The translations under genes and the position numbers were made by a program. A stretch of 64,000 nucleotides of DNA, taken from NCBI GenBank assembly GCA_024401535.1, contig JAKSKX010000004.1, positions 1-64,000 on the forward strand. Direction: 5' to 3'. This DNA is from Paludibacteraceae bacterium. Its GTDB lineage: Bacteria; Bacteroidota; Bacteroidia; Bacteroidales; Paludibacteraceae. The notes beneath the pieces are model-generated. The model saw only the letters and a list, made by a program, of their open reading frames with translations, searched no databases and was not told the DNA's origin. The first letter of the stretch is position 1, and the number at the start of each line of letters is the position of its first letter. Positions 1 to 64,000 of this stretch are shown in pieces.

Positions 1-546
1 AAAGAGTTCTGCTATCAAAAATTCGTTATCGAAATTCATCGAAAAGAGTTCTGTTCATTAAAATTCGTTATCGAAATTCATCGAAAAGAGTTCTGCTATT
101 AAAAATTCGTTATCGAAATTCATCAAAAAGAGTTCTGCTATTAAAAATTCGTTATCGAAATTCATCGAAAAGAGTTCTGCTATCAAAAATTCGTTATCGA
201 AAATCATCGAAAAGAGTTCTGTTCACTAAAATTCGTTATCGAAATTGGTCGAAAAGAGTTCTGTTTATTAAAATTCGTTAACGAAAATCATCGAAAAGAG
301 TTCTGTTCATTAAAATTCGTTATCGAAATTCATCGAAAAGAGTTCTGTTCACTAAAATTCGTTATCGAAATTCATCGAAAAGAGTTCTGCTATTAAAAAT
401 TCGTTATCGAAATTCATCAAAAAGAGTTCTGCTATTAAAAATTCGTTATCGAAATTCATCGAAAAGAGTTCTGCTATCAAAAATTCGTTATCGAAATTGG
501 TCGAAAAGAGTTCTGTTTATTCGAGTTTTAACGAAAAAATATGCTT
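1..546. repeat. 42-bp tandem repeat array (12 full copies plus a decayed 13th)
   Basis: Copies begin at 1, 43, 85, 127, 169, 211, 253, 295, 337, 379, 421 and 463, exactly 42 bp apart; a degenerate copy starts at 505. The core is AAAGAGTTCTG, a variable hexamer, AAATTCGTTATCGAAATT, then CATCG or GGTCG. Two main variants alternate (GCTATY and GTTCAY after AAAGAGTTCT). The copies at 85 and 127 equal those at 379 and 421, so there is a higher-order period of 294 bp (seven units). The array runs off the left edge, so its true length is unknown. Because 42 is divisible by 3, each unit can be read as 14 codons on either strand, but the GTTCAY variant puts stops in the minus-strand frame. Confidence 0.97.
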
Positions 547-549
547 TTG

Positions 550-580
550 TTTGGTAGGTTTCAAAAATGTTGTACTTTTG
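550..580 (+). promoter_or_regulatory. Bacteroidota-type promoter of the first BspA-like gene
   Basis: TTTG at 550-553 and TACTTTTG at 573-580 are separated by 19 bp, matching the -33/-7 pattern of the Bacteroidota primary sigma factor. It lies 38 bp upstream of the start codon and immediately after the repeat array. Confidence 0.75.
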
Positions 581-618
581 CGTGCAAATTTTACTATTAA
601 TTAACTAATTACAGTACA

Positions 619-1521
619 ATGAGGAAATTATTACTTTTTATGTTGTTGCTGTTCGGCTTGTTGTTCACATCATGTAGCGCAACAGTAAAAGACAAAGAGT
701 CGTTTTTGAAATTCACAATCAATGCAACTAATGGAGTTGAAGTAAGTGGTTTCAAAGACTATATGAATGACACACGCATTTACAAAGAAAAGTTCATAAG
801 TATTGAAATACCTGATGCGGTAATTATTGGCGGGAGAACATACAAGGTTGTTTCAATAGGAAAGTTTGCATTCGAGGGTTGCACAAGCCTCACAAGCATT
901 AACATTCCTAATTCAGTAACTTCAATCGGATGGGATGCATTCAATGGTTGCACAAGCCTCACAAGCATCGAAATTCCTAACTCGGTAACTTATATCGGAG
1001 GTGCTGCATTCAATGGTTGCACAAGCCTCACAAGCATCGAAATCCCTAACTCGGTAACTACAATCGAAGGTGCTGCATTCTATGGTTGCACAAGCCTCAC
1101 AAGCATCGAAATCCCTAATTCTGTAACTACAATCGGACGGTCTGCATTCGAAGGTTGCACAAGCCTGACAAGCCTCGAAATCGGCAACTCGGTAACTAAA
1201 ATCGGAGAGAGGGCATTCGAGGGTTGCACAAGCCTCACAAGCATCGAAATCCCTAACTCGGTAACGGAAATCGGATATAGTGCATTCTATGGTTGCAAAA
1301 GCCTAACAAGCATCGAAATCCCTAACTCGGTAACGGAAATCGGAAGTCATGCATTCTTTTATTGCACAAGCCTCACAAGCATCGAAATCCCTAACTCGGT
1401 AACTACAATCGGAAATTATGCATTCGATGGTTGTATAAACTTAAAAACTGCACGAGTGCCAAAGGGGTGCGAAATTAGTGAAGATGCATTCCCATCAACT
1501 TGCGAAATTGAATACTACTAA
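619..1521 (+). CDS. BspA-like leucine-rich repeat lipoprotein
   Basis: A 300-residue protein with an N-terminal lipoprotein signal (hydrophobic stretch then FTSC, lipid-anchor Cys about residue 19). It is followed by about ten 23-residue LRR_5 (BspA/TpLRR) repeats of the form AF-x-GCTSLTSIEIPNSVT-x-IG, running from about residue 75 to 275. The C-terminus is a cap ending CEIEYY. Proteins of this family are surface-exposed and often mediate adhesion to host proteins, bacteria or polysaccharide; the ligand here cannot be read from the sequence. The repeats are nearly identical at DNA level, which favours copy-number change by recombination. The gene has its own promoter and terminator, so it is monocistronic. 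Confidence 0.9.
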   Translation: MRKLLLFMLLLFGLLFTSCSATVKDKESFLKFTINATNGVEVSGFKDYMNDTRIYKEKFISIEIPDAVIIGGRTYKVVSIGKFAFEGCTSLTSINIPNSVTSIGWDAFNGCTSLTSIEIPNSVTYIGGAAFNGCTSLTSIEIPNSVTTIEGAAFYGCTSLTSIEIPNSVTTIGRSAFEGCTSLTSLEIGNSVTKIGERAFEGCTSLTSIEIPNSVTEIGYSAFYGCKSLTSIEIPNSVTEIGSHAFFYCTSLTSIEIPNSVTTIGNYAFDGCINLKTARVPKGCEISEDAFPSTCEIEYY

Positions 1522-1561
1522 TCAACTTGCAACTATTAACTATTAATCATTAATTATTAAC

Positions 1562-1589
1562 TAAAAGGGCGGCTTCGGTCGCCTTTTTT
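1562..1589 (+). terminator. Rho-independent terminator of the first BspA-like gene
   Basis: GGCGGC-TTCG-GTCGCC stem-loop (one G-U pair) flanked by A residues and followed by six T. An identical copy follows the second BspA-like gene. Confidence 0.9.
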
Positions 1590-1600
1590 GTTTGCTTTTG

Positions 1601-1630
1601 TTTGAAAATTTAAAATAAAGTGTAAATTTG
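1601..1630 (+). promoter_or_regulatory. Promoter of the second BspA-like gene
   Basis: TTTG at 1601-1604 and TAAATTTG at 1623-1630, 18 bp apart, 36 bp ahead of the start codon. Confidence 0.65.
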
Positions 1631-1665
1631 TAGAACCATTACTAACAATTATAAATTAGGGCGAT

Positions 1666-3372
1666 ATGAAGATTATATTGAAAGACGGCTCGGTTTTGAA
1701 TATTCCAGATTTTAAGATAGCCTCAATAAGTTACGAAGATAATGATTCGGTAATAAAAGCAGATGAAACTGACTTTGAATTTGAGTTTGACAAAGAAAGT
1801 AAGACTGCTATAGTTAAACTTGTGAAAGACAGATATATTGCCGTGTTTAAAATACCATCAAAAGTGCAGTTTGATGACGAAATATACTCGGTAACTGAAA
1901 TCGGAAGGGAGGCATTCAGACGTTGCCGTAGAATAACATGCATCAAAATTCCTAACTCGGTAACTATAATCGGATATGCTGCATTCGCTTGGTGCCCAAA
2001 CCTAACAAGCATCGTTATCCCTAACTCGGTAACTATAATCGGATATGCTGCATTCTATGAATGTCCTAGCCTCACAAGCATTGAAATCCCTGAGTCGGTA
2101 ACTGAAATCGGAAGTTATGCATTCTATGAATGTCCTAGACTAAAGACAGCGCGAGTGCCAGTAAGTTTTAAGGGTAAAATATCTGGTGATATCCCAAAAA
2201 CTTGCGAAATTGAGTGGTATGACTCATTGACTGGAAAAACTATTATCATTATCGACGCCAAGAAAACAGGTTTGCGTTTCTATTATGACGAAACATCAAA
2301 GACTGCAAGGGTAAGTAGCATTGTGTATACTGATGTAAAAGGGAAAAATATTCCTTCGCAAGTATGGTATGACGATAAGCTGTATGATGTAACTGAAATC
2401 GGAGAGGGGGCATTCAAAGGTTGCTATAGCCTAACAAGCATCGTAATCCCTAACTCAGTAACTTCAATCGGAGAGAGGGCATTCGAAGGTTGCTATAGAC
2501 TCACAAGCATAGAAATCCCTAACTCGGTAACAACAATCGAAAAGTATGCATTCAATAGTTGCTCAAGCCTAACAAGCATCGTAGTTGATAAAGATAATAA
2601 AGTCTATGATTCACGTGAGAACTGCAACGCAATCATTGAAACAGCAAGTAACACTCTTGTTGCAGGTTGTCAAAACACAGTAATCCCTAACTCGGTAACT
2701 TCAATCGGAGAGAATGCATTCAGGGGTTGCACAAGCCTAACAAGCATCGTTATCCCTAACTCGGTAACTTCAATCGGAGATTATGCATTCTATGAGTGCT
2801 CAAAACTAACAAGCATCGTAATCCCTAACTCAGTAACTACAATCGGAGAGAATGCATTCTATGGTTGCGAAAGCCTAACAAGCATCGTTATCCCTAACTC
2901 GGTAACTTCAATCGGAGATTATGCATTCTATGAGTGCACAAACCTTACAAGCATCGAAATACCTAACTCGGTAACTTCAATCGGAAAGGGTGCATTCTAT
3001 AAATGCGAAAGCCTTACAAGCATCGTAATTCCTAACTCGGTAACTATAATCGGATATGCTGCATTCGCTTACTGCCCAAACCTAACAAGCATCGTTATCC
3101 CTAACTCGGTAACTACAATCGGAAGGTGTGCATTCTATGAATGTCCTAGCCTCACAAGCATTGAAATCCCTGAGTCGGTAACTGAAATCGGAGACTATGC
3201 ATTCGAGAGTTGCGGCCTGACAAGCATCGTAATCCCTAACTCGGTAACTACAATCGGAACTTTAGCATTCAATAGTTGCACAAGCCTAAAGACAGCACGT
3301 GTGCCAGTAAGTTTAAAGGGTAAGATACCTTTTAATGCTTTCCCATCAACTTGCAAAATTGAATACTACTAA
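1666..3372 (+). CDS. BspA-like LRR protein with two head-LRR-cap modules, no signal peptide
   Basis: A 568-residue protein that starts MKIILKDGSVL and has no recognisable signal sequence, unlike its upstream paralogue. It contains two successive modules. Each has a short beta-rich head, an array of 23-residue LRR_5 repeats and a cap (LKTARVPVS...K...CEIEWY or CKIEYY). The first array covers roughly residues 68-160 and the second 245-545. One repeat in the second array carries the YDSRENCNAI insertion common in BspA proteins. It shares the final cap, 3' untranslated region and terminator with the upstream gene, which points to duplication. Without a signal peptide it could be cytoplasmic, exported by another route, or a recombination product that lost its leader. 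Confidence 0.85.
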   Translation: MKIILKDGSVLNIPDFKIASISYEDNDSVIKADETDFEFEFDKESKTAIVKLVKDRYIAVFKIPSKVQFDDEIYSVTEIGREAFRRCRRITCIKIPNSVTIIGYAAFAWCPNLTSIVIPNSVTIIGYAAFYECPSLTSIEIPESVTEIGSYAFYECPRLKTARVPVSFKGKISGDIPKTCEIEWYDSLTGKTIIIIDAKKTGLRFYYDETSKTARVSSIVYTDVKGKNIPSQVWYDDKLYDVTEIGEGAFKGCYSLTSIVIPNSVTSIGERAFEGCYRLTSIEIPNSVTTIEKYAFNSCSSLTSIVVDKDNKVYDSRENCNAIIETASNTLVAGCQNTVIPNSVTSIGENAFRGCTSLTSIVIPNSVTSIGDYAFYECSKLTSIVIPNSVTTIGENAFYGCESLTSIVIPNSVTSIGDYAFYECTNLTSIEIPNSVTSIGKGAFYKCESLTSIVIPNSVTIIGYAAFAYCPNLTSIVIPNSVTTIGRCAFYECPSLTSIEIPESVTEIGDYAFESCGLTSIVIPNSVTTIGTLAFNSCTSLKTARVPVSLKGKIPFNAFPSTCKIEYY

Positions 3373-3412
3373 TCAACTTGCAACTATTAACTATTAATCA
3401 TTAATTATTAAC

Positions 3413-3440
3413 TAAAAGGGCGGCTTCGGTCGCCTTTTTT
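3413..3440 (+). terminator. Rho-independent terminator of the second BspA-like gene
   Basis: Same GGCGGC-TTCG-GTCGCC hairpin and T-run as at 1562-1589. The preceding 40 bp of 3' untranslated sequence is also identical. Confidence 0.9.
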
Positions 3441-3958
3441 GTTGTTTCCTTCCCTAATTTTCTTTGTGAATAATGATAATATCATCACGCCCACGACATT
3501 ATTTTCCAAGTTGCGCAGAGGTGTATGACTTATCAAGTCACACCATTCAAAACGTATATGGACTATACTTACAATCGAATCTTTTTCATAAAATGACAAT
3601 GGTGCGTAACGAATCCGAAAACAAAGGTAAATGTTAATTTGTTGAAATCTTTATTCGCTCATTTGCAGACAAATAAGGTCGGACTTGACAAGATAATCCA
3701 AATTGTAAAATCTTTTCATGGGGAATGAGAGACTTTCAAATTTCTTGCTTTTTGAAAATTGACTGCATATTGCAAGGTGATGTTTCGGAATGGCTATACC
3801 TTTGCAATGTCGATAAGATGGTAGCCCAATTACAAAATTCCTACTATCGATACAAAACATATATTGAAATTCAAACGTCCGGGCTATCCATCTAAATCGA
3901 TATTTGTAGAGTAAACAGTAAGAAGATTAGAATAAATTGTATTAGTATTAAGTGTGGG
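3441..3958. other. Gene-poor spacer
   Basis: About 520 bp of AT-rich sequence between the second BspA-like gene and a terminator. The open frames here are short, lack recognisable protein features and lie opposite the neighbouring genes. I see no convincing gene, but the terminator at its end implies some plus-strand transcript is produced inside it. Confidence 0.5.
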
Positions 3959-3999
3959 CCCGAATACAGGCGAGATGTCTGTAGTCGGGTATTTTTTTT
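3959..3999 (+). terminator. Strong terminator with no obvious upstream gene
   Basis: CCCGA-a-TACAG pairs with CTGTA-g-TCGGG (3959-3969 with 3979-3989), followed by an A and eight T. It sits 60 bp before the methyltransferase start and just upstream of a TATATTTG -7 box (4012-4019), so it ends an upstream transcript, possibly a small RNA, and does not terminate the methyltransferase. Confidence 0.75.
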
Positions 4000-4061
4000 G
4001 CAAAAATATATTATATTTGCATCTGTAAACTCATAACAACAAAATCAAAAAGGGAAACGAT

Positions 4062-4661
4062 ATGTTTTGGGACAAGGCAGCAAGATTCTATGACTTTTTT
4101 GAAACTGTCTATAACAGAAAAGTATATAGGGAATTCCCAGCCAAAGTGGCGGAGATGACTAACGCACAAGACACCGTACTGGAATGTGCATGCGGAACAG
4201 GCATCATTACGGCTTGCGTCGCCCAACGATGCAAATCAATCATTGCCACAGACTATTCCGAGGGAATGCTTGGCCAGGCAAAGAGCAAATGCTCTGGCTT
4301 GAACAACGTGACAATCCAAAAAGCTAACATCATGCAGCTTGACTTCGCAGACAATTCCTTTGACAAGGTGATTGCCGGAAACGTCATACATCTGCTTGAC
4401 AATCCATCTGGAGCGATGAAGGAGCTTGAACGAGTATGCAAACCCGGTGGCAAGATTATTCTTCCCACATACGTCAACCATGAAAAGACCGGCAAGCCAA
4501 GCTTCATAGTGAGAATGCTAAAGAAAATCGGAGTGGATTTCAAGATGCAGTTCACAATGACCTCGTACAAGGAATTCATATCAAACATGGGCTATACAAA
4601 CGCGGAATACTATAAGGTTGACGGCAAAATGCCCAATGTAATCGCTGTCATTACCATTTGA
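4062..4661 (+). CDS. Class I SAM-dependent methyltransferase
   Basis: A 199-residue protein with a Rossmann-fold methyltransferase core of the UbiE/Methyltransf_11 type. Motif I is LECACGTGI at about residues 45-53. An acidic loop follows (ATDYSEGML), then a post-motif segment (AGNVIHLLD) and the motif III region CKPGGKIILPTY. It transfers a methyl group from S-adenosylmethionine; the acceptor cannot be predicted and no quinone-biosynthesis genes lie nearby. A TATATTTG -7 box is at 4012-4019. The gene appears to stand alone, since a second promoter precedes yidD. Confidence 0.85.
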   Translation: MFWDKAARFYDFFETVYNRKVYREFPAKVAEMTNAQDTVLECACGTGIITACVAQRCKSIIATDYSEGMLGQAKSKCSGLNNVTIQKANIMQLDFADNSFDKVIAGNVIHLLDNPSGAMKELERVCKPGGKIILPTYVNHEKTGKPSFIVRMLKKIGVDFKMQFTMTSYKEFISNMGYTNAEYYKVDGKMPNVIAVITI

Positions 4662-4756
4662 AATTGAAATCATCGCATATAAACCTATTTGTAGGCATAT
4701 ATTTAAGTTTATCAGAAATAATAGTTATCTTTGCGCAATATTTAAGAGTATAGCAA

Positions 4757-5005
4757 ATGGCACAGGACGACAACAAATACGGAATAACCGGCTTGATAAG
4801 GAAGCTGTTTCTTCTGCCGGTATTTTTCTATCGTCTCTGCATTTCACCGCTCTTCCCACCAGTGTGCAGATTCACACCGACATGCTCGCAGTATTGCGTA
4901 GAGGCAGTGATGAAGCACGGAATCTTCAAGGGTTTCTATTTGGCGGCCAAACGCATACTTCGCTGCAGGCCAGGAGGAGGAAGCGGCTATGACCCGGTGC
5001 CATAA
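4757..5005 (+). CDS. yidD: Membrane protein insertion efficiency factor YidD
   Basis: An 82-residue protein matching the YidD family along its length: a hydrophobic amphipathic stretch ([13 protein letters not shown]), the diagnostic RFTPTCSQY with conserved cysteines, then [20 protein letters not shown]. YidD assists YidC-dependent membrane protein insertion. In many bacteria it lies between rnpA and yidC; here it heads a run with two rhomboid proteases instead. A TATCTTTG -7 box at 4726-4733 lies 24 bp from the start. The C-terminus is short, as usual for the family. Confidence 0.95.
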
Positions 5006-5025
5006 CAAAACTTAAAACAGAATAT

Positions 5026-5751
5026 ATGTTCAGAATAAACACACTTTGCGGACATCTGCTAATAATCAACGTACTAATGTGGCTGGCAACGTCGTTTGCG
5101 TTCCCCCGCCTTCCATTAGAGACGGACTGGTACAACATGCTTTCACTGCACTATTGGCAGTCAGCAGACTTTAACGCACTGCAGTTTGTCAGCTATATGT
5201 TTCTTCACAGCAACACGAATTTCTTTCACATCTTTTTCAACATGTGGTCGCTTGTGCTGTTCGGAGGAATGCTAGAAATGGTGATGGGACAAAAGAAATT
5301 CCTTACGTTCTATCTTGCCTGCGGTATCGGAGCGGCTTTGGTTCAGGAACTTACCTGGTCGATTTCCCTATATTCAGAGTTTAACGAGTTCCATACAGTT
5401 TTGGAAAACGGAGTTCCGCTCAACATCCAAGTGGAAACCGTAAAGAACTTCGAACAACTCAGAGAACTATACAACCCTATCACAACCGTAGGTGCTTCGG
5501 GTGCTGTGTTCGGACTTCTTGTGGCGTTCGGAATGCTGTTCCCCGAAAGAGAGCTGTTCCTGATGTTCATTCCCGTTCCAATCAAGGCAAAGTACATGAC
5601 AATAGGCTATGTCATCATCGAGCTGTTCTTCGGAGTAAAGGATTTCCAGGGCGACAACATTGCACACTATGCCCACCTAGGAGGAGCCTTGTTCGGCTTC
5701 CTGCTTATTTACTATTGGAAAAAGAAGGGCGAGCTAACAACATACATGTAA
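5026..5751 (+). CDS. Rhomboid family intramembrane serine protease (first of two)
   Basis: A 241-residue polytopic membrane protein. The catalytic serine motif GASG is at residues 156-159 (Ser158) and the catalytic histidine lies in AHLGG at about residue 217, each in predicted transmembrane helices. An HSNTNFFHIFFNMWSL segment at 61-76 matches the rhomboid HxxxN region. An unusual hydrophilic insertion (about residues 115-152) sits between helices. The protein should cut transmembrane substrates within the inner membrane. It is 20 bp downstream of yidD and 7 bp upstream of the second rhomboid, so the genes are probably co-transcribed. Confidence 0.92.
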   Translation: MFRINTLCGHLLIINVLMWLATSFAFPRLPLETDWYNMLSLHYWQSADFNALQFVSYMFLHSNTNFFHIFFNMWSLVLFGGMLEMVMGQKKFLTFYLACGIGAALVQELTWSISLYSEFNEFHTVLENGVPLNIQVETVKNFEQLRELYNPITTVGASGAVFGLLVAFGMLFPERELFLMFIPVPIKAKYMTIGYVIIELFFGVKDFQGDNIAHYAHLGGALFGFLLIYYWKKKGELTTYM

Positions 5752-5758
5752 CGGGAAT

Positions 5759-6595
5759 ATGAATTTAATCTCACTATATAGGGAAGGTGACATGGCGACA
5801 AAGTTGATTTTTATCAACTCTGCCGTATTCTTGTTCATGTGCGTCCTGATGCTGACAGACAGAATTATGGGAACGCAATCAGAGTATTTCACGCAACTGC
5901 TGTTCTCTCTGAGTAGTAACTTTCTGGACAACATAGTTTATATATGGCGATGGCTAACGTACATGTTTCTTCATACAATGTTTGTCCACTACATAATAAA
6001 TATGCTCCTTCTCTCATTTGCCGGAAAATTATTCTATCAGTTTTGGGAAGACAAAGACTTGCTGAAGTTGTATATTTATGGAGGTCTGGCAGGTGGAATC
6101 ACATTCATAGCAGCCAACCTATTTTCCGAGACTCATGAACTGCCACTGTGCGGAGCTTCCGCTTCGATTATGGCATTGGTCTTTGCCTGCGCAGCCTATG
6201 CACCGAATTATGAGGTCAGGCTTACACTGATAGGAGAAGTTAAAATAAAATGGATTGCCGCCATGTTCCTTGCGGTCTCCATGTTCAACATGCTTGGAAG
6301 CAACTGGCTCGGAGAACTGTCACACCTAGGCGGAATGCTGGCAGGAATACTGTTCGCATACTTCCCCAATTTCAGAAGAACGACTTTCATGAAAAGGGAG
6401 AAAGCAACGATGAAGCTGTACCGAAATCCGAACCCCACATCAGGACTTCGCGATGCAAGAAGCAATTCGGCTATGACAATAAGTACCGAAGAAGAAATGC
6501 TTGATTCTCTGCTCGATAAAATCAAAATGAGCGGCTATGATTCACTGACAGACAAAGAGAAAAAGTTTCTGGACGGATATGGAAAACGAAACTGA
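5759..6595 (+). CDS. Rhomboid family intramembrane serine protease (second of two)
   Basis: A 278-residue membrane protein with catalytic GASA at residues 132-135 (Ser134) and SHLGG with the presumed catalytic histidine at 189. HTMFVHYIINM at 72-82 matches the rhomboid HxxxN segment. The C-terminal 70 residues form a soluble cytoplasmic tail with an acidic end (LDSLLDKIKMSGYDSLTDKE). It is diverged from the preceding rhomboid, so the pair are old paralogues. Its 3' end overlaps the next gene by 17 bp, indicating translational coupling. Confidence 0.9.
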   Translation: MNLISLYREGDMATKLIFINSAVFLFMCVLMLTDRIMGTQSEYFTQLLFSLSSNFLDNIVYIWRWLTYMFLHTMFVHYIINMLLLSFAGKLFYQFWEDKDLLKLYIYGGLAGGITFIAANLFSETHELPLCGASASIMALVFACAAYAPNYEVRLTLIGEVKIKWIAAMFLAVSMFNMLGSNWLGELSHLGGMLAGILFAYFPNFRRTTFMKREKATMKLYRNPNPTSGLRDARSNSAMTISTEEEMLDSLLDKIKMSGYDSLTDKEKKFLDGYGKRN

Positions 6596-7745
6596 CAACA
6601 AAAAGAAAGGCAAGATTGTAGATAAGACAAAAAAGGGATTCTCCCTTATATATCGTTTGCTTATCTACATTCCGACAATACTACTGTTATTGTCGGTGCT
6701 GTTTGCATGCCTTAGCCAGTATGTCGCGCCTACAAAATTCATGTTCTTTGCCTATTTCGGACTTGGATTCCCGATAATACTGTTCCTTTGCGTTGCTTGG
6801 GCGATAACGCTGACATATCTCAACGCCTGGAAAGCTTTGCTTCTGCACTCACTGTTCCTGCTTTGTTTGCCAATGGCCAAGAAGACCATACCTTTTAATG
6901 TCTCTACAAGCAGCTTCATTATGGCGAATGATTCGACCGAAAACAATGCAGACAGCACATTCAAGGTATTGACTTATAACGTGGAAGGTTTTTCAAAGGA
7001 AAAAGGCAAAAGCCCGATGGAAATTTCAGAATACCTGTGCTATGAGGACGCTGACATCTGCATGATTCAGGAATTCTCTACACAAGTCACTGACGAGAAA
7101 TATCCCAAGGCATTCAAGAAGCTATACCAAAAATATCCATACACGACAAGGTCGAACAACGAAAAGCTTGCATGGAGTGTAGCCATTCTTTCCAAGTACC
7201 CTATCCTCAATACAGAGATAGTCACAGAAGGCAACGTAAGCAACAAAGCCATTGCCGCAGACATAGTTATCAAGGGAGATACTATCAAAGCCATTGCATG
7301 CCACCTGATGAGCAACCGAATAACATCAAGCGACAAAGCCACAATAAAGAAAATTGTTAAGGGAGGAGATCCTGTTGACGACCTTGAGAACGCAGTCTCT
7401 ACATTTGACTCCAAGTTCCTGACAAGCTATACAATAAGGGAAAACATGGCAAGAGATATAGCAAGATACATAAACAAAACAAAGTATAACATCGTACTTG
7501 CTGGCGACTTTAATGACGTACCTATCTCTTACACCTACCACAAAATCAAAGGTGACAGGCTGTTATGTGCGAAGGAGGAAGTCGGTGTCGGCTACAACCA
7601 CACATTTAATGAACTGCCGTTTCTGTTCTGTATCGACCACATAATGTACAGCAAGTCATTGGAGTGCATCAGCTATTTCAGGGACAAAGTGAACTACTCC
7701 GACCACTATCCCTCAATGGCAAGATTCAAAATCAAAAAGAAATAA
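6579..7745 (+). CDS. Membrane-anchored endonuclease/exonuclease/phosphatase (EEP) family protein
   Basis: A 388-residue protein with about three N-terminal hydrophobic segments (residues 23-115) followed by an EEP domain. Visible motifs are LTYNVEGF, DICMIQEFS (metal-binding Glu), LAGDFNDVP and IDHIMYS with the terminal SDHYP. This superfamily cleaves phosphodiester or phosphoester bonds in nucleic acids, phosphoinositides or sphingolipids. The membrane anchor favours a periplasmic or membrane-associated substrate over DNA repair, but this is inference. Its start overlaps the upstream rhomboid gene, and the next gene begins 6 bp after its stop. Confidence 0.9.
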   Translation: MENETDNKKKGKIVDKTKKGFSLIYRLLIYIPTILLLLSVLFACLSQYVAPTKFMFFAYFGLGFPIILFLCVAWAITLTYLNAWKALLLHSLFLLCLPMAKKTIPFNVSTSSFIMANDSTENNADSTFKVLTYNVEGFSKEKGKSPMEISEYLCYEDADICMIQEFSTQVTDEKYPKAFKKLYQKYPYTTRSNNEKLAWSVAILSKYPILNTEIVTEGNVSNKAIAADIVIKGDTIKAIACHLMSNRITSSDKATIKKIVKGGDPVDDLENAVSTFDSKFLTSYTIRENMARDIARYINKTKYNIVLAGDFNDVPISYTYHKIKGDRLLCAKEEVGVGYNHTFNELPFLFCIDHIMYSKSLECISYFRDKVNYSDHYPSMARFKIKKK

Positions 7746-7751
7746 CCCGCT

Positions 7752-8417
7752 ATGGACTACATACTTGAAGCAAATAACATAAACAAGAGCTTTGGAGAAC
7801 TGAAGGTTCTGAAAGATGTATCGCTTAACATCGGAAAAAAGGAAATAGTGTCGATAGTCGGTCCTAGTGGCGCTGGAAAGACTACACTTCTACAGATTCT
7901 CAGCACTCTTGCTTCAGCAGATTCAGGAGAACTTTCCATTGACGGCACACAGATAACCAACCTCAAGGACTCCGAACTATGCAAGTTCCGCAACAAAACT
8001 CTCGGCTTCGTGTTCCAATTCCATCAGCTATTGCCTGAGTTCACTGCACTTGAAAACGTCATGATTCCAGCACTGATAGCTCGATGTCCGGAAAACGAGT
8101 GCAAAGAGAAAGCCAAAGACATACTAACTCATCTTGGCTTGGGCGAAAGAATAGACCACAAGCCAAACGAATTGTCTGGCGGAGAAAAACAGCGCGTAGC
8201 AGTTGCCAGAGCATTGATAAACAACCCGAAGATTCTGTTTGCGGACGAACCTACGGGAAGCCTTGACACTAAGAACAGAGACGAACTGCAGCACCTGTTC
8301 TTCCAGCTTCGTGACGAACTTGGCATAACCATAGTAATCGTTACCCACGACATGACTTTGGCAGGAGGTTCTGACAGAGTAATAAAGATGAAGGATGGGA
8401 AAATTGTCGAGGATTAG
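7752..8417 (+). CDS. ABC transporter ATP-binding protein, LolD-like
   Basis: A 221-residue ATPase with Walker [10 protein letters not shown] (about residues 36-44), Q-loop FQFHQLLPE, signature LSGGEKQR, Walker B ILFADEP and switch VTHD. The compact size and [10 protein letters not shown] segment fit the LolD/MacB subfamily, whose members release lipoproteins from the inner membrane or drive mechanotransmission. No permease gene is adjacent, so the membrane partner must be encoded elsewhere. It starts 6 bp after the EEP gene and overlaps the next gene by 23 bp. Confidence 0.9.
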
Positions 8418-9153
8418 CAGATACCTGACCGACAGAGTCCTGTCTCTGGTTGCTCCGAGATGCTGTCTTGCATGCAACGATTGGCTAAGCGACAAAGAGA
8501 TGATTCTATGCTTCGACTGTCTGCAAAACCTGAACTACTATTCACCTGAATACTACGACGCATTCAGCGAATTCAAACCTTCAAGGAAGGTACCTGTATC
8601 CCCACAATGGGAACACTGCTTCCCTCTGCTGACATATAGTTCCGGAACTCCCGAAGCTCGCTTTGTAATCAACATAAAAGGCCATTCTACGCTCGACCAG
8701 AGACTAACTGCAGGGATTATGCTTGGAAAGAGAATCAGCCTCTACTACAAGCTGAACGGCAAACCAATGGACATAGACCTCATTCTTCCCGCTCCAATCA
8801 TAAAAGAACGTGAAAAGCGAAGGGGATACAGCCAAACATACGATGTTGCCAAGGGTATCGGTGCAGAACTAGGCATAGAAGTAAAGAACGACATCATAAC
8901 CAACGAGGGAACGGAATTCTATATTCGGGAATTCATAATGCACAGCAGCGACAAGGACAAACTGCGCAAAAACAGATACGTGATAAACTCCAATGCAGAG
9001 GAACTTGTCGGCAAGCACGTTTTAATCTTTGACGATCAGATAACATCAGGAAGCACGATATACAAGCTCTGCGACCTGATACAGAAGGCAACCAAGGGAA
9101 ACGTAAGATTCTCTATAGCAAGCCTTAGTCTAAGTAGCAGCTGTATGAAATAA
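8395..9153 (+). CDS. ComF family protein (phosphoribosyltransferase-like)
   Basis: A 252-residue protein. The N-terminal zinc-ribbon cysteines are C23, C24, C27, C39 and C42. The C-terminal PRTase fold has the PRPP-binding motif [12 protein letters not shown] at about 212-223. ComF/GntX proteins are required for DNA uptake in competent bacteria, although many species keep the gene without known competence. The start was chosen at the ATG inside the end of the ATPase gene because the zinc ribbon begins shortly after it. It is last in the plus-strand run and is followed by a strong terminator. Confidence 0.9.
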
Positions 9154-9197
9154 AAGAAGGGATTATATCGCATTCGTATAATCCCTTCTTTATTGTT
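9153..9197 (+). terminator. Terminator after the comF-like gene
   Basis: A perfect 15-bp inverted repeat (9153-9167 with 9177-9191) around a 9-nt loop, A-rich on the left and T-rich on the right. It could also act on the opposite strand. Confidence 0.9.
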
Positions 9198-9231
9198 CAA
9201 CTAATCTCATCTTTCGCATAAAGGCAAACAA

Positions 9232-9257
9232 AAAAGAGTCTCAGGAAAGACTCTTTT
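9232..9257 (-). terminator. Terminator of the tRNA-Gln cluster
   Basis: AAAAGAGTCT pairs with AGACTCTTTT around a 6-nt loop. On the minus strand it is followed by T residues and lies directly downstream of the last tRNA. Confidence 0.85.
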
Positions 9258-9262
9258 CGTTG

Positions 9263-9333
9263 TTGTCCCGCAAGGACTCGAACCCTGACAAGCAGTGCCA
9301 GAAACTGATGTGCTACCATTACACCACGGGACA
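9263..9333 (-). tRNA. tRNA-Gln (CTG anticodon)
   Basis: Acceptor TGTCCCG pairs with CGGGACA. The D-arm contains GGTGTAATGGTAG, the anticodon loop reads TTCTGGC (CTG) and the T-arm GGGTTCGAGTCC. No CCA is encoded. It differs from the neighbouring tRNA-Gln(CTG) only in the acceptor stem and adjacent bases. Confidence 0.93.
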
Positions 9334-9348
9334 ATTTCAAAATGTTTG

Positions 9349-9419
9349 TTGTCTCACAAGGACTCGAACCCTGACAAGCAGTGCCAGAAACTGATGTGCT
9401 ACCATTACACCATGAGACA
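9349..9419 (-). tRNA. tRNA-Gln (CTG anticodon), second copy
   Basis: Same body as the downstream copy, with acceptor TGTCTCA paired to TGAGACA. The paired changes in the stem show compensatory variation, so both copies are likely functional. Confidence 0.93.
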
Positions 9420-9437
9420 ATACAATATGTATGTTCG

Positions 9438-9508
9438 TTGTCCTACTAGGACTCGAACCTAGTCAAACGGTACCAAAAACCGGTGTGCTACCATTACACC
9501 ATAGGACA
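9438..9508 (-). tRNA. tRNA-Gln (TTG anticodon)
   Basis: Acceptor TGTCCTA pairs with TAGGACA. The anticodon loop is TTTTGGT (TTG) and the T-arm CTAGGTTCGAGTCCTAG is fully paired. It is first in the minus-strand cluster and nearest the promoter. Confidence 0.93.
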
Positions 9509-9550
9509 TCCGCTGTGTTAAATTTGCATACCGTTCAACTTAACACGGCG

Positions 9551-9582
9551 CAAAATTACTACTTATTAAAGTAATCTCCAAA
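9551..9582 (-). promoter_or_regulatory. Promoter of the tRNA-Gln cluster
   Basis: On the minus strand TTTG (9582-9579) and TAATTTTG (9558-9551) are 20 bp apart. The 5' leader that follows contains an inverted repeat (GTGTTAA/TTAACAC), probably a processing hairpin. Confidence 0.75.
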
Positions 9583-9701
9583 GAAAATTTAGACTTTTTT
9601 AATCAAAAGCTATCAAAAAAGTCATTTTACTCTTATATATACACTAAAAAGCACTTGTCCCCTTATTTGCAGACTATACTTCAGTACATAAAGATAAAAC
9701 A

Positions 9702-9731
9702 AAAGGGAAGGAAACCTGTCTCCTCCCCTTT
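9702..9731 (-). terminator. Terminator of the GH5 gene
   Basis: AAAGGG-a-AGGA pairs with TCCT-c-CCCTTT, with T-rich sequence after it on the minus strand. Confidence 0.75.
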
Positions 9732-9749
9732 CATTTGCATACAGTGAAT

Positions 9750-11630
9750 TTATTTGTTTAGATATTCTTTCGTAATTACAACAGCGCCGTTTTCATAAAC
9801 TGTACGGACGATGTTCATTCCCTCTAAAGGCACTTCGCTAACTGTTCCTAGAGGAGAGATATAGCTTCTATTCAAAACATCACCATTAGCCGAAACATTG
9901 ACCAAAGATGTCGGATTCTTCTTGACTAGTTCGATAGACTTGATTTGAACTCCGTCACCACCACCTAGCGTCCAGAAACCTGCGATATAGATGTGCGAAG
10001 GATCAAGCCTTTCGCCAGAATCACCCTTCATACATTCGCCAAGTTTGATTTCAGCAACTGTTTCGCTGTCAGAGAAATCGAATGCGTATGGAGTTGACCA
10101 GTAGCTGCTCTCGTCAAACAATCGGAACGAAGCTGCACGATTGCAAGGCTTCTCCAGAGTAACGATTATCTTCTCATAGCCACTTAGGTCAATAGGCTGG
10201 TCATACTTCCAACCGCCAAATCCGTACTGGCCTGTAACCAAAGTCTGAGTCTTGTAGTTGTATGAACCTGACTCCCAAATGTTTGGATTGAAACAACCTC
10301 TTGTCAATGGGAAGTATCCCTGACAGTCGATAGGCTCCAATGCCTCAGCACAGAACTGAGGATAATTAACCTTGGCATACTCTTTGTACCAATCCCAACA
10401 TGCTTTACCGCAAGCGTCCTCAGCACCTTCCTTTCCATAGAAAGCATAACGAAGCTCTCCGGTCTTCAAATAATGTTCAGTATCAATATAGTCATCTGTA
10501 CCTGTCAAAGTAAGCGAAAGATTATACTTGTCCATTACAGCCTTGAAACGAACTCCCCACTTGCTTGTTGAAGCAGTTGCCCAAGTTCCCAGATTCTCAG
10601 ACTTCAAAGAGCCATCAAAGTTTGTGCCTACGACATGGCCCGGACTCCAGTCACATTCTGTAACAACAATAGGATGAGTCTCGACTACAGGAACCTGCTT
10701 CTTGAACTGATCTATAAATCCTTGCTCAGAACCATACTCATCCGCATTGCCATACCAACCAGAATAAACATGCACTGCAAAACCAAGATTTTTAAGCGGA
10801 TCGTTCAAAGGATAGTCCTTATAGCCTCCATACTGAGACTGATAGCCTGTACCAGAACCCCAGATTATTCCTTGATAACCATTCTTACGGATCACATCAA
10901 GCACCGGCTGGAAAAAATCTCTTGGAGCCCATGGTGCCTGAGCAGTCTCCACTCCATTTTTGTCATAGATTCTGACCGGCTCGTTGGCAAGCTCAAGAGA
11001 AATAACTCCTGCATACTTCTTGATAGAGTCGTTAGAAGAAACAATATCCCAAACTGTCTTCAAGTACTCGTTATATGCATCTCCTACCTTTATCTCCTCA
11101 GGACATACTCCAGGCGGACGCATAATCACATACATTCCATGCTCGATTGCATCCTTAGCCAAAGGGAAATAAAGATTCTCGAGATGATACTTCAAACGCT
11201 CTTTCGAAAAGGCTGTAATGTCATTCTCTTTTCCGCTTGAAGATATATTCGGATCATTTGTCCAACATGGATCCATGTGAAGACGAAAGATGTTGCAGTA
11301 AACACCTTTGTCCTGTGAACCAAGAGCAGTAAATAACTTATGGAAATATTCCTTTACATTAGGTATTGCAGAAGGCGAACTATAAGCACCTGTCATCCAA
11401 TCCAAATTCCAACGACCACTATTGAAATAATTGTTTGGAGTATCCATGACTCCATGCAACACAACTTGGTTTCCACATTCATCGACAAGCTTGTTGCCTT
11501 CGACATGGATAGGAGGTGTTTGACCAAAACCCTCTGTCCTTCCGTTTAGGCATGTCTCCTGAGCATTTGCTCCGAAAGAGAAAAGAGACAGAACCGATAT
11601 TGCTAAGCTATTAAGTGTAAAATGTTTCAT
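9750..11630 (-). CDS. Secreted glycoside hydrolase family 5 enzyme
   Basis: A 626-residue exported protein. The frame is open upstream, but the ATG at 11630 is preferred because a clean signal peptide (MKHFTLNSLAISVLSLF, cut after GANA) begins there. The catalytic (beta/alpha)8 barrel shows VVLHGVMDT, LELANEP with the acid/base Glu217, and VVTECDW with the nucleophile Glu325. A C-terminal beta-sandwich resembling a carbohydrate-binding module spans about residues 440-570. After it comes a tail with NPTSLVNVS and VYENGAVVITKEYL, typical of Prevotella secreted enzymes. It should cut a beta-linked glucan, mannan or xyloglucan; substrate is not decidable. It is monocistronic with its own terminator. 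Confidence 0.88.
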   Translation of the reverse strand: MKHFTLNSLAISVLSLFSFGANAQETCLNGRTEGFGQTPPIHVEGNKLVDECGNQVVLHGVMDTPNNYFNSGRWNLDWMTGAYSSPSAIPNVKEYFHKLFTALGSQDKGVYCNIFRLHMDPCWTNDPNISSSGKENDITAFSKERLKYHLENLYFPLAKDAIEHGMYVIMRPPGVCPEEIKVGDAYNEYLKTVWDIVSSNDSIKKYAGVISLELANEPVRIYDKNGVETAQAPWAPRDFFQPVLDVIRKNGYQGIIWGSGTGYQSQYGGYKDYPLNDPLKNLGFAVHVYSGWYGNADEYGSEQGFIDQFKKQVPVVETHPIVVTECDWSPGHVVGTNFDGSLKSENLGTWATASTSKWGVRFKAVMDKYNLSLTLTGTDDYIDTEHYLKTGELRYAFYGKEGAEDACGKACWDWYKEYAKVNYPQFCAEALEPIDCQGYFPLTRGCFNPNIWESGSYNYKTQTLVTGQYGFGGWKYDQPIDLSGYEKIIVTLEKPCNRAASFRLFDESSYWSTPYAFDFSDSETVAEIKLGECMKGDSGERLDPSHIYIAGFWTLGGGDGVQIKSIELVKKNPTSLVNVSANGDVLNRSYISPLGTVSEVPLEGMNIVRTVYENGAVVITKEYLNK

Positions 11631-11812
11631 ATGGTATTGGATTAAGTTATATGGCATTGGGTTAACTATTCCAAAGGCAATATTAAACATTATTGAGTTG
11701 AAAATATCACATTTTATTATGAAAATAAGGCAGCAGATACAATTTTCTCCCTCTTATGTTACAATTAACCACGCTGACTCCACCACATTCCCGTATAAAT
11801 AAAGGGAAAAGT

Positions 11813-11843
11813 AAAAGGCGCTAGAAAGAATCTAACGCCTTTT
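11813..11843 (-). terminator. Terminator of the patatin-RdgB gene
   Basis: AAAAGGCG-c-TAGA pairs with TCTA-a-CGCCTTTT around AAGAA. Confidence 0.8.
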
Positions 11844-11866
11844 CTTTACCAAATATGCTTGTTCAT

Positions 11867-13306
11867 CTAGAACTTCACATTCTTCAAATCATCTATCAGC
11901 ATTTGAAGCGCACGATGTCTGTGCGAGATTGAGTTCTTCTCATCCTCAGGGACTGAAGCCAACGTGCAGTCATAACCATCGGGAATGAAGATTGGGTCAT
12001 AACCGAAACCATTGTCTCCGCTCTTCTCTTTTGCTATCTGACCGCAAAGATACCCTTCGTAGTCATAAATCCCGTTAGCAGTAACAAGACAAAGGTGAGA
12101 GACGAATCGCGCCTTACGGTTATCCTTGTCAGCAAGAACAGACAAAAGCTTCTCGTTATTTGTGCCGTCAGTTGCGTCGGGACCTGCGAAACGGGCAGTA
12201 TAGACACCAGGAGCGCCATCAAGCGCCTCACACTCCAAACCGCTGTCATCAGCCAAAGTAGGCAAGCCTGTCAACTCGAAAATGTATTGGGCTTTCTTTC
12301 TTGCATTCTCTGCATAGGTTACTCCGTCCTCCTCGGCTTGAGTTAGTATTCCCATTTCCTTCTGCGTAACTATGCTGATATTTTGCGGCATCATAGAGGC
12401 AAACTCCATAGCCTTCCCTTTATTCTTGGTAGCAAGAACTATTTTAATTTGATCCATGTCTGTTTTATGTTGATTAAAGAATTTTTCTGCCATCTCTCCT
12501 CCATGATTATAGAGGTCTGTAAGCTTTTTAGCGTCTTTTTCAAGTCTTCCTACACCTTTTATATCCTCAGGGCGAATAACGATTATTGACCCTTCCACCT
12601 CTCTCTTCTCTATCTCCTCCATCAATAGATTGTACTCATGATTCTTTGCCCTGAGCTTCTCTTGGAGTTTAGGGTATTTCTTATAGACGAAATTAGGGAA
12701 ACGAATACCCTTTTCACTCTTTCTGTAGCCTTTGGGGCGAGTAAGGACAACTACGCACTTCTCGTAACCTTGAGAAAACGCACGGTTAAAAGGGATTGCA
12801 TCAGAGATACCTCCGTCAAGCATCTCGACTCCATCAATAGTTACCATCTTGCACGCAAATGGAAGGGAACACGAAGCCTTGCAGATGTTGTTAAGCCTCT
12901 GACTGTCGCCTCCGTCTGCAACCATATACACAGGCTCTCCCGTCTGGCAGTTGCAGGTTACAACCTCAAGCTTGTTCGGGTTTCTTGAATAGGCCTCGTA
13001 GTCATAGGGATATATCTCGTTTGGGAACTTGTCAAACAGCAAATCAAAGTCCATTATCGAACGCTTAGTAATCAGCTTGTGCAATCCGATGTACTTGTAT
13101 TTCTCCAAATAATCGATATCCAAAGTCTTTGTGCGCCCTTTCTGTCCTGACATGAAGTTGAACGCATTGCCAGCACCCGCACTAACTGCCACAGTGTAAG
13201 GGAAACTGATATTATGGTCAAGAAAATAGTCCAAGACCCCGGCAGTAAAGACTCCTCTCATTCCACCGCCCTCCAACACCAAAGCGCATTTAGAAAAATC
13301 GAACAT
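11867..13306 (-). CDS. Patatin-like phospholipase fused to RdgB/HAM1 NTP pyrophosphatase
   Basis: A single 479-residue frame holds two complete proteins. Residues 1-283 are a patatin-like hydrolase with oxyanion loop GGGMRG (13-18), nucleophile Ser42 in AVSAG and catalytic Asp164 in DGG. The first glycine of the usual GxSxG is replaced by Ala40. Residues 284-479 are a full-length RdgB/ITPase starting MDQIKIVLATKNKGK, with LADDSGLE, SGDNGFGYDPIF and SHRHRAL; it removes inosine or xanthosine triphosphates from the nucleotide pool. There is no linker: the RdgB ATG (12457-12455) directly follows the patatin end, so internal initiation could also produce free RdgB. A TATCTTTG -7 box lies at 13349-13342. 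A one-base sequencing error hiding a stop codon is the main alternative to true fusion. Confidence 0.88.
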   Translation of the reverse strand: MFDFSKCALVLEGGGMRGVFTAGVLDYFLDHNISFPYTVAVSAGAGNAFNFMSGQKGRTKTLDIDYLEKYKYIGLHKLITKRSIMDFDLLFDKFPNEIYPYDYEAYSRNPNKLEVVTCNCQTGEPVYMVADGGDSQRLNNICKASCSLPFACKMVTIDGVEMLDGGISDAIPFNRAFSQGYEKCVVVLTRPKGYRKSEKGIRFPNFVYKKYPKLQEKLRAKNHEYNLLMEEIEKREVEGSIIVIRPEDIKGVGRLEKDAKKLTDLYNHGGEMAEKFFNQHKTDMDQIKIVLATKNKGKAMEFASMMPQNISIVTQKEMGILTQAEEDGVTYAENARKKAQYIFELTGLPTLADDSGLECEALDGAPGVYTARFAGPDATDGTNNEKLLSVLADKDNRKARFVSHLCLVTANGIYDYEGYLCGQIAKEKSGDNGFGYDPIFIPDGYDCTLASVPEDEKNSISHRHRALQMLIDDLKNVKF

Positions 13307-13394
13307 ATAACCAGACTTTTATTTCTTTTGATAACTAACTGCAAAGATAGTATAAAGTTTACTAAAATGGAATGTTTGCAAGAGTATCTGTAAC

Positions 13395-13428
13395 AAAAAA
13401 TAGTCCGGACGTAGCAGCCCGGACTATT
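13395..13428 (-). terminator. Terminator of the GH43 gene
   Basis: A perfect 10-bp stem AATAGTCCGG/CCGGACTATT around a 10-nt loop, followed on the minus strand by six T. Confidence 0.85.
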
Positions 13429-13456
13429 CGAAAAATTAGTAAAACACTTATGAAAA

Positions 13457-13488
13457 ATTGAAAATCTTCGATGTTAAACGATTCAAAG
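13457..13488. repeat. Dispersed short motif, diverged copy
   Basis: ATTGAAAATC, then TTCGATGT, then AAACGATTCAAAG matches the consensus seen at 57184 with a few changes. It lies immediately downstream of the GH43 stop codon. Confidence 0.45.
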
Positions 13489-13489
13489 T

Positions 13490-15721
13490 TTATAGAACAA
13501 CCTTAATCGTCTCAGTTTGGTTTCTGACTACATAGACGCCTGTTGCGAAGCCTTGCGACTTCAACAGTTCTGCAATCTCGTCTATGCTCTTGCTTCCCTC
13601 CAAATCCAAGCTGCCTACTTTTTGACCTAGAGAATTATAGATGTCAAAAGTTCCCGAATAAGCCAAAGCCTCAACAACATTCAACGATGTAGGATTATAC
13701 TTTGTGAACGTCATTCGGTCAATGTTCACCCAAGACTTCTCTATAGTTAGCTTGAGCTTGGATATTCCGGCAGGCAGGTTGATTCTGCCTTTCTGGACAA
13801 ACTCCTTGTAAGTGTCCCACGCTCCAGTCGAACCTATCTCAATATCAAGGCTTTCGCCTGTCTCTGCAGAAAGAGACGCATGAATTGTTCCTGGCTCAAC
13901 CTCGCCTTCCTCGCTTGCTCTGACTGAAACCTCATATTCGCCGGCTTCCTCGATATCTACGAAATAGTTCAGCCATTCACCCTTCTCGCAATAACCGATA
14001 GAGTAACCGTTAGGCTCGTCAGTGGCATAGATGTCAACGCCATCCTTACGATATTCCTCTCCTCTGTTCTGTCTGTCTATGTCGTAATAAGAAACCTTGT
14101 TTCCGCCAAAGTCATAATTCTCAGCCTCAACAACACCAGGAATCTTTACTGCTGCGCCAAGATAAGGTTCTACTGGCTCAGGCTCCTTAACTGCACCAAG
14201 GTAAATCTCGTCGTACGCATCCTCTCCGACCTTGAACCAGTTGAAATCCACGTAGCCGCCTGCTGTCTGAGTTGAATAATTGAACAGACCGAACTTGTAT
14301 CCGGCAAACATTCCAAGTGTGTAAGGTAGCGGGATCTCGTTGCCTATAGACTTCCAGTCCTTGCCGTCAGTACTATAGAAGAAAGAGGCCCTGTCTCTTG
14401 TGAAGTCGAAATCAATACGCATATATGCAGTAGTTCCGCTAAAAGGTACGGAAGCTATTCTTCTGTTTGTCTTGTACTGGACAAAGTTTAGAGAGCCATA
14501 TCTTTTCTCGATGCCAACGAAACCGAAAGAATCCTGCAAGGCACAAAGTCCGGCAATGTCTCCGTCCTTCATTCCAGCCACATCCATAGCCGCACGACCG
14601 GAACACTTAGGGCCGAATGTGCGCTGTGTCAGTGTGTTCTTTGCCCAATACAAAGACTTGTCAACACGTCCTGTAGTAATACGTAAATAGCCGGGACGAG
14701 CGGACAAACTCCACTTTGAATTGTCAGGGTTATGGTTCCACTGCCATTCCAAAGGCAGCTCTGTCTTCTCGAAGTCATCGGAAGTAACCATGTTGTAGCC
14801 CGGCTCAACTGCGTTTGGCAGCTCTACTGTGCGAGGTGCCTTTGTTCCGAAGTTAGGCCAGCCGTTCTGCCATGTTACAGGAATCAGCCAAGGAATACGG
14901 CCAACACCACCACTGTCCCTGAACAGCATGGCGTACCACTTTCCGTCAGGTGTGTCAAAGATGCTTCCCTGTGCCACTCCATTCTCCTGAAGCGCTATTC
15001 TGCCCTCGTAGTTGCCCTTCAAGGAACTTGAACGGAATACCAACTCTGTACGGCACTTGCCATTTGGCCAGGAGATTGCGAAAATGTAATACATTCCGTT
15101 TACCTTCTCCATGTGCGCACCTTCCATAGCAACTATATAGCCGTTTGTTCCCGTAGTCTGGTCTCTAGGAATGTTTAGCTTTGTAGCTCCACCCCTCACG
15201 CTTTTTAGGTCTGAACTTAGCTCGACAATGTTGAACTCTCCTCCGCCATAGACGATGTATGCCTTGCCGTCGTCATCAAAGAACAACGAAGGGTCGTGAT
15301 AGAAGGGAAGTCTGACCTCGTCCCAAGTTCCGTTCTCTATGTCAGTAGTGGAATAGAGGTGAGTCTTTCCCGTTGTGTATGAAGGAGTAAGAATATAATA
15401 CTTGTCCTTGTGCTTTCTTAGTGAGGAAGCCCACGAACCTTTTCCGTATGCGTGCTTTCCGTTGTTAAGGTTCTGATTGTCTCCGTTGTCGAGAATCTGG
15501 TAGGCATAGTTCACAGTTCTCCAGTTAGACAAGTCCGTAGATTTCATTACGGGAACGCCCGGAGCACAGTGCATCGTCGTGCTTACCATGTAATAGTTTT
15601 CCCCATCCCTGAGCATGGAGACATCGGGACAGTCAGAATAAATAATCGGGTTAGAGATTGTCTCCGCAACAGAGAACAACGAACTAACCGAGAAGATTAG
15701 TGCCAGTAGCTTGTGTTTCAT
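13490..15721 (-). CDS. Secreted GH43 enzyme with DUF1349-like and CBM6 domains
   Basis: A 743-residue exported enzyme; the start at 15721 gives the signal peptide MKHKLLALIFSVSSLFSVAE. The N-terminal five-bladed propeller (about residues 25-310) has the GH43 triad: Asp33 in PDVSML, Asp143 in HDPSLF and Glu200 in MEGAH. A concanavalin-like beta-sandwich (about 320-525) typical of bacterial beta-xylosidases follows. Next is a CBM6 module (about 540-670, VEAENYDFGG, GEWLNYFVD). The C-terminal segment (IYNSLGQKVGSLDLEG...GVYVVRNQ) resembles a type IX secretion tail. The closest fit is a beta-xylosidase or alpha-L-arabinofuranosidase (GH43_12-like) acting on xylan or arabinan. It is monocistronic, with a TAGTTTTG -7 box at 15779-15772. 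Confidence 0.88.
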   Translation of the reverse strand: MKHKLLALIFSVSSLFSVAETISNPIIYSDCPDVSMLRDGENYYMVSTTMHCAPGVPVMKSTDLSNWRTVNYAYQILDNGDNQNLNNGKHAYGKGSWASSLRKHKDKYYILTPSYTTGKTHLYSTTDIENGTWDEVRLPFYHDPSLFFDDDGKAYIVYGGGEFNIVELSSDLKSVRGGATKLNIPRDQTTGTNGYIVAMEGAHMEKVNGMYYIFAISWPNGKCRTELVFRSSSLKGNYEGRIALQENGVAQGSIFDTPDGKWYAMLFRDSGGVGRIPWLIPVTWQNGWPNFGTKAPRTVELPNAVEPGYNMVTSDDFEKTELPLEWQWNHNPDNSKWSLSARPGYLRITTGRVDKSLYWAKNTLTQRTFGPKCSGRAAMDVAGMKDGDIAGLCALQDSFGFVGIEKRYGSLNFVQYKTNRRIASVPFSGTTAYMRIDFDFTRDRASFFYSTDGKDWKSIGNEIPLPYTLGMFAGYKFGLFNYSTQTAGGYVDFNWFKVGEDAYDEIYLGAVKEPEPVEPYLGAAVKIPGVVEAENYDFGGNKVSYYDIDRQNRGEEYRKDGVDIYATDEPNGYSIGYCEKGEWLNYFVDIEEAGEYEVSVRASEEGEVEPGTIHASLSAETGESLDIEIGSTGAWDTYKEFVQKGRINLPAGISKLKLTIEKSWVNIDRMTFTKYNPTSLNVVEALAYSGTFDIYNSLGQKVGSLDLEGSKSIDEIAELLKSQGFATGVYVVRNQTETIKVVL

Positions 15722-15879
15722 TTCTATTAGATTAAAGTGTGTGTTTTTGATTAAGCATTGCTTAACGGGTGCAAAACTATAGCATGACACACAAAAGTAT
15801 TTGGAATAATCAGTCAAACGGATGACTGAAACTTCAACCTATATGTTTTGTTATAAATGTCTATACTGTGACAGCTGTG

Positions 15880-16281
15880 TCAGTTTACCTTTACTAACTC
15901 TATTTCAAAGATTAGGGTTGAGTTGCCGGGAATTCCCTGCTCTCCCCTCTTTCCATAGCCGGCTTCTGCTGGAATGAAGATTTGCCATTTGTCGCCCTCC
16001 TTCATTTGCGGAATAGCTATCTGCCAGCCCTCTATAAGCTCGCGAAGCCTGAACGCATCGGGATAGCCCTGCTTTGAGTTGTCGTCAAAGACATAGCCGT
16101 TCATTAGCGAGCCTTTATAGTAAACGGACACCACGTTTGCATTCTCTGCACTCTTTCCGCTTCCTTCTGCAAGAACTTTGTAGCAGACACCCTTTGTCAA
16201 AGTCCTCACACCTTCCTCCTGCGCTTTGCTCTTTACAAACGCTTCGTTTTCAGTCTTGTATTTGTTCTTGTCAATCTTCAT
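15880..16281 (-). CDS. FKBP-type peptidyl-prolyl cis-trans isomerase
   Basis: A 133-residue protein covering one FKBP domain: VSVYYKGSLMNGYVFDD, then RELIEGWQIAIPQMKEGDKW, IFIPAEAGYG and a terminal STLIFEIELVKV strand. The first 25 residues form a charged helix (KNKYKTENEAFVKSKAQEEG), as in the FkpA/Mip N-terminal region. No signal peptide is seen, so it is probably cytoplasmic. It starts 2 bp after the U32 gene stop codon, so the two are co-translated. Confidence 0.92.
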   Translation of the reverse strand: MKIDKNKYKTENEAFVKSKAQEEGVRTLTKGVCYKVLAEGSGKSAENANVVSVYYKGSLMNGYVFDDNSKQGYPDAFRLRELIEGWQIAIPQMKEGDKWQIFIPAEAGYGKRGEQGIPGNSTLIFEIELVKVN

Positions 16282-16283
16282 TT

Positions 16284-18107
16284 CTAGCCAATTATTACCA
16301 TTTCACATTTGTCGCACTCGAACTTCAGCCTTAGCCTTTGCCCCTGTGGTGTCACCAAATAGAAAGGCTCACGGAATTTGGGAGTAGGGTTTTCCTTCCT
16401 GCACATTCCCAAAGTGTGGCGTATGCAGTGGTGACAGCGCATAAGCTCTATTTCCCCCTCATGGGTTTTCTCGAAGCTGTAGGCCACCTGACAGCCTCCG
16501 TTCACCTCGCTTACAAAGTCATGAGCCAGCTTGTTATGTACGTTGGCAAGGTAGTTTGTCGGAACGGGTGCAGTCGCACTTTCGCCTAGACGAAAGGCAA
16601 AAGTGTCTTTGCTTGCTATTTGAGGGACAGACTCCAGCTCCTCTATTATTCTGCGCTTTGCTCCTGCCAGAATCGAGTTTGGAATGAACCACACGGACTC
16701 CATTTCGACTTTGTTGACGGTGAAGTTTGTACCTCCCGTCTTGCTTAAAGTCCTTTCTATGTTCTGCCTTGCCATTTCGGGGTTTTGAGGCTTCTGCTTA
16801 TCCATTTCAAGCACGAACGAGACTTCCCGGTCGCCCTCTGTGGCGGTGAACTTTATGCCTCCCTCCGCTTCGCTCAGCCTTATTTCTATAGGCAGAACTC
16901 TCTGGCATTTGTCCTTTGCCAGGGCGTCCTCGAAAACTTTGTCGAAGTTGCGGTACAGTTCCACTCCCTTGGGAATGTTCACACCAGACGCAACATAGAT
17001 TGCTCCCGTTTCGGCTCTATCTGCACGGAATCCCTTTGGCTCCCCGTTCCTGTCGGTAAAGGTGAAGCCGTCTCCGTTCGCCAGTGCTGTGCGGCTGTCA
17101 ACAATGACTTTGTTTCCCTGCTGGCCGACGCACCTGCCAATAAATTCGCCCTTTGATTTGGGCGAGTCTATGCTTGCGATGTCTGTTCTCTTGCCCGAGA
17201 GGTTATATGTTGTGAATCCGCGGTTGAATGACTTTTCAAGGCATGGTGTGAACGTAGGCACACTTTCCCCTCGGCTCGCCCTCTTGAACTCGGGGTGACG
17301 GGAAAGGATTTCGTCAATCTTACTTCGGTAGTACGCTGTCACGTTCTTCACATAGCTGATGTCTTTCAGTCTGCCCTCGATTTTGAACGAGGAGACACCT
17401 GCCAAAATCAGTTCCTCAAGGTATTCCTCCGCCTTGAAGTCTTTGAGCGATAGAAGGTGCTTGTCCCTGCAAATCAGCTTCCCTTCCGCATCCTCTAGCG
17501 AATATGGAAGTCTGCACGGCTGACCGCATTCGCCACGGTTTGCGCTGCGGTTCATCAGCCTTTCGCTCAAATAGCACTGGCCGCTGTACGACACACATAG
17601 AGCGCCGTGAATGAATGTTTCAAGCCTTACGCCTGTTGCCTCTGCTATTTCCCTTATTTGGTCGAGCGAGGACTCGCGAGCCACAACAACCTGCTCGAAT
17701 CCGCAAGCCTCGAGAAACTTGACCTTCTCCACTGTGCGGTTGTTCATCTGCGTGCTTGCGTGTATTGGTATGGGCGGAAGTTTGCCCTCCCTCTTCAGCT
17801 GCACAAGTGCGAAGTCCTGAGTTATGAGCGCATCCACGCCGATGTCGTGCAGACGCCCGGCAATATCGACAGCCTGGGAAACCTCGGCATCGGTAAGTAT
17901 GGTGTTCAACGCCACATAGACCTTGGCACCGAACAGGTGGGCGTAGCGGACAACCCCGGCGATGTCGTCGAAGGTGTTTGAAGCCACAGCACGAGCCGAG
18001 AATGCCGGGCCGCCGATATACACAGCGTCAGCACCCGCGTCTATTGCCGCAAAGGCATGTTCCCTTGTTTTGGCCGGCGAAAGAAGCTCTATACTTTTCC
18101 TTGACAT
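16284..18107 (-). CDS. Peptidase U32 family protein, RlhA/TrhP-like
   Basis: About 607 residues. The N-terminal TIM-barrel-like region begins ELLSPAKTREHAFAAIDAGADAVYIG and includes the U32 signature, with SGQCYLSERLMNRS followed by RGECGQPCR (Fe-S or zinc cysteines). Two more Cys pairs are near the C-terminus (CHHCIRHTLGMC, CDKCEM). Family members with a long C-terminal half, such as E. coli RlhA, hydroxylate 23S rRNA or tRNA bases, so RNA modification is more likely than proteolysis here. The frame is open to 18125, but the promoter TAACTTTG ends at 18130, so the ATG at 18107 is a better start than one at the transcription start. It is followed by the FKBP gene. Confidence 0.85.
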   Translation of the reverse strand: MSRKSIELLSPAKTREHAFAAIDAGADAVYIGGPAFSARAVASNTFDDIAGVVRYAHLFGAKVYVALNTILTDAEVSQAVDIAGRLHDIGVDALITQDFALVQLKREGKLPPIPIHASTQMNNRTVEKVKFLEACGFEQVVVARESSLDQIREIAEATGVRLETFIHGALCVSYSGQCYLSERLMNRSANRGECGQPCRLPYSLEDAEGKLICRDKHLLSLKDFKAEEYLEELILAGVSSFKIEGRLKDISYVKNVTAYYRSKIDEILSRHPEFKRASRGESVPTFTPCLEKSFNRGFTTYNLSGKRTDIASIDSPKSKGEFIGRCVGQQGNKVIVDSRTALANGDGFTFTDRNGEPKGFRADRAETGAIYVASGVNIPKGVELYRNFDKVFEDALAKDKCQRVLPIEIRLSEAEGGIKFTATEGDREVSFVLEMDKQKPQNPEMARQNIERTLSKTGGTNFTVNKVEMESVWFIPNSILAGAKRRIIEELESVPQIASKDTFAFRLGESATAPVPTNYLANVHNKLAHDFVSEVNGGCQVAYSFEKTHEGEIELMRCHHCIRHTLGMCRKENPTPKFREPFYLVTPQGQRLRLKFECDKCEMVIIG

Positions 18108-18129
18108 GGATTCACAATTTTTCACATCG

Positions 18130-18160
18130 CAAAGTTACACAAACATTTCATTTTTACAAA
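18130..18160 (-). promoter_or_regulatory. Promoter of the U32-FKBP operon
   Basis: Minus-strand TTTG (18160-18157) and TAACTTTG (18137-18130), 19 bp apart. Its position decides the start codon of the U32 gene. Confidence 0.8.
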
Positions 18161-18163
18161 CAT

Positions 18164-18201
18164 AAAAAAAGCCCCTCGGAAAATTATTCTTCCAAGGGAC
18201 T
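18164..18201 (-). terminator. Terminator of the surface protein/Cys-rich peptide operon
   Basis: A 12-bp stem (18170-18181 with 18190-18201, including G-U pairs), followed on the minus strand by seven T. It lies 30 bp after the stop of the small peptide gene, so that gene is inside the transcript. Confidence 0.85.
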
Positions 18202-18230
18202 TTTTTACCTAACGGTTGAGGTGAGGGTGA

Positions 18231-18374
18231 TTACCATTCTTCATTATCTCCTGTTTCAGTCGAACCACCACCTGTTGGGCAACCTGGGTCACCAGGGCAA
18301 CTCATGCAAATGATTTCACGGTCATCAAGTTCAACGACCTTAACCTCTGGCTCAAAAAATTTCTTCTTGTCCAT
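18231..18374 (-). CDS. 47-residue Cys-rich small peptide
   Basis: ATG at 18374, stop at 18231-18233. The product begins MDKKKFFEPEVKVVELDDRE, continues IICMSCPGDPGC and ends with a Gly/Thr-rich acidic tail TGGGSTETGDNEEW. Its start lies 2 bp after the stop of the preceding gene and a terminator follows, so it is the last gene of a two-gene operon. The layout, a charged beta-prone leader then Cys/Gly/Pro core, resembles small Bacteroidales peptides of unknown role and precursors of ribosomally made modified peptides. No modification enzyme is nearby. It has no signal peptide. I do not know its function. Confidence 0.65.
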   Translation of the reverse strand: MDKKKFFEPEVKVVELDDREIICMSCPGDPGCPTGGGSTETGDNEEW

Positions 18375-18376
18375 AA

Positions 18377-20485
18377 TTACTTGTTTTTATTTATTAATAC
18401 TTTCTTTCTGTTCACAATATATATTCCCGCAGGCGCATTGTCAAGGCTCTTGACCTTCACACCGTTCACATTATAGATTTCCGGCTCGCTGATGTTGTCG
18501 CACTCAATCAACTTGATTGATGCTACAATTGTTGTGTCGCCGCCGGGAACATCTGTAGTGTCGTCACCAATTACTGGTATTGTATCAGCCTTTGGAAACT
18601 CAAATGATTCATCTACAACAACATATTGCCTCAAACCTCCTTCACTTGGCTTTACATATACTGAATCAAACTTTGAATCCGTATGATAGTACCATCTGTA
18701 TGGAATATAGTTTGCTGAAGTTGTACGATAACTCAAAGCACCGCTTGCACCTACATAATAGTTATTGTCATTAGGGGCAAGAACATTGATGTCGTAAGTG
18801 CAGACAATCTCGTAAGTTCTGTCTGACGAATCCTTGACAACCACTGTATCGTTCTTTGCTGGCACAATAACATTGTCAGCGGCACGGAACGTGATTTCAC
18901 CTGCATACTTTGGTGAAACCAACAAAGGCTCGTTAGGGTTTGTCACTCCGCTTGAAGCAAATTTCTGCACAATCCACAAATCATCATCATCGTTTACAAC
19001 ACCGTCTCCATTTGTGTCCTCAACAGGTCCATAGCCGAAGAGTCTTGCAACATAGAAATCCTTTGAATGTTCCTTTATGTCGATGGCGAAAGGAAGATAG
19101 ATAGTCTGCCAAGTGTTCACATTCTTCTCGCTGAAAGTACGTGCAAACTCGACACCGTCCAACTGCAAACTGTCGGGATTAGTATAGGTCTTAGCCTCGG
19201 AAAGCTTTGCTGTGTTTGGCTTTACAACAAGGTTTACGACAGTCACACTGCCGTACTCTGTGCGCAAAGCAAGCTTGCAGCTTCTATTGCTGTCGCTGAT
19301 TTTTCCGTGTCCGTCGTATGCAAATTCAGCGGCATGAAAAACACCACTCTCAATCCATGCCACTGTCTCGTCCGAACTTTCGATTGACGAAAGCGGCGCA
19401 AATGGCGCACAATTCACATAATAGCAGAATTTTTCTGCGTCAAAAATTTCACCTGCATACACCTCAACTGTATTGATTGGCTTCGCTGTCTCGAACTTTG
19501 TATCTACAATAACGTATTGTCTCATACCACCTTCACTTGGCTTTACATAAACCGAATCAACCTTTGAATCTGTATGATAGTACCATCTGTATGGAATATA
19601 GTTTGCTGAAGTTGTACGATAACTCAAAGCACCGCTTGCACCTACATAATAGTTATTGTCATTAGGGGCAAGAACATTGATGTCGTAAGAACAGACAATT
19701 TCATAGACTTTATCGGCGGCAGAGAAGATTGTGTCAGCCATCCTTATTGTATCGTTCTTTGCTGCTGCAAGAATATTGTCGGCTGCACGGAAAGTGATTT
19801 CACCTGCGTGCTTTGGCGAAACCAACAAAGGCTCGTTCGCTCTTGTAAATCCGCTTGTCTCATACTTTTGAATAACCCACTTGTCATCACCATAGCCAAC
19901 AATGCCGTCACCGTTTGTGTCCTCGACATAGTCACGACCATAAAGGCGAGCGACATAGAAATCAGCGGCATGAGCCTTTATGTCAATGGAAAAAGGAAGA
20001 TAGATAGTCTGCCAAGTGTTCACATTCTTCTCGCTGAAAGTACGTGTGAACTCGATTGACTCCATCTGCAAATCAGTTGGGTTTGTGTATGTCTTTGCTT
20101 CGGAAAGGCGTGCTTCGGGAGCAACCTTGACATTGACAGTATCAAAAACTTCATTGCCAAAGTCAGGATAAACGATTCCAAATGTTGCCCAGTTGTCAAA
20201 ATACTGGCCTTGACCGTCATAATATTTCGCATTGACAACAATAGTGTCATCATCAACTAAATCAGCCACCTCTGGATTCCACGCCACAAGTTTACCGCCA
20301 TTATCTAATACAGTTTTGATGTCAACAGAATCACCATTCAAACGATTATAGAAAAAATCGTTTTTGAACAACTCTCTGGTAAGGTATTTCTCACCAACAC
20401 GCACATCGTGAGTTATAGCCGATGCCTGACTTATGCCAAGCATTGCCAAAGCTGTAAAAGCTGTTTTTTGTAATAATGTCCTCAT
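18377..20485 (-). CDS. Exported protein with tandem 297-residue duplicated domain
   Basis: A 702-residue protein with signal peptide (MRTLLQKTAFTALAMLGISQASA). It has two copies of a roughly 230-residue domain with a 297-codon period. Each copy begins LSEAKTYTNP, contains SEKNVNTWQTIYLPF and a Ca-binding-like DTNGDG loop, and ends NDNNYYVGASGALSYRTTS. The copies are almost identical over about 90 bp at 18711-18799 and 19602-19690, suggesting recent duplication or gene conversion. The C-terminus (EIYNVNGVKVKSLDNAPAGIYIVNRKK) resembles a type IX secretion sorting tail, so the protein is probably displayed on the surface. No enzymatic motif is recognised. Confidence 0.85.
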   Translation of the reverse strand: MRTLLQKTAFTALAMLGISQASAITHDVRVGEKYLTRELFKNDFFYNRLNGDSVDIKTVLDNGGKLVAWNPEVADLVDDDTIVVNAKYYDGQGQYFDNWATFGIVYPDFGNEVFDTVNVKVAPEARLSEAKTYTNPTDLQMESIEFTRTFSEKNVNTWQTIYLPFSIDIKAHAADFYVARLYGRDYVEDTNGDGIVGYGDDKWVIQKYETSGFTRANEPLLVSPKHAGEITFRAADNILAAAKNDTIRMADTIFSAADKVYEIVCSYDINVLAPNDNNYYVGASGALSYRTTSANYIPYRWYYHTDSKVDSVYVKPSEGGMRQYVIVDTKFETAKPINTVEVYAGEIFDAEKFCYYVNCAPFAPLSSIESSDETVAWIESGVFHAAEFAYDGHGKISDSNRSCKLALRTEYGSVTVVNLVVKPNTAKLSEAKTYTNPDSLQLDGVEFARTFSEKNVNTWQTIYLPFAIDIKEHSKDFYVARLFGYGPVEDTNGDGVVNDDDDLWIVQKFASSGVTNPNEPLLVSPKYAGEITFRAADNVIVPAKNDTVVVKDSSDRTYEIVCTYDINVLAPNDNNYYVGASGALSYRTTSANYIPYRWYYHTDSKFDSVYVKPSEGGLRQYVVVDESFEFPKADTIPVIGDDTTDVPGGDTTIVASIKLIECDNISEPEIYNVNGVKVKSLDNAPAGIYIVNRKKVLINKNK

Positions 20486-20514
20486 AATTCCTTCTTGTTA
20501 ATATTATTAGGGAG

Positions 20515-20542
20515 CAAATTTAAACATTATTTCTCTATTCAA
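20515..20542 (-). promoter_or_regulatory. Promoter of the duplicated-domain protein operon
   Basis: Minus-strand TTG (20542-20540) and TAAATTTG (20522-20515), 17 bp apart, 30 bp upstream of the start codon. Confidence 0.6.
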
Positions 20543-20703
20543 GAAAAAAAACGCTCAAAATCGCATATATATTCCATAATAAGGCAAAAAATATAAACGA
20601 ATTTGCGTTAAAGAGCTAAAATCATGGGGAATGGATTAAATAGGCGTGGGGAGAATGTTTTGTCATGTGATAAATAGGCGTGGGTTGAAATAGGCGTGGG
20701 TTG

Positions 20704-20739
20704 AATGTTTATATCGACGACGATTTTATCGAGTCAAAC
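20704..20739. repeat. Dispersed short motif copy
   Basis: AATGTTTATATCGACGA...CGAGTCAAAC, sharing both ends with the copy inside the HTCS gene at 58443. Confidence 0.6.
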
Positions 20740-20756
20740 CCACGTCTAGACAGAGA

Positions 20757-20789
20757 ATTGAAAATCGATGACATGAAATGAGTCAAATG
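20757..20789. repeat. Dispersed short motif copy
   Basis: ATTGAAAATCGATGA...GAGTCAAATG, adjacent to the copy at 20704 and inside the hairpin-rich repeat. Confidence 0.6.
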
Positions 20790-20943
20790 TCGCTACGCGA
20801 CAACATGACAGACACGTTCCACACACGTAGCCACGTAGTGGCTTGTCTCTGTCTAGACGGGGATTTTAATCCCCGGATGATTTGTCGAGTCATTTTATTC
20901 CCCAGATGATTTGTCGAGTCATTTTAACCCCCGGATGACGAGG

Positions 20944-21255
20944 TCAACCCCACGGGTAAACAGCTACAAAACCGCTTTTTCTTACTTTTTTGATACCAGA
21001 GGATTTGTGGGGAAATTGTAAGATATTTTTTGCAATCTCGACAATGCCGAACGAAAATTGACGAATATCTTTGCCGTGCATAGAGACAATCGGACCTTCC
21101 CCGAAACCTTGCAAATCGAAAGCACTTTCCCAATAGTCCGCCCTGTAAAATTTCATTCGACAGCAAGCCTGCCTATCCATAAAAAGACATTCTCTATATG
21201 AGACAAAAGGGAAATGCACAGCCATTCCGACTTTTGAAGACAGGAGTAAAATCAT
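20944..21255 (-). CDS. Possible remnant gene between repeat copies
   Basis: A 103-codon open frame in unique sequence between the two hairpin-rich repeats, beginning MILLLSSKVGMAVHFPFVS and including GFGEGPIVSMHGKDIRQFSF. The composition is protein-like, but there is no promoter, no recognised domain, and the frame ends exactly where repeat sequence begins. It may be a truncated gene whose 3' end was replaced by the repeat, or chance. Confidence 0.25.
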   Translation of the reverse strand: MILLLSSKVGMAVHFPFVSYRECLFMDRQACCRMKFYRADYWESAFDLQGFGEGPIVSMHGKDIRQFSFGIVEIAKNILQFPHKSSGIKKVRKSGFVAVYPWG

Positions 21256-21340
21256 TTTGGGTTTAAGATTTTCATCGAATAGCGTTCTCAGATAGAGATG
21301 GCCGTGGCGAAATTATTAGACATGGGTTGAATGTTTCGAT

Positions 21341-21570
21341 AGGCGTGGGGAGATTTTATTAGCCGTGGGTTGAATAAAATAGCCGTGGGTTAAAACCCAC
21401 GTCTGGACAGAGAAATGTCGCTACGCGACAACGCACCACGCACGCCATTGAACACGTTTTTCACGCGTAGCCACGTAGTGGCTTGTCTCTGTCTAGACGG
21501 GGATTTTAATCCCCGGATGATTTGTCGAGTCATTTCATTCCCCGGATGATTTGTCGAGGATGGCCGTGGG
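21341..21570. repeat. Hairpin-rich intergenic repeat, copy 2
   Basis: Same order as copy 1: GCGTGGG/GCCGTGGG units, CCCACGTCTGGACAGAGA, GTCGC-TAC-GCGAC, AGCCAC-GTA-GTGGCT, TCTCTGTCTAGAC, GGGGATTTTAATCCCC and GATGATTTGTCGAG. The segment from the AGCCAC hairpin to GATGATTTGTCGAGT is essentially identical in both copies (20828-20890 and 21468-21530), while the inter-hairpin spacer differs. Confidence 0.85.
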
Positions 21571-21633
21571 CGAAATGTTTATATTCCCTGCTATCATTAG
21601 TTGTCTAAAAATGTTGAATTATTGCTTTCCCAC

Positions 21634-21676
21634 ACAAAAAAAAAAGTCATGCCAGGGTTTCCCCAAGCATGACTTT
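21634..21676 (-). terminator. Terminator of the protease operon
   Basis: AAAGTCATGC (21643-21652) pairs with GCATGACTTT (21667-21676). On the minus strand a run of T follows, 28 bp after the stop of the 223-residue gene. Confidence 0.88.
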
Positions 21677-21703
21677 CGTTTTTATGTATGTTCCGAACCG
21701 GAC

Positions 21704-22375
21704 TTATTTCTTGTCAACAGTGTTGTTGTACTCCAAAATTAGAGTGGAAAGTCCGTTCGAGTCTCCAGTCTTTATTCTATGCGCAAAGAACGATTCGATG
21801 AACTCGTAACCCTTGGCGTTCAACTGGTTTAGCATTGTCTTGTTGTTCTGGAAAAGCTTTGTGAAGAACGCAACAACTGCCTTTTTCTTCAACTTCGAAA
21901 TTGCCGGAATCTCTACAGCATAATCCCACTCATCTCTATGAATGTAGTACTTGTACTGATATGTGGTTCCTGTGTTGGGATTGTAATTCGAGATAATGAT
22001 CAAGTAAAGCGATGTTGGAGCGTCAACCAAACATTGCGCCCAGCCCATCTTTGACTTGCTTATCTTGTTCTCGCCCTTAACCCACTTTGAATCATCCATG
22101 ACATAGAAGCATCTCCACTTTGTACCTAGCTCAGTTGGTGCGTCCGAGTAGTACAACTGGAAGAAGTCTATCTTGTCCTGCGCCAATTCAATTCTGTCGC
22201 CACCGCTGACAAGCTTGTACTTCAAGTCCTTTCCAAAGATTCGTGTGTCGATGTCCGCGCACTCGATTTTCTCGCCACCTACAGTAGTAATCACTCCCGG
22301 TGTGTCCTTAGCAGAAACAGCAAGGAATGAAGCAAGAGAAAATGCGGCAGACAAGAATAAATTTTTAAGTCTCAT
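21704..22375 (-). CDS. Exported protein of unknown function
   Basis: A 223-residue protein with a signal peptide (MRLKNLFLSAAFSLASFLAVSA). It begins with a short GVITTVGGEKIECADID segment like those in Bacteroidales proteins that handle envelope homeostasis, then a mixed alpha/beta region with aromatic patches. No catalytic motif is recognised. It begins 21 bp after the protease-barrel gene, shares its promoter and is followed by the operon terminator, so it may be a periplasmic partner of that protein. Confidence 0.8.
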   Translation of the reverse strand: MRLKNLFLSAAFSLASFLAVSAKDTPGVITTVGGEKIECADIDTRIFGKDLKYKLVSGGDRIELAQDKIDFFQLYYSDAPTELGTKWRCFYVMDDSKWVKGENKISKSKMGWAQCLVDAPTSLYLIIISNYNPNTGTTYQYKYYIHRDEWDYAVEIPAISKLKKKAVVAFFTKLFQNNKTMLNQLNAKGYEFIESFFAHRIKTGDSNGLSTLILEYNNTVDKK

Positions 22376-22396
22376 AGTCTGTTATAATTTTAGTTA

Positions 22397-24082
22397 TTAG
22401 TAAGCATATCCCAATTTAAGCATGAAATAGTTTGCGTGCATAATGTCGCATCCGTCTTCGTCGTGAGTCTCGCCGATAGTCATGAATCTGTTGCGGCGAT
22501 AGAACTCAGCACCGAGGAAAACAGCATTCTTTTTCTTGGTAGTGTAGCCGAATCTTGCGCCTGCGTGAGTACCAGAGGCAAAGTACATGTCATCGCTTAT
22601 GTTCCATCCAAGGTCAAGCCATCCGTAAGGCATCACGAACACCTTGTTCTTTGCGCCAAGGTTAAAAGGACAGTTTCCTCCGATGTTAAGCTTCAATCCG
22701 AACAGCTCGCTGTTTCCCTTCTCGTAATGGACCTGCTGGTTTTGTCCGTCATGGCTGACCTCCTCGAAGTGCGCAAAAGTATGACCGAACTCAAAACTCC
22801 AACCGAAACTGATGTAGTCAACAGGATAGTAGTTCATTGTAAAGTCAACCAGCTTTCCAGTCAGTCCGCTGCCTGTACCTGCGCCACCCTCTATTGACCT
22901 TGTCCAGTCAACATAGTGCAGCCCCTTGGAACTGGAGCTGACTGCCTTTTCAAGGTTCTCGGAAGTCTCCACAATCTGCATGCCGTCACCCGTTTCCTTC
23001 CATACAAGGTCAATGCTCTTGTCTTTGTATTTATAGGTTGACTTGAATCCGTCCTGAGTCTGCTCTGTTCCCTGGTACGTTAAATCCTCGGCCTTCTTAA
23101 CATTACCGAAAAGAGCGTTTCCAACCATAGTTTTAAGAACAGGCACAGGCTCGTCCTGTCTTAGCTTTGACTTTAGATCTACAGACGCATTGTCGAACAT
23201 CTTCGAGAATGTTTCCGAGTCCATGTTAAAGAGAATATCGTCCGAAACATATTTGCTGAGGTCGTTCTTCTCCTTGTAGTCTGAAAGGAATGACTCGGCA
23301 GCCTTCTCTACTCCTTCCTTCATTTTTGAGGATACGGAAATGCCGCTGTCATGAGACTTGTCAAGCTCCTTTACAGGTATTGAGAAGTTTGTATTCTCTC
23401 GGAAGTGAGCCTTCCATGTATTGACACCGATAACAACGTACTCGCCCTTAGCGTCCTTGACAAGAAGCGGACCTCCGGAACTTCCCGGATCAACTTCGGC
23501 AGTATGCTGTATCACAGAGACAGAGTCCACGTTTCCGAAGTACTCGTCCCTGACTGAATTGTTGGAAACAATACCTTTGCCGAGCTGCCACGAAGGCTTG
23601 TTTGCAAGAACAGGGAATCCCGCTGTCCAAACCTCAGTTCCGTCTGCAGGCTTGTCCTTGCTGACGCCCAAAGCCGGACACTTCACCTCGTCCGAAGAGA
23701 ACGAGACAAGAGCAAGGTCAATGTCATCGAAAACCTTGGTCACCTTGCAGCCGGAGTACTTGACCTCAGCACCGTTAATTGTGAAAGTCACATCCACAGA
23801 TTTGGCATCGCCCACTACGTGCTTGTTTGTCACAACCGTCAGCTTTCCGTCATTGCCCTTGATGACAAAACCAGAGCCAACAGAATGACCGCCGACATAT
23901 AGGCTTAGTTTCTTTGACGCTGAAATATAGCTGTTGTCCTGCAGCACCTTGACAATCTGCTCGCCGGACACACTGGCTTTGTGCTTCTCAATATAGCAGA
24001 CAGATTCCTTTAAGTCTGCCGCAGATACTGTTGCAGAAAAACATAAAACCAACAGAGAAAAGAATAATTTATTTCTATACAT
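22397..24082 (-). CDS. Trypsin-like serine protease with C-terminal barrel-like domain
   Basis: A 561-residue exported protein. After the signal peptide (cut near residue 21) residues 60-245 form a trypsin-fold protease with triad His88 (TNKHVV), Asp122 (DIDLALVSF) and Ser202 (DPGSSGGPLL). A helical linker (about 250-385) follows. The last 170 residues have alternating aromatic beta-strands ending HANYFMLKLGYAY, the pattern of an outer-membrane barrel. This suggests an envelope protease anchored by its own barrel, formally like an autotransporter but built differently. A TACCTTTG -7 box is at 24113-24106. The barrel call rests on strand pattern only. Confidence 0.82.
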   Translation of the reverse strand: MYRNKLFFSLLVLCFSATVSAADLKESVCYIEKHKASVSGEQIVKVLQDNSYISASKKLSLYVGGHSVGSGFVIKGNDGKLTVVTNKHVVGDAKSVDVTFTINGAEVKYSGCKVTKVFDDIDLALVSFSSDEVKCPALGVSKDKPADGTEVWTAGFPVLANKPSWQLGKGIVSNNSVRDEYFGNVDSVSVIQHTAEVDPGSSGGPLLVKDAKGEYVVIGVNTWKAHFRENTNFSIPVKELDKSHDSGISVSSKMKEGVEKAAESFLSDYKEKNDLSKYVSDDILFNMDSETFSKMFDNASVDLKSKLRQDEPVPVLKTMVGNALFGNVKKAEDLTYQGTEQTQDGFKSTYKYKDKSIDLVWKETGDGMQIVETSENLEKAVSSSSKGLHYVDWTRSIEGGAGTGSGLTGKLVDFTMNYYPVDYISFGWSFEFGHTFAHFEEVSHDGQNQQVHYEKGNSELFGLKLNIGGNCPFNLGAKNKVFVMPYGWLDLGWNISDDMYFASGTHAGARFGYTTKKKNAVFLGAEFYRRNRFMTIGETHDEDGCDIMHANYFMLKLGYAY

Positions 24083-24105
24083 TGTAAAAACGTTTCATTT
24101 GGACG

Positions 24106-24139
24106 CAAAGGTAAATATTTATCACAAATTAGTACCAAA
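24106..24139 (-). promoter_or_regulatory. Promoter of the protease operon
   Basis: Minus-strand TACCTTTG (24113-24106) with TTTG at 24139-24136, 22 bp apart, slightly longer than the usual spacing. Confidence 0.5.
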
Positions 24140-24232
24140 CTGCTGGCTAAATAATAAAAAAAAAAAATCTATAAATTCATATTTTTTTACGACAAATTCC
24201 TAATTTTGCAAAAAACAACACAAAAGAATTCT

Positions 24233-24367
24233 ATGAGTACAGTGAGTACAGTCGTTTTGAAATGGAACCCAAGTTTTTCATCTTGTTCCATGCTCAGTTT
24301 CTTATTTGACCTACGCAACTCGAACATAGACGACGAGGATGTAGAGTTCAACTGGTCAGTATGGTAG
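24233..24367 (+). pseudogene. 44-codon fragment resembling the N-terminus of a longer family
   Basis: ATG at 24233, TAG at 24365. The product starts MSTVSTVVLKWNPSFSSCSM and ends with an acidic stretch and FNWSVW. I recall a KWNPxFSSYSM start and NWSVW motif from longer uncharacterised Bacteroidales proteins, in which the chain continues. Here TAG follows and the same frame reads on for only a few codons. It has a TAATTTTG -7 box at 24201-24208, so it is either a truncated remnant or a genuine short protein. Confidence 0.4.
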
Positions 24368-24459
24368 ATAGACGAGACAAAGATTTGGTATATATAAGAG
24401 AACGTAAAATCTAACAATACATTTGTGTTTATAGTTTGACAACAAGATAAACAAGGAAT

Positions 24460-25257
24460 ATGGTCAAGTATATAATACGTAAATTCCCGTTCGGCAGTGT
24501 ACTTCTTGCAGTCGTATTCGTATTCGCTCTATTTTTCCTGCTTACCGCGACATACGAAGCAGCACCTCAGGAATGGAAAGAGGGCAAACTACACAAGCGT
24601 GAAGGCGTGCTGAAAACAGCAAAGCAGATAACAACATCCAGCAGAGGCAAAAGGGGAAATCAACGCGCTCACAGCTACTACATCATACTAAGCCACAAAG
24701 CTCTAGACACAAAATATAAGAGTATCAGAGCACTGCCCCGCATTCGTGTGGCGAAAGATTTGACAGTACGGGACGAATCTAAAAACGGGAAAAGAGTTTC
24801 TCTGGAAAACTACAAGGACTTTATAGGCAAGAATGTTGTTCTATATGAAAGGGACTCGAAGGTAATACAAAGACTGGATGTCGAAGGCCAAAAGATATTT
24901 GACAACTTCGAATATACATGGAACTGGAAAAAGTTCGCTTTCTTTTCGGTAATCTCGCTGATTCTGATTTACTACATACTTGTGGTTGCATGGTATGTGT
25001 TCTGGCTAAATCCCGAAGAATCAAATGAATTTCTGAACTACGGTAAAATCATTAGCAGGACGAAAAACAAAATCAACTCCTTTGAAAGTGACGGAAAACT
25101 GTACGAAAAGAATTTGAACACCAAGGAATGCACCATAACATACAGCTTCAACCATGTCAGCCATACTACAAGTATTTCCAACCAGGAATTTGAAGATGCG
25201 AAGTTCAATTACGTCAACTCCGACGAATTCAAAAGAAAACATGGCATAGCAAAATAG
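24460..25257 (+). CDS. Two-pass membrane protein of unknown function
   Basis: A 265-residue protein with transmembrane segments at about residues 10-32 and 152-178. The roughly 115-residue loop between them is basic and predicted beta-rich (VLKTAKQITTSS, NVVLYERDSKVIQRLD), and an 85-residue soluble C-terminal part follows. The two-helix-with-beta-loop layout resembles DUF3592-type proteins, but I would not assign it. A TACATTTG -7 box is at 24418-24425. It ends at a bidirectional terminator shared with tyrS. Confidence 0.8.
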   Translation: MVKYIIRKFPFGSVLLAVVFVFALFFLLTATYEAAPQEWKEGKLHKREGVLKTAKQITTSSRGKRGNQRAHSYYIILSHKALDTKYKSIRALPRIRVAKDLTVRDESKNGKRVSLENYKDFIGKNVVLYERDSKVIQRLDVEGQKIFDNFEYTWNWKKFAFFSVISLILIYYILVVAWYVFWLNPEESNEFLNYGKIISRTKNKINSFESDGKLYEKNLNTKECTITYSFNHVSHTTSISNQEFEDAKFNYVNSDEFKRKHGIAK

Positions 25258-25275
25258 TTATGACAACCGAACAGC

Positions 25276-25308
25276 AAAAAAGGAGCGAGATTACTCTCGC
25301 TCCTTTTC
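25276..25308. terminator. Bidirectional terminator between convergent genes
   Basis: AAAAAAGGAGCGAGA pairs with TCTCGCTCCTTTT around TTAC. It serves the membrane protein gene on the plus strand and tyrS on the minus strand. Confidence 0.9.
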
Positions 25309-25332
25309 TATTATGTGTATTGTTGCCTGCAA

Positions 25333-26628
25333 TTACTTAGCAATGACAAGGAAGTAGTTCTTCTTTCCCTTCTGCATAACGATATACTTGCCGTTAAGCA
25401 ACATAGACGAATCAAGCGCAAGGTCCGATGTAGCCATCTTTTCCTTGTTCATTGAAACACCGCCACCCTGAACAAGCTTTCTCATCTCACCCTTTGAAGC
25501 GAAGATGTTGTTCTCGCCGGCGAATAGGTCAGAAGCCTTAGCACCAGCCTCTACATCTGCCTTTGATATCTCGAACTGGGGAACTCCCTCAAATACAGAA
25601 AGAAGAGTCTCCTCGTCAAGTTTCTTCAAAGAATCAGCTGTTGCATTACCGAACAAGATGTTTGAAGCCTCGACAGCAGCCTCATAATCCTCGCGAGAGT
25701 GAACCATAACTGTGATTTCCTCTGCAAGTTTCTTCTGAAGCGGACGCAAATGAGGAGCTTCTGCCTGCTGCTTAACCAATCCCTCAATCTCCTCCTTCGA
25801 AAGAGAAGTGAAAATCTTGATGTACTTCTCGGCATCGTCATCGGAAACATTCAACCAGAATTGGTAGAACTTGTAAGGAGAAGTGCGCTTTCTGTCCAAC
25901 CAAACATTACCGCTTTCAGTCTTTCCGAACTTCTTTCCGTCTGCCTTAGTGATTAGCGGACAAGTAAGTGCGTATGCCTCGGCACCGCTAACCTTGTGAA
26001 TCATAGCAGTTCCTGTTGTGATGTTACCCCATTGGTCTGCACCACCCAACTGAAGCTTGCAGTTCTTATGCTCGTTCAAATATAGAAAATCGTAGCCCTG
26101 AAGAAGCTGGTAAGAGAACTCAGTAAAGGACATTCCGTCAGCACCGTTCTCACCTGTGAAACGACGCTTAACAGAATCTTTGCTCATCATATAGTTGACA
26201 GTGATAAGCTTACCGATGTTTCTGATGAAGTCAAGGAATGTGAAATCCTTCATCCAGTCATAATTGTTAACAAGCTCTGCGGCGTTAGGTGCATCGCTGT
26301 CAAAATCAAGGAACTTAGCAAGCTGATTCTTGATGCACTCCTGATTGTGACGTAGCAAAGGCTCGTCAATAAGCACACGCTCCTGAGACTTTCCTGAAGG
26401 GTCTCCGATCATACCTGTAGCACCACCGATAAGGGCAATAGGCTTGTGACCTGAACGCTGGAAGTGACGAAGCATCATCACACCAACCAAGTGACCAATA
26501 TGAAGGGAGTCCGCAGTAGGATCAATACCCAAATATGCCGAAGTCATCTCCTTCTTAAGCTGATCCTCAGTGCCTGGCGTCATGTCCTGAATCATGCCGC
26601 GCCATCTCAATTCTTCTACGAAATTCAT
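25333..26628 (-). CDS. tyrS: Tyrosyl-tRNA synthetase
   Basis: A 431-residue class I synthetase that charges tRNA-Tyr. The HIGH signature is LHIGH (42-46). The KMSKS loop is represented by KKFGKTESG, usual for bacterial TyrRS, with LQGYDF and GGADQWGN for tyrosine binding. A C-terminal S4-like RNA-binding domain contains VQGGGVSMN. Length and end points are normal. It is transcribed alone, convergent with the membrane protein gene and divergent from efp. Confidence 0.97.
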
Positions 26629-26701
26629 ATAATGTATTTTATTTACTCAAACATTGACGTTTAAAATTCGAGTGCAAAAATAACATTTTTATGCACATTA
26701 C

Positions 26702-26732
26702 TTTGTATGTTTGTCAAAATAAACTAACTTTG
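26702..26732 (+). promoter_or_regulatory. Promoter of efp
   Basis: TTTG (26702-26705) and TAACTTTG (26725-26732) at the ideal 19-bp spacing, 34 bp upstream of the start codon. Confidence 0.85.
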
Positions 26733-26766
26733 CGACCAAAATAACCCAAAAAGTAATAAATTTCTT

Positions 26767-27330
26767 ATGATTAATTCACAAGATATCAAGATCGGAAGTT
26801 GTATCCGTATGGACGGAAAGCTTTACTTCTGTATCGATTTCCAGCATGTAAAGCCAGGTAAGGGTAACACAATCATGCGTGTTAAACTTAAGTGTGTAAC
26901 TGACGGACGTGTCCTAGAGCGTCGTTTCGATATCGGCGAGAAGCTAGAGGATGTACGTGTTGAGCGCCGCGAGCACCAGTACTCTTACAAGGAGGGTGAT
27001 GATCTAGTCTTCATGAACACAGAGACTTGGGAGCAGGTTCTTCTTAGCCCAGAGCTAGTAACAGGTGTTGAGTACATGAAGGAAGGCGACACAGTTGAGC
27101 TTGTTATCGATGCTTCAACAGAGACAGTTCTTTTCGGTGAGATGCCAGTTAAGACTAAGCTTAAGGTTACTTACACTGAGCCAGGTATCAAGGGTGATAC
27201 AGCTACTAACACACTTAAGCCTGCAACTCTTGAGACAGGTGCTGAGGTTCGTGTTCCTCTATTCATCGAGGAGGGAGCTATCATCGAGATCGACACACGC
27301 GACGGTTCTTACCAGGGTCGTGAGAGATAA
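26767..27330 (+). CDS. efp: Translation elongation factor P
   Basis: A 187-residue EF-P of normal length with KOW-like domain I, two OB-fold domains and the C-terminal signature EVRVPLFIEEGAIIEIDTRDGSYQGR. EF-P relieves ribosome stalling at proline runs. The tip loop reads KPGKGN with Lys32 at the usual modification position. Lysyl-modifying EpmA/B are not in the window. It has a strong promoter and uses preferred codons (GAG, GTT, CTT, AAG), consistent with high expression. Confidence 0.97.
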   Translation: MINSQDIKIGSCIRMDGKLYFCIDFQHVKPGKGNTIMRVKLKCVTDGRVLERRFDIGEKLEDVRVERREHQYSYKEGDDLVFMNTETWEQVLLSPELVTGVEYMKEGDTVELVIDASTETVLFGEMPVKTKLKVTYTEPGIKGDTATNTLKPATLETGAEVRVPLFIEEGAIIEIDTRDGSYQGRER

Positions 27331-27353
27331 TACATCCAATTAGGAACAATATT

Positions 27354-27399
27354 AAGAATTAAGAATAATCACTTAGGTGCTCGTTCTTAATTCTTATTT
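27354..27399 (+). terminator. Terminator or attenuator between efp and the AICAR transformylase gene
   Basis: AAGAATTAAGAA pairs with TTCTTAATTCTT around an 18-nt loop, followed by ATTTTCATTT. It ends 17 bp before the next start codon, so it could terminate efp or regulate read-through. Confidence 0.6.
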
Positions 27400-27415
27400 T
27401 CATTTATATAAGTAT

Positions 27416-28588
27416 ATGAAAGAACTAGCACTTAAATACGGTTGTAATCCCAACCAGAAGCCTTCTCGCATCTTTATGGAGGAGGGTGAGTTGCCAATAG
27501 AGGTTCTTTGCGGTCGTCCCGGCTACATCAACCTTCTTGATGCTTTCAACTCTTGGCAGCTTGTAAGAGAGCTTAAAGAGGCTACAGGCCTTCCTGCAGC
27601 TGCATCGTTCAAGCACGTGTCTCCGGCAGGCGCAGCTGTTGCTGTTCCTTTGTCTGACACTCTAAAGAAAATCTATTTCGTAGATGACAAGGAGCTTAGC
27701 CCTATGGCTACAGCTTACGCAAGAGCTCGTGGAGCTGACAGAATGTCTTCGTTCGGTGACTTCATCGCTCTTTCTGACACTTGCGACAAGCAGACTGCCG
27801 ACCTTATCGCTCGCGAGGTTAGTGACGGTATCATCGCTCCTGACTACACTCCTGAAGCACTAGAGATACTTAAGGGCAAGCGCAAAGGTACATACTGCAT
27901 CATCAAGATGGACACTAACTACCGCCCTAACCCAATTGAGCGCAAGCAGGTGTTCGGTGTGACTTTCGAGCAGGGACGTAACGAGCTAAAGATAGACGAG
28001 TCTCTATTCCAGGAGTTCCCTACTAAGCTAAAGAGCTTCCCAGAGTCGGCTAAGCGTGACCTTCTTATCGCACTTATCACTCTTAAATATACTCAGTCTA
28101 ACTCTGTATGCTATGCAAAGGATGGTCAGGCTATCGGTATCGGAGCTGGACAGCAGAGCCGTATCCACTGTACTCGTCTTGCAGGAAATAAGGCTGACAT
28201 CTGGTATCTTCGCCAGAACCCTAAGGTGATGAACTTGCCTTTCAAGGAGGGAATCAAGCGCGCAGACAGAGATAACACTATCGACGTTTACATCAGCGAC
28301 GACTATATGGACGTGCTTGCGGATGGAGTTTGGGAGAACTTCTTTACTGAGAAGCCTGAGCCTATTACACGTGAGGAGAAGCGTGCATGGTTGGACACTA
28401 TGACAGATGTGGCTCTTGGATCGGATGCTTTCTTCCCATTCGGAGACAATATCGAGCGTGCTAACAAGAGCGGTGTAAAGTTTATCGCTCAGCCAGGTGG
28501 TTCGGTACGTGATGACAATGTTATCGAGTGCTGCGACAGACTTGGAATCACTATGACTTTCACTGGAATCAGACTATTCCACCACTAA
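27416..28588 (+). CDS. Stand-alone AICAR transformylase (PurH C-terminal domain)
   Basis: A 390-residue protein corresponding to the transformylase half of PurH without the IMP cyclohydrolase domain. It starts MKELALKYGCNPNQKPSR, contains ASFKHVSPAGAA with the conserved Lys-His pair, YTQSNSVCYAKDGQ, GAGQQSRIHC and the end FIAQPGGSVRDD. It should transfer a formyl group from 10-formyl-THF to AICAR in purine synthesis. The start at 27416 is preferred because the upstream in-frame ATG lies inside the terminator stem. A separate IMP cyclohydrolase or full PurH must exist elsewhere. Confidence 0.9.
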   Translation: MKELALKYGCNPNQKPSRIFMEEGELPIEVLCGRPGYINLLDAFNSWQLVRELKEATGLPAAASFKHVSPAGAAVAVPLSDTLKKIYFVDDKELSPMATAYARARGADRMSSFGDFIALSDTCDKQTADLIAREVSDGIIAPDYTPEALEILKGKRKGTYCIIKMDTNYRPNPIERKQVFGVTFEQGRNELKIDESLFQEFPTKLKSFPESAKRDLLIALITLKYTQSNSVCYAKDGQAIGIGAGQQSRIHCTRLAGNKADIWYLRQNPKVMNLPFKEGIKRADRDNTIDVYISDDYMDVLADGVWENFFTEKPEPITREEKRAWLDTMTDVALGSDAFFPFGDNIERANKSGVKFIAQPGGSVRDDNVIECCDRLGITMTFTGIRLFHH

Positions 28589-28617
28589 TAGGGTGCGGAT
28601 ATAGAGCCGATAAAAAG

Positions 28618-28651
28618 AGGAGTTGGGCAGAAATGTCCAACTCCTTTTTTT
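28618..28651 (+). terminator. Terminator of the AICAR transformylase gene
   Basis: AGGAGTTGG pairs with CCAACTCCT around a 10-nt loop, then seven T. Confidence 0.92.
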
Positions 28652-28708
28652 GTCATATAACTAAACCAATAAAAAAATATACCTGTGGGGTGGGTGCCGT
28701 GTATAGAG

Positions 28709-29437
28709 CTATACTGCGGCGGCTGCGATGTCCCTGCTACCTGAATTGAGCGCAGATACCTTCATGCTGCGCTTCACTCTGTCGAATGAGCCTAGGAACT
28801 TTCTCACGTTGTCGGAGCGCTCGTCGTCTGAGGTTTGGAAGATTTCACTCATGTGAAGCTCGTTGTCGAGTTTGGTTATGATAAGCGAAAGTATGCGGTC
28901 CGTGTCCCATCGCTTGTCGAACTGCTTTTCGATTGTGGAGATGCGGATGTCCTGCTTGACCATGTCAGATATGATTGTGTCAGCCTGCGCCATTAGGGTG
29001 CGAAGGTTGTCCAGAAGAGACTGGGTAGAGGCAGTCGGCATGGTTTCATACTTCATGAGGAAAGAACGCACGTTCGAGAGTATGGTCGGGATAGTGTCCC
29101 CGTGGCGGATGATGGAACGCTCCTCGAAGATTTGTCTGGCAGAGGAATTGTCCGACTGAAGGATGTATGCCTCGAGAGACTTGAAGAGGGCGACTTTGAC
29201 AGCCTTGATTTCACGGACGATGTTCTTCAGGTCGGAGCGGTGATGGTTCTTGCGTACCTGCTTGACATTCTGAAGCTCGTTGTTGATGCACTCGGCGAAC
29301 TTGTCACGGAGAGTGTCGTCCAAACCGTCAACCATAGCCGCATGAATCTCCTGCATGAAAGACAAATGTGTAGTGTCATCCAACTGCGAGATGAATGACG
29401 AGCCCTTCATAGTGATATACCTCGATGTTTTTCTCAT
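28709..29437 (-). CDS. Helical protein resembling DUF6261
   Basis: A 242-residue largely alpha-helical protein without signal peptide or membrane segment. It contains THLSFMQEIHAAMVDG near the start, a central charged helix (RSDLKNIVREIKAVKVALF) and a serine/arginine-rich end. It resembles a Bacteroidales-restricted family (DUF6261) often found in variable regions; function unknown. An alternative start is the ATG nine codons in. It borders the 42-bp satellite region and has no obvious promoter. Confidence 0.7.
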   Translation of the reverse strand: MRKTSRYITMKGSSFISQLDDTTHLSFMQEIHAAMVDGLDDTLRDKFAECINNELQNVKQVRKNHHRSDLKNIVREIKAVKVALFKSLEAYILQSDNSSARQIFEERSIIRHGDTIPTILSNVRSFLMKYETMPTASTQSLLDNLRTLMAQADTIISDMVKQDIRISTIEKQFDKRWDTDRILSLIITKLDNELHMSEIFQTSDDERSDNVRKFLGSFDRVKRSMKVSALNSGSRDIAAAAV

Positions 29438-29862
29438 AAGAATAAGTTTTTAGTTGCGGGAGCGCGGCTGTGCAGTCAGTCCACCGGTACAAACAGCAGG
29501 GCGGAACAAGAAAAAGAACGGCTCCGAGGGGGTGAATAAAAGTCTAAAAATAACTCGATATTTGTTGAAAAATAAAGAAGCAAGCCCGGAGCCGTTCATG
29601 CAAACAAATCACGCAAATCCATCTTTACATCTGCAAAGATATTCATAAAAATGAAATCTGCAAAGGGGAAAGGTGAAATCTTGGGCGGAAAATGAGGATT
29701 TCCTACGGAAAAGGTGCGATTTTGTGGCTAAGGCGGTGATATTTCCGTGAAAAATGGCTGACTTGACTGTGGAATTTTGGAGCTAGTCTGGAGTAACGGC
29801 TAATTTTTGCACGGGCGAGCGAAGTGCGGAGCGGAGCGGAGTCTTTGCTGCGGTGCGAGGGT
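29438..29862. other. Gene-free spacer leading into the satellite
   Basis: No coding region is supported. It contains a 10-bp inverted repeat AACGGCTCCG/CGGAGCCGTT (29517-29526 and 29587-29596), 60 bp apart. From about 29,690 there are weak 42-bp-spaced echoes of the satellite motif (GGATTTCCTACGG at about 29696, GATATTTCCGTG at 29738). Confidence 0.5.
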
Positions 29863-30996
29863 GGATGTTTCTGCGCGGGGAGGTCTGCGGTGGAGCAATA
29901 ACTTGGAGTTTTCGTTTGGAGTGGGCTGACTTTTGGGCGTGTGGGCGGAGGTTTCTGCGAGGTTGGGGCGGATTGGTGGTGTGTGGGTGGAGGTTTCTGC
30001 GTGGTTGGGGCTAATTTTTGGCGTGTTGGTGGAGGTTTCTTTACTTCTAGAGGTGTTTTGGGGTGCGCAAATTGACCTTTCTTTGGGAAACGGCCAGAAA
30101 TTGTGGGAAGATTTTATGTTGTGCGGTGGAATTGGTGGGAATACGGGGGCGGTGGCGAGGGTGTGCAGTGGAATACACCTTAATATATATAGGGGTTGTG
30201 GGTTGTGCAGTAGAATGGGTGGGAAATCTTATATAGATTATATGTTGTGCAGTGGAATGGGTGGGAATACGGGGGCGGTGGATGGGGTGTGCAGTGGAAT
30301 ACACCTTAATATATATAGGGGTTGGGGGTTGTGCAGTGGAATGGGTGGAAATGTGGGGGCGGGTTGGGGTTTGTGCCTATGCGGAAATAGGGATGCGTGA
30401 AGGGATTTTGAGCGAAGCGGTGGAATATACCTTAATATATATATGGATTTGGGGCGGTGCGGTGGAAACGGTGGAAATGTGTGGGTGGGTTGGGGATTGC
30501 GATAGTGAAATTGTGCAAATCCGTTTTCGGATTTAGGATGTTGCAGTGGAATTTGTGGGAAGTCTTGGGCGGATTTGGGGCGGTGAATGTGATAAGATAC
30601 TCTACCCTATGCGTGTTTTGGGTTGTGCAGCGGAATATGTTGGAATGTATGCGCAGACTTTGAGCTGTGCAGACTGCAAGATGAGTTTGCGCAGGGAAAT
30701 GGAGGTCTTGACAGTGGGAAATGTGCATGATTGTGGAGAAATGGAGGTCTTGGAGGTGGGAAATGTTCACGATTGTGGAAAAATGAAGGTCTTGGGAGTA
30801 AGAAATGTTCACGATTGTGGAGAAATGGTGGTATTGGGAGTGGAAAATGTTCACGAATGTGGAGAAATGGAGGTATTGGGAGTAAGAAATGTTCATGATT
30901 GTGGAGAAATGGAGGTATTGGGAGTGGAAAATGTGCATAATTGTGGAAAAATGGAGGTCTTGAGAGTGGGAAATGTCTGCAAATCCACAAATTCGG
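29863..30996. repeat. Diverged 42-bp satellite, about 27 units
   Basis: Anchors recur every 42 bp. GGAGGTTTCTGCG-like motifs occur at 29863, 29905, 29947, 29989, 30031 and 30073. GTGCAGTGGA-like motifs occur at 30121, 30163, 30205, 30247, 30289, 30331, 30373, 30415, 30457, 30541, 30625 and 30667. GGTCTTG/GGTATTG motifs occur at 30703, 30745, 30787, 30829, 30871, 30913 and 30955. A 126-bp (three-unit) higher-order repeat containing CCTTAATATATATA occurs at 30163, 30289 and 30415. The plus strand is strikingly G-rich. Open frames appear on both strands only because 42 is a multiple of 3; none has a promoter or recognised domain. Confidence 0.85.
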
Positions 30997-31076
30997 AGAT
31001 GCTGTGCAGAATTATGTTGATATCTTTTGGGGTATATGAGGTGGAGATAAGAGGCAAACACTTATCTTTGCAGAAA

Positions 31077-31197
31077 TCATATCAATCATGCGAGAGCATG
31101 TCTTCCAAATTATAGTTATAATAATTTCCAATGTAATTTTCAAAAGATGTATTATATGGGTGCAGCCTGCGAGAGCAGTATGCATCTATTTTTTTGC
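31077..31197 (+). ncRNA. Predicted small RNA cassette 1 of 8
   Basis: A TATCTTTG box at 31063-31070 precedes it. Near the 5' end is a CATGC-GAGA-GCATG hairpin (31087-31100). The 3' hairpin has a 9-bp outer stem (31156-31164 with 31181-31189) and an inner TGC-GAGA-GCA, followed by seven T. Ends are estimates. Confidence 0.4.
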
Positions 31198-31242
31198 GTC
31201 TTTGCTGATGTATATCGGAAATTTGTATTATCTTTGCACCGA

Positions 31243-31360
31243 CAGTAGACTTAAGTATCGTAAAGACGATATGAAATTCATGGAAAAATAAAAATGTTAT
31301 ACTGTTACATAATAAGACTAGTAGTGCGCAGTGCGTGAGCATAGCGCACTTGTTTATTTA
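31243..31360 (+). ncRNA. Predicted small RNA cassette 2 of 8
   Basis: TATCTTTG box at 31229-31236. The 3' hairpin AGTGCGC/GCGCACT (31323-31350) encloses TGC-GTGA-GCA, then a T-rich tail. Confidence 0.45.
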
Positions 31361-31410
31361 TTTCGGAACAAGTCAGGCATGAAAGGAAAAAAGTTGTATC
31401 TTTGCACGCA

Positions 31411-31530
31411 AATGACAACAAAAGAAGGAATACAGAATAAAACAAATATCATAATACAAACAATTTCAAAAGTTTTTAGTTAAAGTAAGGTGTGCATTCT
31501 GCGTGAGCAGGGGGCACACTATCATTTTTA
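31411..31530 (+). ncRNA. Predicted small RNA cassette 3 of 8
   Basis: TATCTTTG box at 31397-31404. The 3' hairpin GTGTGC/GCACAC (31490-31519) encloses TGC-GTGA-GCA, then ATCATTTTT. A near-duplicate of cassette 6, 418 bp downstream. A 23-codon frame here is reduced to 5 codons in the duplicate, arguing against coding. Confidence 0.5.
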
Positions 31531-31579
31531 TATATAAATGACTAGGTATTCACGAAAATAAGTTCTAATTTTGCAATGT

Positions 31580-31655
31580 TTTAGATAAATTTTCAAATTT
31601 AAAATTGTTATATCGTGTGCGTGGTGCGTGAGCATAGCGCACTTTTTCATTTTAT
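31580..31655 (+). ncRNA. Predicted small RNA cassette 4 of 8
   Basis: TAATTTTG box at 31566-31573, preceded by TTCACGAAAATAAGTTC, which is shared with cassette 5. The 3' hairpin GTGTGC/GCGCAC (31615-31642) encloses TGC-GTGA-GCA, then TTTTTCATTTT. Confidence 0.45.
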
Positions 31656-31703
31656 CGAGAAAATGATAGGTTTTCACGAAAATAAGTTCTAATTTTGCAT
31701 TTG

Positions 31704-31780
31704 AAATTAAGCATAGAAATATTTATTATTAGATCACGAGTGTGCGGTGTGCGTGAGCATGGCGCACATTCCTATTTATT
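31704..31780 (+). ncRNA. Predicted small RNA cassette 5 of 8
   Basis: TAATTTTG box at 31690-31697, with the same upstream block as cassette 4. The 3' hairpin GTGTGC/GCGCAC (31740-31767) encloses TGC-GTGA-GCA. The T-tract is weaker (TTCCTATTTATT). Confidence 0.45.
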
Positions 31781-31828
31781 GAAGAACAAGTGAGGCATGA
31801 AAGGAAAAAAGTTGTATCTTTGCACGCA

Positions 31829-31948
31829 AATGACAACAAAAGAATAAGGACATAGTAATACAAATGTCATAATACAAACAATTTAAAATTATAGCTAGAA
31901 TTAAGGTGTGCATTCTGCGTGAGCAGGGGGCACACTATCATTTTTTTG
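31829..31948 (+). ncRNA. Predicted small RNA cassette 6 of 8
   Basis: TATCTTTG box at 31815-31822. The 3' hairpin GTGTGC/GCACAC (31906-31935) encloses TGC-GTGA-GCA, then seven T. Near-duplicate of cassette 3 from promoter to terminator. Confidence 0.5.
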
Positions 31949-31994
31949 CGAAAATTCTTGCATCGGTATGGAAAAACATATATATCTGCAGAGC

Positions 31995-32115
31995 AGAGCA
32001 GAACTGGAGAGGCGTCTGCACTCTTTTATTGAACTGAGAAACAAATAAATTTAACTAATAAATTATATCCTGGAGAGCGGTATGCGTGAGCACACTTCCC
32101 TCCTCCCTTTTTTTA
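31995..32115 (+). ncRNA. Predicted small RNA cassette 7 of 8 (degenerate)
   Basis: The box is imperfect (TATATCTG at 31981-31988). The hairpin at 32072-32103 keeps TGC-GTGA-GCA, but the outer stem is only GGAG/CTCC with mismatches; seven T follow. Confidence 0.35.
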
Positions 32116-32203
32116 TAGGGGCTAAAGTCGGGAAAACAAAAAAGATGAAAAAAAAGATGCCCGGACGCTTGCAGAACGAAAAAAAGATATATCTTTGCAA
32201 CAC

Positions 32204-32320
32204 ATATAAGAGCAAAAGTTAAGACTTTTTATAAATAGGTGGAAAAAACAAAAGCAAAACTATTTTAATGCTAGGAGTGGGTGCTGCGCGAGCAGCGTTC
32301 ACTCCGTCCTTATTTTAATA
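32204..32320 (+). ncRNA. Predicted small RNA cassette 8 of 8
   Basis: TTG (32169-32171) and TATCTTTG (32190-32197) form a promoter with 18-bp spacing. The hairpin GGAGTG/CACTCC (32274-32305) encloses a 5-bp GCTGC-GCGA-GCAGC. An AAGTCGGGAAA segment after the hairpin is shared with cassette 7. Confidence 0.45.
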
Positions 32321-32375
32321 GGGGGGACACAAGTCGGGAAAGAGAAATCCCAAAGAGAAGAAAATCAGAAGCATA

Positions 32376-32407
32376 TTGGTCTATATCAGGAAAATGAAGT
32401 ATCTTTG
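32376..32407 (+). promoter_or_regulatory. Promoter of the 32453 gene
   Basis: TTG (32376-32378) and TATCTTTG (32400-32407), 21 bp apart, 45 bp upstream of the start codon. Confidence 0.6.
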
Positions 32408-32452
32408 CAAGTGAAAATAAAAGTGAAAGTGAAAACAAACCAATAGAGACAT

Positions 32453-33034
32453 ATGAGAAACGGATTCGGCATAATCATAGGGCTGTGGGTGCTTGCCCTT
32501 GGCGGATACATATACTGGCAGAACAGCACAAACGCAACAGAGAGCTATGTGGGCGAGGACGCGGAGGACAAAAGGTTCGCGGAGAAAATCGCAGCCAAGA
32601 AAGTGCAGGACAAGTACATCCCAGACGAGGACAAGTACAAGATAAGGGACATAGGAGCTCCGGACACGGAAATTCTGGAAATAGCACAGAACAGGGAGTG
32701 GACGGCAGTGCAGATTGTCTATGACGGGGGCGCATACGTGTACGGCAAGGCGAGGTACCTGGGCCAAGGAAACTACGAGATAATGAGGAACGATGTGGAT
32801 TCGGTGCCTGTAAACGTCAAGAGGGGCATGATGAAAGCTGAGTTCGGCAACCTTGAGGGGCCAATTATTGTGAGCAGGGTGCTTATAGCGTACTGCTATC
32901 CTGACCACTACATAAAAGTGGAGATTCAAAAAGGGATGACAACCTGGGAAGAAGACAAGTTCGGAAACATAGACAAAAGAACGATAACTATAGGCATCAC
33001 GAGAGAGGTGACGAAGGAAACATATTGTAAATAA
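32453..33034 (+). CDS. Membrane-anchored protein of unknown function
   Basis: A 193-residue protein with one N-terminal transmembrane helix (residues 4-22, GFGIIIGLWVLALGGYIYW), then a charged helix (GEDAEDKRFAEKIAAKKVQDKY). The rest is a beta-rich domain (WTAVQIVYDGGAYVYGKARYL), probably periplasmic. No family is recognised. It has its own promoter just after the small RNA cassettes, and a separate -7 box precedes the next gene. Confidence 0.75.
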   Translation: MRNGFGIIIGLWVLALGGYIYWQNSTNATESYVGEDAEDKRFAEKIAAKKVQDKYIPDEDKYKIRDIGAPDTEILEIAQNREWTAVQIVYDGGAYVYGKARYLGQGNYEIMRNDVDSVPVNVKRGMMKAEFGNLEGPIIVSRVLIAYCYPDHYIKVEIQKGMTTWEEDKFGNIDKRTITIGITREVTKETYCK

Positions 33035-33102
33035 AGCAGCCAAAAGGCACTCTGAAAGAAAAATAAAGCCTATATTTGCAGACAGGAAAAACTCTAAGGA
33101 AG

Positions 33103-33774
33103 ATGAAAGGAATGAAAAGATATATCGCGGCGGCTGTGATGTGCGTATGCGCCCTTCTATGCCATGCACAGGACACCATAAGCCTGATGAACGGGCAGAA
33201 GATAGCCGCCAAGGTGATGCTGATAAGCGGCGGCGAGGTGCAGTACAAGAAATACTCAAACCCCGACGGACCGACATACGTGGAAAAGGGAACAAACATC
33301 GGATACATAAGGTATCAGAACGGCGAAGTGGAGAACTGGTCGGCTGTAGTGCCTGAACCGGTGGAGGCTGCGACTGCGGTTGTTGAGCCGGAGCCGGTGG
33401 AGGACCTGTACGTGGTGCCTACGAAAGTCGGAATACTGAGATACGAGAAGCACTCGCCTTCGTACGTTAGCCTTGACAGGAACCATCTGTCGGTCGAAAG
33501 GGCCTACGAGGTGATGGGGGACAGATACGACGACTTCAACAAGCACAGAAAGAAGTGGAAGAACTGGAAGAAGTGCTGGCTGATAGGCGTGGGAGTGACT
33601 GCGGTTGTAACGCCCATGATAGCTGTGGGGGCAAGAAAGACAAACAGCAACGGACTCGACATGGCCACGATATTCGTGCCTGTGGGAGGAATGACGGCCA
33701 TAGGACTCGGCGCAGGCAAGAGCTCGAAGCACAAGAGGAGGATGATGTGGAGACTCGGCGCGATAGAATACTAG
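33103..33774 (+). CDS. Exported protein of unknown function with C-terminal glycine-zipper-like helices
   Basis: About 223 residues. A TATATTTG -7 box at 33071-33078 rules out the longer frame beginning there, so the ATG at 33103 (or the one at 33112) is the start. It has a signal peptide (MKRYIAAAVMCVCALLCHAQ). The mature start DTISLMNGQKIAAKVMLISGGEVQYKKYS is a short beta motif common in Bacteroidales envelope proteins. A Glu/Val/Pro-rich linker follows, then a basic KHRKKWKNWKK segment and two Gly/Ala-rich hydrophobic helices. Function unknown. Confidence 0.78.
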   Translation: MKGMKRYIAAAVMCVCALLCHAQDTISLMNGQKIAAKVMLISGGEVQYKKYSNPDGPTYVEKGTNIGYIRYQNGEVENWSAVVPEPVEAATAVVEPEPVEDLYVVPTKVGILRYEKHSPSYVSLDRNHLSVERAYEVMGDRYDDFNKHRKKWKNWKKCWLIGVGVTAVVTPMIAVGARKTNSNGLDMATIFVPVGGMTAIGLGAGKSSKHKRRMMWRLGAIEY

Positions 33775-33825
33775 GGCGAATGTAGGAAAAGCAAGTTAGA
33801 AACAATATATTCGGAGGGAAACGGC

Positions 33826-34599
33826 ATGACATTCTTGCAGATGGGAATGATGGATGTAATAGACATCCTGCTAGGTGCGACACTGCTGTACCAGACATAC
33901 AAGCTGATGCGAAAGACTCAGGCATACAAGCTGTTCATCGGCGTCATAATCTTCATACTGATGTGGGTTGTGGTGTCGATAGTGTTCAGAATGCGACTGC
34001 TCGGCGAGGTAATGAACCAGGTGATGAACTTCGGCGTGATAGCGCTGATAATACTGTTCCAGGAGGAAATCAGAAGCTTCATCGGGAGAATCGGCGAGGG
34101 CAGGGACTCGTTCCTGAGGATATTCAGGAAGAATGACGATAACAACATAGAGGACTCTGACATCATGCAGATAGTCGTTGCGTGCAAGAACATGAGCAGG
34201 GAGAAGTGCGGCGCGCTGATAGTGATAGAGCAGGGAATGGGACTGCAGAGCATCACAGTGACGGGAGACGAAGTTGACGCCAAGATAAACGCCCGCCTGA
34301 TAGAGAACATATTCTTCAAGAACTCGCCGCTACATGACGGAGCGATGGTAATCAGCAAGCGAAGAATAAAGTCTGCGGGCTGCATCCTTCCGGTCAGCCA
34401 CAGCATGGAGCTACCCAAACACATGGGACTAAGGCACAGAGCGGCACTCGGAGTCAGCGAGAAGCTTGACGTGAAGACCATAATAGTCAGCGAGGAGACA
34501 GGAAACATATCCTACGCACACAACGGCGAGATAAAGAGCGTGTCGGTCAAGGAACTAGAGCTGCTGCTGAGCGACAAACAGGATTCAGTGGAAAATTAG
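33826..34599 (+). CDS. cdaA: Diadenylate cyclase CdaA
   Basis: A 257-residue protein with two or three N-terminal transmembrane helices (residues 8-80) and a DisA_N diadenylate cyclase domain. The catalytic motifs are DGA at 171-173 (NSPLHDGAMVI) and RHR at 203-205 (LRHRAALG). It makes cyclic di-AMP from two ATP, a messenger controlling osmolyte and potassium uptake and cell-wall balance. In many Bacteroidales it follows folP; here it follows a hypothetical exported protein by 51 bp. The regulator CdaR is not present. Confidence 0.93.
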   Translation: MTFLQMGMMDVIDILLGATLLYQTYKLMRKTQAYKLFIGVIIFILMWVVVSIVFRMRLLGEVMNQVMNFGVIALIILFQEEIRSFIGRIGEGRDSFLRIFRKNDDNNIEDSDIMQIVVACKNMSREKCGALIVIEQGMGLQSITVTGDEVDAKINARLIENIFFKNSPLHDGAMVISKRRIKSAGCILPVSHSMELPKHMGLRHRAALGVSEKLDVKTIIVSEETGNISYAHNGEIKSVSVKELELLLSDKQDSVEN

Positions 34600-34689
34600 T
34601 GACACTTGATACAAAAAAAGTGTATCTTTGCAAAGTGAAATCCGAAGAAAGGAAAAACCAAAAAATAATAACATAAACAATAAGAGAGT

Positions 34690-35178
34690 ATGAAAGGATA
34701 TTTGAACACTATGGTGCGCGTAATGTTCGCACTTATGTTGGGAGTAGTTTGCATGAACAGCTGTTCCAAGGACGATGACGACGAGAAGGAGAAACAGACT
34801 ACAGGCAAGAGCAACAGCACAACTGCCGAGGCATTCTATAACGGATACAAGAACAACAAGGATATGACAATACTTGTTGACATGAGAACAAGAGCTAAGT
34901 ATGAGGCAGGCCACATCATCGGTGCAGTGAACATAGACTGCGAGAGCTCGGACGAGGCATTCTATAAGGAGGACGCATTGATCTATCAGGCACTTGAGGA
35001 GCTTGACCCAAATCACGAGAAGTTCATCCAGCTATATGACAGCTATGGAGCAAGCCAGTTCTCGATCAAGGTAGCAAGCATCATCTCTAAGAAGGGCTGG
35101 GGCGAGAAGCAGGTGTTCCTATTGGCTTCAAAGTACGACGACTTCGCAGCCAAGTACCCTGACATAATTGAGAAGTAA
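34690..35178 (+). CDS. Rhodanese-like lipoprotein lacking the catalytic cysteine
   Basis: A 162-residue protein with a lipoprotein-type signal (VVCMNSC, anchor Cys25), an acidic DDDDEKEK spacer, and a rhodanese-fold domain (about 48-160). The domain shows LVDMRTRAKYEAGHIIGAVNI, the CH2A-like start of rhodaneses. The active loop that normally reads C-x-x-G-x-R/S is LYDSYGAS, with Asp117 in place of Cys. It is therefore probably not a sulfurtransferase but a binding module. A TATCTTTG -7 box is at 34623-34630. It lies 18 bp upstream of ilvD. Confidence 0.8.
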   Translation: MKGYLNTMVRVMFALMLGVVCMNSCSKDDDDEKEKQTTGKSNSTTAEAFYNGYKNNKDMTILVDMRTRAKYEAGHIIGAVNIDCESSDEAFYKEDALIYQALEELDPNHEKFIQLYDSYGASQFSIKVASIISKKGWGEKQVFLLASKYDDFAAKYPDIIEK

Positions 35179-35196
35179 TAAAAAGAAAAAGATATA

Positions 35197-37029
35197 ATGA
35201 AGAATAAGTTGAGAAGCGCCCAGAGCACAGAGGGCAGAAGAATGGCCGGAGCCAGAGCTCTTTGGGTGGCAAACGGTATGAAGCGCGAGCAGATGGGCAA
35301 GCCTATCATCGCAATCGCAAACAGCTTTACACAGTTCGTGCCAGGCCACACACACCTACACGAAATCGGACAGAAGGTAAAGGCTGAGATAGAAAAGCTA
35401 GGCTGTTTTGCAGCAGAGTTCAACACAATCGCCATCGACGACGGTATAGCAATGGGTCACGACGGTATGCTCTACTCTTTGCCAAGCCGAGACATCATCG
35501 CAGACTCGGTAGAGTACATGGTGAACGCCCACAAGGCTGACGCGCTAGTGTGCATCTCTAACTGTGACAAGATTACTCCAGGAATGCTTATAGCTGCGAT
35601 GCGCTTGAACATCCCTACTGTATTCGTGAGCGGTGGAGCTATGGAGGCAGGAAAGTTGGAGGGAAGCCACGACCTTGACCTTATCGACGCAATGATCCAG
35701 AGCGCAGACGAGACAGTGAGCGACGAGCAGGTGGCTAAGATAGAGAACGCAGCGTGCCCAGGATGCGGATGCTGTTCGGGTATATTCACAGCCAACTCTA
35801 TGAACTGCTTGAACGAGGTACTAGGTCTAGCATTGCCAGGCAACGGAACTATCGTAGCAACACACAAGAACAGAGAGAACCTGTTCATGGAGGCAGCAAA
35901 GCTAATCGTTGACAACGCATACAAGTACTACAGAGACGGAGACGAGAGCGTGCTACCAAGAAGCATCGCCACTCGTGACGCATTCTTGAACGCCATGACA
36001 CTTGACATCGCTATGGGCGGTTCAACAAACACCGTGCTTCACCTTTTGGCTATCGCTCAGGAGGGAGGCGTGAACTTTGTTATGGATGACATCGACTCAT
36101 TGTCTAAGGTTACACCTTGTCTATGCAAGGTAGCCCCTAACACACAGAAGTACCACATCCAGGACTTGAACAGAGCCGGCGGTATTCTTGGAATCATGAA
36201 CGAGCTAGACAAGGCAGGTCTTGTGAACAAGTCAGTCAAGAGAGTTGACGGATTGACTCTAGGCGAGGCTATCGACCAGTACGCTATAACAAGCCCTAAC
36301 GTAACAGAGAAGGCCAAGAAGATCTATGCAAGTACTGCAGCAAACAAGTTCAGCATCAAGCTTGGAAGCCAGGAGACTTATTGGGATTCATTCGATACTG
36401 ACAGAGCAAACGGTTGTATCAGAGACGTAGCTCACGCATACTCTAAGGACGGTGGAATGGCTATACTAAAGGGTAACATTGCACTTGACGGATGTGTTGT
36501 TAAGACAGCCGGTGTTGACGAGAGCATCTGGAAGTTCTCCGGACCTGCAAAGGTTTACAACTCTCAGGACGACGCTTGCAAGGGAATTCTTGGTGGCGAG
36601 GTTGTTAGCGGCGATGTAGTCGTTATCACTCACGAGGGACCAAAGGGAGGACCTGGAATGCAGGAGATGCTATACCCTACTTCATACATCAAGTCAAGAC
36701 ACCTTGGTAAGGAGTGCGCCTTGATTACAGACGGACGTTTCTCAGGCGGAACATCAGGTCTTTCAATCGGACATATCTCTCCAGAGGCTGCTTCCGGTGG
36801 TGCTATCGGTCTTGTCAAGACTGGCGACATCATCGAGATAAACATCCCAGAGAGAACAATAAATGTAAAGCTTTCTGACGCAGAGTTGAACGAGCGCCGT
36901 AAGGCAGAGGAGGCTAAGGGCAAGGACGCATGGAAGCCAAAGAGAGACAGAGTGGTTTCTAAGGCTTTGAGAGCATACGCAGCAATGGTTGCTTCTGCTG
37001 ACAAGGGAGGAGTAAGAATCGTTGACTAA
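35197..37029 (+). CDS. ilvD: Dihydroxy-acid dehydratase
   Basis: A 610-residue enzyme of normal length for the [4Fe-4S] or [2Fe-2S] IlvD family. It converts dihydroxyisovalerate and dihydroxymethylvalerate to the 2-oxo acids of valine and isoleucine synthesis. Visible motifs are [27 protein letters not shown] and [20 protein letters not shown]. Unlike many Bacteroidota operons, no ilvB, ilvN or ilvC follows; a terminator comes directly after. It is 18 bp after the rhodanese-like gene and uses the same highly expressed codon pattern as efp. Confidence 0.96.
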
Positions 37030-37075
37030 GAAAACCAACGAGAGAGTATAGATTAAAAACTCTATAGAAAAAAGG

Positions 37076-37109
37076 AATGCCAAACTCAATGAGTTTGGCA
37101 TTTTTTTGT
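37076..37109 (+). terminator. Terminator of ilvD
   Basis: AATGCCAAACTC pairs with GAGTTTGGCATT around AAT, followed by a T-run. Confidence 0.93.
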
Positions 37110-37396
37110 TGAAAAAGTGTTCCAAAAGTTTGCTAATATATAAAGAAATTATAAATTTGCATTGTAAGAAAATTCAAGAAAAGGTTATAATATTAGGATA
37201 AAGTTATAGTTTAATAAAGTAAAAGGAAAATATTAGGACGAAACTCGCTCTGTTAGTTCTGTACCTTTTTGTTGTGGTGGTACAGAACTGGCGGGGCACC
37301 AAAACAAACAAAAAAGTTGTCCGGAAAAACCAAACAACTTTAAAATCAACGATTATATCTTTTCTATACAAAACATTTCTCTTGTATTATGTGCAG
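37110..37396. other. Spacer with a perfect inverted repeat
   Basis: No gene is supported. AGTTCTGTACC (about 37255-37265) and GGTACAGAACT (37279-37289) form an 11-bp stem with a 13-nt loop. An AAAGTTGT/ACAACTTT hairpin follows at about 37312-37342. They may belong to an untranslated RNA or a protein-binding site. Confidence 0.45.
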
Positions 37397-37600
37397 TCAT
37401 CGTGGAAAAAGTTTATCACAATTTTCAGTCATGGCAGTAGAAATCGCCATCGACAAAATAAGACCAATGATTAAATATACAAGAGTCTTTTTATCCTTCC
37501 TTGTCTTTCGACGCTTTACAGCTACAGAAACGATAGCAGGTAAAAGAAACCACATCAACATGATAAAAATAGATTCTATCGCAACATAAATTCCCCTCAT
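37397..37600 (-). CDS. Possible small two-helix membrane protein
   Basis: A 67-codon frame starting MRGIYVAIESIFIMLMWFL, with a second hydrophobic stretch LVYLIIGLILSMAIS and a basic RRKTRKDKK loop between them. The amphipathic order (helix, positive loop, helix) is protein-like, but no promoter or family is evident. Confidence 0.35.
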   Translation of the reverse strand: MRGIYVAIESIFIMLMWFLLPAIVSVAVKRRKTRKDKKTLVYLIIGLILSMAISTAMTENCDKLFPR

Positions 37601-37736
37601 AAATAAAAATAAAAAATAATGACTATTTGTGTTCAGCAAAAACAACTTCAAAACTTTTCTTGCTCGTAACTTCTGACTACCAAAGCTTTATTAAATAAAT
37701 TTGATTTCTTTTGCCAGATAGACACACACAAAAAAA

Positions 37737-37767
37737 AGCCTACTTTCTATCAAAATAGATTTCGGCT
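37737..37767 (-). terminator. Terminator of the small-protein/channel cluster
   Basis: AGCC...TCTAT pairs with ATAGA...GGCT, with eight T after it on the minus strand, 24 bp past the stop of the 139-residue gene. Confidence 0.7.
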
Positions 37768-37791
37768 TCTAAACTATATGGCTAAAACTCT

Positions 37792-38211
37792 TTATTTGAA
37801 TGCCAAAGCAAGGCACTCGTATAGGTTAAGGATGACATCCTTGTACCAATAGAAAATCTCGTTCTCTGCAGAGAAATCGTTAATAGCCTTTCTTACCTGG
37901 ATGTATGGGTGATTACCCTCGTTATTAACCCAGATAACCTCTCCGAAACGAGAAACAGCGTTCTCAACTTCTCCCTTCTGGTCTGCCTCAATCTGCTTGT
38001 AGATAGCCATACCCGCCTCCTTGTCGAAGATGAAGTTACAAAAAACATCCTCCTTAGTAACCTTGGCATTTAGTAGGCACTTAGCAGCCTTCATTCTGTC
38101 ATCAGCGATGTTTGTGTAGTTGTTGTGAGGCTTACCTGCCTTAACCAACTTGAAGTTTGCGAAGTCAAGAAACTTCTGCAAGAACTCCTCGTGTGAAATT
38201 GTAATTTCCAT
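37792..38211 (-). CDS. Small cytoplasmic protein of unknown function
   Basis: A 139-residue acidic protein with no signal peptide: MEITISHEEFLQKFLDFANF, then a Lys-rich KCLLNAKVTKEDVFCNF region and an aromatic C-terminus (IFYWYKDVILNLYECLALAF). It starts 10 bp after the channel gene stop and is last in the cluster. No recognised family. Confidence 0.75.
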   Translation of the reverse strand: MEITISHEEFLQKFLDFANFKLVKAGKPHNNYTNIADDRMKAAKCLLNAKVTKEDVFCNFIFDKEAGMAIYKQIEADQKGEVENAVSRFGEVIWVNNEGNHPYIQVRKAINDFSAENEIFYWYKDVILNLYECLALAFK

Positions 38212-38221
38212 AGTCGTATAT

Positions 38222-39010
38222 TTATTGTTTATTTGTATTCTTTTTCAATTCCTCAACCTCCTTCTGCAAAGCATCTATCTTTGCCAAAAGAAGATCAAGT
38301 TTTTCGTCAGTCTTGTCGTTCTCGTCTGTGTCCTCTATTGCCATAGAGCTGCACATTACACCAGTAAGTGCATTTAACAGGATAAATGCCGTAATACAAA
38401 TGTAGGAAACAAAGAAAATCCAGCTCCAAGAATATTTCTCCATTATCGTACGGCAGATGTCGCTACCCCATCCGTCCAGAGTCATCAACTGGAACATTGT
38501 GAAGCATGTGCCGGAAAAGTCGCCAAAAAGTTCTGGAAAATCTTGACTGAACATGTGACAGCCAATAACAGCATAGATAACCATCAAGGCACCCCACAAT
38601 GCAACTAGCCAGCCTACCTTGGGGATAGAGCGAATCAGCGAGCCTACGATAACTCTCAGCCCCTCAAATATCGTAAAGACGCGAAGCAGTCTCAACAACC
38701 TCAACAGCCTTAACGAACGGAATGTTGCAAAATATCCTGTACTTGTGACTGTTGTTACTGCGGTGATTATTAAGTCAAACCAATTCCAAGCCCAATCCTT
38801 ACCGATCCAGAAGGCCTTGCCTCCGAAAGCAATACGAATCAGAATCTCGATAACAAAAATGAAACTGCTTATCTGACAGAATCTCTCAAAATAGTCTTCG
38901 AAATGCTCGTTCATCCAGGGGTAAGTTGAAAGTACCGCCTCAATGAAGACAAGTAGAATTAGAATGTCAATGAAAGTCTTTCCTATTTTAGCTAATTTGT
39001 CAATCATCAC
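38222..39010 (-). CDS. Voltage-gated cation channel (NaChBac/CavMr-like)
   Basis: A 262-residue six-helix ion channel subunit. S4 carries five arginines at every third residue (Arg98, 101, 104, 107 and 110), the voltage sensor. The pore loop reads TLDGWGS at 177-183. NaChBac and NavAb have Glu-Ser at positions 3-4 of this filter. Here Asp then Gly resemble the Ca-selective CavMr filter (TLEGW), so Ca permeation is plausible. The C-terminus is a coiled coil (KLDLLLAKIDALQKEVEELKK) that should tetramerise the subunits. It lies inside a cluster of small soluble proteins. Family assignment is firm; ion selectivity is inference. Confidence 0.9.
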   Translation of the reverse strand: MMIDKLAKIGKTFIDILILLVFIEAVLSTYPWMNEHFEDYFERFCQISSFIFVIEILIRIAFGGKAFWIGKDWAWNWFDLIITAVTTVTSTGYFATFRSLRLLRLLRLLRVFTIFEGLRVIVGSLIRSIPKVGWLVALWGALMVIYAVIGCHMFSQDFPELFGDFSGTCFTMFQLMTLDGWGSDICRTIMEKYSWSWIFFVSYICITAFILLNALTGVMCSSMAIEDTDENDKTDEKLDLLLAKIDALQKEVEELKKNTNKQ

Positions 39011-39049
39011 TCAATAACAACATTTATCAAAATGGCCTAACTAAATTTA

Positions 39050-39301
39050 TTATTTTCTTCTTGCTTGAGCCAAAGAATACTGAGCTCTGGCAATAGCATC
39101 CTTCAAACTTGCAATAGCACGGTCGTGCGATGCCGCATGATCAATCTTGCTCTTTTTGTATGACGCTTTTGAAGACGATGATGATGCACCTTTTATCAAC
39201 CTTGCATAAGTCTCATTGTCCCTCTTTTTGCTTTCCTGTTCTCTCTTAACTCTTTCTCGCAAATCAATAATCTGCTTCTTATAATACTCTACGTTACCCA
39301 T
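39050..39301 (-). CDS. Small basic coiled-coil protein
   Basis: An 83-residue protein with two helical halves (EYYKKQIIDLRERVKREQES and RAIASLKDAIARAQYSLAQA) joined by a serine-rich GASSSSSKAS linker. It begins 39 bp upstream of the channel gene. No family recognised; it could be a DNA- or membrane-associated adaptor. Confidence 0.7.
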   Translation of the reverse strand: MGNVEYYKKQIIDLRERVKREQESKKRDNETYARLIKGASSSSSKASYKKSKIDHAASHDRAIASLKDAIARAQYSLAQARRK

Positions 39302-39330
39302 AATAATCCTAACATTAAGTAAATAAAAAG

Positions 39331-39358
39331 TAGGGATAGCCCACTGGAACTATCCCTA
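39331..39358 (-). terminator. Intra-cluster hairpin
   Basis: TAGGGATAG pairs with CTATCCCTA around a 10-nt loop, 19 bp after the stop of the basic-protein gene. On the minus strand the tail is ACTTTTTATTT, so it may terminate or attenuate transcription into the channel genes. Confidence 0.6.
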
Positions 39359-39376
39359 TTTATGAGATATTCCCAA

Positions 39377-39622
39377 TTAAGAGAAAAGTCTCTTTAGTTT
39401 GTTTGTAAAGCTTCCCTTAGCAGCACGAGCCTTAGCCATACGCTCTGCAGCAGCCTTACCCTCCTTAGTTCTCTTGTCAAGAGTTCCGTCAGCAGTACGC
39501 TTTGCTCCAGAAGACTTCTTAACTACAGGCTTTGCAGCAGGCTTGCTAACTCTCTCCTTAAACTCCTTGTACTCCTTGCTTCTCTTGTCCATCTTTCCGG
39601 ACGCTGTTCTTGGAATTGCCAT
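39377..39622 (-). CDS. Small Lys/Ala-rich basic protein
   Basis: About 81 residues from MAIPRTASGKMDKRSKEYKE. It contains two related motifs, ASGKMDKRSKEYKEFKER and ADGTLDKRTKEGKAAAER, so it is an internal duplication. It is very basic at the C-terminus (NKLKRLFS) and probably binds nucleic acid or membranes. It starts 47 bp after the TerB-like gene. Confidence 0.7.
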   Translation of the reverse strand: MAIPRTASGKMDKRSKEYKEFKERVSKPAAKPVVKKSSGAKRTADGTLDKRTKEGKAAAERMAKARAAKGSFTNKLKRLFS

Positions 39623-39669
39623 AATCGTCAAATTTAAATGGTTAATAAATAATAGATTACCTTGGCAGA

Positions 39670-40074
39670 TTACTCTGCATCCTCGATAACAAGGTCATCG
39701 TACTCCTCGACAGTCTGGTCGAACAATGCGTCTGCGTCCTCAGTAGAAACACCTAGAATAGAAGCTATTGCGTAGTAGTTGCTCATCTCATCTGCAGTAA
39801 CTACACCGTCAGAGATGATGAACTGCAAAACAATGTCAAGAACAGAGCTCTTCTCTTTTGCATCAACATTCTTTGCTGCTGCAACCAAAGCGTCTGAAAC
39901 CTGCTCCTCGCTCAAAGAATCATAGTCCTTTACAATCTTCTCAACATCCTTTACTGGTAGGTTCAAAGCGCTCTCTACCTCCTTAAGCATATCCTTCTCC
40001 TCATCGCCAAACTCTCCGTCAGCCCAAATTGCTGCTGCGATGAACTGTGCTAAATCCTTTACGTTTGTCTTCAT
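39670..40074 (-). CDS. TerB-like protein
   Basis: A 134-residue all-helical acidic protein resembling the TerB/DjlA-N fold: IAAAIWADGEFGDEEKDMLKEVE and a second IISDGVVTADEMSNYYAIASILG repeat, both with metal-coordinating acidic loops. TerB proteins are linked to tellurite resistance and phage or stress responses. Other ter genes (TerD, TerC) are absent. It lies 24 bp downstream of the second paralogue of the cluster. Confidence 0.72.
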   Translation of the reverse strand: MKTNVKDLAQFIAAAIWADGEFGDEEKDMLKEVESALNLPVKDVEKIVKDYDSLSEEQVSDALVAAAKNVDAKEKSSVLDIVLQFIISDGVVTADEMSNYYAIASILGVSTEDADALFDQTVEEYDDLVIEDAE

Positions 40075-40098
40075 AATATATAATTATTTAATTTTCAA

Positions 40099-40419
40099 TT
40101 ATTTTCCAGCCTCAACAAGAGAGATGTTGTTCTTTGCCAAACCTGAATTGTCTGGAGTTGCAATCTGAACTGTGATTCCTGTAATCTCCTTGAATCTCTT
40201 CTCGAACTCCTCAACAATGGAATTTCCGCTGATCTTGACATATCCACTCTTCATTCCATCCTTGTTCAACTCGCCAAGTGTAGCGTTCTCGTCAGCGAAG
40301 TGCTGGCCTTTGTAAACACGTAGTGTTGGACCGAATGCCTTCTTGAATTTTGCCTGAAGTGTCTTTACCTTCTCTCCGGCAACTACAGAAAACACTGCAT
40401 ATATTTCGTTTGATTTCAT
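40099..40419 (-). CDS. Small protein, paralogue of the next gene upstream
   Basis: A 106-residue protein; the ATG at 40419 is preferred since the longer frame only reads through the neighbour in another phase. It has LQAKFKKAFGPTLRVYKGQ, ADENATLGEL, VEEFEKRFKEITGITVQIA and LAKNNISL. The upstream gene shares every one of these elements, so the two are paralogues. I recognise the LRVY...FEEKF...VQIA pattern from small uncharacterised proteins in several phyla; function unknown. Confidence 0.8.
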   Translation of the reverse strand: MKSNEIYAVFSVVAGEKVKTLQAKFKKAFGPTLRVYKGQHFADENATLGELNKDGMKSGYVKISGNSIVEEFEKRFKEITGITVQIATPDNSGLAKNNISLVEAGK

Positions 40420-40447
40420 TTCAGTAAAATTAAGATGTAAATAAAAC

Positions 40448-40786
40448 TTACTTCTTAGCTGCTGCGGCAAGTGTGTCATCGTTGTTAGCAAGAGCAGAGT
40501 CGTCTGCATTTGCAACCTGAACACCGATGTGGAACAACTGCTCGAACTTGTCCTCAAAATTACCTACCTTAGTGTTTCCTGCAGCCTTTAGCTCATCTGT
40601 ACACTTCTGTCCGGCTAGAGAAGCAAGTGTTACGCTCTCGTCCTTAACCTGAACTGCTCCGCGTCCTGTGTTGATTGTTCCGTCCGCCTTTGGCTGGTAA
40701 ACACGTAGAGTTAGACCAAACGCCTCCTTAAACTTTGCCTTCAATCCCTTGACTGAAAGACGACCATTGATAGCCAATTCTGCCAT
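40448..40786 (-). CDS. Small protein, first gene of the cluster
   Basis: A 112-residue protein: LKAKFKEAFGLTLRVYQPK, ESVTLASL, KVGNFEDKFEQLFHIGVQVA and DDSALANNDDTLAAAAKK. It belongs to the same family as the downstream gene. It heads a seven-gene minus-strand cluster that includes the TerB-like protein and the cation channel. Well-expressed codon usage suggests an abundant protein. Confidence 0.8.
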   Translation of the reverse strand: MAELAINGRLSVKGLKAKFKEAFGLTLRVYQPKADGTINTGRGAVQVKDESVTLASLAGQKCTDELKAAGNTKVGNFEDKFEQLFHIGVQVANADDSALANNDDTLAAAAKK

Positions 40787-41036
40787 AATCGTAATTTTTT
40801 AATATTAAACCTATTGTTGTCTTTATAATTATCAAAGTTCCTTAAATTGCCATTTGACTTGAAAATCTTACATTTCTAAACTTGCAGATGGCTTTCAAGA
40901 AATGAATATTTTGATCAAAATTGACAATGACTTGTCTGACGATTAAATACTACGGCCAAAAACATGAACGAATTAGAAATCACCTTAATCTTAAATTGAA
41001 AATCTCTAGTCCTAATCCTCTTTTTATCTTTTGAAT

Positions 41037-41061
41037 TTATTACTTGATAGTCAAGTAATAA
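41037..41061. promoter_or_regulatory. Perfect 11-bp palindrome
   Basis: TTATTACTTGA-TAG-TCAAGTAATAA. It could be an operator for a dimeric regulator or an RNA hairpin. It lies 250 bp upstream of the small-protein cluster. Confidence 0.45.
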
Positions 41062-41351
41062 AACCTAAGAATCTGTCAACCGGATTATAGTTTCCAGCAA
41101 TGCTAATATTTAATCCAAGAAATCTTTAGCGAGTGCAACACCTAGCTTGTAGCTGTCTCCTCTTGACTTCGGTTGCAAATATATGCGGTTAAATTTTATC
41201 AATATTGGTCCTTTTTAGTCCTTGTCATTATTTGGATTTGAAAAAATATCTTTACACTTATATACGATGTTATTTAACATATAAAAGGAAGGTTTTTACG
41301 GACGAAGTACATACTTTTTACATATTAGTTACACTATTTTTACAGACAAAA

Positions 41352-41405
41352 TGAAAGACTATTAAGCTAGCGTTAGCCATTTTGTTCCATAATAGTCCTT
41401 TTTGT
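41352..41405. terminator. Structured element with terminal T-run
   Basis: GACTATTA (41357-41364) pairs with TAATAGTC (41390-41397), enclosing GCTA-gcg-TTAGC, and is followed by C and five T. It can terminate a plus-strand transcript of unknown origin. Confidence 0.45.
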
Positions 41406-41518
41406 AGCCGAATTATTCCACTTTATGTCTCGACCAAAAACTTATGTAAGTCAAACTTCTCATGAAAAATTTCCATACAAACACTCATGTCAACAAAAGA
41501 TTGGGCTGCAAATCAAAG

Positions 41519-41545
41519 CAAAAAAGGTGAGCTGATGCTCACCTT
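41519..41545 (-). terminator. Terminator of the 41601 gene
   Basis: GGTGAGC-TGAT-GCTCACC, followed on the minus strand by six T. Confidence 0.9.
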
Positions 41546-41600
41546 CTTCTCATTCTTTTGTCGTCAATTTTATATTATTCTCTCTTGCAAAAAACATCTG

Positions 41601-42524
41601 TTACTTGTCACAAACAGGGCGGATAGACATTTCAGCTCCTGGCTCTCCATAGTCGATATCAGAATCTATTCCAAGTTCGCTTTCACATTTACTTTTATAA
41701 AAGGAAGAGAAATAGAAAGGACAATATTCCAATCCACTATGGTTACATGGGCCTTCATCACATTCTACATAATAGTCATTGTAAGTAGAAGTCCAGTAGC
41801 TTCTAGGGAAAACATCTCTACTGGAATAGAAATGTTGCTTTGTACTATTCACTAAAGGCATTTCAATTGACATGCCACTTGGTCCAGTAAACCTTACGAT
41901 ATAACCATACTCACCACCAAAATCAGGTGAATGGAAAGGTAAAGAAATTGTGTCAAACACTATACTACACTTTGTAATGAGTTCTTCAAACTCCTCTTTA
42001 GTTGGCATTCTCCATTTTCCTCCGCAGACTCTTGTTGCTATATCATATCTTGGTTTCAAATGCTTTAAAGAATCAATAGTATCTTCTAAGAAACCATTAT
42101 CATATCCCCAACTACAGCCTTCCTGATTCAGCGTTGTGTCAGTCCAAGAGCATTGCGCACCTTTTCCGATAGGACAGGATGCACCGATATTTATGTTAGC
42201 CCATTTTACAGACAATCCTAAATCTACTGCTCTAAGTTCTTCTGAAACGCACAAAGAATCAAGATACGACTCCTCTTTAGGCCACATGATCTTCTTCATT
42301 TCCTCATATTCCTGGTGCTTTTCATTCCTTAATTGTTTCAAGTCACTGTATGCCTGAAGATACTTAACATCAAGCTCAACATTAGATGCCTTGTTACTAA
42401 TCTTCTCAACTTTAGCAACCAATCCGTCATACTCCTCGCATTGCATGTAAGCGACTTCACAAAGAACAGTAATTGTTACTATCATGAGTAAAAAAGAAAC
42501 AATCTTTAAAACTTTCTTTACCAT
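41601..42524 (-). CDS. Membrane-anchored protein with Bacteroidales paralogous (DUF1566-like) domain
   Basis: A 307-residue protein with one N-terminal transmembrane helix (residues 5-26), a coiled-coil stalk (about 30-95), and a C-terminal domain starting AVDLGLSVKWANINIGASCP. That domain contains CGGKWRMPTKEEFEELI and YWTST and ends SIRPVCDK. It is the common Bacteroidales/Fibrobacter paralogous domain related to DUF1566 and C-type-lectin-like folds, with about ten cysteines. It should lie on the periplasmic side. It starts 11 bp after a small membrane protein gene that has a similar stalk. Confidence 0.82.
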   Translation of the reverse strand: MVKKVLKIVSFLLMIVTITVLCEVAYMQCEEYDGLVAKVEKISNKASNVELDVKYLQAYSDLKQLRNEKHQEYEEMKKIMWPKEESYLDSLCVSEELRAVDLGLSVKWANINIGASCPIGKGAQCSWTDTTLNQEGCSWGYDNGFLEDTIDSLKHLKPRYDIATRVCGGKWRMPTKEEFEELITKCSIVFDTISLPFHSPDFGGEYGYIVRFTGPSGMSIEMPLVNSTKQHFYSSRDVFPRSYWTSTYNDYYVECDEGPCNHSGLEYCPFYFSSFYKSKCESELGIDSDIDYGEPGAEMSIRPVCDK

Positions 42525-42535
42525 AGCTCTCTGTA

Positions 42536-42694
42536 TTAGTGATCCAACCTGTCAAGTTCTACCTTCAAGCTATCAAACTTACAATATGAAGCATCCAGCG
42601 TTTCCTGGACGGAAGCATTCCTTTTCCAAAGGTATATGTTTAGTCCAGCCATAAGCAAAACTAAAACACCGCATATTTTCAATACTACATTCAT
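42536..42694 (-). CDS. Small membrane-anchored coiled-coil protein (52 residues)
   Basis: ATG at 42694, TAA at 42536-42538. It begins MNVVLKICGVLVLLMAGLNI (transmembrane), then has a short charged helix (FDSLKVELDRLDH). Its layout mirrors the N-terminal helix and stalk of the next gene, 11 bp downstream, so the two may form a complex. A TATCTTTG -7 box lies at 42725-42718, 23 bp upstream. Confidence 0.7.
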   Translation of the reverse strand: MNVVLKICGVLVLLMAGLNIYLWKRNASVQETLDASYCKFDSLKVELDRLDH

Positions 42695-42785
42695 ATCATT
42701 ACTATTATTAGACTGAACAAAGATAGAAATTAAATCAATACTGATAACCTAAAGCATACAAACTTTAACAACTTTTAACTAAACT

Positions 42786-42817
42786 AAAAAAAGCTGTCTG
42801 ATATTACCAAACAGCTT
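42786..42817 (-). terminator. Terminator of hflX
   Basis: AAAGCTGT (42789-42796) pairs with ACAGCTTT (42810-42817), followed on the minus strand by T residues. Confidence 0.85.
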
Positions 42818-42826
42818 TTATATTGT

Positions 42827-44071
42827 TTATTTCTCCTCCTCTCCTAACTCGTCATAAGTCTGGAATAGGAAGTCGTTGTAAGGGAAACGAGTAATGTGAA
42901 TCTCCTTGACTCTATCGTAAAGAAGTTTCTTGAAATCATCCAAGTTAGCCTTATTCTTAGCCGAAATAAAGATGCAGTCACGGTCGTTAAGCTTAGCCAT
43001 CCACATCTTTTTCAACTCGTCAAGACTATAGTTTTCACGTCTCTTCGGAGTTAGGTCGTCCTCTGCCTTCTCTATGTAAGTGAAAGCGTCTATCTTGTTG
43101 AATACAATAATCTGCGGCTTGTTTGGCTGCTCTTTGTCAATGTCAGCAAGAGTCTTGTTTACAACCTCAAGCTGGTCCTCGAAAGTAGGGTGAGAGACAT
43201 CAACCACATGCACCAATAGGTCAGCCTCCCTAACCTCGTCAAGAGTTGACTTGAAGCTCTCTATCAAGTCATGAGGCAGCTTGCGGATAAAACCTACTGT
43301 GTCGGACAAAAGGAACGGAAGGTTTGAAATAGTAACTTTGCGCACTGTTGTGTCCAAAGTTGCGAACAACTTGTTCTCAGCAAACACATCGCTCTTGCTT
43401 AACATGTTCATTATTGTTGACTTGCCGACGTTAGTATAGCCTACAAGTGCCACACGAACAATCTTGCCACGATTCTGACGCTGAGTAGTCTTCTGTCTTT
43501 CAACTTCTACCAACTCCTTCTTCAAAAGTGAAATCTTGTTAAGGATAATACGGCGGTCAGTCTCTATCTGAGTCTCTCCGGTACCACGCATACCGATACC
43601 TCCCTTTTGACGGTCAAGGTGAGTCCACATTCGAGTCAAGCGAGGCAGCATATACCTTAGCTGAGCCAACTCGACCTGAGTCTTGGCGTGTGCAGTCTGC
43701 GCTCTCTTGGCGAATATGTCAAGAATGAGGATTGTTCGGTCAAGCACCTTGACACCCAACTCCTTCTCTATGTTACGCAACTGCTTTGGCGACAACTCAT
43801 CATCAAAGATTACAAGGCTTACGGCATCTTCCTCCTCCTCTCGCATCTTGATGTATTCCTTTATCTCCTCCAGTTTACCCGGACCGACGTATGTGTTCGA
43901 GTTAGGCTGAACAAGTTTCTGAAGGAACTGCTTCTGAGGATAAGCACCTGCAGTCTCTGCCAGGAAAGCTAGCTCGTCCAGGTATTCCTGAGCTTTCTGC
44001 TCGGGCACATTCTGTGTAATAAGGCCGACAAGTATTGCCTTCTCGTCATATATCTCTGTTATTTCTTCCAT
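42827..44071 (-). CDS. hflX: Ribosome-associated GTPase HflX
   Basis: A 414-residue GTPase with the HflX N-terminal domain (LVGLITQ; FDDELSPKQLRNIEKELG), a glycine-rich linker (KGGIGMRGTGETQIETDRR) and a G domain. G1 is GYTNVGKST, G3 DTVGFIRKLP and G4 NKID. HflX splits stalled ribosomes under stress. It lies 3 bp downstream of a thioesterase gene, so the two are translationally coupled. Confidence 0.96.
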   Translation of the reverse strand: MEEITEIYDEKAILVGLITQNVPEQKAQEYLDELAFLAETAGAYPQKQFLQKLVQPNSNTYVGPGKLEEIKEYIKMREEEEDAVSLVIFDDELSPKQLRNIEKELGVKVLDRTILILDIFAKRAQTAHAKTQVELAQLRYMLPRLTRMWTHLDRQKGGIGMRGTGETQIETDRRIILNKISLLKKELVEVERQKTTQRQNRGKIVRVALVGYTNVGKSTIMNMLSKSDVFAENKLFATLDTTVRKVTISNLPFLLSDTVGFIRKLPHDLIESFKSTLDEVREADLLVHVVDVSHPTFEDQLEVVNKTLADIDKEQPNKPQIIVFNKIDAFTYIEKAEDDLTPKRRENYSLDELKKMWMAKLNDRDCIFISAKNKANLDDFKKLLYDRVKEIHITRFPYNDFLFQTYDELGEEEK

Positions 44072-44074
44072 AGC

Positions 44075-44464
44075 TTATAGTTTACTCATAAATCGTTCCT
44101 TAATCACTACAAACCTCTCGTGATAGGCAGTTCCTATAACGTCTCCCTTGTCGTCTGTTGCAGTGATTTCGTAACAAATCTTTCTTCCGTCAATTTTGAC
44201 TATCTTAGCCTCAACATCAACCGGCTTTCCGATTGCAGTGGCCTTGACATGCTTGACATTTATCTCTATACCAACAGTGTCAGTACCCTCTTCAAGGTCA
44301 GGCTTGACCATCTCGAGTGCCGTCTGTTCCATCTTTGCCACAAGAGCAGGAGTACCGAACACCATAAGCCCGCCGCTGCCCAAGGCAACAGCTGAATCGC
44401 TCTCGGCAACTATATATTGTCTCTTTGAAATATCTCCTTCTTTCATATCGTTTTTATATGACAA
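44075..44464 (-). CDS. Hotdog-fold acyl-CoA thioesterase (FlK-like)
   Basis: A 129-residue single hotdog domain: VFGTPALVAKMEQTALEMVKP (central helix), TVGIEINVKHVKATAIGKPV and YEITATDDKGDVIGTAYHERFVV. The length and TPALVAKMEQTA pattern fit the fluoroacetyl-CoA thioesterase-like family, most of which act on unknown acyl-CoAs. The Met at 44446 is an alternative start. It precedes hflX. Confidence 0.85.
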   Translation of the reverse strand: MSYKNDMKEGDISKRQYIVAESDSAVALGSGGLMVFGTPALVAKMEQTALEMVKPDLEEGTDTVGIEINVKHVKATAIGKPVDVEAKIVKIDGRKICYEITATDDKGDVIGTAYHERFVVIKERFMSKL

Positions 44465-44523
44465 GAGTTAAGAACCCAACTGTATGAGTCCTTAACTCTA
44501 ATGGAATATTACATAATCAATTG

Positions 44524-45609
44524 TTAATCTTCATCTTTGTCGTCATCAGCACTATCCTCCATATCCGGCTTGCTCTTGATAGCTGCGCGAACCTGCGCGT
44601 CAATCTCGGCAGCCACCTCAGGATTGTTCTTCATGTAATCCTTGGCAGCATCTCTACCCTGGGCAATCTTGTTGTCCTTGTAGCTGTACCAAGAACCTGA
44701 CTTCTTGATGATTCCATATTCAACACCATAGTCAACAAGCTCTCCTACATAAGAGATACCCTCACCGAACATGATATCGAACTCAGCCTTTCTGAACGGA
44801 GGTGCAACCTTATTCTTGATAACCTTTACCTTAGTTGCATTACCGATAACCTCGTCTCCATCCTTAATTGGAGAACCACGGCGGATATCAATACGAACTG
44901 AAGCGTAGAATTTAAGAGCGTTACCACCTGTTGTTGTCTCTGGGTTACCGAACATAACACCGATCTTCTCACGCAACTGGTTGATAAAGATACAAGTTGT
45001 GTTAGTCTTGTCGATAGTGGCAGTAAGCTTTCTCAATGCTTGTGACATAAGTCTAGCCTGAAGACCCACTCTGCTGTCGCCCATGTCACCCTCGATCTCT
45101 GCCTTTGGAGTAAGCGCAGCAACCGAGTCGATAACAACCAAGTCAACTGCCGAAGAACGTATCAACTGGTCAGCAATCTCAAGAGCCTGCTCACCGCTGT
45201 CCGGCTGTGAAATAACAAGGTTGTTGATATCCACACCAAGCTTGTGGGCATAGAATCTGTCGAAAGCGTGCTCGGCATCAATAATAGCGGCAAGTCCGCC
45301 ATTCTTCTGAGCCTCAGCAATGGCATGAATTGCCAAAGTTGTCTTTCCTGACGACTCAGGTCCATAGATCTCGATTATACGACCGCGAGGATAACCGCCA
45401 ACGCCAAGAGCAACATCCAAACCGATGGAACCGGTATGAATAACCTGTACCTCCTCCTGCTTGTTGTCTCCAAGTCGCATAATAGAACCCTTGCCATGGT
45501 CTTTCTCTATCTTTTCCATAGCCAGCTGAAGTGCTTTCAACTTCTCGATTGAAGGGCCTCCAGCCTTTACCTCAGTAGCTTTAGTCTCTGCTGTGTTTTC
45601 TTTAGCCAT
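44524..45609 (-). CDS. recA: Recombinase RecA
   Basis: A 361-residue RecA with Walker [10 protein letters not shown], Walker [11 protein letters not shown], the L2 loop region [30 protein letters not shown] and the polyacidic end [10 protein letters not shown]. It drives homologous recombination and the SOS response where present. It lies 16 bp downstream of tilS. No LexA-like box was recognised. An inverted repeat GAGTTAAG/CTTAACTC (44465-44498) lies after its stop. Confidence 0.97.
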
Positions 45610-45625
45610 AATTCTTTGATTTTTA

Positions 45626-46981
45626 TTAAGATTTGGTTACTACTTCAATTGTCAAGACTCTTTTTGTGTTTTTAGTAATTCTGAATCGATTGTCAGTTCG
45701 CAAACCGACCACCCAAACAATTTCATTACCACTAGTCAAAAGCCAGACCGATTCCTTTTCAAATATAGAAAGTTTTTCATCAATGAAAAAGTCGCTCAGC
45801 TTTTTCCTACCTTTCATGCCAAAAGGAATAAAGGTGTCCCCTTTCTTCCAATGTCTCAACACAAATGGAAATTCGATTAAGTCGGAATCAATATTACAAA
45901 CAACAGGTTCCTTCCTTAGAACGAAATCCTCGATAGCACATTTTGATAGCTTCAAAGCCAATGGTTTTACAACCATGTCCGCATTGCCATCAATAGTATA
46001 TATCTCTTCGCTTGCGTTATCATTTGCAAATGTAGGGTTATTTTTCTTAATAACAAATTTTTTTCGATTTATTATTGCTTTTAACCCCAAATTTGACAAA
46101 AATTGGTCACCTTGGCAATTTTTTTTCGCCGCAACCGTTAAAATATCTCTGCAAACTTTGGGAGAAAAACCATAAGGTTTCAAAAGCTCGAAGCAAACAT
46201 AGTCACTGAATTCGTCCTTAATTATTTTATCAAGGTCTATGACGATCTCTTCCTCATTTTCGGAAACAATCTCTTTTTTTAGCATCTCCAAATAATGCAG
46301 ATTGAAGCCATACGCCTGATTAAGGTTCTCTATGGATGTAAGCAAAGATTTCTTGAAAGTCGGATTTGCCTCCTGCAGACTTGGAATTATGATGTTGCGC
46401 ATCTTGTTGCGCATATATACAGACTCGAAATTAGTGGAGTCATCGACATATCTCAAATTGTTTTCACTTACAAAGTCAGTGACTTCATCCCTTGAAACGC
46501 AGAGCATAGGTCTGACTATTCTACCATTCTTGGGTTTGATGCCTGTCAATCCCTGCAGTCCGGTTCCTCTGCTCATGTTAATCAGGAAAGTTTCTATCAC
46601 ATCATCCAAATGGTGTGCTATCGCTATAAAGTCGAACTTTTCTGAATCAAGCAGTTTGTCGAACCATCCGTATCTAAGCTCCCTCGCACCCATCTCTATG
46701 GAAATGTGTCTGCTCTTGGAATACTCCTCAGTCTGGAAATCAGTCTGGAATAGTGGAATTGAATGGTTATTGCAAAATGCCTCTACGAACTGCTGGTCTC
46801 TGTTGGACTCGTCCCCTCTCAAATGGAAATTGCAGTGAGCTGCTGAAACATTGTATCCCAGCTTCTTCAATGCGAAAAGAAGTGCGATTGAGTCCCTTCC
46901 TCCACTCACACCCACAAGTATTCTGTTGCCATGAGCAAATAACTTGTTTTCGACAATATACGACTCAACCTTAGAAAGCAT
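45626..46981 (-). CDS. tilS: tRNA(Ile)-lysidine synthase TilS
   Basis: A 451-residue N-type PP-loop ATPase with SGGRDS at residues 26-31, [19 protein letters not shown] and the AHHLDD motif. It also has the TilS C-terminal domains, including the [23 protein letters not shown] segment. It converts C34 of the CAU-anticodon tRNA-Ile to lysidine so that AUA is read as isoleucine. It begins 3 bp after the upstream secreted-protein gene and precedes recA by 16 bp, giving one operon. Confidence 0.95.
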
Positions 46982-46984
46982 CTG

Positions 46985-48646
46985 CTAATCCTTTGTATTT
47001 CGGAACAGGTTTACTGTACCCTTTTTCTCAATCTTGTTGCCTGCAGAGTCTGTGGCCTCTATCACGTAGTAGTATGCTCCATTAGCCATATCCCTACCTT
47101 TGTATGTACCGTCCCACCCCTTTGTAATGTCGTTGGACTCATATACTTTCTTTCCGAAAGTATTATAGATAGCTATCTCGAAATCCTTGATAGAGACATA
47201 AGAGACACGGAACTCGTCATTCTTGTTGTCTCCGTTCGGAGTAAAGATGTTGGGAACAAACAACTCCGGCTTAGACAAATTCATTGCTATCCATGCGGAA
47301 TCCGTACAACCTGAATTCAAGTTCTTGGCTTTGAACATGATGTACTGCTTCAAAGTTTTGTTATGCTCTATTTGCATGCTTATTCTGTCCTGAGCATAGA
47401 CAATACGCGAACCCTTGAAGTCACGGGCATAGGCAAAGTGCCACTCTAGGTTTGCTCCTGTCGGACTTGGATTTCCATACATCTCGACTTTGAACGGAGT
47501 AGAGAAAGAATTGTCAAGCAGACCTCCTTCTCCCTTAACAAACTGAACTTCCAATTCATTCATGGCATCAGCACGGTTATGCTCAACCTTGTCCGCAAAC
47601 ATAGCTACAGGAGAAACTGTAACACCAATATTGAATGTGTCAGTAACGAACTCCTCTGCCTTGCCGAACACTGTCTCCCTCAAAATATATGGGCACTTCA
47701 TGTTTGGAGTTGGAAGATATACGACAACACCTTTCGCAGCATAAGTCTCTTTTGTTATCTGACCGTCATTCTCCCCGTCAAAGTTGTCATACTCTACTTC
47801 AAACTCTCTCTTTATCTCAACTTTCTTGCCTGCTTTGTTTGTATAGCTCATAATAGGGAAGGCACACAAAGCAACTTGCTCACAGCTTAACCTCAGACTC
47901 TCTTGCTTGTACAAGACAGAATCCCTGCGAATTACCACAGAATCATCTGGAAATATGTAGCAGAAACCTTTCACCTTTGAAACATAGTCGGTTCCGTCAA
48001 CAGCGTTAGGAACAACTACATCATAAGCATAGCTATAGACATACGAAAGAAGGATAGAGTCTCTGTATGCTCTGCGAACAGAATCCTTTGCGTAGTTTGT
48101 CAAAGCCCCTCTATCTTCAAGCATTGCATTTGTTAGAGCAGGAAAAACCGTATCAGAACTATGCCTTACATATAATGAAGTGTCGCTTACAGGAACAAAT
48201 GTAGAATCCTTTACAAATGTGTAGGGCAAAGACTCCTTATTGAAATGGCTGAATACTGCCGAGTCCTTAGTTACGAAACAAGCCTTGACAGAATCTACTG
48301 GCAGGTGCTGGAAACCAAGAACACACGAAGGGTTCTCGAATCCTACTACATCGCACATTACATTTGCCTTTAATGTATATGACACAGTTGAAGAGTCGGC
48401 AGAATAGACACCTTTTATAACCTCACTGTTGTCAAGCCTTATACCTACATCTTTCTTGCTCTTTGCACCGCTCAAATCTATTACTAGCTTGAACTGAGGT
48501 GCAGACACACGGAGAAGAGTTAGACTATCGCTGTTGTTCGATACCTCTACCTCTTCAAAATCAGCATCCTCCACACTATATCTGCCTGCAAATGCAAACG
48601 TGCTAGTAAAGAATACCAGCAATGCCGAAATTATGTAATTTCTCAT
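46985..48646 (-). CDS. Type IX secretion substrate with gliding-motility C-terminal domain
   Basis: A 553-residue exported protein: signal peptide (MRNYIISALLVFFTSTFAFA), several beta-rich Ig-like domains, and the C-terminal gliding-motility-associated domain. This domain starts ELFVPNIFTPNGDNKNDEF and includes IYNTFGKKVYES, WDGTYKGRDMANGAYYY and the terminal KKGTVNLFR strand. That domain (CHU_C type) directs secretion across the outer membrane by the type IX system. The cargo function is unknown. It is joined to tilS with a 3-bp gap, which is a functionally odd pairing. Confidence 0.88.
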   Translation of the reverse strand: MRNYIISALLVFFTSTFAFAGRYSVEDADFEEVEVSNNSDSLTLLRVSAPQFKLVIDLSGAKSKKDVGIRLDNSEVIKGVYSADSSTVSYTLKANVMCDVVGFENPSCVLGFQHLPVDSVKACFVTKDSAVFSHFNKESLPYTFVKDSTFVPVSDTSLYVRHSSDTVFPALTNAMLEDRGALTNYAKDSVRRAYRDSILLSYVYSYAYDVVVPNAVDGTDYVSKVKGFCYIFPDDSVVIRRDSVLYKQESLRLSCEQVALCAFPIMSYTNKAGKKVEIKREFEVEYDNFDGENDGQITKETYAAKGVVVYLPTPNMKCPYILRETVFGKAEEFVTDTFNIGVTVSPVAMFADKVEHNRADAMNELEVQFVKGEGGLLDNSFSTPFKVEMYGNPSPTGANLEWHFAYARDFKGSRIVYAQDRISMQIEHNKTLKQYIMFKAKNLNSGCTDSAWIAMNLSKPELFVPNIFTPNGDNKNDEFRVSYVSIKDFEIAIYNTFGKKVYESNDITKGWDGTYKGRDMANGAYYYVIEATDSAGNKIEKKGTVNLFRNTKD

Positions 48647-48719
48647 CTTTCCTTATATTACTAACAATAGAGACGAAGCAAGCCCCGTCTCTACAACTGG
48701 AATTTCCTATGATTCTACG

Positions 48720-49181
48720 CTATCTCAATCTGTCAGCACTCCTTACCAAAGTTTCATCTGCGCCGATTGCCCTCACTGCAAGAAAAAATGCAATTATCAC
48801 GAATATAGGGAACGTAACCACAAATGTGGCCATGAAAGAGTAACCCTCGCAATTACTTGAAAGAAGGTATGCAAGAACTGCTGTAAGAATACAATTTCCG
48901 ATATAGACAAGAAGGTCCATTGTAGCCAGGCGAATCTGTGCAATTCTCTTCTTGAAGGACAAAATAACAACAAACGTAAAAAGAATGTTTATTATTGTCA
49001 AAACGAAGGAAGGCCACATATACTCTACCACTTCTCCTCTTGCATTTACAGCACTGAATGTATTTATGTCTATTACATCATTTGTTGTCTCATTCAACAA
49101 ATGTGCAAAAGGAATAAATATCGGTAAAATCATTGCAAGCACCGCTATTAGCAAATAAACAGTCTGTATTCTCTGAATCAT
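48720..49181 (-). CDS. DUF4293 four-helix membrane protein
   Basis: A 153-residue inner-membrane protein with four hydrophobic segments. The diagnostic start is MIQRIQTVYLLIAVLAM and the end is ADETLVRSADRLR. DUF4293 is specific to Bacteroidota and of unknown function; it is often next to housekeeping genes. A TACCTTTG -7 box is at 49216-49209. The 73-bp gap to the next gene is compatible with co-transcription. Confidence 0.9.
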   Translation of the reverse strand: MIQRIQTVYLLIAVLAMILPIFIPFAHLLNETTNDVIDINTFSAVNARGEVVEYMWPSFVLTIINILFTFVVILSFKKRIAQIRLATMDLLVYIGNCILTAVLAYLLSSNCEGYSFMATFVVTFPIFVIIAFFLAVRAIGADETLVRSADRLR

Positions 49182-49270
49182 CTTTTGTTGTTATTTATGT
49201 TTTGTTGGCAAAGGTAGTAAATAAAAATAAATATTCTATTACAACCTTAAATTATCTCTCCTATTGAGGT

Positions 49271-52200
49271 TTACTGAATAACCTTGCTTGGACTCTCTCC
49301 GAAGAATTCCTTGAACTTTCTCGAGAAATATGCCGGGTCAGAGAATCCAACCGCATAAGCCACATCAGTTACCGAATACTTGCCCTCCTTAAGCATCTCC
49401 ATAGACTTGTTCATTCGGTACTCTGTAAGCATCTCTATAGGAGTCTTGCCTGACAACGAACGAGTTCTACGGTTCAACGTAGCAGGACTGATTGCAAGTT
49501 CAGAAGCCATCTTGTCAACTGACAGAGCACTGTCAGAATAGTTGGCCTCAATCATCTTGAACACCTCAGCTATAAGAGGGTTGATTTCTTCTGACTTTAC
49601 ATCCTCGCCATTTATCTTGCGCTCTACAATCTTCTCCTGAAGGCTTCTTAGAATCTTGAATGAATTGCTTATCTTGAGCAGTATTTCCTTACGCTCGAAA
49701 GGCTTGTTGATGTAATCTATTGCGCCGACAGAAAGACCAAGAATACGATCCACCTCGTCAGTATTTGCAGACATGAACATCAAAGGAATATGCTTAAAGT
49801 CCTTGTTTCCTGCTATAGACTTGTACATCTCGATACCATTCATTACAGGCATCTGCACATCACTTAGTACGAAATCAGGCATCTCGCTCTGTACCATCTG
49901 CAATCCCTCGTAACCATCCTTGGCAACTATTACAGTACAATATTTAGACAGATATGAATAAAGATTTTCACGAATCAAGTCGTCGTCGTCAACAACAAGA
50001 ATCTTTGCTCCCTCTATTGATATTGTGTCTATTTCCACTGTTTCACGCTCAATTACCATCTGTCTGACTTCGTCGTCAGAAGCATTGATAACGAAAGATA
50101 TTGAAGTTCCTTTTCCCTCCTCGCTGACAATTTCAATCTTTGTACCAAGTTTGGTAGCGTAATCCTTGACAATACTCAAACCAATACCTGTACTCATCTC
50201 CTTCTCAGTTCCTTCCGAATGCTGGTACAAGTCGTTGTTAAGAAGTTCTCTTACCTTCTCGTTGCTCATACCTACTCCGCTATCAGCCACGCAAATCAAG
50301 ATCTTTCTATCCTGTTCCAAGGCTGACACCTTGATGTTACCTCCGCGAGGGGTAAACTTCACAGCATTATTTATAATGTTCCTTATCATTGTACCGAACA
50401 GTCTGCTGTCCGTCCAACCATAGTGAGTAACATTCATTGACTTTTCAATCGAGATTTCCTTAGAGCTAATCACACCGTCTAGCAAGGACATCTCACGATT
50501 TACTATCGTCTCTATGTCAATCTTTGCAAATGTGGCCTGCAGACTCTCACGCTTCTCCTTAGCCCAGCTAACCAAATCCACCATTTCGTTCTGCAGACTT
50601 ACAGCCTGGTTATAGATATGGTTGACATTGGAGTTGGTCTCCTTCTCTCGTTCCAAAGCTCCAACGATACCGAACATTGGATTCTTCAAGTCATGGGCAA
50701 CAACTGAAATCAATCGGTCTTTGTCCGTTAGGGCAATGCGTAGCTCTGCTGTTCTTTCCTCAACCATCTGCTTGAGCATCTGCTTCTGCTGGTTGAAACG
50801 CATCATACGGTACTTATATGCGGCGAATGCTGCAAACAATACCAATGACACCCAGACAAGGATGGCAATGCCGCTTCGCCACCAAGGAGGCAAAACCTTT
50901 ACATTCAAAGTGAGCATACAATCCTCTGTACGAGTTCCTGGCTTGCTTATTCTAACTTCAAGCTTATGCTCACCCTCAGGCAAGTATGTGAACTGAAGCT
51001 TTCGGTCTTTGCCCACCTCGTTCCATCTTCCAGAATCACTACCGCTCAATCTGTAGCTTACCACAGGCAGAACTCCTGCCTTATAGTCAATTACGTCAAT
51101 GTCTATCTCTACATTGTCGGAAAGTCTGCTCGGAAGAACAAGCTCGTCAAGTTCGCTTAGCATTCCCTCCTTCAACACTCCATCTACACGAGGCTTTACT
51201 ATTGACCCATTTATATACAGGTTGCCGAAACGGCACATTTCTGTAGGCTGAACGGAATTCAAGTGTTCATAGTCAATGATATAGAATCCTGTGTTTGTTC
51301 CGATATATACCTTTCCGTCCTTCTCCATGATAGCTCTTTCATAGAAGTAGCTCTTTGCAAAGTCACCGAAATAACCTGGTATCTCGAAATATGTCTTCTT
51401 AGTGTAGTCGAAACACAGCACACCGCCAAAACGCGTTACAAAGAATCTGCCGTCATTGGTTTTAGCTATGGACAAATACTCGCAGTTAGGAAGGAAGTCC
51501 AAGATCTCCTGCTTCTTTCCGTCAGAACTGAATCTCATAACACCCTTGCTTGTACTTGCAAAGAAGTTACCCTCCTCGTCTAGCACACCATCTGTTACCT
51601 TCAAAGGATTATGGCTCTTTTCGTTTGCTATATCCGGAAGCACATGCATTGTATCTTGAGCCGTAGCCCTCCAGATAGTATTTGTTGTAATAATCCAAAT
51701 TGTTCCGTCCTTGCTTTCAACTGCCTTGAACACCCACATATCTGCCCACATACAGTCATCTGTGCGATAGTACTGACGGTGACACAATCCTGTATTTGGA
51801 TCCTGTTCAATGACTCCACCTCCGGCAGTAAGGAACAGAACTTTTCCTGACTTGCACTGAAGTGTTCCGAATATACATTTCTCAGTATTCTGATAACCCT
51901 TGAATGGTTCATCCCAATACTTCTCTGTCTTAGGGTCGAACAATACACATCCTCCGCCCCAAGTACTCAATCGGAACAACCCGTTACGGGCTTTTTCCAC
52001 CCACAACAAGTTGTTGTTCTTCATTTCAATGAGCTTCACCTCGCTCATGTCACTCTTCATGCGGTAAAGCCCCTTTCCGTCTCCACCCATGTAGATGTTT
52101 CCCTCGTCGTCGCTTGCAAAGGCAGAACATGTGAAGCTTGGCACACCATACTGGTCGCTGCTTACTACACCGTACTCTGTCTTCTTTCTTAGCCTATAGA

Positions 52201-53194
52201 TACCGTTGTTCTGCGTCGCTATCCAAATGTTCTTGTCTCTGTCCTCGAATACAGTATAGATCTTACGCATCTGGTTAAACGAAGCTTCTCCATATGGCAT
52301 ATAGTGAACGAAATTGTCAAAGTCTATGTCACTGCTCCACAATCCGTCACCATCCGTTCCATAATAGATTTTCCCGTCACACGAATATATCACCTCGTGA
52401 ATGTTGCTGACTGGCAGAGTTTTCGTACGATACTCAAAGCCGTAGATAGTGAACTTGCAGAGGAACACAACATTTCCGGACATTGAAGTCACAAGAACCT
52501 CGCCATTCGGCATATCCTTGATACTTGTCACCTGCCCTTCAAGCCCCTCTTTCAGACCGATTTCTGCAAGCTTCTTTCCTCTCTTGCTCAACACAACAAG
52601 CTCATTGATACCTCCAAGCCAGATTCTTCCCTTCTCGTCCTCGTACACGCTCTTGACGTACATGTCCTTTGTCGGAATGTACAGAGGGTTGTTGGAGCTG
52701 TATCTTTTTGTCAATGAATCATATTTGTAGATACCTCCTACGGTTGTGATGTATCTGTCACCGTCCCTGCTTGTGTAGAATGCGTTTGTCTGCTTGTAAT
52801 GCACAGAGTCATAGTTCACAGGGCGCAAATCGACAAAAGAATCAAGCTTTGAGATATATTCTATACATACACCGCTGCTCGAACCCATCTCAACACCGCG
52901 TTCTGTGGCGTGAAGTTCCAAAACGTCACGCCTGTGCATTTCTGGATATTTCTTGTTGTTGAAATGGTGGAACAAAGAACCATCAAATCTCTCTGCTCCG
53001 AAGTCTGTTGCTAACCACAAAAAACCATCTTTATCCTGCACGATGTCATAGACTCTGTTCGACACCAATCCATCACGGTTGTTGAAATTGTCAAATAGAC
53101 TATACTCTACGGTCTGCGTTTCAGCATAACCACTCGTTGCAAAAAATAGTGCCGCAGCTATTAAATGAAAAACATATTGTATATATCGACTCAT
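49271..53194 (-). CDS. Hybrid two-component system sensor/regulator (HTCS) 1
   Basis: A 1,307-residue protein. In order it has: signal peptide (cut after SGYA); a periplasmic two-propeller sensor with reg_prop repeats (NRVYDIVQDKDGFLWLATD, GRIWLGG, KNIWIATQNNGIYR); a Y_Y_Y domain (about 680-765); one transmembrane helix (about 772-792); a histidine kinase with phospho-acceptor His834 (VVAHDLKNP), N-box NIINNAVKF and G-boxes; a receiver with Asp1112 (LSDVQMP); and an AraC-type DNA-binding domain (about 1,220-1,307). HTCS proteins detect oligosaccharides in the periplasm and activate polysaccharide-utilisation genes. The ligand is unknown and no obvious target lies adjacent. Confidence 0.95.
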   Translation of the reverse strand: MSRYIQYVFHLIAAALFFATSGYAETQTVEYSLFDNFNNRDGLVSNRVYDIVQDKDGFLWLATDFGAERFDGSLFHHFNNKKYPEMHRRDVLELHATERGVEMGSSSGVCIEYISKLDSFVDLRPVNYDSVHYKQTNAFYTSRDGDRYITTVGGIYKYDSLTKRYSSNNPLYIPTKDMYVKSVYEDEKGRIWLGGINELVVLSKRGKKLAEIGLKEGLEGQVTSIKDMPNGEVLVTSMSGNVVFLCKFTIYGFEYRTKTLPVSNIHEVIYSCDGKIYYGTDGDGLWSSDIDFDNFVHYMPYGEASFNQMRKIYTVFEDRDKNIWIATQNNGIYRLRKKTEYGVVSSDQYGVPSFTCSAFASDDEGNIYMGGDGKGLYRMKSDMSEVKLIEMKNNNLLWVEKARNGLFRLSTWGGGCVLFDPKTEKYWDEPFKGYQNTEKCIFGTLQCKSGKVLFLTAGGGVIEQDPNTGLCHRQYYRTDDCMWADMWVFKAVESKDGTIWIITTNTIWRATAQDTMHVLPDIANEKSHNPLKVTDGVLDEEGNFFASTSKGVMRFSSDGKKQEILDFLPNCEYLSIAKTNDGRFFVTRFGGVLCFDYTKKTYFEIPGYFGDFAKSYFYERAIMEKDGKVYIGTNTGFYIIDYEHLNSVQPTEMCRFGNLYINGSIVKPRVDGVLKEGMLSELDELVLPSRLSDNVEIDIDVIDYKAGVLPVVSYRLSGSDSGRWNEVGKDRKLQFTYLPEGEHKLEVRISKPGTRTEDCMLTLNVKVLPPWWRSGIAILVWVSLVLFAAFAAYKYRMMRFNQQKQMLKQMVEERTAELRIALTDKDRLISVVAHDLKNPMFGIVGALEREKETNSNVNHIYNQAVSLQNEMVDLVSWAKEKRESLQATFAKIDIETIVNREMSLLDGVISSKEISIEKSMNVTHYGWTDSRLFGTMIRNIINNAVKFTPRGGNIKVSALEQDRKILICVADSGVGMSNEKVRELLNNDLYQHSEGTEKEMSTGIGLSIVKDYATKLGTKIEIVSEEGKGTSISFVINASDDEVRQMVIERETVEIDTISIEGAKILVVDDDDLIRENLYSYLSKYCTVIVAKDGYEGLQMVQSEMPDFVLSDVQMPVMNGIEMYKSIAGNKDFKHIPLMFMSANTDEVDRILGLSVGAIDYINKPFERKEILLKISNSFKILRSLQEKIVERKINGEDVKSEEINPLIAEVFKMIEANYSDSALSVDKMASELAISPATLNRRTRSLSGKTPIEMLTEYRMNKSMEMLKEGKYSVTDVAYAVGFSDPAYFSRKFKEFFGESPSKVIQ

Positions 53195-53219
53195 AAATCA
53201 ATTAGAATAAATAGATATG

Positions 53220-53248
53220 CAAATATACAATTTTTTCCATATAACAAA
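53220..53248 (-). promoter_or_regulatory. Promoter of HTCS 1
   Basis: Minus-strand TTTG (53248-53245) and TATATTTG (53227-53220), 17 bp apart, 25 bp before the start codon. Confidence 0.6.
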
Positions 53249-53267
53249 GATATTGCCGATAAAAAAG

Positions 53268-53930
53268 TCAAATTTTAGGGAACTTGTGAAACTGTTGTAT
53301 CTTCAACCAACTCTCTGCCACTACCCTGTCAACACCTTCGCCAAGTACATTCCTGATTGAAACATACGACTCGTTTATGTCTCCCTCATCACTCTCGACA
53401 AGAAGCTGATTCGGATAGAAGAATCGTAGGGTTTCCTCGTGAAAATTTGCTCCAAAAGAAAAAAACATGTTCATTCTTTCTCCCAAACTAACCAAAGGTG
53501 ATATTTGCTTCAATCCACAGCGAACACCGTGAATGACAACTACGTTTTGAAAATTCGCATGGCGCAGAACAGATGCCACCTCGCTTGCAGCACGAACACA
53601 ATGAACGATTAACGGAAGACCTTTCTCTTGCGCAAGAATTACTTGTTTTTTGAACGCATGAATTTGAATGTCAAGCGGCACATCACAAACTTTGTCTATT
53701 CCGCACTCTCCGATAAAGCAAGGGGTTTTCGACTCGACTGCCTCATACAAAAAACTCAGCTCCTCCTCTAAAGTTTCGGCACGGACTTCCCACGGGTGTA
53801 TTCCGAACGAATACATTTCCGGCAATTGAAAATCGACGATGTGACAGCGAGTCAATGCCATATCTGTCCTGTACGAAACATTTAGCACCGACTGAGGATT
53901 CCCCGGAACATGAGTATGAATGTCAAGCAT
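53268..53930 (-). CDS. TatD family metal-dependent hydrolase
   Basis: About 220 residues. The start at 53930 (MLDIHTHVP) is chosen because the longer frame begins inside the thiL terminator hairpin and HTH is the expected N-terminal metal site. Other TatD motifs are FSFGIHPWEV-like SFGIHPW, IGECGID, LPLIVHCVRA and VESDEG. TatD enzymes are metal-dependent 3'-5' exonucleases or D-aminoacyl-tRNA-like hydrolases. A dispersed short motif lies within the gene at 53825-53857, encoding LTRCHIVDFQL. Confidence 0.88.
   Translation of the reverse strand: MLDIHTHVPGNPQSVLNVSYRTDMALTRCHIVDFQLPEMYSFGIHPWEVRAETLEEELSFLYEAVESKTPCFIGECGIDKVCDVPLDIQIHAFKKQVILAQEKGLPLIVHCVRAASEVASVLRHANFQNVVVIHGVRCGLKQISPLVSLGERMNMFFSFGANFHEETLRFFYPNQLLVESDEGDINESYVSIRNVLGEGVDRVVAESWLKIQQFHKFPKI
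53825..53857. repeat. Dispersed short motif inside the TatD gene
   Basis: ATTGAAAATCGACGATGT and GCGAGTCAATG. It is on the strand opposite to the coding strand, in frame, at a variable loop before the conserved SFGIHPW. Confidence 0.65.
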
Positions 53931-53935
53931 ATCAA

Positions 53936-53964
53936 AAATAAAAAGAGAGCCAGTTGAGGCTCTC
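53936..53964 (-). terminator. Terminator of thiL
   Basis: GAGAGCC-AGTTGA-GGCTCTC, followed on the minus strand by TTTTTATTTTTG. Confidence 0.88.
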
Positions 53965-53982
53965 ATTGATTATAAAGGTTTG

Positions 53983-55011
53983 TTACTCTGCCAACGAATT
54001 CCAGCCCTGGGCTGTGATGTCATGCTCGCCACCATCCGAGCTAATAATCTTCGCACCAAGAGATGCATCTGTGATATGGCCAATAATTGTTACCTTAGGG
54101 TTGTTCAACTGAGAGAACACGTCAAACATTGACAACGGAACTGTGAACAAAAGTTCGTAGTCCTCGCCACCGTTCAATGCCGCCATAGTTGGATTCAGCT
54201 TGAAATCTTCGCTCATCTGCGCAGTAAGGTAGTCAATAGGAATTCTGTCCTCATAAATTCTGCATCCAACGCCACTCGCCTTGCAGATATGAAGAAGCTC
54301 GCTGCTCAATCCGTCGCTAACATCCATCATAGAAGTTGGAACAACATTTATGCGCTCAAGTGCTTCGATGATGTCTTTTCTCGCTTCGGGCTTTAACTGA
54401 CGCTCTATCAAATACTCCTTGCCCGCAAAGTCAGGCTCGTCATCTCCTCCCTTGTCAAAGACTTTCTTTTCGCGCTCTAGCAGAAGAAGTCCCATATATG
54501 CTGCACCGAGGTCACCAGTTACACAAATCAAGTCTGTATCCTTGGCTCCACTTCTCTTGCTTATCTTTCCTTCCTCAGCCTCTCCAATACAAGTAATGCT
54601 AATTGTAAGACCTGTCAATGAAGCGGTTGTATCACCACCGACAAGGTCAACGCCATACTTGTCACACGCAAGTTTCATTCCTGCATACAACTCCTGCATG
54701 TCTTCGACATCGAAACGCTTGCTCACACCAAGTCCGACAATCATCTGCTTCGGTTTTCCGTTCATTGCATAGACATCAGAGAAGTTCACTATCGCGGACT
54801 TGTAACCCAAGTGCATAAGCGGACAATATGTAAGGTCAAAATGCACTCCCTCAAGAAGCAAATCTTTGGTTACGAGAGTCTGCTTGTTCTTGTAGTCAAG
54901 CACAGCACAGTCATCACCCACGCTTAGTTTTGTGGATTCGTTCTTGATTTCGAATCCCTCCATCAGCTTGTCTATCAGCTTAAACTCTCCTAATTCCTTT
55001 ATAGCAGTCAT
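53983..55011 (-). CDS. thiL: Thiamine-monophosphate kinase ThiL
   Basis: A 342-residue enzyme of the AIR synthase-like fold that phosphorylates thiamine phosphate to thiamine diphosphate. Motifs visible: SVGDDCAVLDY, DLLLEGVHFD, GYKSAIVNFSDVYAMNGKP, GGDTTASLTGLTISITCIG and MDVSDGLSSELLHI. Its -7 box TATCTTTG is at 55048-55041. It is monocistronic, ended by the hairpin at 53936-53964. Confidence 0.95.
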   Translation of the reverse strand: MTAIKELGEFKLIDKLMEGFEIKNESTKLSVGDDCAVLDYKNKQTLVTKDLLLEGVHFDLTYCPLMHLGYKSAIVNFSDVYAMNGKPKQMIVGLGVSKRFDVEDMQELYAGMKLACDKYGVDLVGGDTTASLTGLTISITCIGEAEEGKISKRSGAKDTDLICVTGDLGAAYMGLLLLEREKKVFDKGGDDEPDFAGKEYLIERQLKPEARKDIIEALERINVVPTSMMDVSDGLSSELLHICKASGVGCRIYEDRIPIDYLTAQMSEDFKLNPTMAALNGGEDYELLFTVPLSMFDVFSQLNNPKVTIIGHITDASLGAKIISSDGGEHDITAQGWNSLAE

Positions 55012-55075
55012 ATTCGTTCTCTCTTTATAGATTATGCGTGCAAAGATAATACATTTTTTGAACTATATGCCAGAT

Positions 55076-55108
55076 AAAAAAGAGGGAACGCATTTCTGCA
55101 TTCCCTCT
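55076..55108 (-). terminator. Terminator of the CoA-transferase gene
   Basis: AGAGGGAA pairs with TTCCCTCT around a 12-nt loop, then a T-run on the minus strand. Confidence 0.88.
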
Positions 55109-55132
55109 TCGTTACTATCTCGATAAATCTTA

Positions 55133-56617
55133 TTAGATGTACTGAGTCAATCTCATATCGCCCTTCTCTGCAAAAGCAGTGTGGAAGGCGAAGGCATTCT
55201 TCAAAGAAGCTGGTGTATGAGTTGAACCGCCAAGCTTCAAGTAATCCCACATCAACTGCTTGTAGTCTGGGTGAACACAGTTCTCGATAATCTTCTTCGC
55301 ACGATCAAGCGGAGCAAGACCACGAAGGTCGGCAATACCCTGCTCTGTGATAAGAATCTTAACTGAATGCTCGCTGTGGTCGCAGTGGCTAACCATTGGA
55401 ACGATAGGAGAGATAAGACCACCCTTCTGGATTGAAGGACAAGTAAAGATAGAGATGTATGCGTTTCTTGTGAAGTCACCGCTTCCACCTATACCATTCA
55501 TCATCTTTGTTCCAAGAACATGAGTAGAGTTTACATTTCCGAAGATGTCAGCCTCAAGAGCTGTATTGATAGTAATCAAACCTAAGCGACGGATAATCTC
55601 TGGGTTGTTTGAAACCTCGATAGGACGAAGAAGCACTTTGTCTCCGAAAAACTTCAAGTTTGAGTAAATATCCTTAGTTACGTCAGTACTTGTTGTTAGC
55701 GAACATCCTGAAGCGAAAGAGATTCTGCCCTTCTGCATTAGGTCGATAACAGCGTCCTGAATAACCTCTGTGTACATTGTGAATGTTGGAACGTCCTTGT
55801 TGTCTCCTAGAGAGTAAAGAACAGCATTAGCAACATTACCTACACCGCTCTGGATTGGAAGGAACTCTGGTGGAACAGTACCGCGCTTCAACTCGTTAGC
55901 CAAGAAGTCAGCTACATTCTGTCCAATCTTTGCAGTTGTTGCGTCAACCTCTGTGAACTTGGCTACGTTAGTAAACTCGTTAGACTCTACAACTGCAACA
56001 ATCTTCTTAGGGTCAACCTTGATTGTCTTTTCTCCTGCACGATCAGAAACCGAATATATAGGAAGCTCTCTGCGGTAAGGAGGATTTGCAGGAATGAAAA
56101 GGTCGTGCATTCCGTACAACTCCTTAGGCTGTGTGCTATTTAACTCTACGATAATCTTGTCAGCAAGCAAACAAGCTGTTGGAGCAAGACCTACACCAGC
56201 TGTTGGAAGAATCTCGCCGTCAGCAGTAATGTCTGCAGCCTCAACAACTGCAAAATCAAGCTTGCCATAAAAACCGTATCTCAACTCCTGAGAAAGGTGG
56301 GAAAGGTGCATGTCACTGTACTTGACAGCTCCGGAATTGATACCGTTTCTCAAGTCCTTGCTGCTCTGGTATGGCGCACGGAAGTTTATAGCGTTTGCTC
56401 TCACCAAAGCACCATCAAGCATGTCGCCCGAGGAAGCTCCTGTGAAAACATTGATTTTAAACTCCTTGCCCTCGTTGTGAAGCTGCTCTGCCATAGCTGC
56501 AATTGCAGAAGGCACAACCTTTGGTGTACCTGCAGCAGTAAATCCACTAAAACCTACGTTTGCTCCGTTAAAGAAGAGGTGTGCTGCCTCCTCTGCTGTC
56601 ATTACCTTAAATGCCAT
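55133..56617 (-). CDS. Succinate/acetyl-CoA CoA-transferase
   Basis: A 494-residue member of the acetyl-CoA hydrolase/transferase family, normal length for the succinate or propionate CoA-transferase group. Motifs: GFSGFTAAGTPKVVP, TGASSGD, the catalytic Glu in MYTEVIQD, GIGGSGDFTRNAYISIF, and the C-terminal ITEQGIADLRGLAP. It moves CoA between succinate, acetate and propionate, as in the propionate pathway of Bacteroidales. It has a strong promoter and terminator, so it is monocistronic and probably abundant. Confidence 0.92.
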   Translation of the reverse strand: MAFKVMTAEEAAHLFFNGANVGFSGFTAAGTPKVVPSAIAAMAEQLHNEGKEFKINVFTGASSGDMLDGALVRANAINFRAPYQSSKDLRNGINSGAVKYSDMHLSHLSQELRYGFYGKLDFAVVEAADITADGEILPTAGVGLAPTACLLADKIIVELNSTQPKELYGMHDLFIPANPPYRRELPIYSVSDRAGEKTIKVDPKKIVAVVESNEFTNVAKFTEVDATTAKIGQNVADFLANELKRGTVPPEFLPIQSGVGNVANAVLYSLGDNKDVPTFTMYTEVIQDAVIDLMQKGRISFASGCSLTTSTDVTKDIYSNLKFFGDKVLLRPIEVSNNPEIIRRLGLITINTALEADIFGNVNSTHVLGTKMMNGIGGSGDFTRNAYISIFTCPSIQKGGLISPIVPMVSHCDHSEHSVKILITEQGIADLRGLAPLDRAKKIIENCVHPDYKQLMWDYLKLGGSTHTPASLKNAFAFHTAFAEKGDMRLTQYI

Positions 56618-56678
56618 TGTTTTTCTTCATTTTTAAAAGACTTTGTCAAAAAAAGCCTCTGGTCTCACTTTCTGCAAG

Positions 56679-56709
56679 CAAAATTATACAAAATTGAAGA
56701 AATCACAAA
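56679..56709 (-). promoter_or_regulatory. Promoter of the CoA-transferase gene
   Basis: Minus-strand TTTG (56709-56706) and TAATTTTG (56686-56679) at ideal 19-bp spacing. The leader is about 55 nt. Confidence 0.85.
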
Positions 56710-56902
56710 CATTTATTCAATAAATATACTGATTATCGTGTCAATATGTACAAAACAACTCTAAAATATGCATATTCTTGCAAAAATACAATGGTTTTGA
56801 CCAAAATCGGTGAAACGCAAGGCCACGCAATAGTTCCTTATTGCTATCTATATGATTTATAGCGAATGATGAATTTTTTCTGTAAAAAAGTGCCCGGAAG
56901 TA

Positions 56903-56932
56903 TTGCAATATCACAAATAGTTTATAATTTTG
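56903..56932 (+). promoter_or_regulatory. Promoter of tRNA-Thr
   Basis: TTG (56903-56905) and TAATTTTG (56925-56932), 19 bp apart, 22 bp before the tRNA. Between this and the CoA-transferase promoter (56710-56902) I see nothing else. Confidence 0.8.
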
Positions 56933-56954
56933 CACCCGAAATGAAAATTTCAAC

Positions 56955-57028
56955 GCCTCTTTAGCTCAGTTGGCCAGAGCACGTGATTTGTAATCTCGGG
57001 GTCGTTGGTTCGAATCCGACAAGAGGCT
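56955..57028 (+). tRNA. tRNA-Thr (TGT anticodon)
   Basis: Acceptor GCCTCTT pairs with AAGAGGC. The D-arm is AGCTCAGTTGGCCAGAGC, the anticodon loop TTTGTAA (TGT) and the T-arm GTTGGTTCGAATCCGAC. No CCA is encoded. Confidence 0.94.
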
Positions 57029-57033
57029 CAAGA

Positions 57034-57057
57034 AGTCGCAGAAGTGCGACTTTTTTT
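57034..57057 (+). terminator. Terminator of tRNA-Thr
   Basis: AGTCGCA-GAAG-TGCGACT, then six further T. Confidence 0.92.
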
Positions 57058-57183
57058 GTTTTATAGCAGTAATACACTCTTTAAACTTTGGACTAATGTA
57101 GAAACCTTAAAAGAAAATTTTGGTAATTCTTGCATGTGTACTTTTTTTTGTTAATATTTGCATAATATTCTTGAGTGAAATCA

Positions 57184-57218
57184 ATTGAAAATCGACGATG
57201 TACTTAACGAGTCAAATG
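57184..57218. repeat. Dispersed short motif overlapping the HTCS 2 start
   Basis: ATTGAAAATCGACGATGT, then ACTTAACGAGTCAAATG. It provides the upstream ATG at 57198 and ends on the ATG at 57216. Confidence 0.65.
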
Positions 57219-60200
57219 GCAAAACTACTACACATAATAACAACATTCACAACCTGTTTAATGAACTTTTGTGTGGCACACGGAGAAATTAAAACCGACA
57301 AGGTGCCAACGAGTCAAACCCAGTGCTACTTCTCTCACTACACTACGGAAAATGGATTGTGCAGCAACAATGTTCATGATGTTGTTGAGGACAAGCATGG
57401 TTTCATCTGGCTTGCCACACACCACGGAATAAGTCGTTTCGACGGCTGCAGCTTCAGGAATTACGAAGAAGCGCATTTCCCGGAAATGAAACGCAACGAC
57501 ACTTACCATGCTTTTGTACTGCCAAACGGAAACATAACTTTCGGAGGCTCTAACTTTACCCTATATTCATACGATGACAAGGAACACACATTCCACGACA
57601 TCTCAGGTTTTGCTGGAGACAAGGCTTTTAATTTTGATATAACTGGCTGCTCGCTTGCTCAGGATGGAGAATGCCTGCTATCTTCGGGCATGGGAGTTTT
57701 TGCCTATGACAGCAACAGAGAAACATTTGAACCTGTCTGCAGTAAATTTGAAAACAAGAAAATTCTAAAGATTTCAAAGGATTTCAAGAACAGATATTGG
57801 CTAGGCGGCTACAACGGAGTCTGCATTACTGACCGTGAAGGCAACATTCTGTATGACTACCGCAAGAAAATCGGTGAACTCATAAACAACATACTTCACG
57901 TTGATTCGCTTCACATTCTGCTGTGTTCGAACGTGGGTTCACTATGGCTTGCTAAACTCGAGGAAGACGGAGATATAACTAGCATCGAAAAAGTCCCCAC
58001 GCCTTTCCATTCTGTTTCCGCAATCGGCAAAAGAGGTGACAACTCCATACTCATAGGAACTTCCGGTGACGGTCTGTGGCTTTCTACATTCGAAAAGGGA
58101 AACTTCACCTTCAACAAAATCATTCCTATAAACAAAGTTGACGCCACTTTGTCGAAAGTCAGCACCGTCTATGTTGACAGCAAGAACAGAGCCTGGATTT
58201 CCACGAACGACAACGGCGTATGGTGCATGAACAGCATTGCCGAGACAAAAAGCTTCTCATCAATAGAACTGGGCATTCCAAAATCCGTGGGTTCTGCGTT
58301 CCTTCCTTGCGGCAAGGACAGTATGCTGTTATGCACAGATGGAGCGGGCCTCATACTTCTCGACTCAAACAACAACGTACTTAGGCACTGGACTGTCAAC
58401 AACGGTCTGCCTTCGAACAACGTGCTTGACATTGAGGAATACAATGTTTATATCGACGATGTGCAACGAGTCAAACAAGGCTTCTTGGTTTCGTTCTGGG
58501 GCGGAAACCCTGTTTATCTATCAGCAGAGGACTGGAAACTGCATAGCCTGAACACAAATACTTTGCCAACGCCAGTGAACACCGTAAAGAACATTCTTAG
58601 GCTTAAGGATGGTTCATACTACCTGTCAACGGGGGGCTATGGCGTATATTGCCTGAAGGACAACACTCTTTCCGATGTTCACCTTGACCCGTCTCTGCTC
58701 AACGGTTCTCAGGATTTGTGGACCGAACAGTCGGTTCAGCTCTCTGATGGAACAATAAGGATTTTGACATCACGAACTATATGGAGCAACCGGACTGGCA
58801 CCTTTACTCCAGTTTATCCGGATATTGCCCTGACAAACTCAAAGAACCCGCTACTATTTCTGCAGTGCATAGAGGATGACAAAGGCGGATACTTTGTTGT
58901 TGCCAACAAGGGTGTGTTCAGGTTCTTGGCTGACGATTCAGCTTACGAAAAGCTTGACTTTCTGCCTTCCGGAGAATATTTCTCAATACTTAGGACAGAT
59001 GACAACAGAATTTGGGTTTCAAGTTCGTGCGGAATTCTTGCCATCGACTACGAACATAGGAAATATGAGGTCGTGTTCTCTGCCGACGGCCTTACCGGAG
59101 ACTATTTTGTAAGAAAAGCTTCCTGTGTGGCAGAAGACGGCAAACTGCTGTTCGGATGCAAGCACGGATTTGTATGCGTGAACCCAAAGTTCATTCACAA
59201 GGACGCAACCGAATACCTCTCATTTTCCGAACTGTACGTCAACGAGCAGAGAATCAGTTTCGACAGCACCAGGAAAATTGTCCTTGACTATGGACAGACA
59301 CATCTTTCGCTCACTCTCGATGCGGTTAACTTTGCAGACCCCAACACCTATGACCTGAGGTACAGAATCATGCCAGTAGATACGATTTGGAACAAAATCC
59401 CCGCCACCAGGGAAATAAACATAGACTTCCTGCCAGACGGAGACTTCAACATAGAGGTGGGTGTGTTTTCGCCAAACGGTGACAAGTTCCGCTCCGTCTC
59501 ACTGCACTTGACAGTACTGCCCCCATGGTGGAAGTCCATCCAATTCGCACTACTTTGCATAGCGTTGTCCATTGCCTTGGGATTCTTTATCTCAAACAGA
59601 AGGGTGACTGCACTCAAAAAAAGGAAGGAAGAACTTCAAAAGGCAGTTGATGAAAAGACTCTTGACCTGAAGAACGCAAACATCGTACTGGAAAACCAAA
59701 AGAAATCAATAGAAGAAAAGAACGAGTCTTTGCTGAACACTATAAAACTCAAGGACCAGCTGGTTTCTGTCGTTGCCCATGACTTGAAGAACCCTATGTT
59801 CGCAATAGTCACGACCTTGAGACGAATCAACAACTTCAGACGACCTGCCAGCGAGTCCCCTTCAGAACAAGGTAAGGATGACGAAACCGGCAGACTTATC
59901 TCGGAAGCAACACTAGAAGCAGAAAGAATTCAAACCGAAATGGTAAAGCTGCTGCAATGGGCCTCTAACTCGGACGAAAGGATGAAATGCCAAATCAACA
60001 ACATTAACCTTAGAAACTTGGTTGTTGACGTACTGTCCTTTCTTCAGCCATTGTGCGACAACAAGGAAATCACTTTGGACTATTCCGTTTCCAAAATCAG
60101 CCACAACGTACTAGCGGACGAGAAAATGTTGGCTGTCGTTGTCAGAAACATTGTCTCGAATGCCATAAAGTTCACTGACCGAGGCAAAAGCATAAAAGTC

Positions 60201-61319
60201 TCTGCCACAGAACAGAACGACAAAATCGTACTAGCTGTAAAGGACGAAGGTGTGGGAATGTCGCCCGACTTCATAAACAGAATCAAAAACAGAGAGAACA
60301 TCACGTCAAGCCACGGCACCGAGAACGAAAAGGGCTATGGAATGGGACTGAAGATTGTTTTGGACTTCGCCGCAAAAATGGGTGCAAGTATAGACTTTGC
60401 AAGCGAGGCCGGCCAAGGAACAACTGTGACTGTAACCTTGAATGCCGGCTTGGAAATTGAGACCTATACTGAGGAATCTGCTAGCGAAGCCTGTGCTGAG
60501 CCACATAATGTTTGTATTGACTCCGTCAGTCAACACCTTTCTGTTGACAGAAGTTTCCTTGAGGACAAAACAATCCTTGTAGTGGACGACGACAAGCTTC
60601 TGCTTGACAACATTAAGGCGATGCTTAGCGACTTTGTTTCAGTACAGACAGCAAATAACGGAATGGAAGGTATGGCTCTTGCAGAGAAAATTGTACCGGA
60701 CTTGATTGTCAGCGATGTGGACATGCCAAATATGAACGGAATAGAGATGTGCAGACAGCTTGCAAGAAACTCAACCACATCAAATATCCCCGTACTATTC
60801 CTTTCCGCCAAGAAAGACCTGTCTGTAAAAATAGCCGGATTGTCGGCTGGTGCTGTGGATTACATTGTCAAACCATTCAACGAGGGCGAACTTCTACTGA
60901 AAATATTCAACTTCCTTAGAATGCAGCAACGACGACAAATCAAGATACTTGCCGGAACACTCGACAGCAAAATCGACGGACAGCATGAAGGAAATACTGT
61001 AGAGCAAAACGAGATAAATCCTTTGATTCAACAGCTTTTGGACTGCATCCAGGACAACTATAGCAATCCTGACTATTCGTTCAACGACATTGCAAGAGAC
61101 ATGGGATTCAGCAAATCTACACTAACTCGAAGACTTAAGTCAATAATTGACAAATCGCCTATAGAGATACTCTCCGAGTACCGAATGCACAAGGCCAAAA
61201 ATCTGTTGGCAGAGGGAAAGATGTCCGTAAGCGAAGTTGCCTATTCGGTCGGATTCAACGATCCGTCTTATTTCAGCAGAAAATACAAGGATTTCTTTGG
61301 AACGCAACCTTCCAAATGA
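57216..61319 (+). CDS. Hybrid two-component system sensor/regulator (HTCS) 2
   Basis: A 1,367-residue protein with the same domain order as HTCS 1: signal peptide (MAKLLHIITTFTTCLMNF), reg_prop propellers, Y_Y_Y domain, transmembrane helix (about 770-790), histidine kinase (His855 in VVAHDLKNP), receiver (Asp1167 in VSDVDMP) and AraC-type DNA-binding domain. The ATG at 57216 is preferred over 57198 because the signal peptide starts there and the upstream codons come from a dispersed motif. Relative to HTCS 1 it has short insertions at the mature N-terminus and in a propeller loop, both coinciding with that motif. Its neighbour is a PL11 rhamnogalacturonan lyase, so pectin fragments are the likely signal. 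Confidence 0.94.
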   Translation: MAKLLHIITTFTTCLMNFCVAHGEIKTDKVPTSQTQCYFSHYTTENGLCSNNVHDVVEDKHGFIWLATHHGISRFDGCSFRNYEEAHFPEMKRNDTYHAFVLPNGNITFGGSNFTLYSYDDKEHTFHDISGFAGDKAFNFDITGCSLAQDGECLLSSGMGVFAYDSNRETFEPVCSKFENKKILKISKDFKNRYWLGGYNGVCITDREGNILYDYRKKIGELINNILHVDSLHILLCSNVGSLWLAKLEEDGDITSIEKVPTPFHSVSAIGKRGDNSILIGTSGDGLWLSTFEKGNFTFNKIIPINKVDATLSKVSTVYVDSKNRAWISTNDNGVWCMNSIAETKSFSSIELGIPKSVGSAFLPCGKDSMLLCTDGAGLILLDSNNNVLRHWTVNNGLPSNNVLDIEEYNVYIDDVQRVKQGFLVSFWGGNPVYLSAEDWKLHSLNTNTLPTPVNTVKNILRLKDGSYYLSTGGYGVYCLKDNTLSDVHLDPSLLNGSQDLWTEQSVQLSDGTIRILTSRTIWSNRTGTFTPVYPDIALTNSKNPLLFLQCIEDDKGGYFVVANKGVFRFLADDSAYEKLDFLPSGEYFSILRTDDNRIWVSSSCGILAIDYEHRKYEVVFSADGLTGDYFVRKASCVAEDGKLLFGCKHGFVCVNPKFIHKDATEYLSFSELYVNEQRISFDSTRKIVLDYGQTHLSLTLDAVNFADPNTYDLRYRIMPVDTIWNKIPATREINIDFLPDGDFNIEVGVFSPNGDKFRSVSLHLTVLPPWWKSIQFALLCIALSIALGFFISNRRVTALKKRKEELQKAVDEKTLDLKNANIVLENQKKSIEEKNESLLNTIKLKDQLVSVVAHDLKNPMFAIVTTLRRINNFRRPASESPSEQGKDDETGRLISEATLEAERIQTEMVKLLQWASNSDERMKCQINNINLRNLVVDVLSFLQPLCDNKEITLDYSVSKISHNVLADEKMLAVVVRNIVSNAIKFTDRGKSIKVSATEQNDKIVLAVKDEGVGMSPDFINRIKNRENITSSHGTENEKGYGMGLKIVLDFAAKMGASIDFASEAGQGTTVTVTLNAGLEIETYTEESASEACAEPHNVCIDSVSQHLSVDRSFLEDKTILVVDDDKLLLDNIKAMLSDFVSVQTANNGMEGMALAEKIVPDLIVSDVDMPNMNGIEMCRQLARNSTTSNIPVLFLSAKKDLSVKIAGLSAGAVDYIVKPFNEGELLLKIFNFLRMQQRRQIKILAGTLDSKIDGQHEGNTVEQNEINPLIQQLLDCIQDNYSNPDYSFNDIARDMGFSKSTLTRRLKSIIDKSPIEILSEYRMHKAKNLLAEGKMSVSEVAYSVGFNDPSYFSRKYKDFFGTQPSK
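57286..57319. repeat. Dispersed short motif inside HTCS 2 (mature N-terminus)
   Basis: ATTAAAACCGACAAGGTGCC, then AACGAGTCAAAC. It encodes IKTDKVPTSQT directly after the signal peptide, a segment absent from HTCS 1. Confidence 0.55.
58443..58476. repeat. Dispersed short motif inside HTCS 2 (propeller)
   Basis: AATGTTTATATCGACGATGT, then GCAACGAGTCAAAC. It encodes NVYIDDVQRVK, an insertion relative to HTCS 1, and shares its flank with the intergenic copy at 20704. Confidence 0.65.
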
Positions 61320-61350
61320 TTTTTTCTTTATACGAAACGTATTACTCATG

Positions 61351-61386
61351 CAAGCAGGGATTTTGAAAATTCTTGCTTGTTTTTTA
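61351..61386 (+). terminator. Terminator of HTCS 2
   Basis: A 14-bp stem (61351-61364 with 61366-61379, two G-U pairs) followed by six T. Confidence 0.85.
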
Positions 61387-61509
61387 TTTCTTTTTCGCAA
61401 TTTACAAAGAAAGGAATTCTAGTAAAATATAGACACAAACAATGCGAAAAATAACATTGGAAGGAGAAAATCTTCCCATTTGTTCATGATTTTCAAATTA
61501 TTACAATAC

Positions 61510-61576
61510 TTGGAGCAATTCTCCTATTCTTTGGAGTAATTTTTAAGATTAGGTTACTTCCCACGTTATACCTTTG
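61510..61576 (+). promoter_or_regulatory. Direct-repeat activator site and -7 box of the rhamnogalacturonan lyase gene
   Basis: TTGGAGCAATT (61510-61520) and TTGGAGTAATT (61531-61541) lie 21 bp apart, two helical turns. The -7 box TACCTTTG at 61569-61576 follows, with no good -33 box. Tandem half-sites upstream of a weak promoter suit an AraC-type activator such as the neighbouring HTCS. The assignment is inference. Confidence 0.55.
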
Positions 61577-61636
61577 CAAACGTAGTCAAGAACACAGACA
61601 TTTTCTAATACTAAAAACAACTTAACATCTAATACT

Positions 61637-64000
61637 ATGAAGCATTTGTTTACTAAATTTTCGCTTCTTGCTTTAGCCCTAATGGGACAGATGGAAGCAT
61701 GGTCTGCAACTAAGCAGATGGAGTATCTTAACAGAGGTGTAGTAGCTGTAAAGACAGGCAACGGAGTTTTTGTAAGCTGGAGATTCTTGGGCAACGATGC
61801 TCAAAGCACAGCATTCAATATTTACCGTAACGGAACGAAGTTGAATTCATCCCCTATTGCTACTAAGACAAACTACGTTGACGCAGGTGGAAACGAGTCG
61901 TCAAAGTATGTTGTCAAGGCAGTTGTCAACAACAAGGAGATTGACGCTTCTGACGCAACTCCTGTTTGGGGCCAGCAGTTCAAGACTTTGAAGCTAAAGC
62001 GCCCCGGTACTTCATACGAACCAAACGACATGAGTTGTGGTGACGTTGACGGAGACGGAGAATACGAGTTGTTCCTAAAGTGGAATCCAACAAACGCAAA
62101 GGACAATTCACAGTCGGGTACTACTGGTAATGTTTACATCGACTGCTACAAACTAAATGGTACTTTCTTGTGGAGAATCGACCTTGGCAAGAACATCAGA
62201 GCGGGTGCCCACTACACTCAGTTCCAGGTTTTCGACTATGATGGCGACGGTAAGGCAGAAATGGTATGCAAGACTGCTCCAGGAACAAAGGACGGTAAGG
62301 GCAAGAACGTAATTATGGGAAAGGACAACCCTAACGCCGACTACAGAAACGGCAACGGCTACATCTTGTCAGGACCTGAATACCTAACTGTATTCGAGGG
62401 AGCAACCGGTGCTGAAATAAACACCATCGCATACAATCCTGTTCGTGGAAACGTAGGAAACTGGGGAGATACATACGGCAACCGTGTTGATAGATTCAAT
62501 GCCTGCACAGCATACCTTGACGGTGTTCATCCAAGCGTAGTTATGTGCCGTGGCTACTATACTCAGGCTCACGTCGTAGCATTTGATTTCAAGAACGGAA
62601 AGTTGGTTCAGCGTTGGGAGCACCACTCAACAACAAAGGGACAAGGTGCTTATGGAGATGGAAACCACAACGTAAGTGTAGCAGATGTTGATAGAGACGG
62701 ATTCGACGAAATCATCCTTGGTTCAGCTTGTATCGACCACGATGGCAAGCTTTACTACAGAACTGGCTTCGGACACGGTGACGCAATGCACGTAAGCCAG
62801 ATGGACCCAGACACTGAGGATTTGGAAGGCTGGTTCTGCCACGAAGAGAAAGGCAGCAAGTATGGATATGAGATGAGAAACCTTAGAACAGGTAAGGTAA
62901 TCTTCGGTAAGGCAACAGGTACAGATAACGGCCGTTGTATGGCTGCCGACATTGATGCAAGTCATAGAGGCTTTGAGTGCTGGAGTGCATATAATTCAGA
63001 TGTGTTTGATTGCAAAGGTAAAGTAATCAGCAACAAGAAGCCATCTCAGAACTTCCGTATCTACTGGGACGGAGACCTTCAGGATGAACTACTTGACGGA
63101 ACAAAGCTTGACAAGTGGAACGGTAACGGAACAACAAGACTAATTACTTTAAAGGGTAATTCTTGTAACGGAACAAAGGCAACTCCTTGTCTTTCTGCCG
63201 ATTTGTTCGGAGACTGGCGTGAGGAGGTTATCTCTCACAACGAAGCAGATGAAATTTACATCTACACTACTACAATCGAATCTAAATATCGTTTGTTCAC
63301 TCTAATGCACGACGCCGTTTATCGTTGCGGTATTGCATGGCAGAACTCATCTTACAACCAGCCACCTCACCTTGGCTTCTACATCGGTGATGGCGTTGAT
63401 AAGATCAAGCAGCCAGACATCTATCTAAACAATAAGGGTGCAGCTCCTATTCCAGAGAAAGCGGGCATGACTTCTACAGGAACTTTGACTCAGGAACTTT
63501 TCGAAGGTGACGCAATGGCTCCGGTATCATTCACATTGAGCGGAACAGCAACTGGCTTTAACTACGGAGCAATGATTGACGGTTTGACTGCTAAAGAGAA
63601 CAATGGAACCTTGACAATTTCCGGAACACCAAAGAAATCGGGCAAGATTACAATCAGCAGCAAGGGCGGAGATGGTGTTGTGTCGTACGAAGTCAATGTA
63701 AACATTGTGAACACAGGTGACAAGAAACGTGTTGCATACATTACTGACAATACAAACGCCAACTACAAGAACAACAGAATCATCCCAATGCTAAAGGGCT
63801 GTGACGACCTATATGTTCGCGAGATTCAGGCAGAGTCTGTAGATGCAAACTTGTCAGCCTTTGACTTGATTATAATCGGAGAGGAAACACCTTCAAATGC
63901 GGCAATCATGGAAAAAATCGAGGGAATTGCCATTCCGATGTTGAGCATGAAGGTTCACGGCTATAAAGTTGCAGACGGAGCTTGGGGCTGGGCAACTAAA
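61637..64000 (+). CDS. Rhamnogalacturonan lyase, PL11 family (3' end beyond window)
   Basis: At least 788 residues, open to the right edge. It has a signal peptide (MKHLFTKFSLLALALMGQMEAWSA). The PL11 catalytic eight-bladed propeller has Ca-binding loops DVDGDGEYE, DYDGDGKAE and DVDRDGFDE. Other PL11 motifs are YGDGNHN, GHGDAMHVSQMDPD, GRCMAADIDA and LFGDWREEV. An Ig-like domain (about 610-690) and the beginning of a further domain (VAYITDNTN...) follow. The enzyme cuts the rhamnose-galacturonate backbone of rhamnogalacturonan I by beta-elimination. It lies 317 bp downstream of HTCS 2 with its own promoter, as a probable target. Confidence 0.92.
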   Translation, partial: MKHLFTKFSLLALALMGQMEAWSATKQMEYLNRGVVAVKTGNGVFVSWRFLGNDAQSTAFNIYRNGTKLNSSPIATKTNYVDAGGNESSKYVVKAVVNNKEIDASDATPVWGQQFKTLKLKRPGTSYEPNDMSCGDVDGDGEYELFLKWNPTNAKDNSQSGTTGNVYIDCYKLNGTFLWRIDLGKNIRAGAHYTQFQVFDYDGDGKAEMVCKTAPGTKDGKGKNVIMGKDNPNADYRNGNGYILSGPEYLTVFEGATGAEINTIAYNPVRGNVGNWGDTYGNRVDRFNACTAYLDGVHPSVVMCRGYYTQAHVVAFDFKNGKLVQRWEHHSTTKGQGAYGDGNHNVSVADVDRDGFDEIILGSACIDHDGKLYYRTGFGHGDAMHVSQMDPDTEDLEGWFCHEEKGSKYGYEMRNLRTGKVIFGKATGTDNGRCMAADIDASHRGFECWSAYNSDVFDCKGKVISNKKPSQNFRIYWDGDLQDELLDGTKLDKWNGNGTTRLITLKGNSCNGTKATPCLSADLFGDWREEVISHNEADEIYIYTTTIESKYRLFTLMHDAVYRCGIAWQNSSYNQPPHLGFYIGDGVDKIKQPDIYLNNKGAAPIPEKAGMTSTGTLTQELFEGDAMAPVSFTLSGTATGFNYGAMIDGLTAKENNGTLTISGTPKKSGKITISSKGGDGVVSYEVNVNIVNTGDKKRVAYITDNTNANYKNNRIIPMLKGCDDLYVREIQAESVDANLSAFDLIIIGEETPSNAAIMEKIEGIAIPMLSMKVHGYKVADGAWGWATK

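Follow-up and report, generated by a model that had tools for sequence, protein, structure and literature searches.

Within the window, the whole stretch of 64,000 nucleotides analysed here, the + strand carries eight consecutive cassettes in one orientation within 1.27 kb, between a minisatellite (29900–31031; several sequence families, every one with a period of 42 nt) and an orphan gene encoding a 193-aa protein. In each cassette, a box of the -7 type is followed by 38–84 nt of non-coding body, a hairpin with the apex TGC-GNGA-GCA and a T-rich tail. The apex motif TGCGNGAGCA, located by script, starts at 31168, 31332, 31500, 31625, 31750, 31916, 32083 and 32285, with a GTGA loop in six cassettes and GAGA and GCGA in one each, and is absent from the - strand of the whole window. 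Direct reading and scripts thus bear out the array of eight cassettes described in the earlier note and add a ninth motif copy, CATGCGAGAGCATG, at 31089 near the 5' end of cassette 1, where it forms an extra short motif hairpin. Two motif-box-motif patterns gave 3 and 2 matches in the window and 0 in 100 shuffles.

Cassette 1 (31063–31200) opens with the box TATCTTTGCA at 31063–31072 and ends in a hairpin at 31156–31189 with a GAGA loop and a T run, so that its estimated RNA covers about 31075–31198. The hairpin of cassette 2 (31229–31364; estimated RNA about 31241–31362) lies at 31323–31350 and pairs AGTGCGC with GCGCACT and has an A.A mismatch and a GTGA loop. Cassettes 3 (31397–31532) and 6 (31815–31948) are near-duplicates that share the same GTGA hairpin, at 31489–31520 and 31905–31936, respectively, with estimated RNAs of about 31409–31530 and 31827–31946. 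Cassettes 4 (31566–31657) and 5 (31690–31782) have short bodies, the box TAATTTTGCA and GTGA hairpins at 31617–31642 and 31738–31771, and their RNAs are estimated at about 31578–31655 and 31702–31780. Cassette 7 (31981–32115) is degenerate, with the box TATATCTG at 31981 and a weak GTGA hairpin at 32072–32103, and cassette 8 (32190–32317; estimated RNA about 32202–32315) has the strongest hairpin of the array, at 32274–32305 with a GCGA loop.

The box TANNTTTGCA, which we take to be the Bacteroidales -7 element, precedes seven of the eight cassettes (at 31063, 31229, 31397, 31566, 31690, 31815 and 32190). It is a real signal in the window, with 30 matches against 3.8 expected. A TTG 21–28 nt 5' of the box, presumably where the -33 element might lie, is found at four of nine boxes, and no TTG stands at that distance from the other five. 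The next box downstream, at 32400, is outside the RNA set; it lies 53 nt before the start codon of the 193-aa gene (32453–33034, + strand) and probably serves that gene. Neither this protein nor that of the following gene (33106–33774) has a Pfam match, and the 193-aa protein had no match in 60 other genomes of the family, two of them from the same genus. The gene cdaA starts at 33826, after the gene at 33106–33774; with two genes in between, a role of the array as cdaA leader was rejected. None of 13 other window ORFs queried was found adjoining cdaA in three relatives.

The spacing of the array points to how it may be built. From motif to next box the distances are 61, 65, 66, 65, 65, 65, 107 and 115 (61–66 in cassettes 1–6), and from box to motif they are 105, 103, 103, 59, 60, 101, 102 and 95; the steadier module is therefore terminator, spacer and next promoter, and the body is the variable part. 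Duplication is also visible in longer blocks, as 31324–31470 and 31742–31888 (hairpin 2 to cassette 3 and hairpin 5 to cassette 6) are 86% alike, and the promoters of cassettes 4 and 5 and of cassettes 3 and 6 are 86% and 94% identical, respectively. Box-to-box lengths of 166, 168, 169, 124, 125, 166, 209 and 210 differ from multiples of 42 by no more than 2 nt, which makes the units 3, 4 or 5 times about 42 nt long with a best common period of 41.8. The chance of such a fit is about 0.0004 if the three length classes are independent and uniform, in a test conceived after the numbers had been seen. The fit may reflect gain and loss by 42 nt at a time or phasing on the same face of the helix at four helical turns. 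Tandem repeats of period 42 occur at three places of the sampled genome, namely 29900–31031 and 1–515 of the window and 4080–4398 of another locus (L130), with sequences that differ by eye among the three. In the part of the minisatellite at 30654–31063, one + frame is open with 14-aa repeats and no clear codon-position bias (58/45/70 differences).

Compared with 300 single-base shuffles, the hairpins reach z values of -3.6 to -5.4 in seven of the eight cassettes and -1.7 in cassette 7, of which the other strand folds better (-18.1 vs -12.1 kcal/mol). Since the box of cassette 7 is degenerate as well as its hairpin weak, this cassette may be a decayed copy. All eight stems are followed by 6–9 T within 12 bases, in runs that are often interrupted, and all eight have the form of a Rho-independent terminator, a G+C-rich hairpin and then a T run, weakly so in cassette 7; a consensus terminator scan picked the hairpins of cassettes 2, 4, 5 and 8 only. 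In an eight-row alignment, standard pairs fill 87.5% of 112 pair cells, with a covariation score of 0.367, and none of 500 shuffles reached either value. Both figures lean in favour of the structure, as it was drawn from the tested sequences themselves and the alignment includes two almost identical rows, 3 and 6. Six versions with slid alignments were all below the real one in paired cells and covariation score. Seven of 14 pairs are changed on both sides, as in 17 of 500 shuffles, and the 15 further pair types are unexceptional (70 of 500 shuffles). A model built on the array hairpins (R1) scores them at 50–63 bits on the + strand and nothing above 18.9 bits on the - strand. Compensatory change in the outer stems, as claimed earlier, is thus real and passed the shuffle and slide controls. 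The further claim that it indicates more than a terminator is not supported as stated, because Rho-independent terminators also show compensating outer stems and a T tail, and the array hairpins are best read as such terminators. The feature that goes beyond terminator form is the fixed apex, which descent together with a stable tetraloop could explain.

The apex is invariant at nine of its ten positions and is confined to the array in the part of the genome sampled. When one detector was applied inside and outside the array, all seven array hairpins that it found carried the apex (cassette 7 was missed), compared with none of 74 hairpins elsewhere in 464 kb of genome, among which two had GNGA loops. 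A stricter scan found no apex in 64 outside hairpins and detected only four of the eight array hairpins, so that the single-detector figure is the fair comparison. Identity exceeds the shuffled level by more than 0.1 in 18 of 28 pairs for whole hairpins and in 10 of 28 once the apex is removed. Body identity lies within 0.05 of the shuffled level in 27 of 28 pairs, the exception being bodies 3 and 6 (0.83 vs 0.64). Common descent by itself might produce the confinement of the apex to the array, but with nearly all body pairs at the shuffled level and only 10 of 28 apex-less hairpin pairs well over it, the apex has outlasted most of its surroundings.

A scan of 358 family genomes for a pattern of box, body, apex and T tail found 22 sites, spread over 19 of the genomes. 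Upon folding of all 22, clean TGC-GTGA-GCA hairpins at -14.8 kcal/mol or better, a line drawn after the folds were seen, appeared at six: cassette 4 of the array, two sites in G007 and one each in G072, G093 and G183, the last four genomes thus holding single look-alikes. One further GNGA site (L065) folds at -14.1 kcal/mol. With a GAAA apex instead, the pattern matched 10 sites, each in a different one of the 358 genomes, and the most stable of them folds at -14.2 kcal/mol; the comparison is uneven, setting four test sequences against one, and its numbers are small throughout. Reversed patterns, run as controls for both searches (GNGA and GAAA), matched 4 of the 358 genomes each time. The site in G072 follows a stop codon on the same strand and may be a gene terminator. 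The comparison speaks for a preference of short RNAs for the apex but is no proof of one.

No shared constraint is seen in the bodies. As the earlier note had stated in calling coding unlikely, the open frame is 23 codons long in cassette 3 and 5 in its near-duplicate cassette 6; small-protein genes were rejected since no frame is kept between these two and the other bodies are unrelated. A CRISPR-like array was likewise rejected, as the linkers are not near-identical in the manner of repeats and the bodies match no phage or plasmid (best E 0.1, short pieces). Searched against the rest of the genome, the bodies gave no match (best E 0.02), several of the best hits being promoter words. Bodies 1, 2 and 7, which by themselves have folding energies of -8.9 to -11.8 kcal/mol, are not wholly single-stranded. 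When duplexes were predicted between the bodies and 295 start regions, from 464 kb or about one-sixth of the genome, nothing stood out clearly from shuffled bodies, and the best predicted target of body 1, the start of cdaA, had an energy at shuffled level.

In nine genomes of the genus, model R1 gave no match above 32.0 bits outside the eight cassettes. It matched 40 of 358 family genomes, the own genome included, at E 0.001 and 17 of 393 order genomes at E 0.0001, and clustered matches were seen in the own genome alone among these sets, searched with strict filters under which only 15–16 candidates were scored per genome, so that weak copies are missed. The matches in G181 (ten) and G253 (twelve) are scattered over different contigs. 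No array of this make-up was found when GTDB and viral contigs, possibly without the records of the window itself, were scanned for patterns, and the specific patterns had 0, 0 and 0 matches in viral contigs. None of the 19 tandem motif stretches in GTDB contigs (17) and viral contigs (2) has a TANNTTTG box between its motifs, and they were rejected as counterparts; they comprise CRISPR-like repeats (L102), repeated terminators (L095, L098), a repeat of about 111 nt (L099) and, for the remainder, stretches that lack a hairpin at both motifs. Tandem promoters occur in 42 of 358 family genomes, and the 11 loci read in detail are rRNA promoters, FopS or unrelated sequence. Absence of the structure from every related genome, which the earlier note named as a refutation, holds by half: the array was not found elsewhere, but single look-alikes were. 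The weak R1 matches that were read mostly look like gene terminators.

None of the 4227 models of Rfam 15 matches the window at gathering score, and none matches 29400–33200 up to E 5, in agreement with the earlier view that no described family has this arrangement; nor was a description of the array or its apex found in open-licence literature at the level of titles and abstract openings. The closest known systems are FopS (RF04319) and GibS (RF04182) of Bacteroidaceae, which, like the array, are multicopy short RNAs with a promoter, a single-stranded 5' part and a terminator hairpin; the array has this order of single-stranded part and hairpin by its folds. Loops of the type GNGA were read by eye in two of three FopS copies (GTC-GTGA-GAC in L151 and GAGA in L178 of the own genome), and the third copy (L153) has a five-base loop. 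According to PMC11697453, FopS members share a 5' seed that is called R1, and B. thetaiotaomicron has 14 of them. The array differs in being in tandem, in keeping its hairpin rather than a seed and in matching no FopS model. The own genome has one FopS over cut-off (68.8 bits), on another contig. Further marks of FopS are its association with RbpB and its repression of susC-like mRNAs. The LhrC1-5 sRNAs of Listeria monocytogenes are, according to PMC12101431 and PMC13350326, a homologous cluster of 111–114 nt with LhrC1-4 in one intergenic region; as described there, the copies closely resemble one another both in sequence and in structure and have CU-rich target sites, whereas the bodies of the array are mostly unrelated. 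PMC2864571 is a further paper on related known sRNAs. Ordinary Bacteroidales terminators with GTGCG-type stems also resemble the array hairpins, as outer stems such as GAGTGCG/CGCACTC recur in relatives (L002–L006, L035; repeated in G181). They differ in that the apex is absent from 74 such hairpins of the sampled genome, and in the array a box stands 59–105 nt before each motif. By its sequence, the array is a candidate set of sibling multicopy sRNAs, a class of related stand-alone genes each with its own promoter and terminator.

The tandem short non-coding transcription units with a covarying stem proposed earlier are supported by the sequence. From this anatomy, the covariation, the duplications and the unkept reading frame, we infer that the array probably encodes a family of regulatory RNAs peculiar to the species, and with about even confidence that it is a species-specific cluster of paralogous sRNA genes grown by tandem duplication. 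Each cassette would be read from its own -7 box and end at its own Rho-independent terminator, yielding an RNA of 75–125 nt with a mostly unstructured A/U-rich 5' body followed by the GNGA-capped terminator hairpin. After tandem duplication, most bodies would have diverged with box and terminator kept, and the diversified bodies would most likely regulate in trans by base pairing. The common hairpin would provide termination, 3'-end stability and perhaps a handle for a protein, the last being a putative role of the apex. In Bacteroidales, post-transcriptional control has few worked examples, and to our knowledge no Hfq-like matchmaker. An array with kept promoter and terminator and bodies turning over would let sRNA specificities be watched in the making, and a possible sRNA-binding protein could be sought with the common apex as bait.

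Against regulation by base pairing stand the duplex predictions, with no clear target in about one-sixth of the genome, and the freedom of the bodies from visible constraint, for which an RNA sponge or inert duplication would account equally. The missing TTG at five of nine boxes and the failure to find a second array also weigh against the proposed sRNA cluster. A terminator-promoter segment may simply have been copied repeatedly in a repeat-prone intergenic region, with transcripts that may arise and do nothing, which we hold to be possible rather than likely. The adjoining 42-nt minisatellite and unit lengths in 42-nt steps fit such copying, as do the chance identity of the bodies, the restriction of the array to one of the genomes searched and the lack of a clear target signal in about one-sixth of the genome. 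Yet seven of eight boxes and hairpins are intact and the stems carry compensatory changes in an array with saturated bodies, and this argues against inert copying because drift alone should have broken boxes and hairpins too. Even if inert, the array would be a clear case of tandem duplication making sRNA-like transcription units.

The roles suggested in the earlier note, namely sponge RNAs, a phase-variable set and leader-type elements, are none of them directly supported. As a sponge, the hairpin would be the functional element, titrating an RNA-binding protein by way of its UGC-GNGA-GCA apex, and the bodies would be spacers free to drift; copy number fits titration, and the apex is nearly invariant with the rest of the hairpin kept modestly and the bodies not at all. 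However, a loop of the GNRA type also makes a stable cap for a terminator in its own right, and we know of no protein in Bacteroidales that reads UGC-GNGA-GCA, which leaves the sponge unlikely. A leader relay, in which successive promoter-terminator steps adjust how much transcription runs on into the 193-aa gene, would suit the position of the array, directly upstream on the same strand, and its several terminators with interrupted T tails, but this gene is preceded by a box of its own (32400) and eight serial terminators would presumably nearly silence read-through, making such a relay highly improbable.

Beyond the sRNA cluster preferred here, it could be speculated that a class of Bacteroidales sRNAs carries UGC-GNGA-GCA as a 3' address label, which a putative protein would recognize, and that the array takes this use to an extreme, with constant terminator-promoter linkers between which new bodies are placed and with growth and shrinkage in steps of 42 nt (four helical turns). 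We regard this as decidedly unlikely. Compatible with it, the apex ends both a FopS-like 3'-UTR sequence and a conserved RNA-like element at other loci, matches that were selected for the apex because model R1 favours it. In L228 and L234 (family f22), the FopS-like sequence TTTTTCATGGAGTAAAGTTTAAGGGTA lies close after a stop codon and ends in a TGC-GTGA-GCA terminator; Rfam does not call it at E 0.1. In L231, L236, L237, L238, L239 and L243 (families f68, f109 and f22), the element TAGCACTT..ATAAGCATAATGTGATGAATT precedes a TGC-GNGA-GCA hairpin. Scanning of L231, L236, L239 and L243 against Rfam gave no match up to E 0.1, and the element is possibly an undescribed sRNA or 3'-UTR RNA.

Hairpins of other kinds were seen among the matches as well. 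The 11 matches read from G181 (ten) and G253 (one) (L196–L206) are copies of a hairpin that closely resembles the one in cassette 2 and has the apex TCC-GTGA-GGA; a number of these copies follow a shared gene end, and they probably lie in a repeated element. The repeated terminators of L098, from a Clostridia MAG, are three tandem near-perfect hairpins followed by T on the - strand (2290–2464), with the apex TGCGTGAGCA or TGCGCGAGCA. Among the tandem-promoter matches listed, CRISPR-like repeats of about 45–47 nt, each with one TANNTTTGC box near its 3' end, occur in L149, L158, G063, G350, G016 and G370. Finally, the window itself holds two short clusters of 29-nt repeats with the consensus ATTTYAATCCCCGGATGATTTGTCGAGTC, at 20863–20938 and 21503–21558, which are CRISPR-like or remnants.
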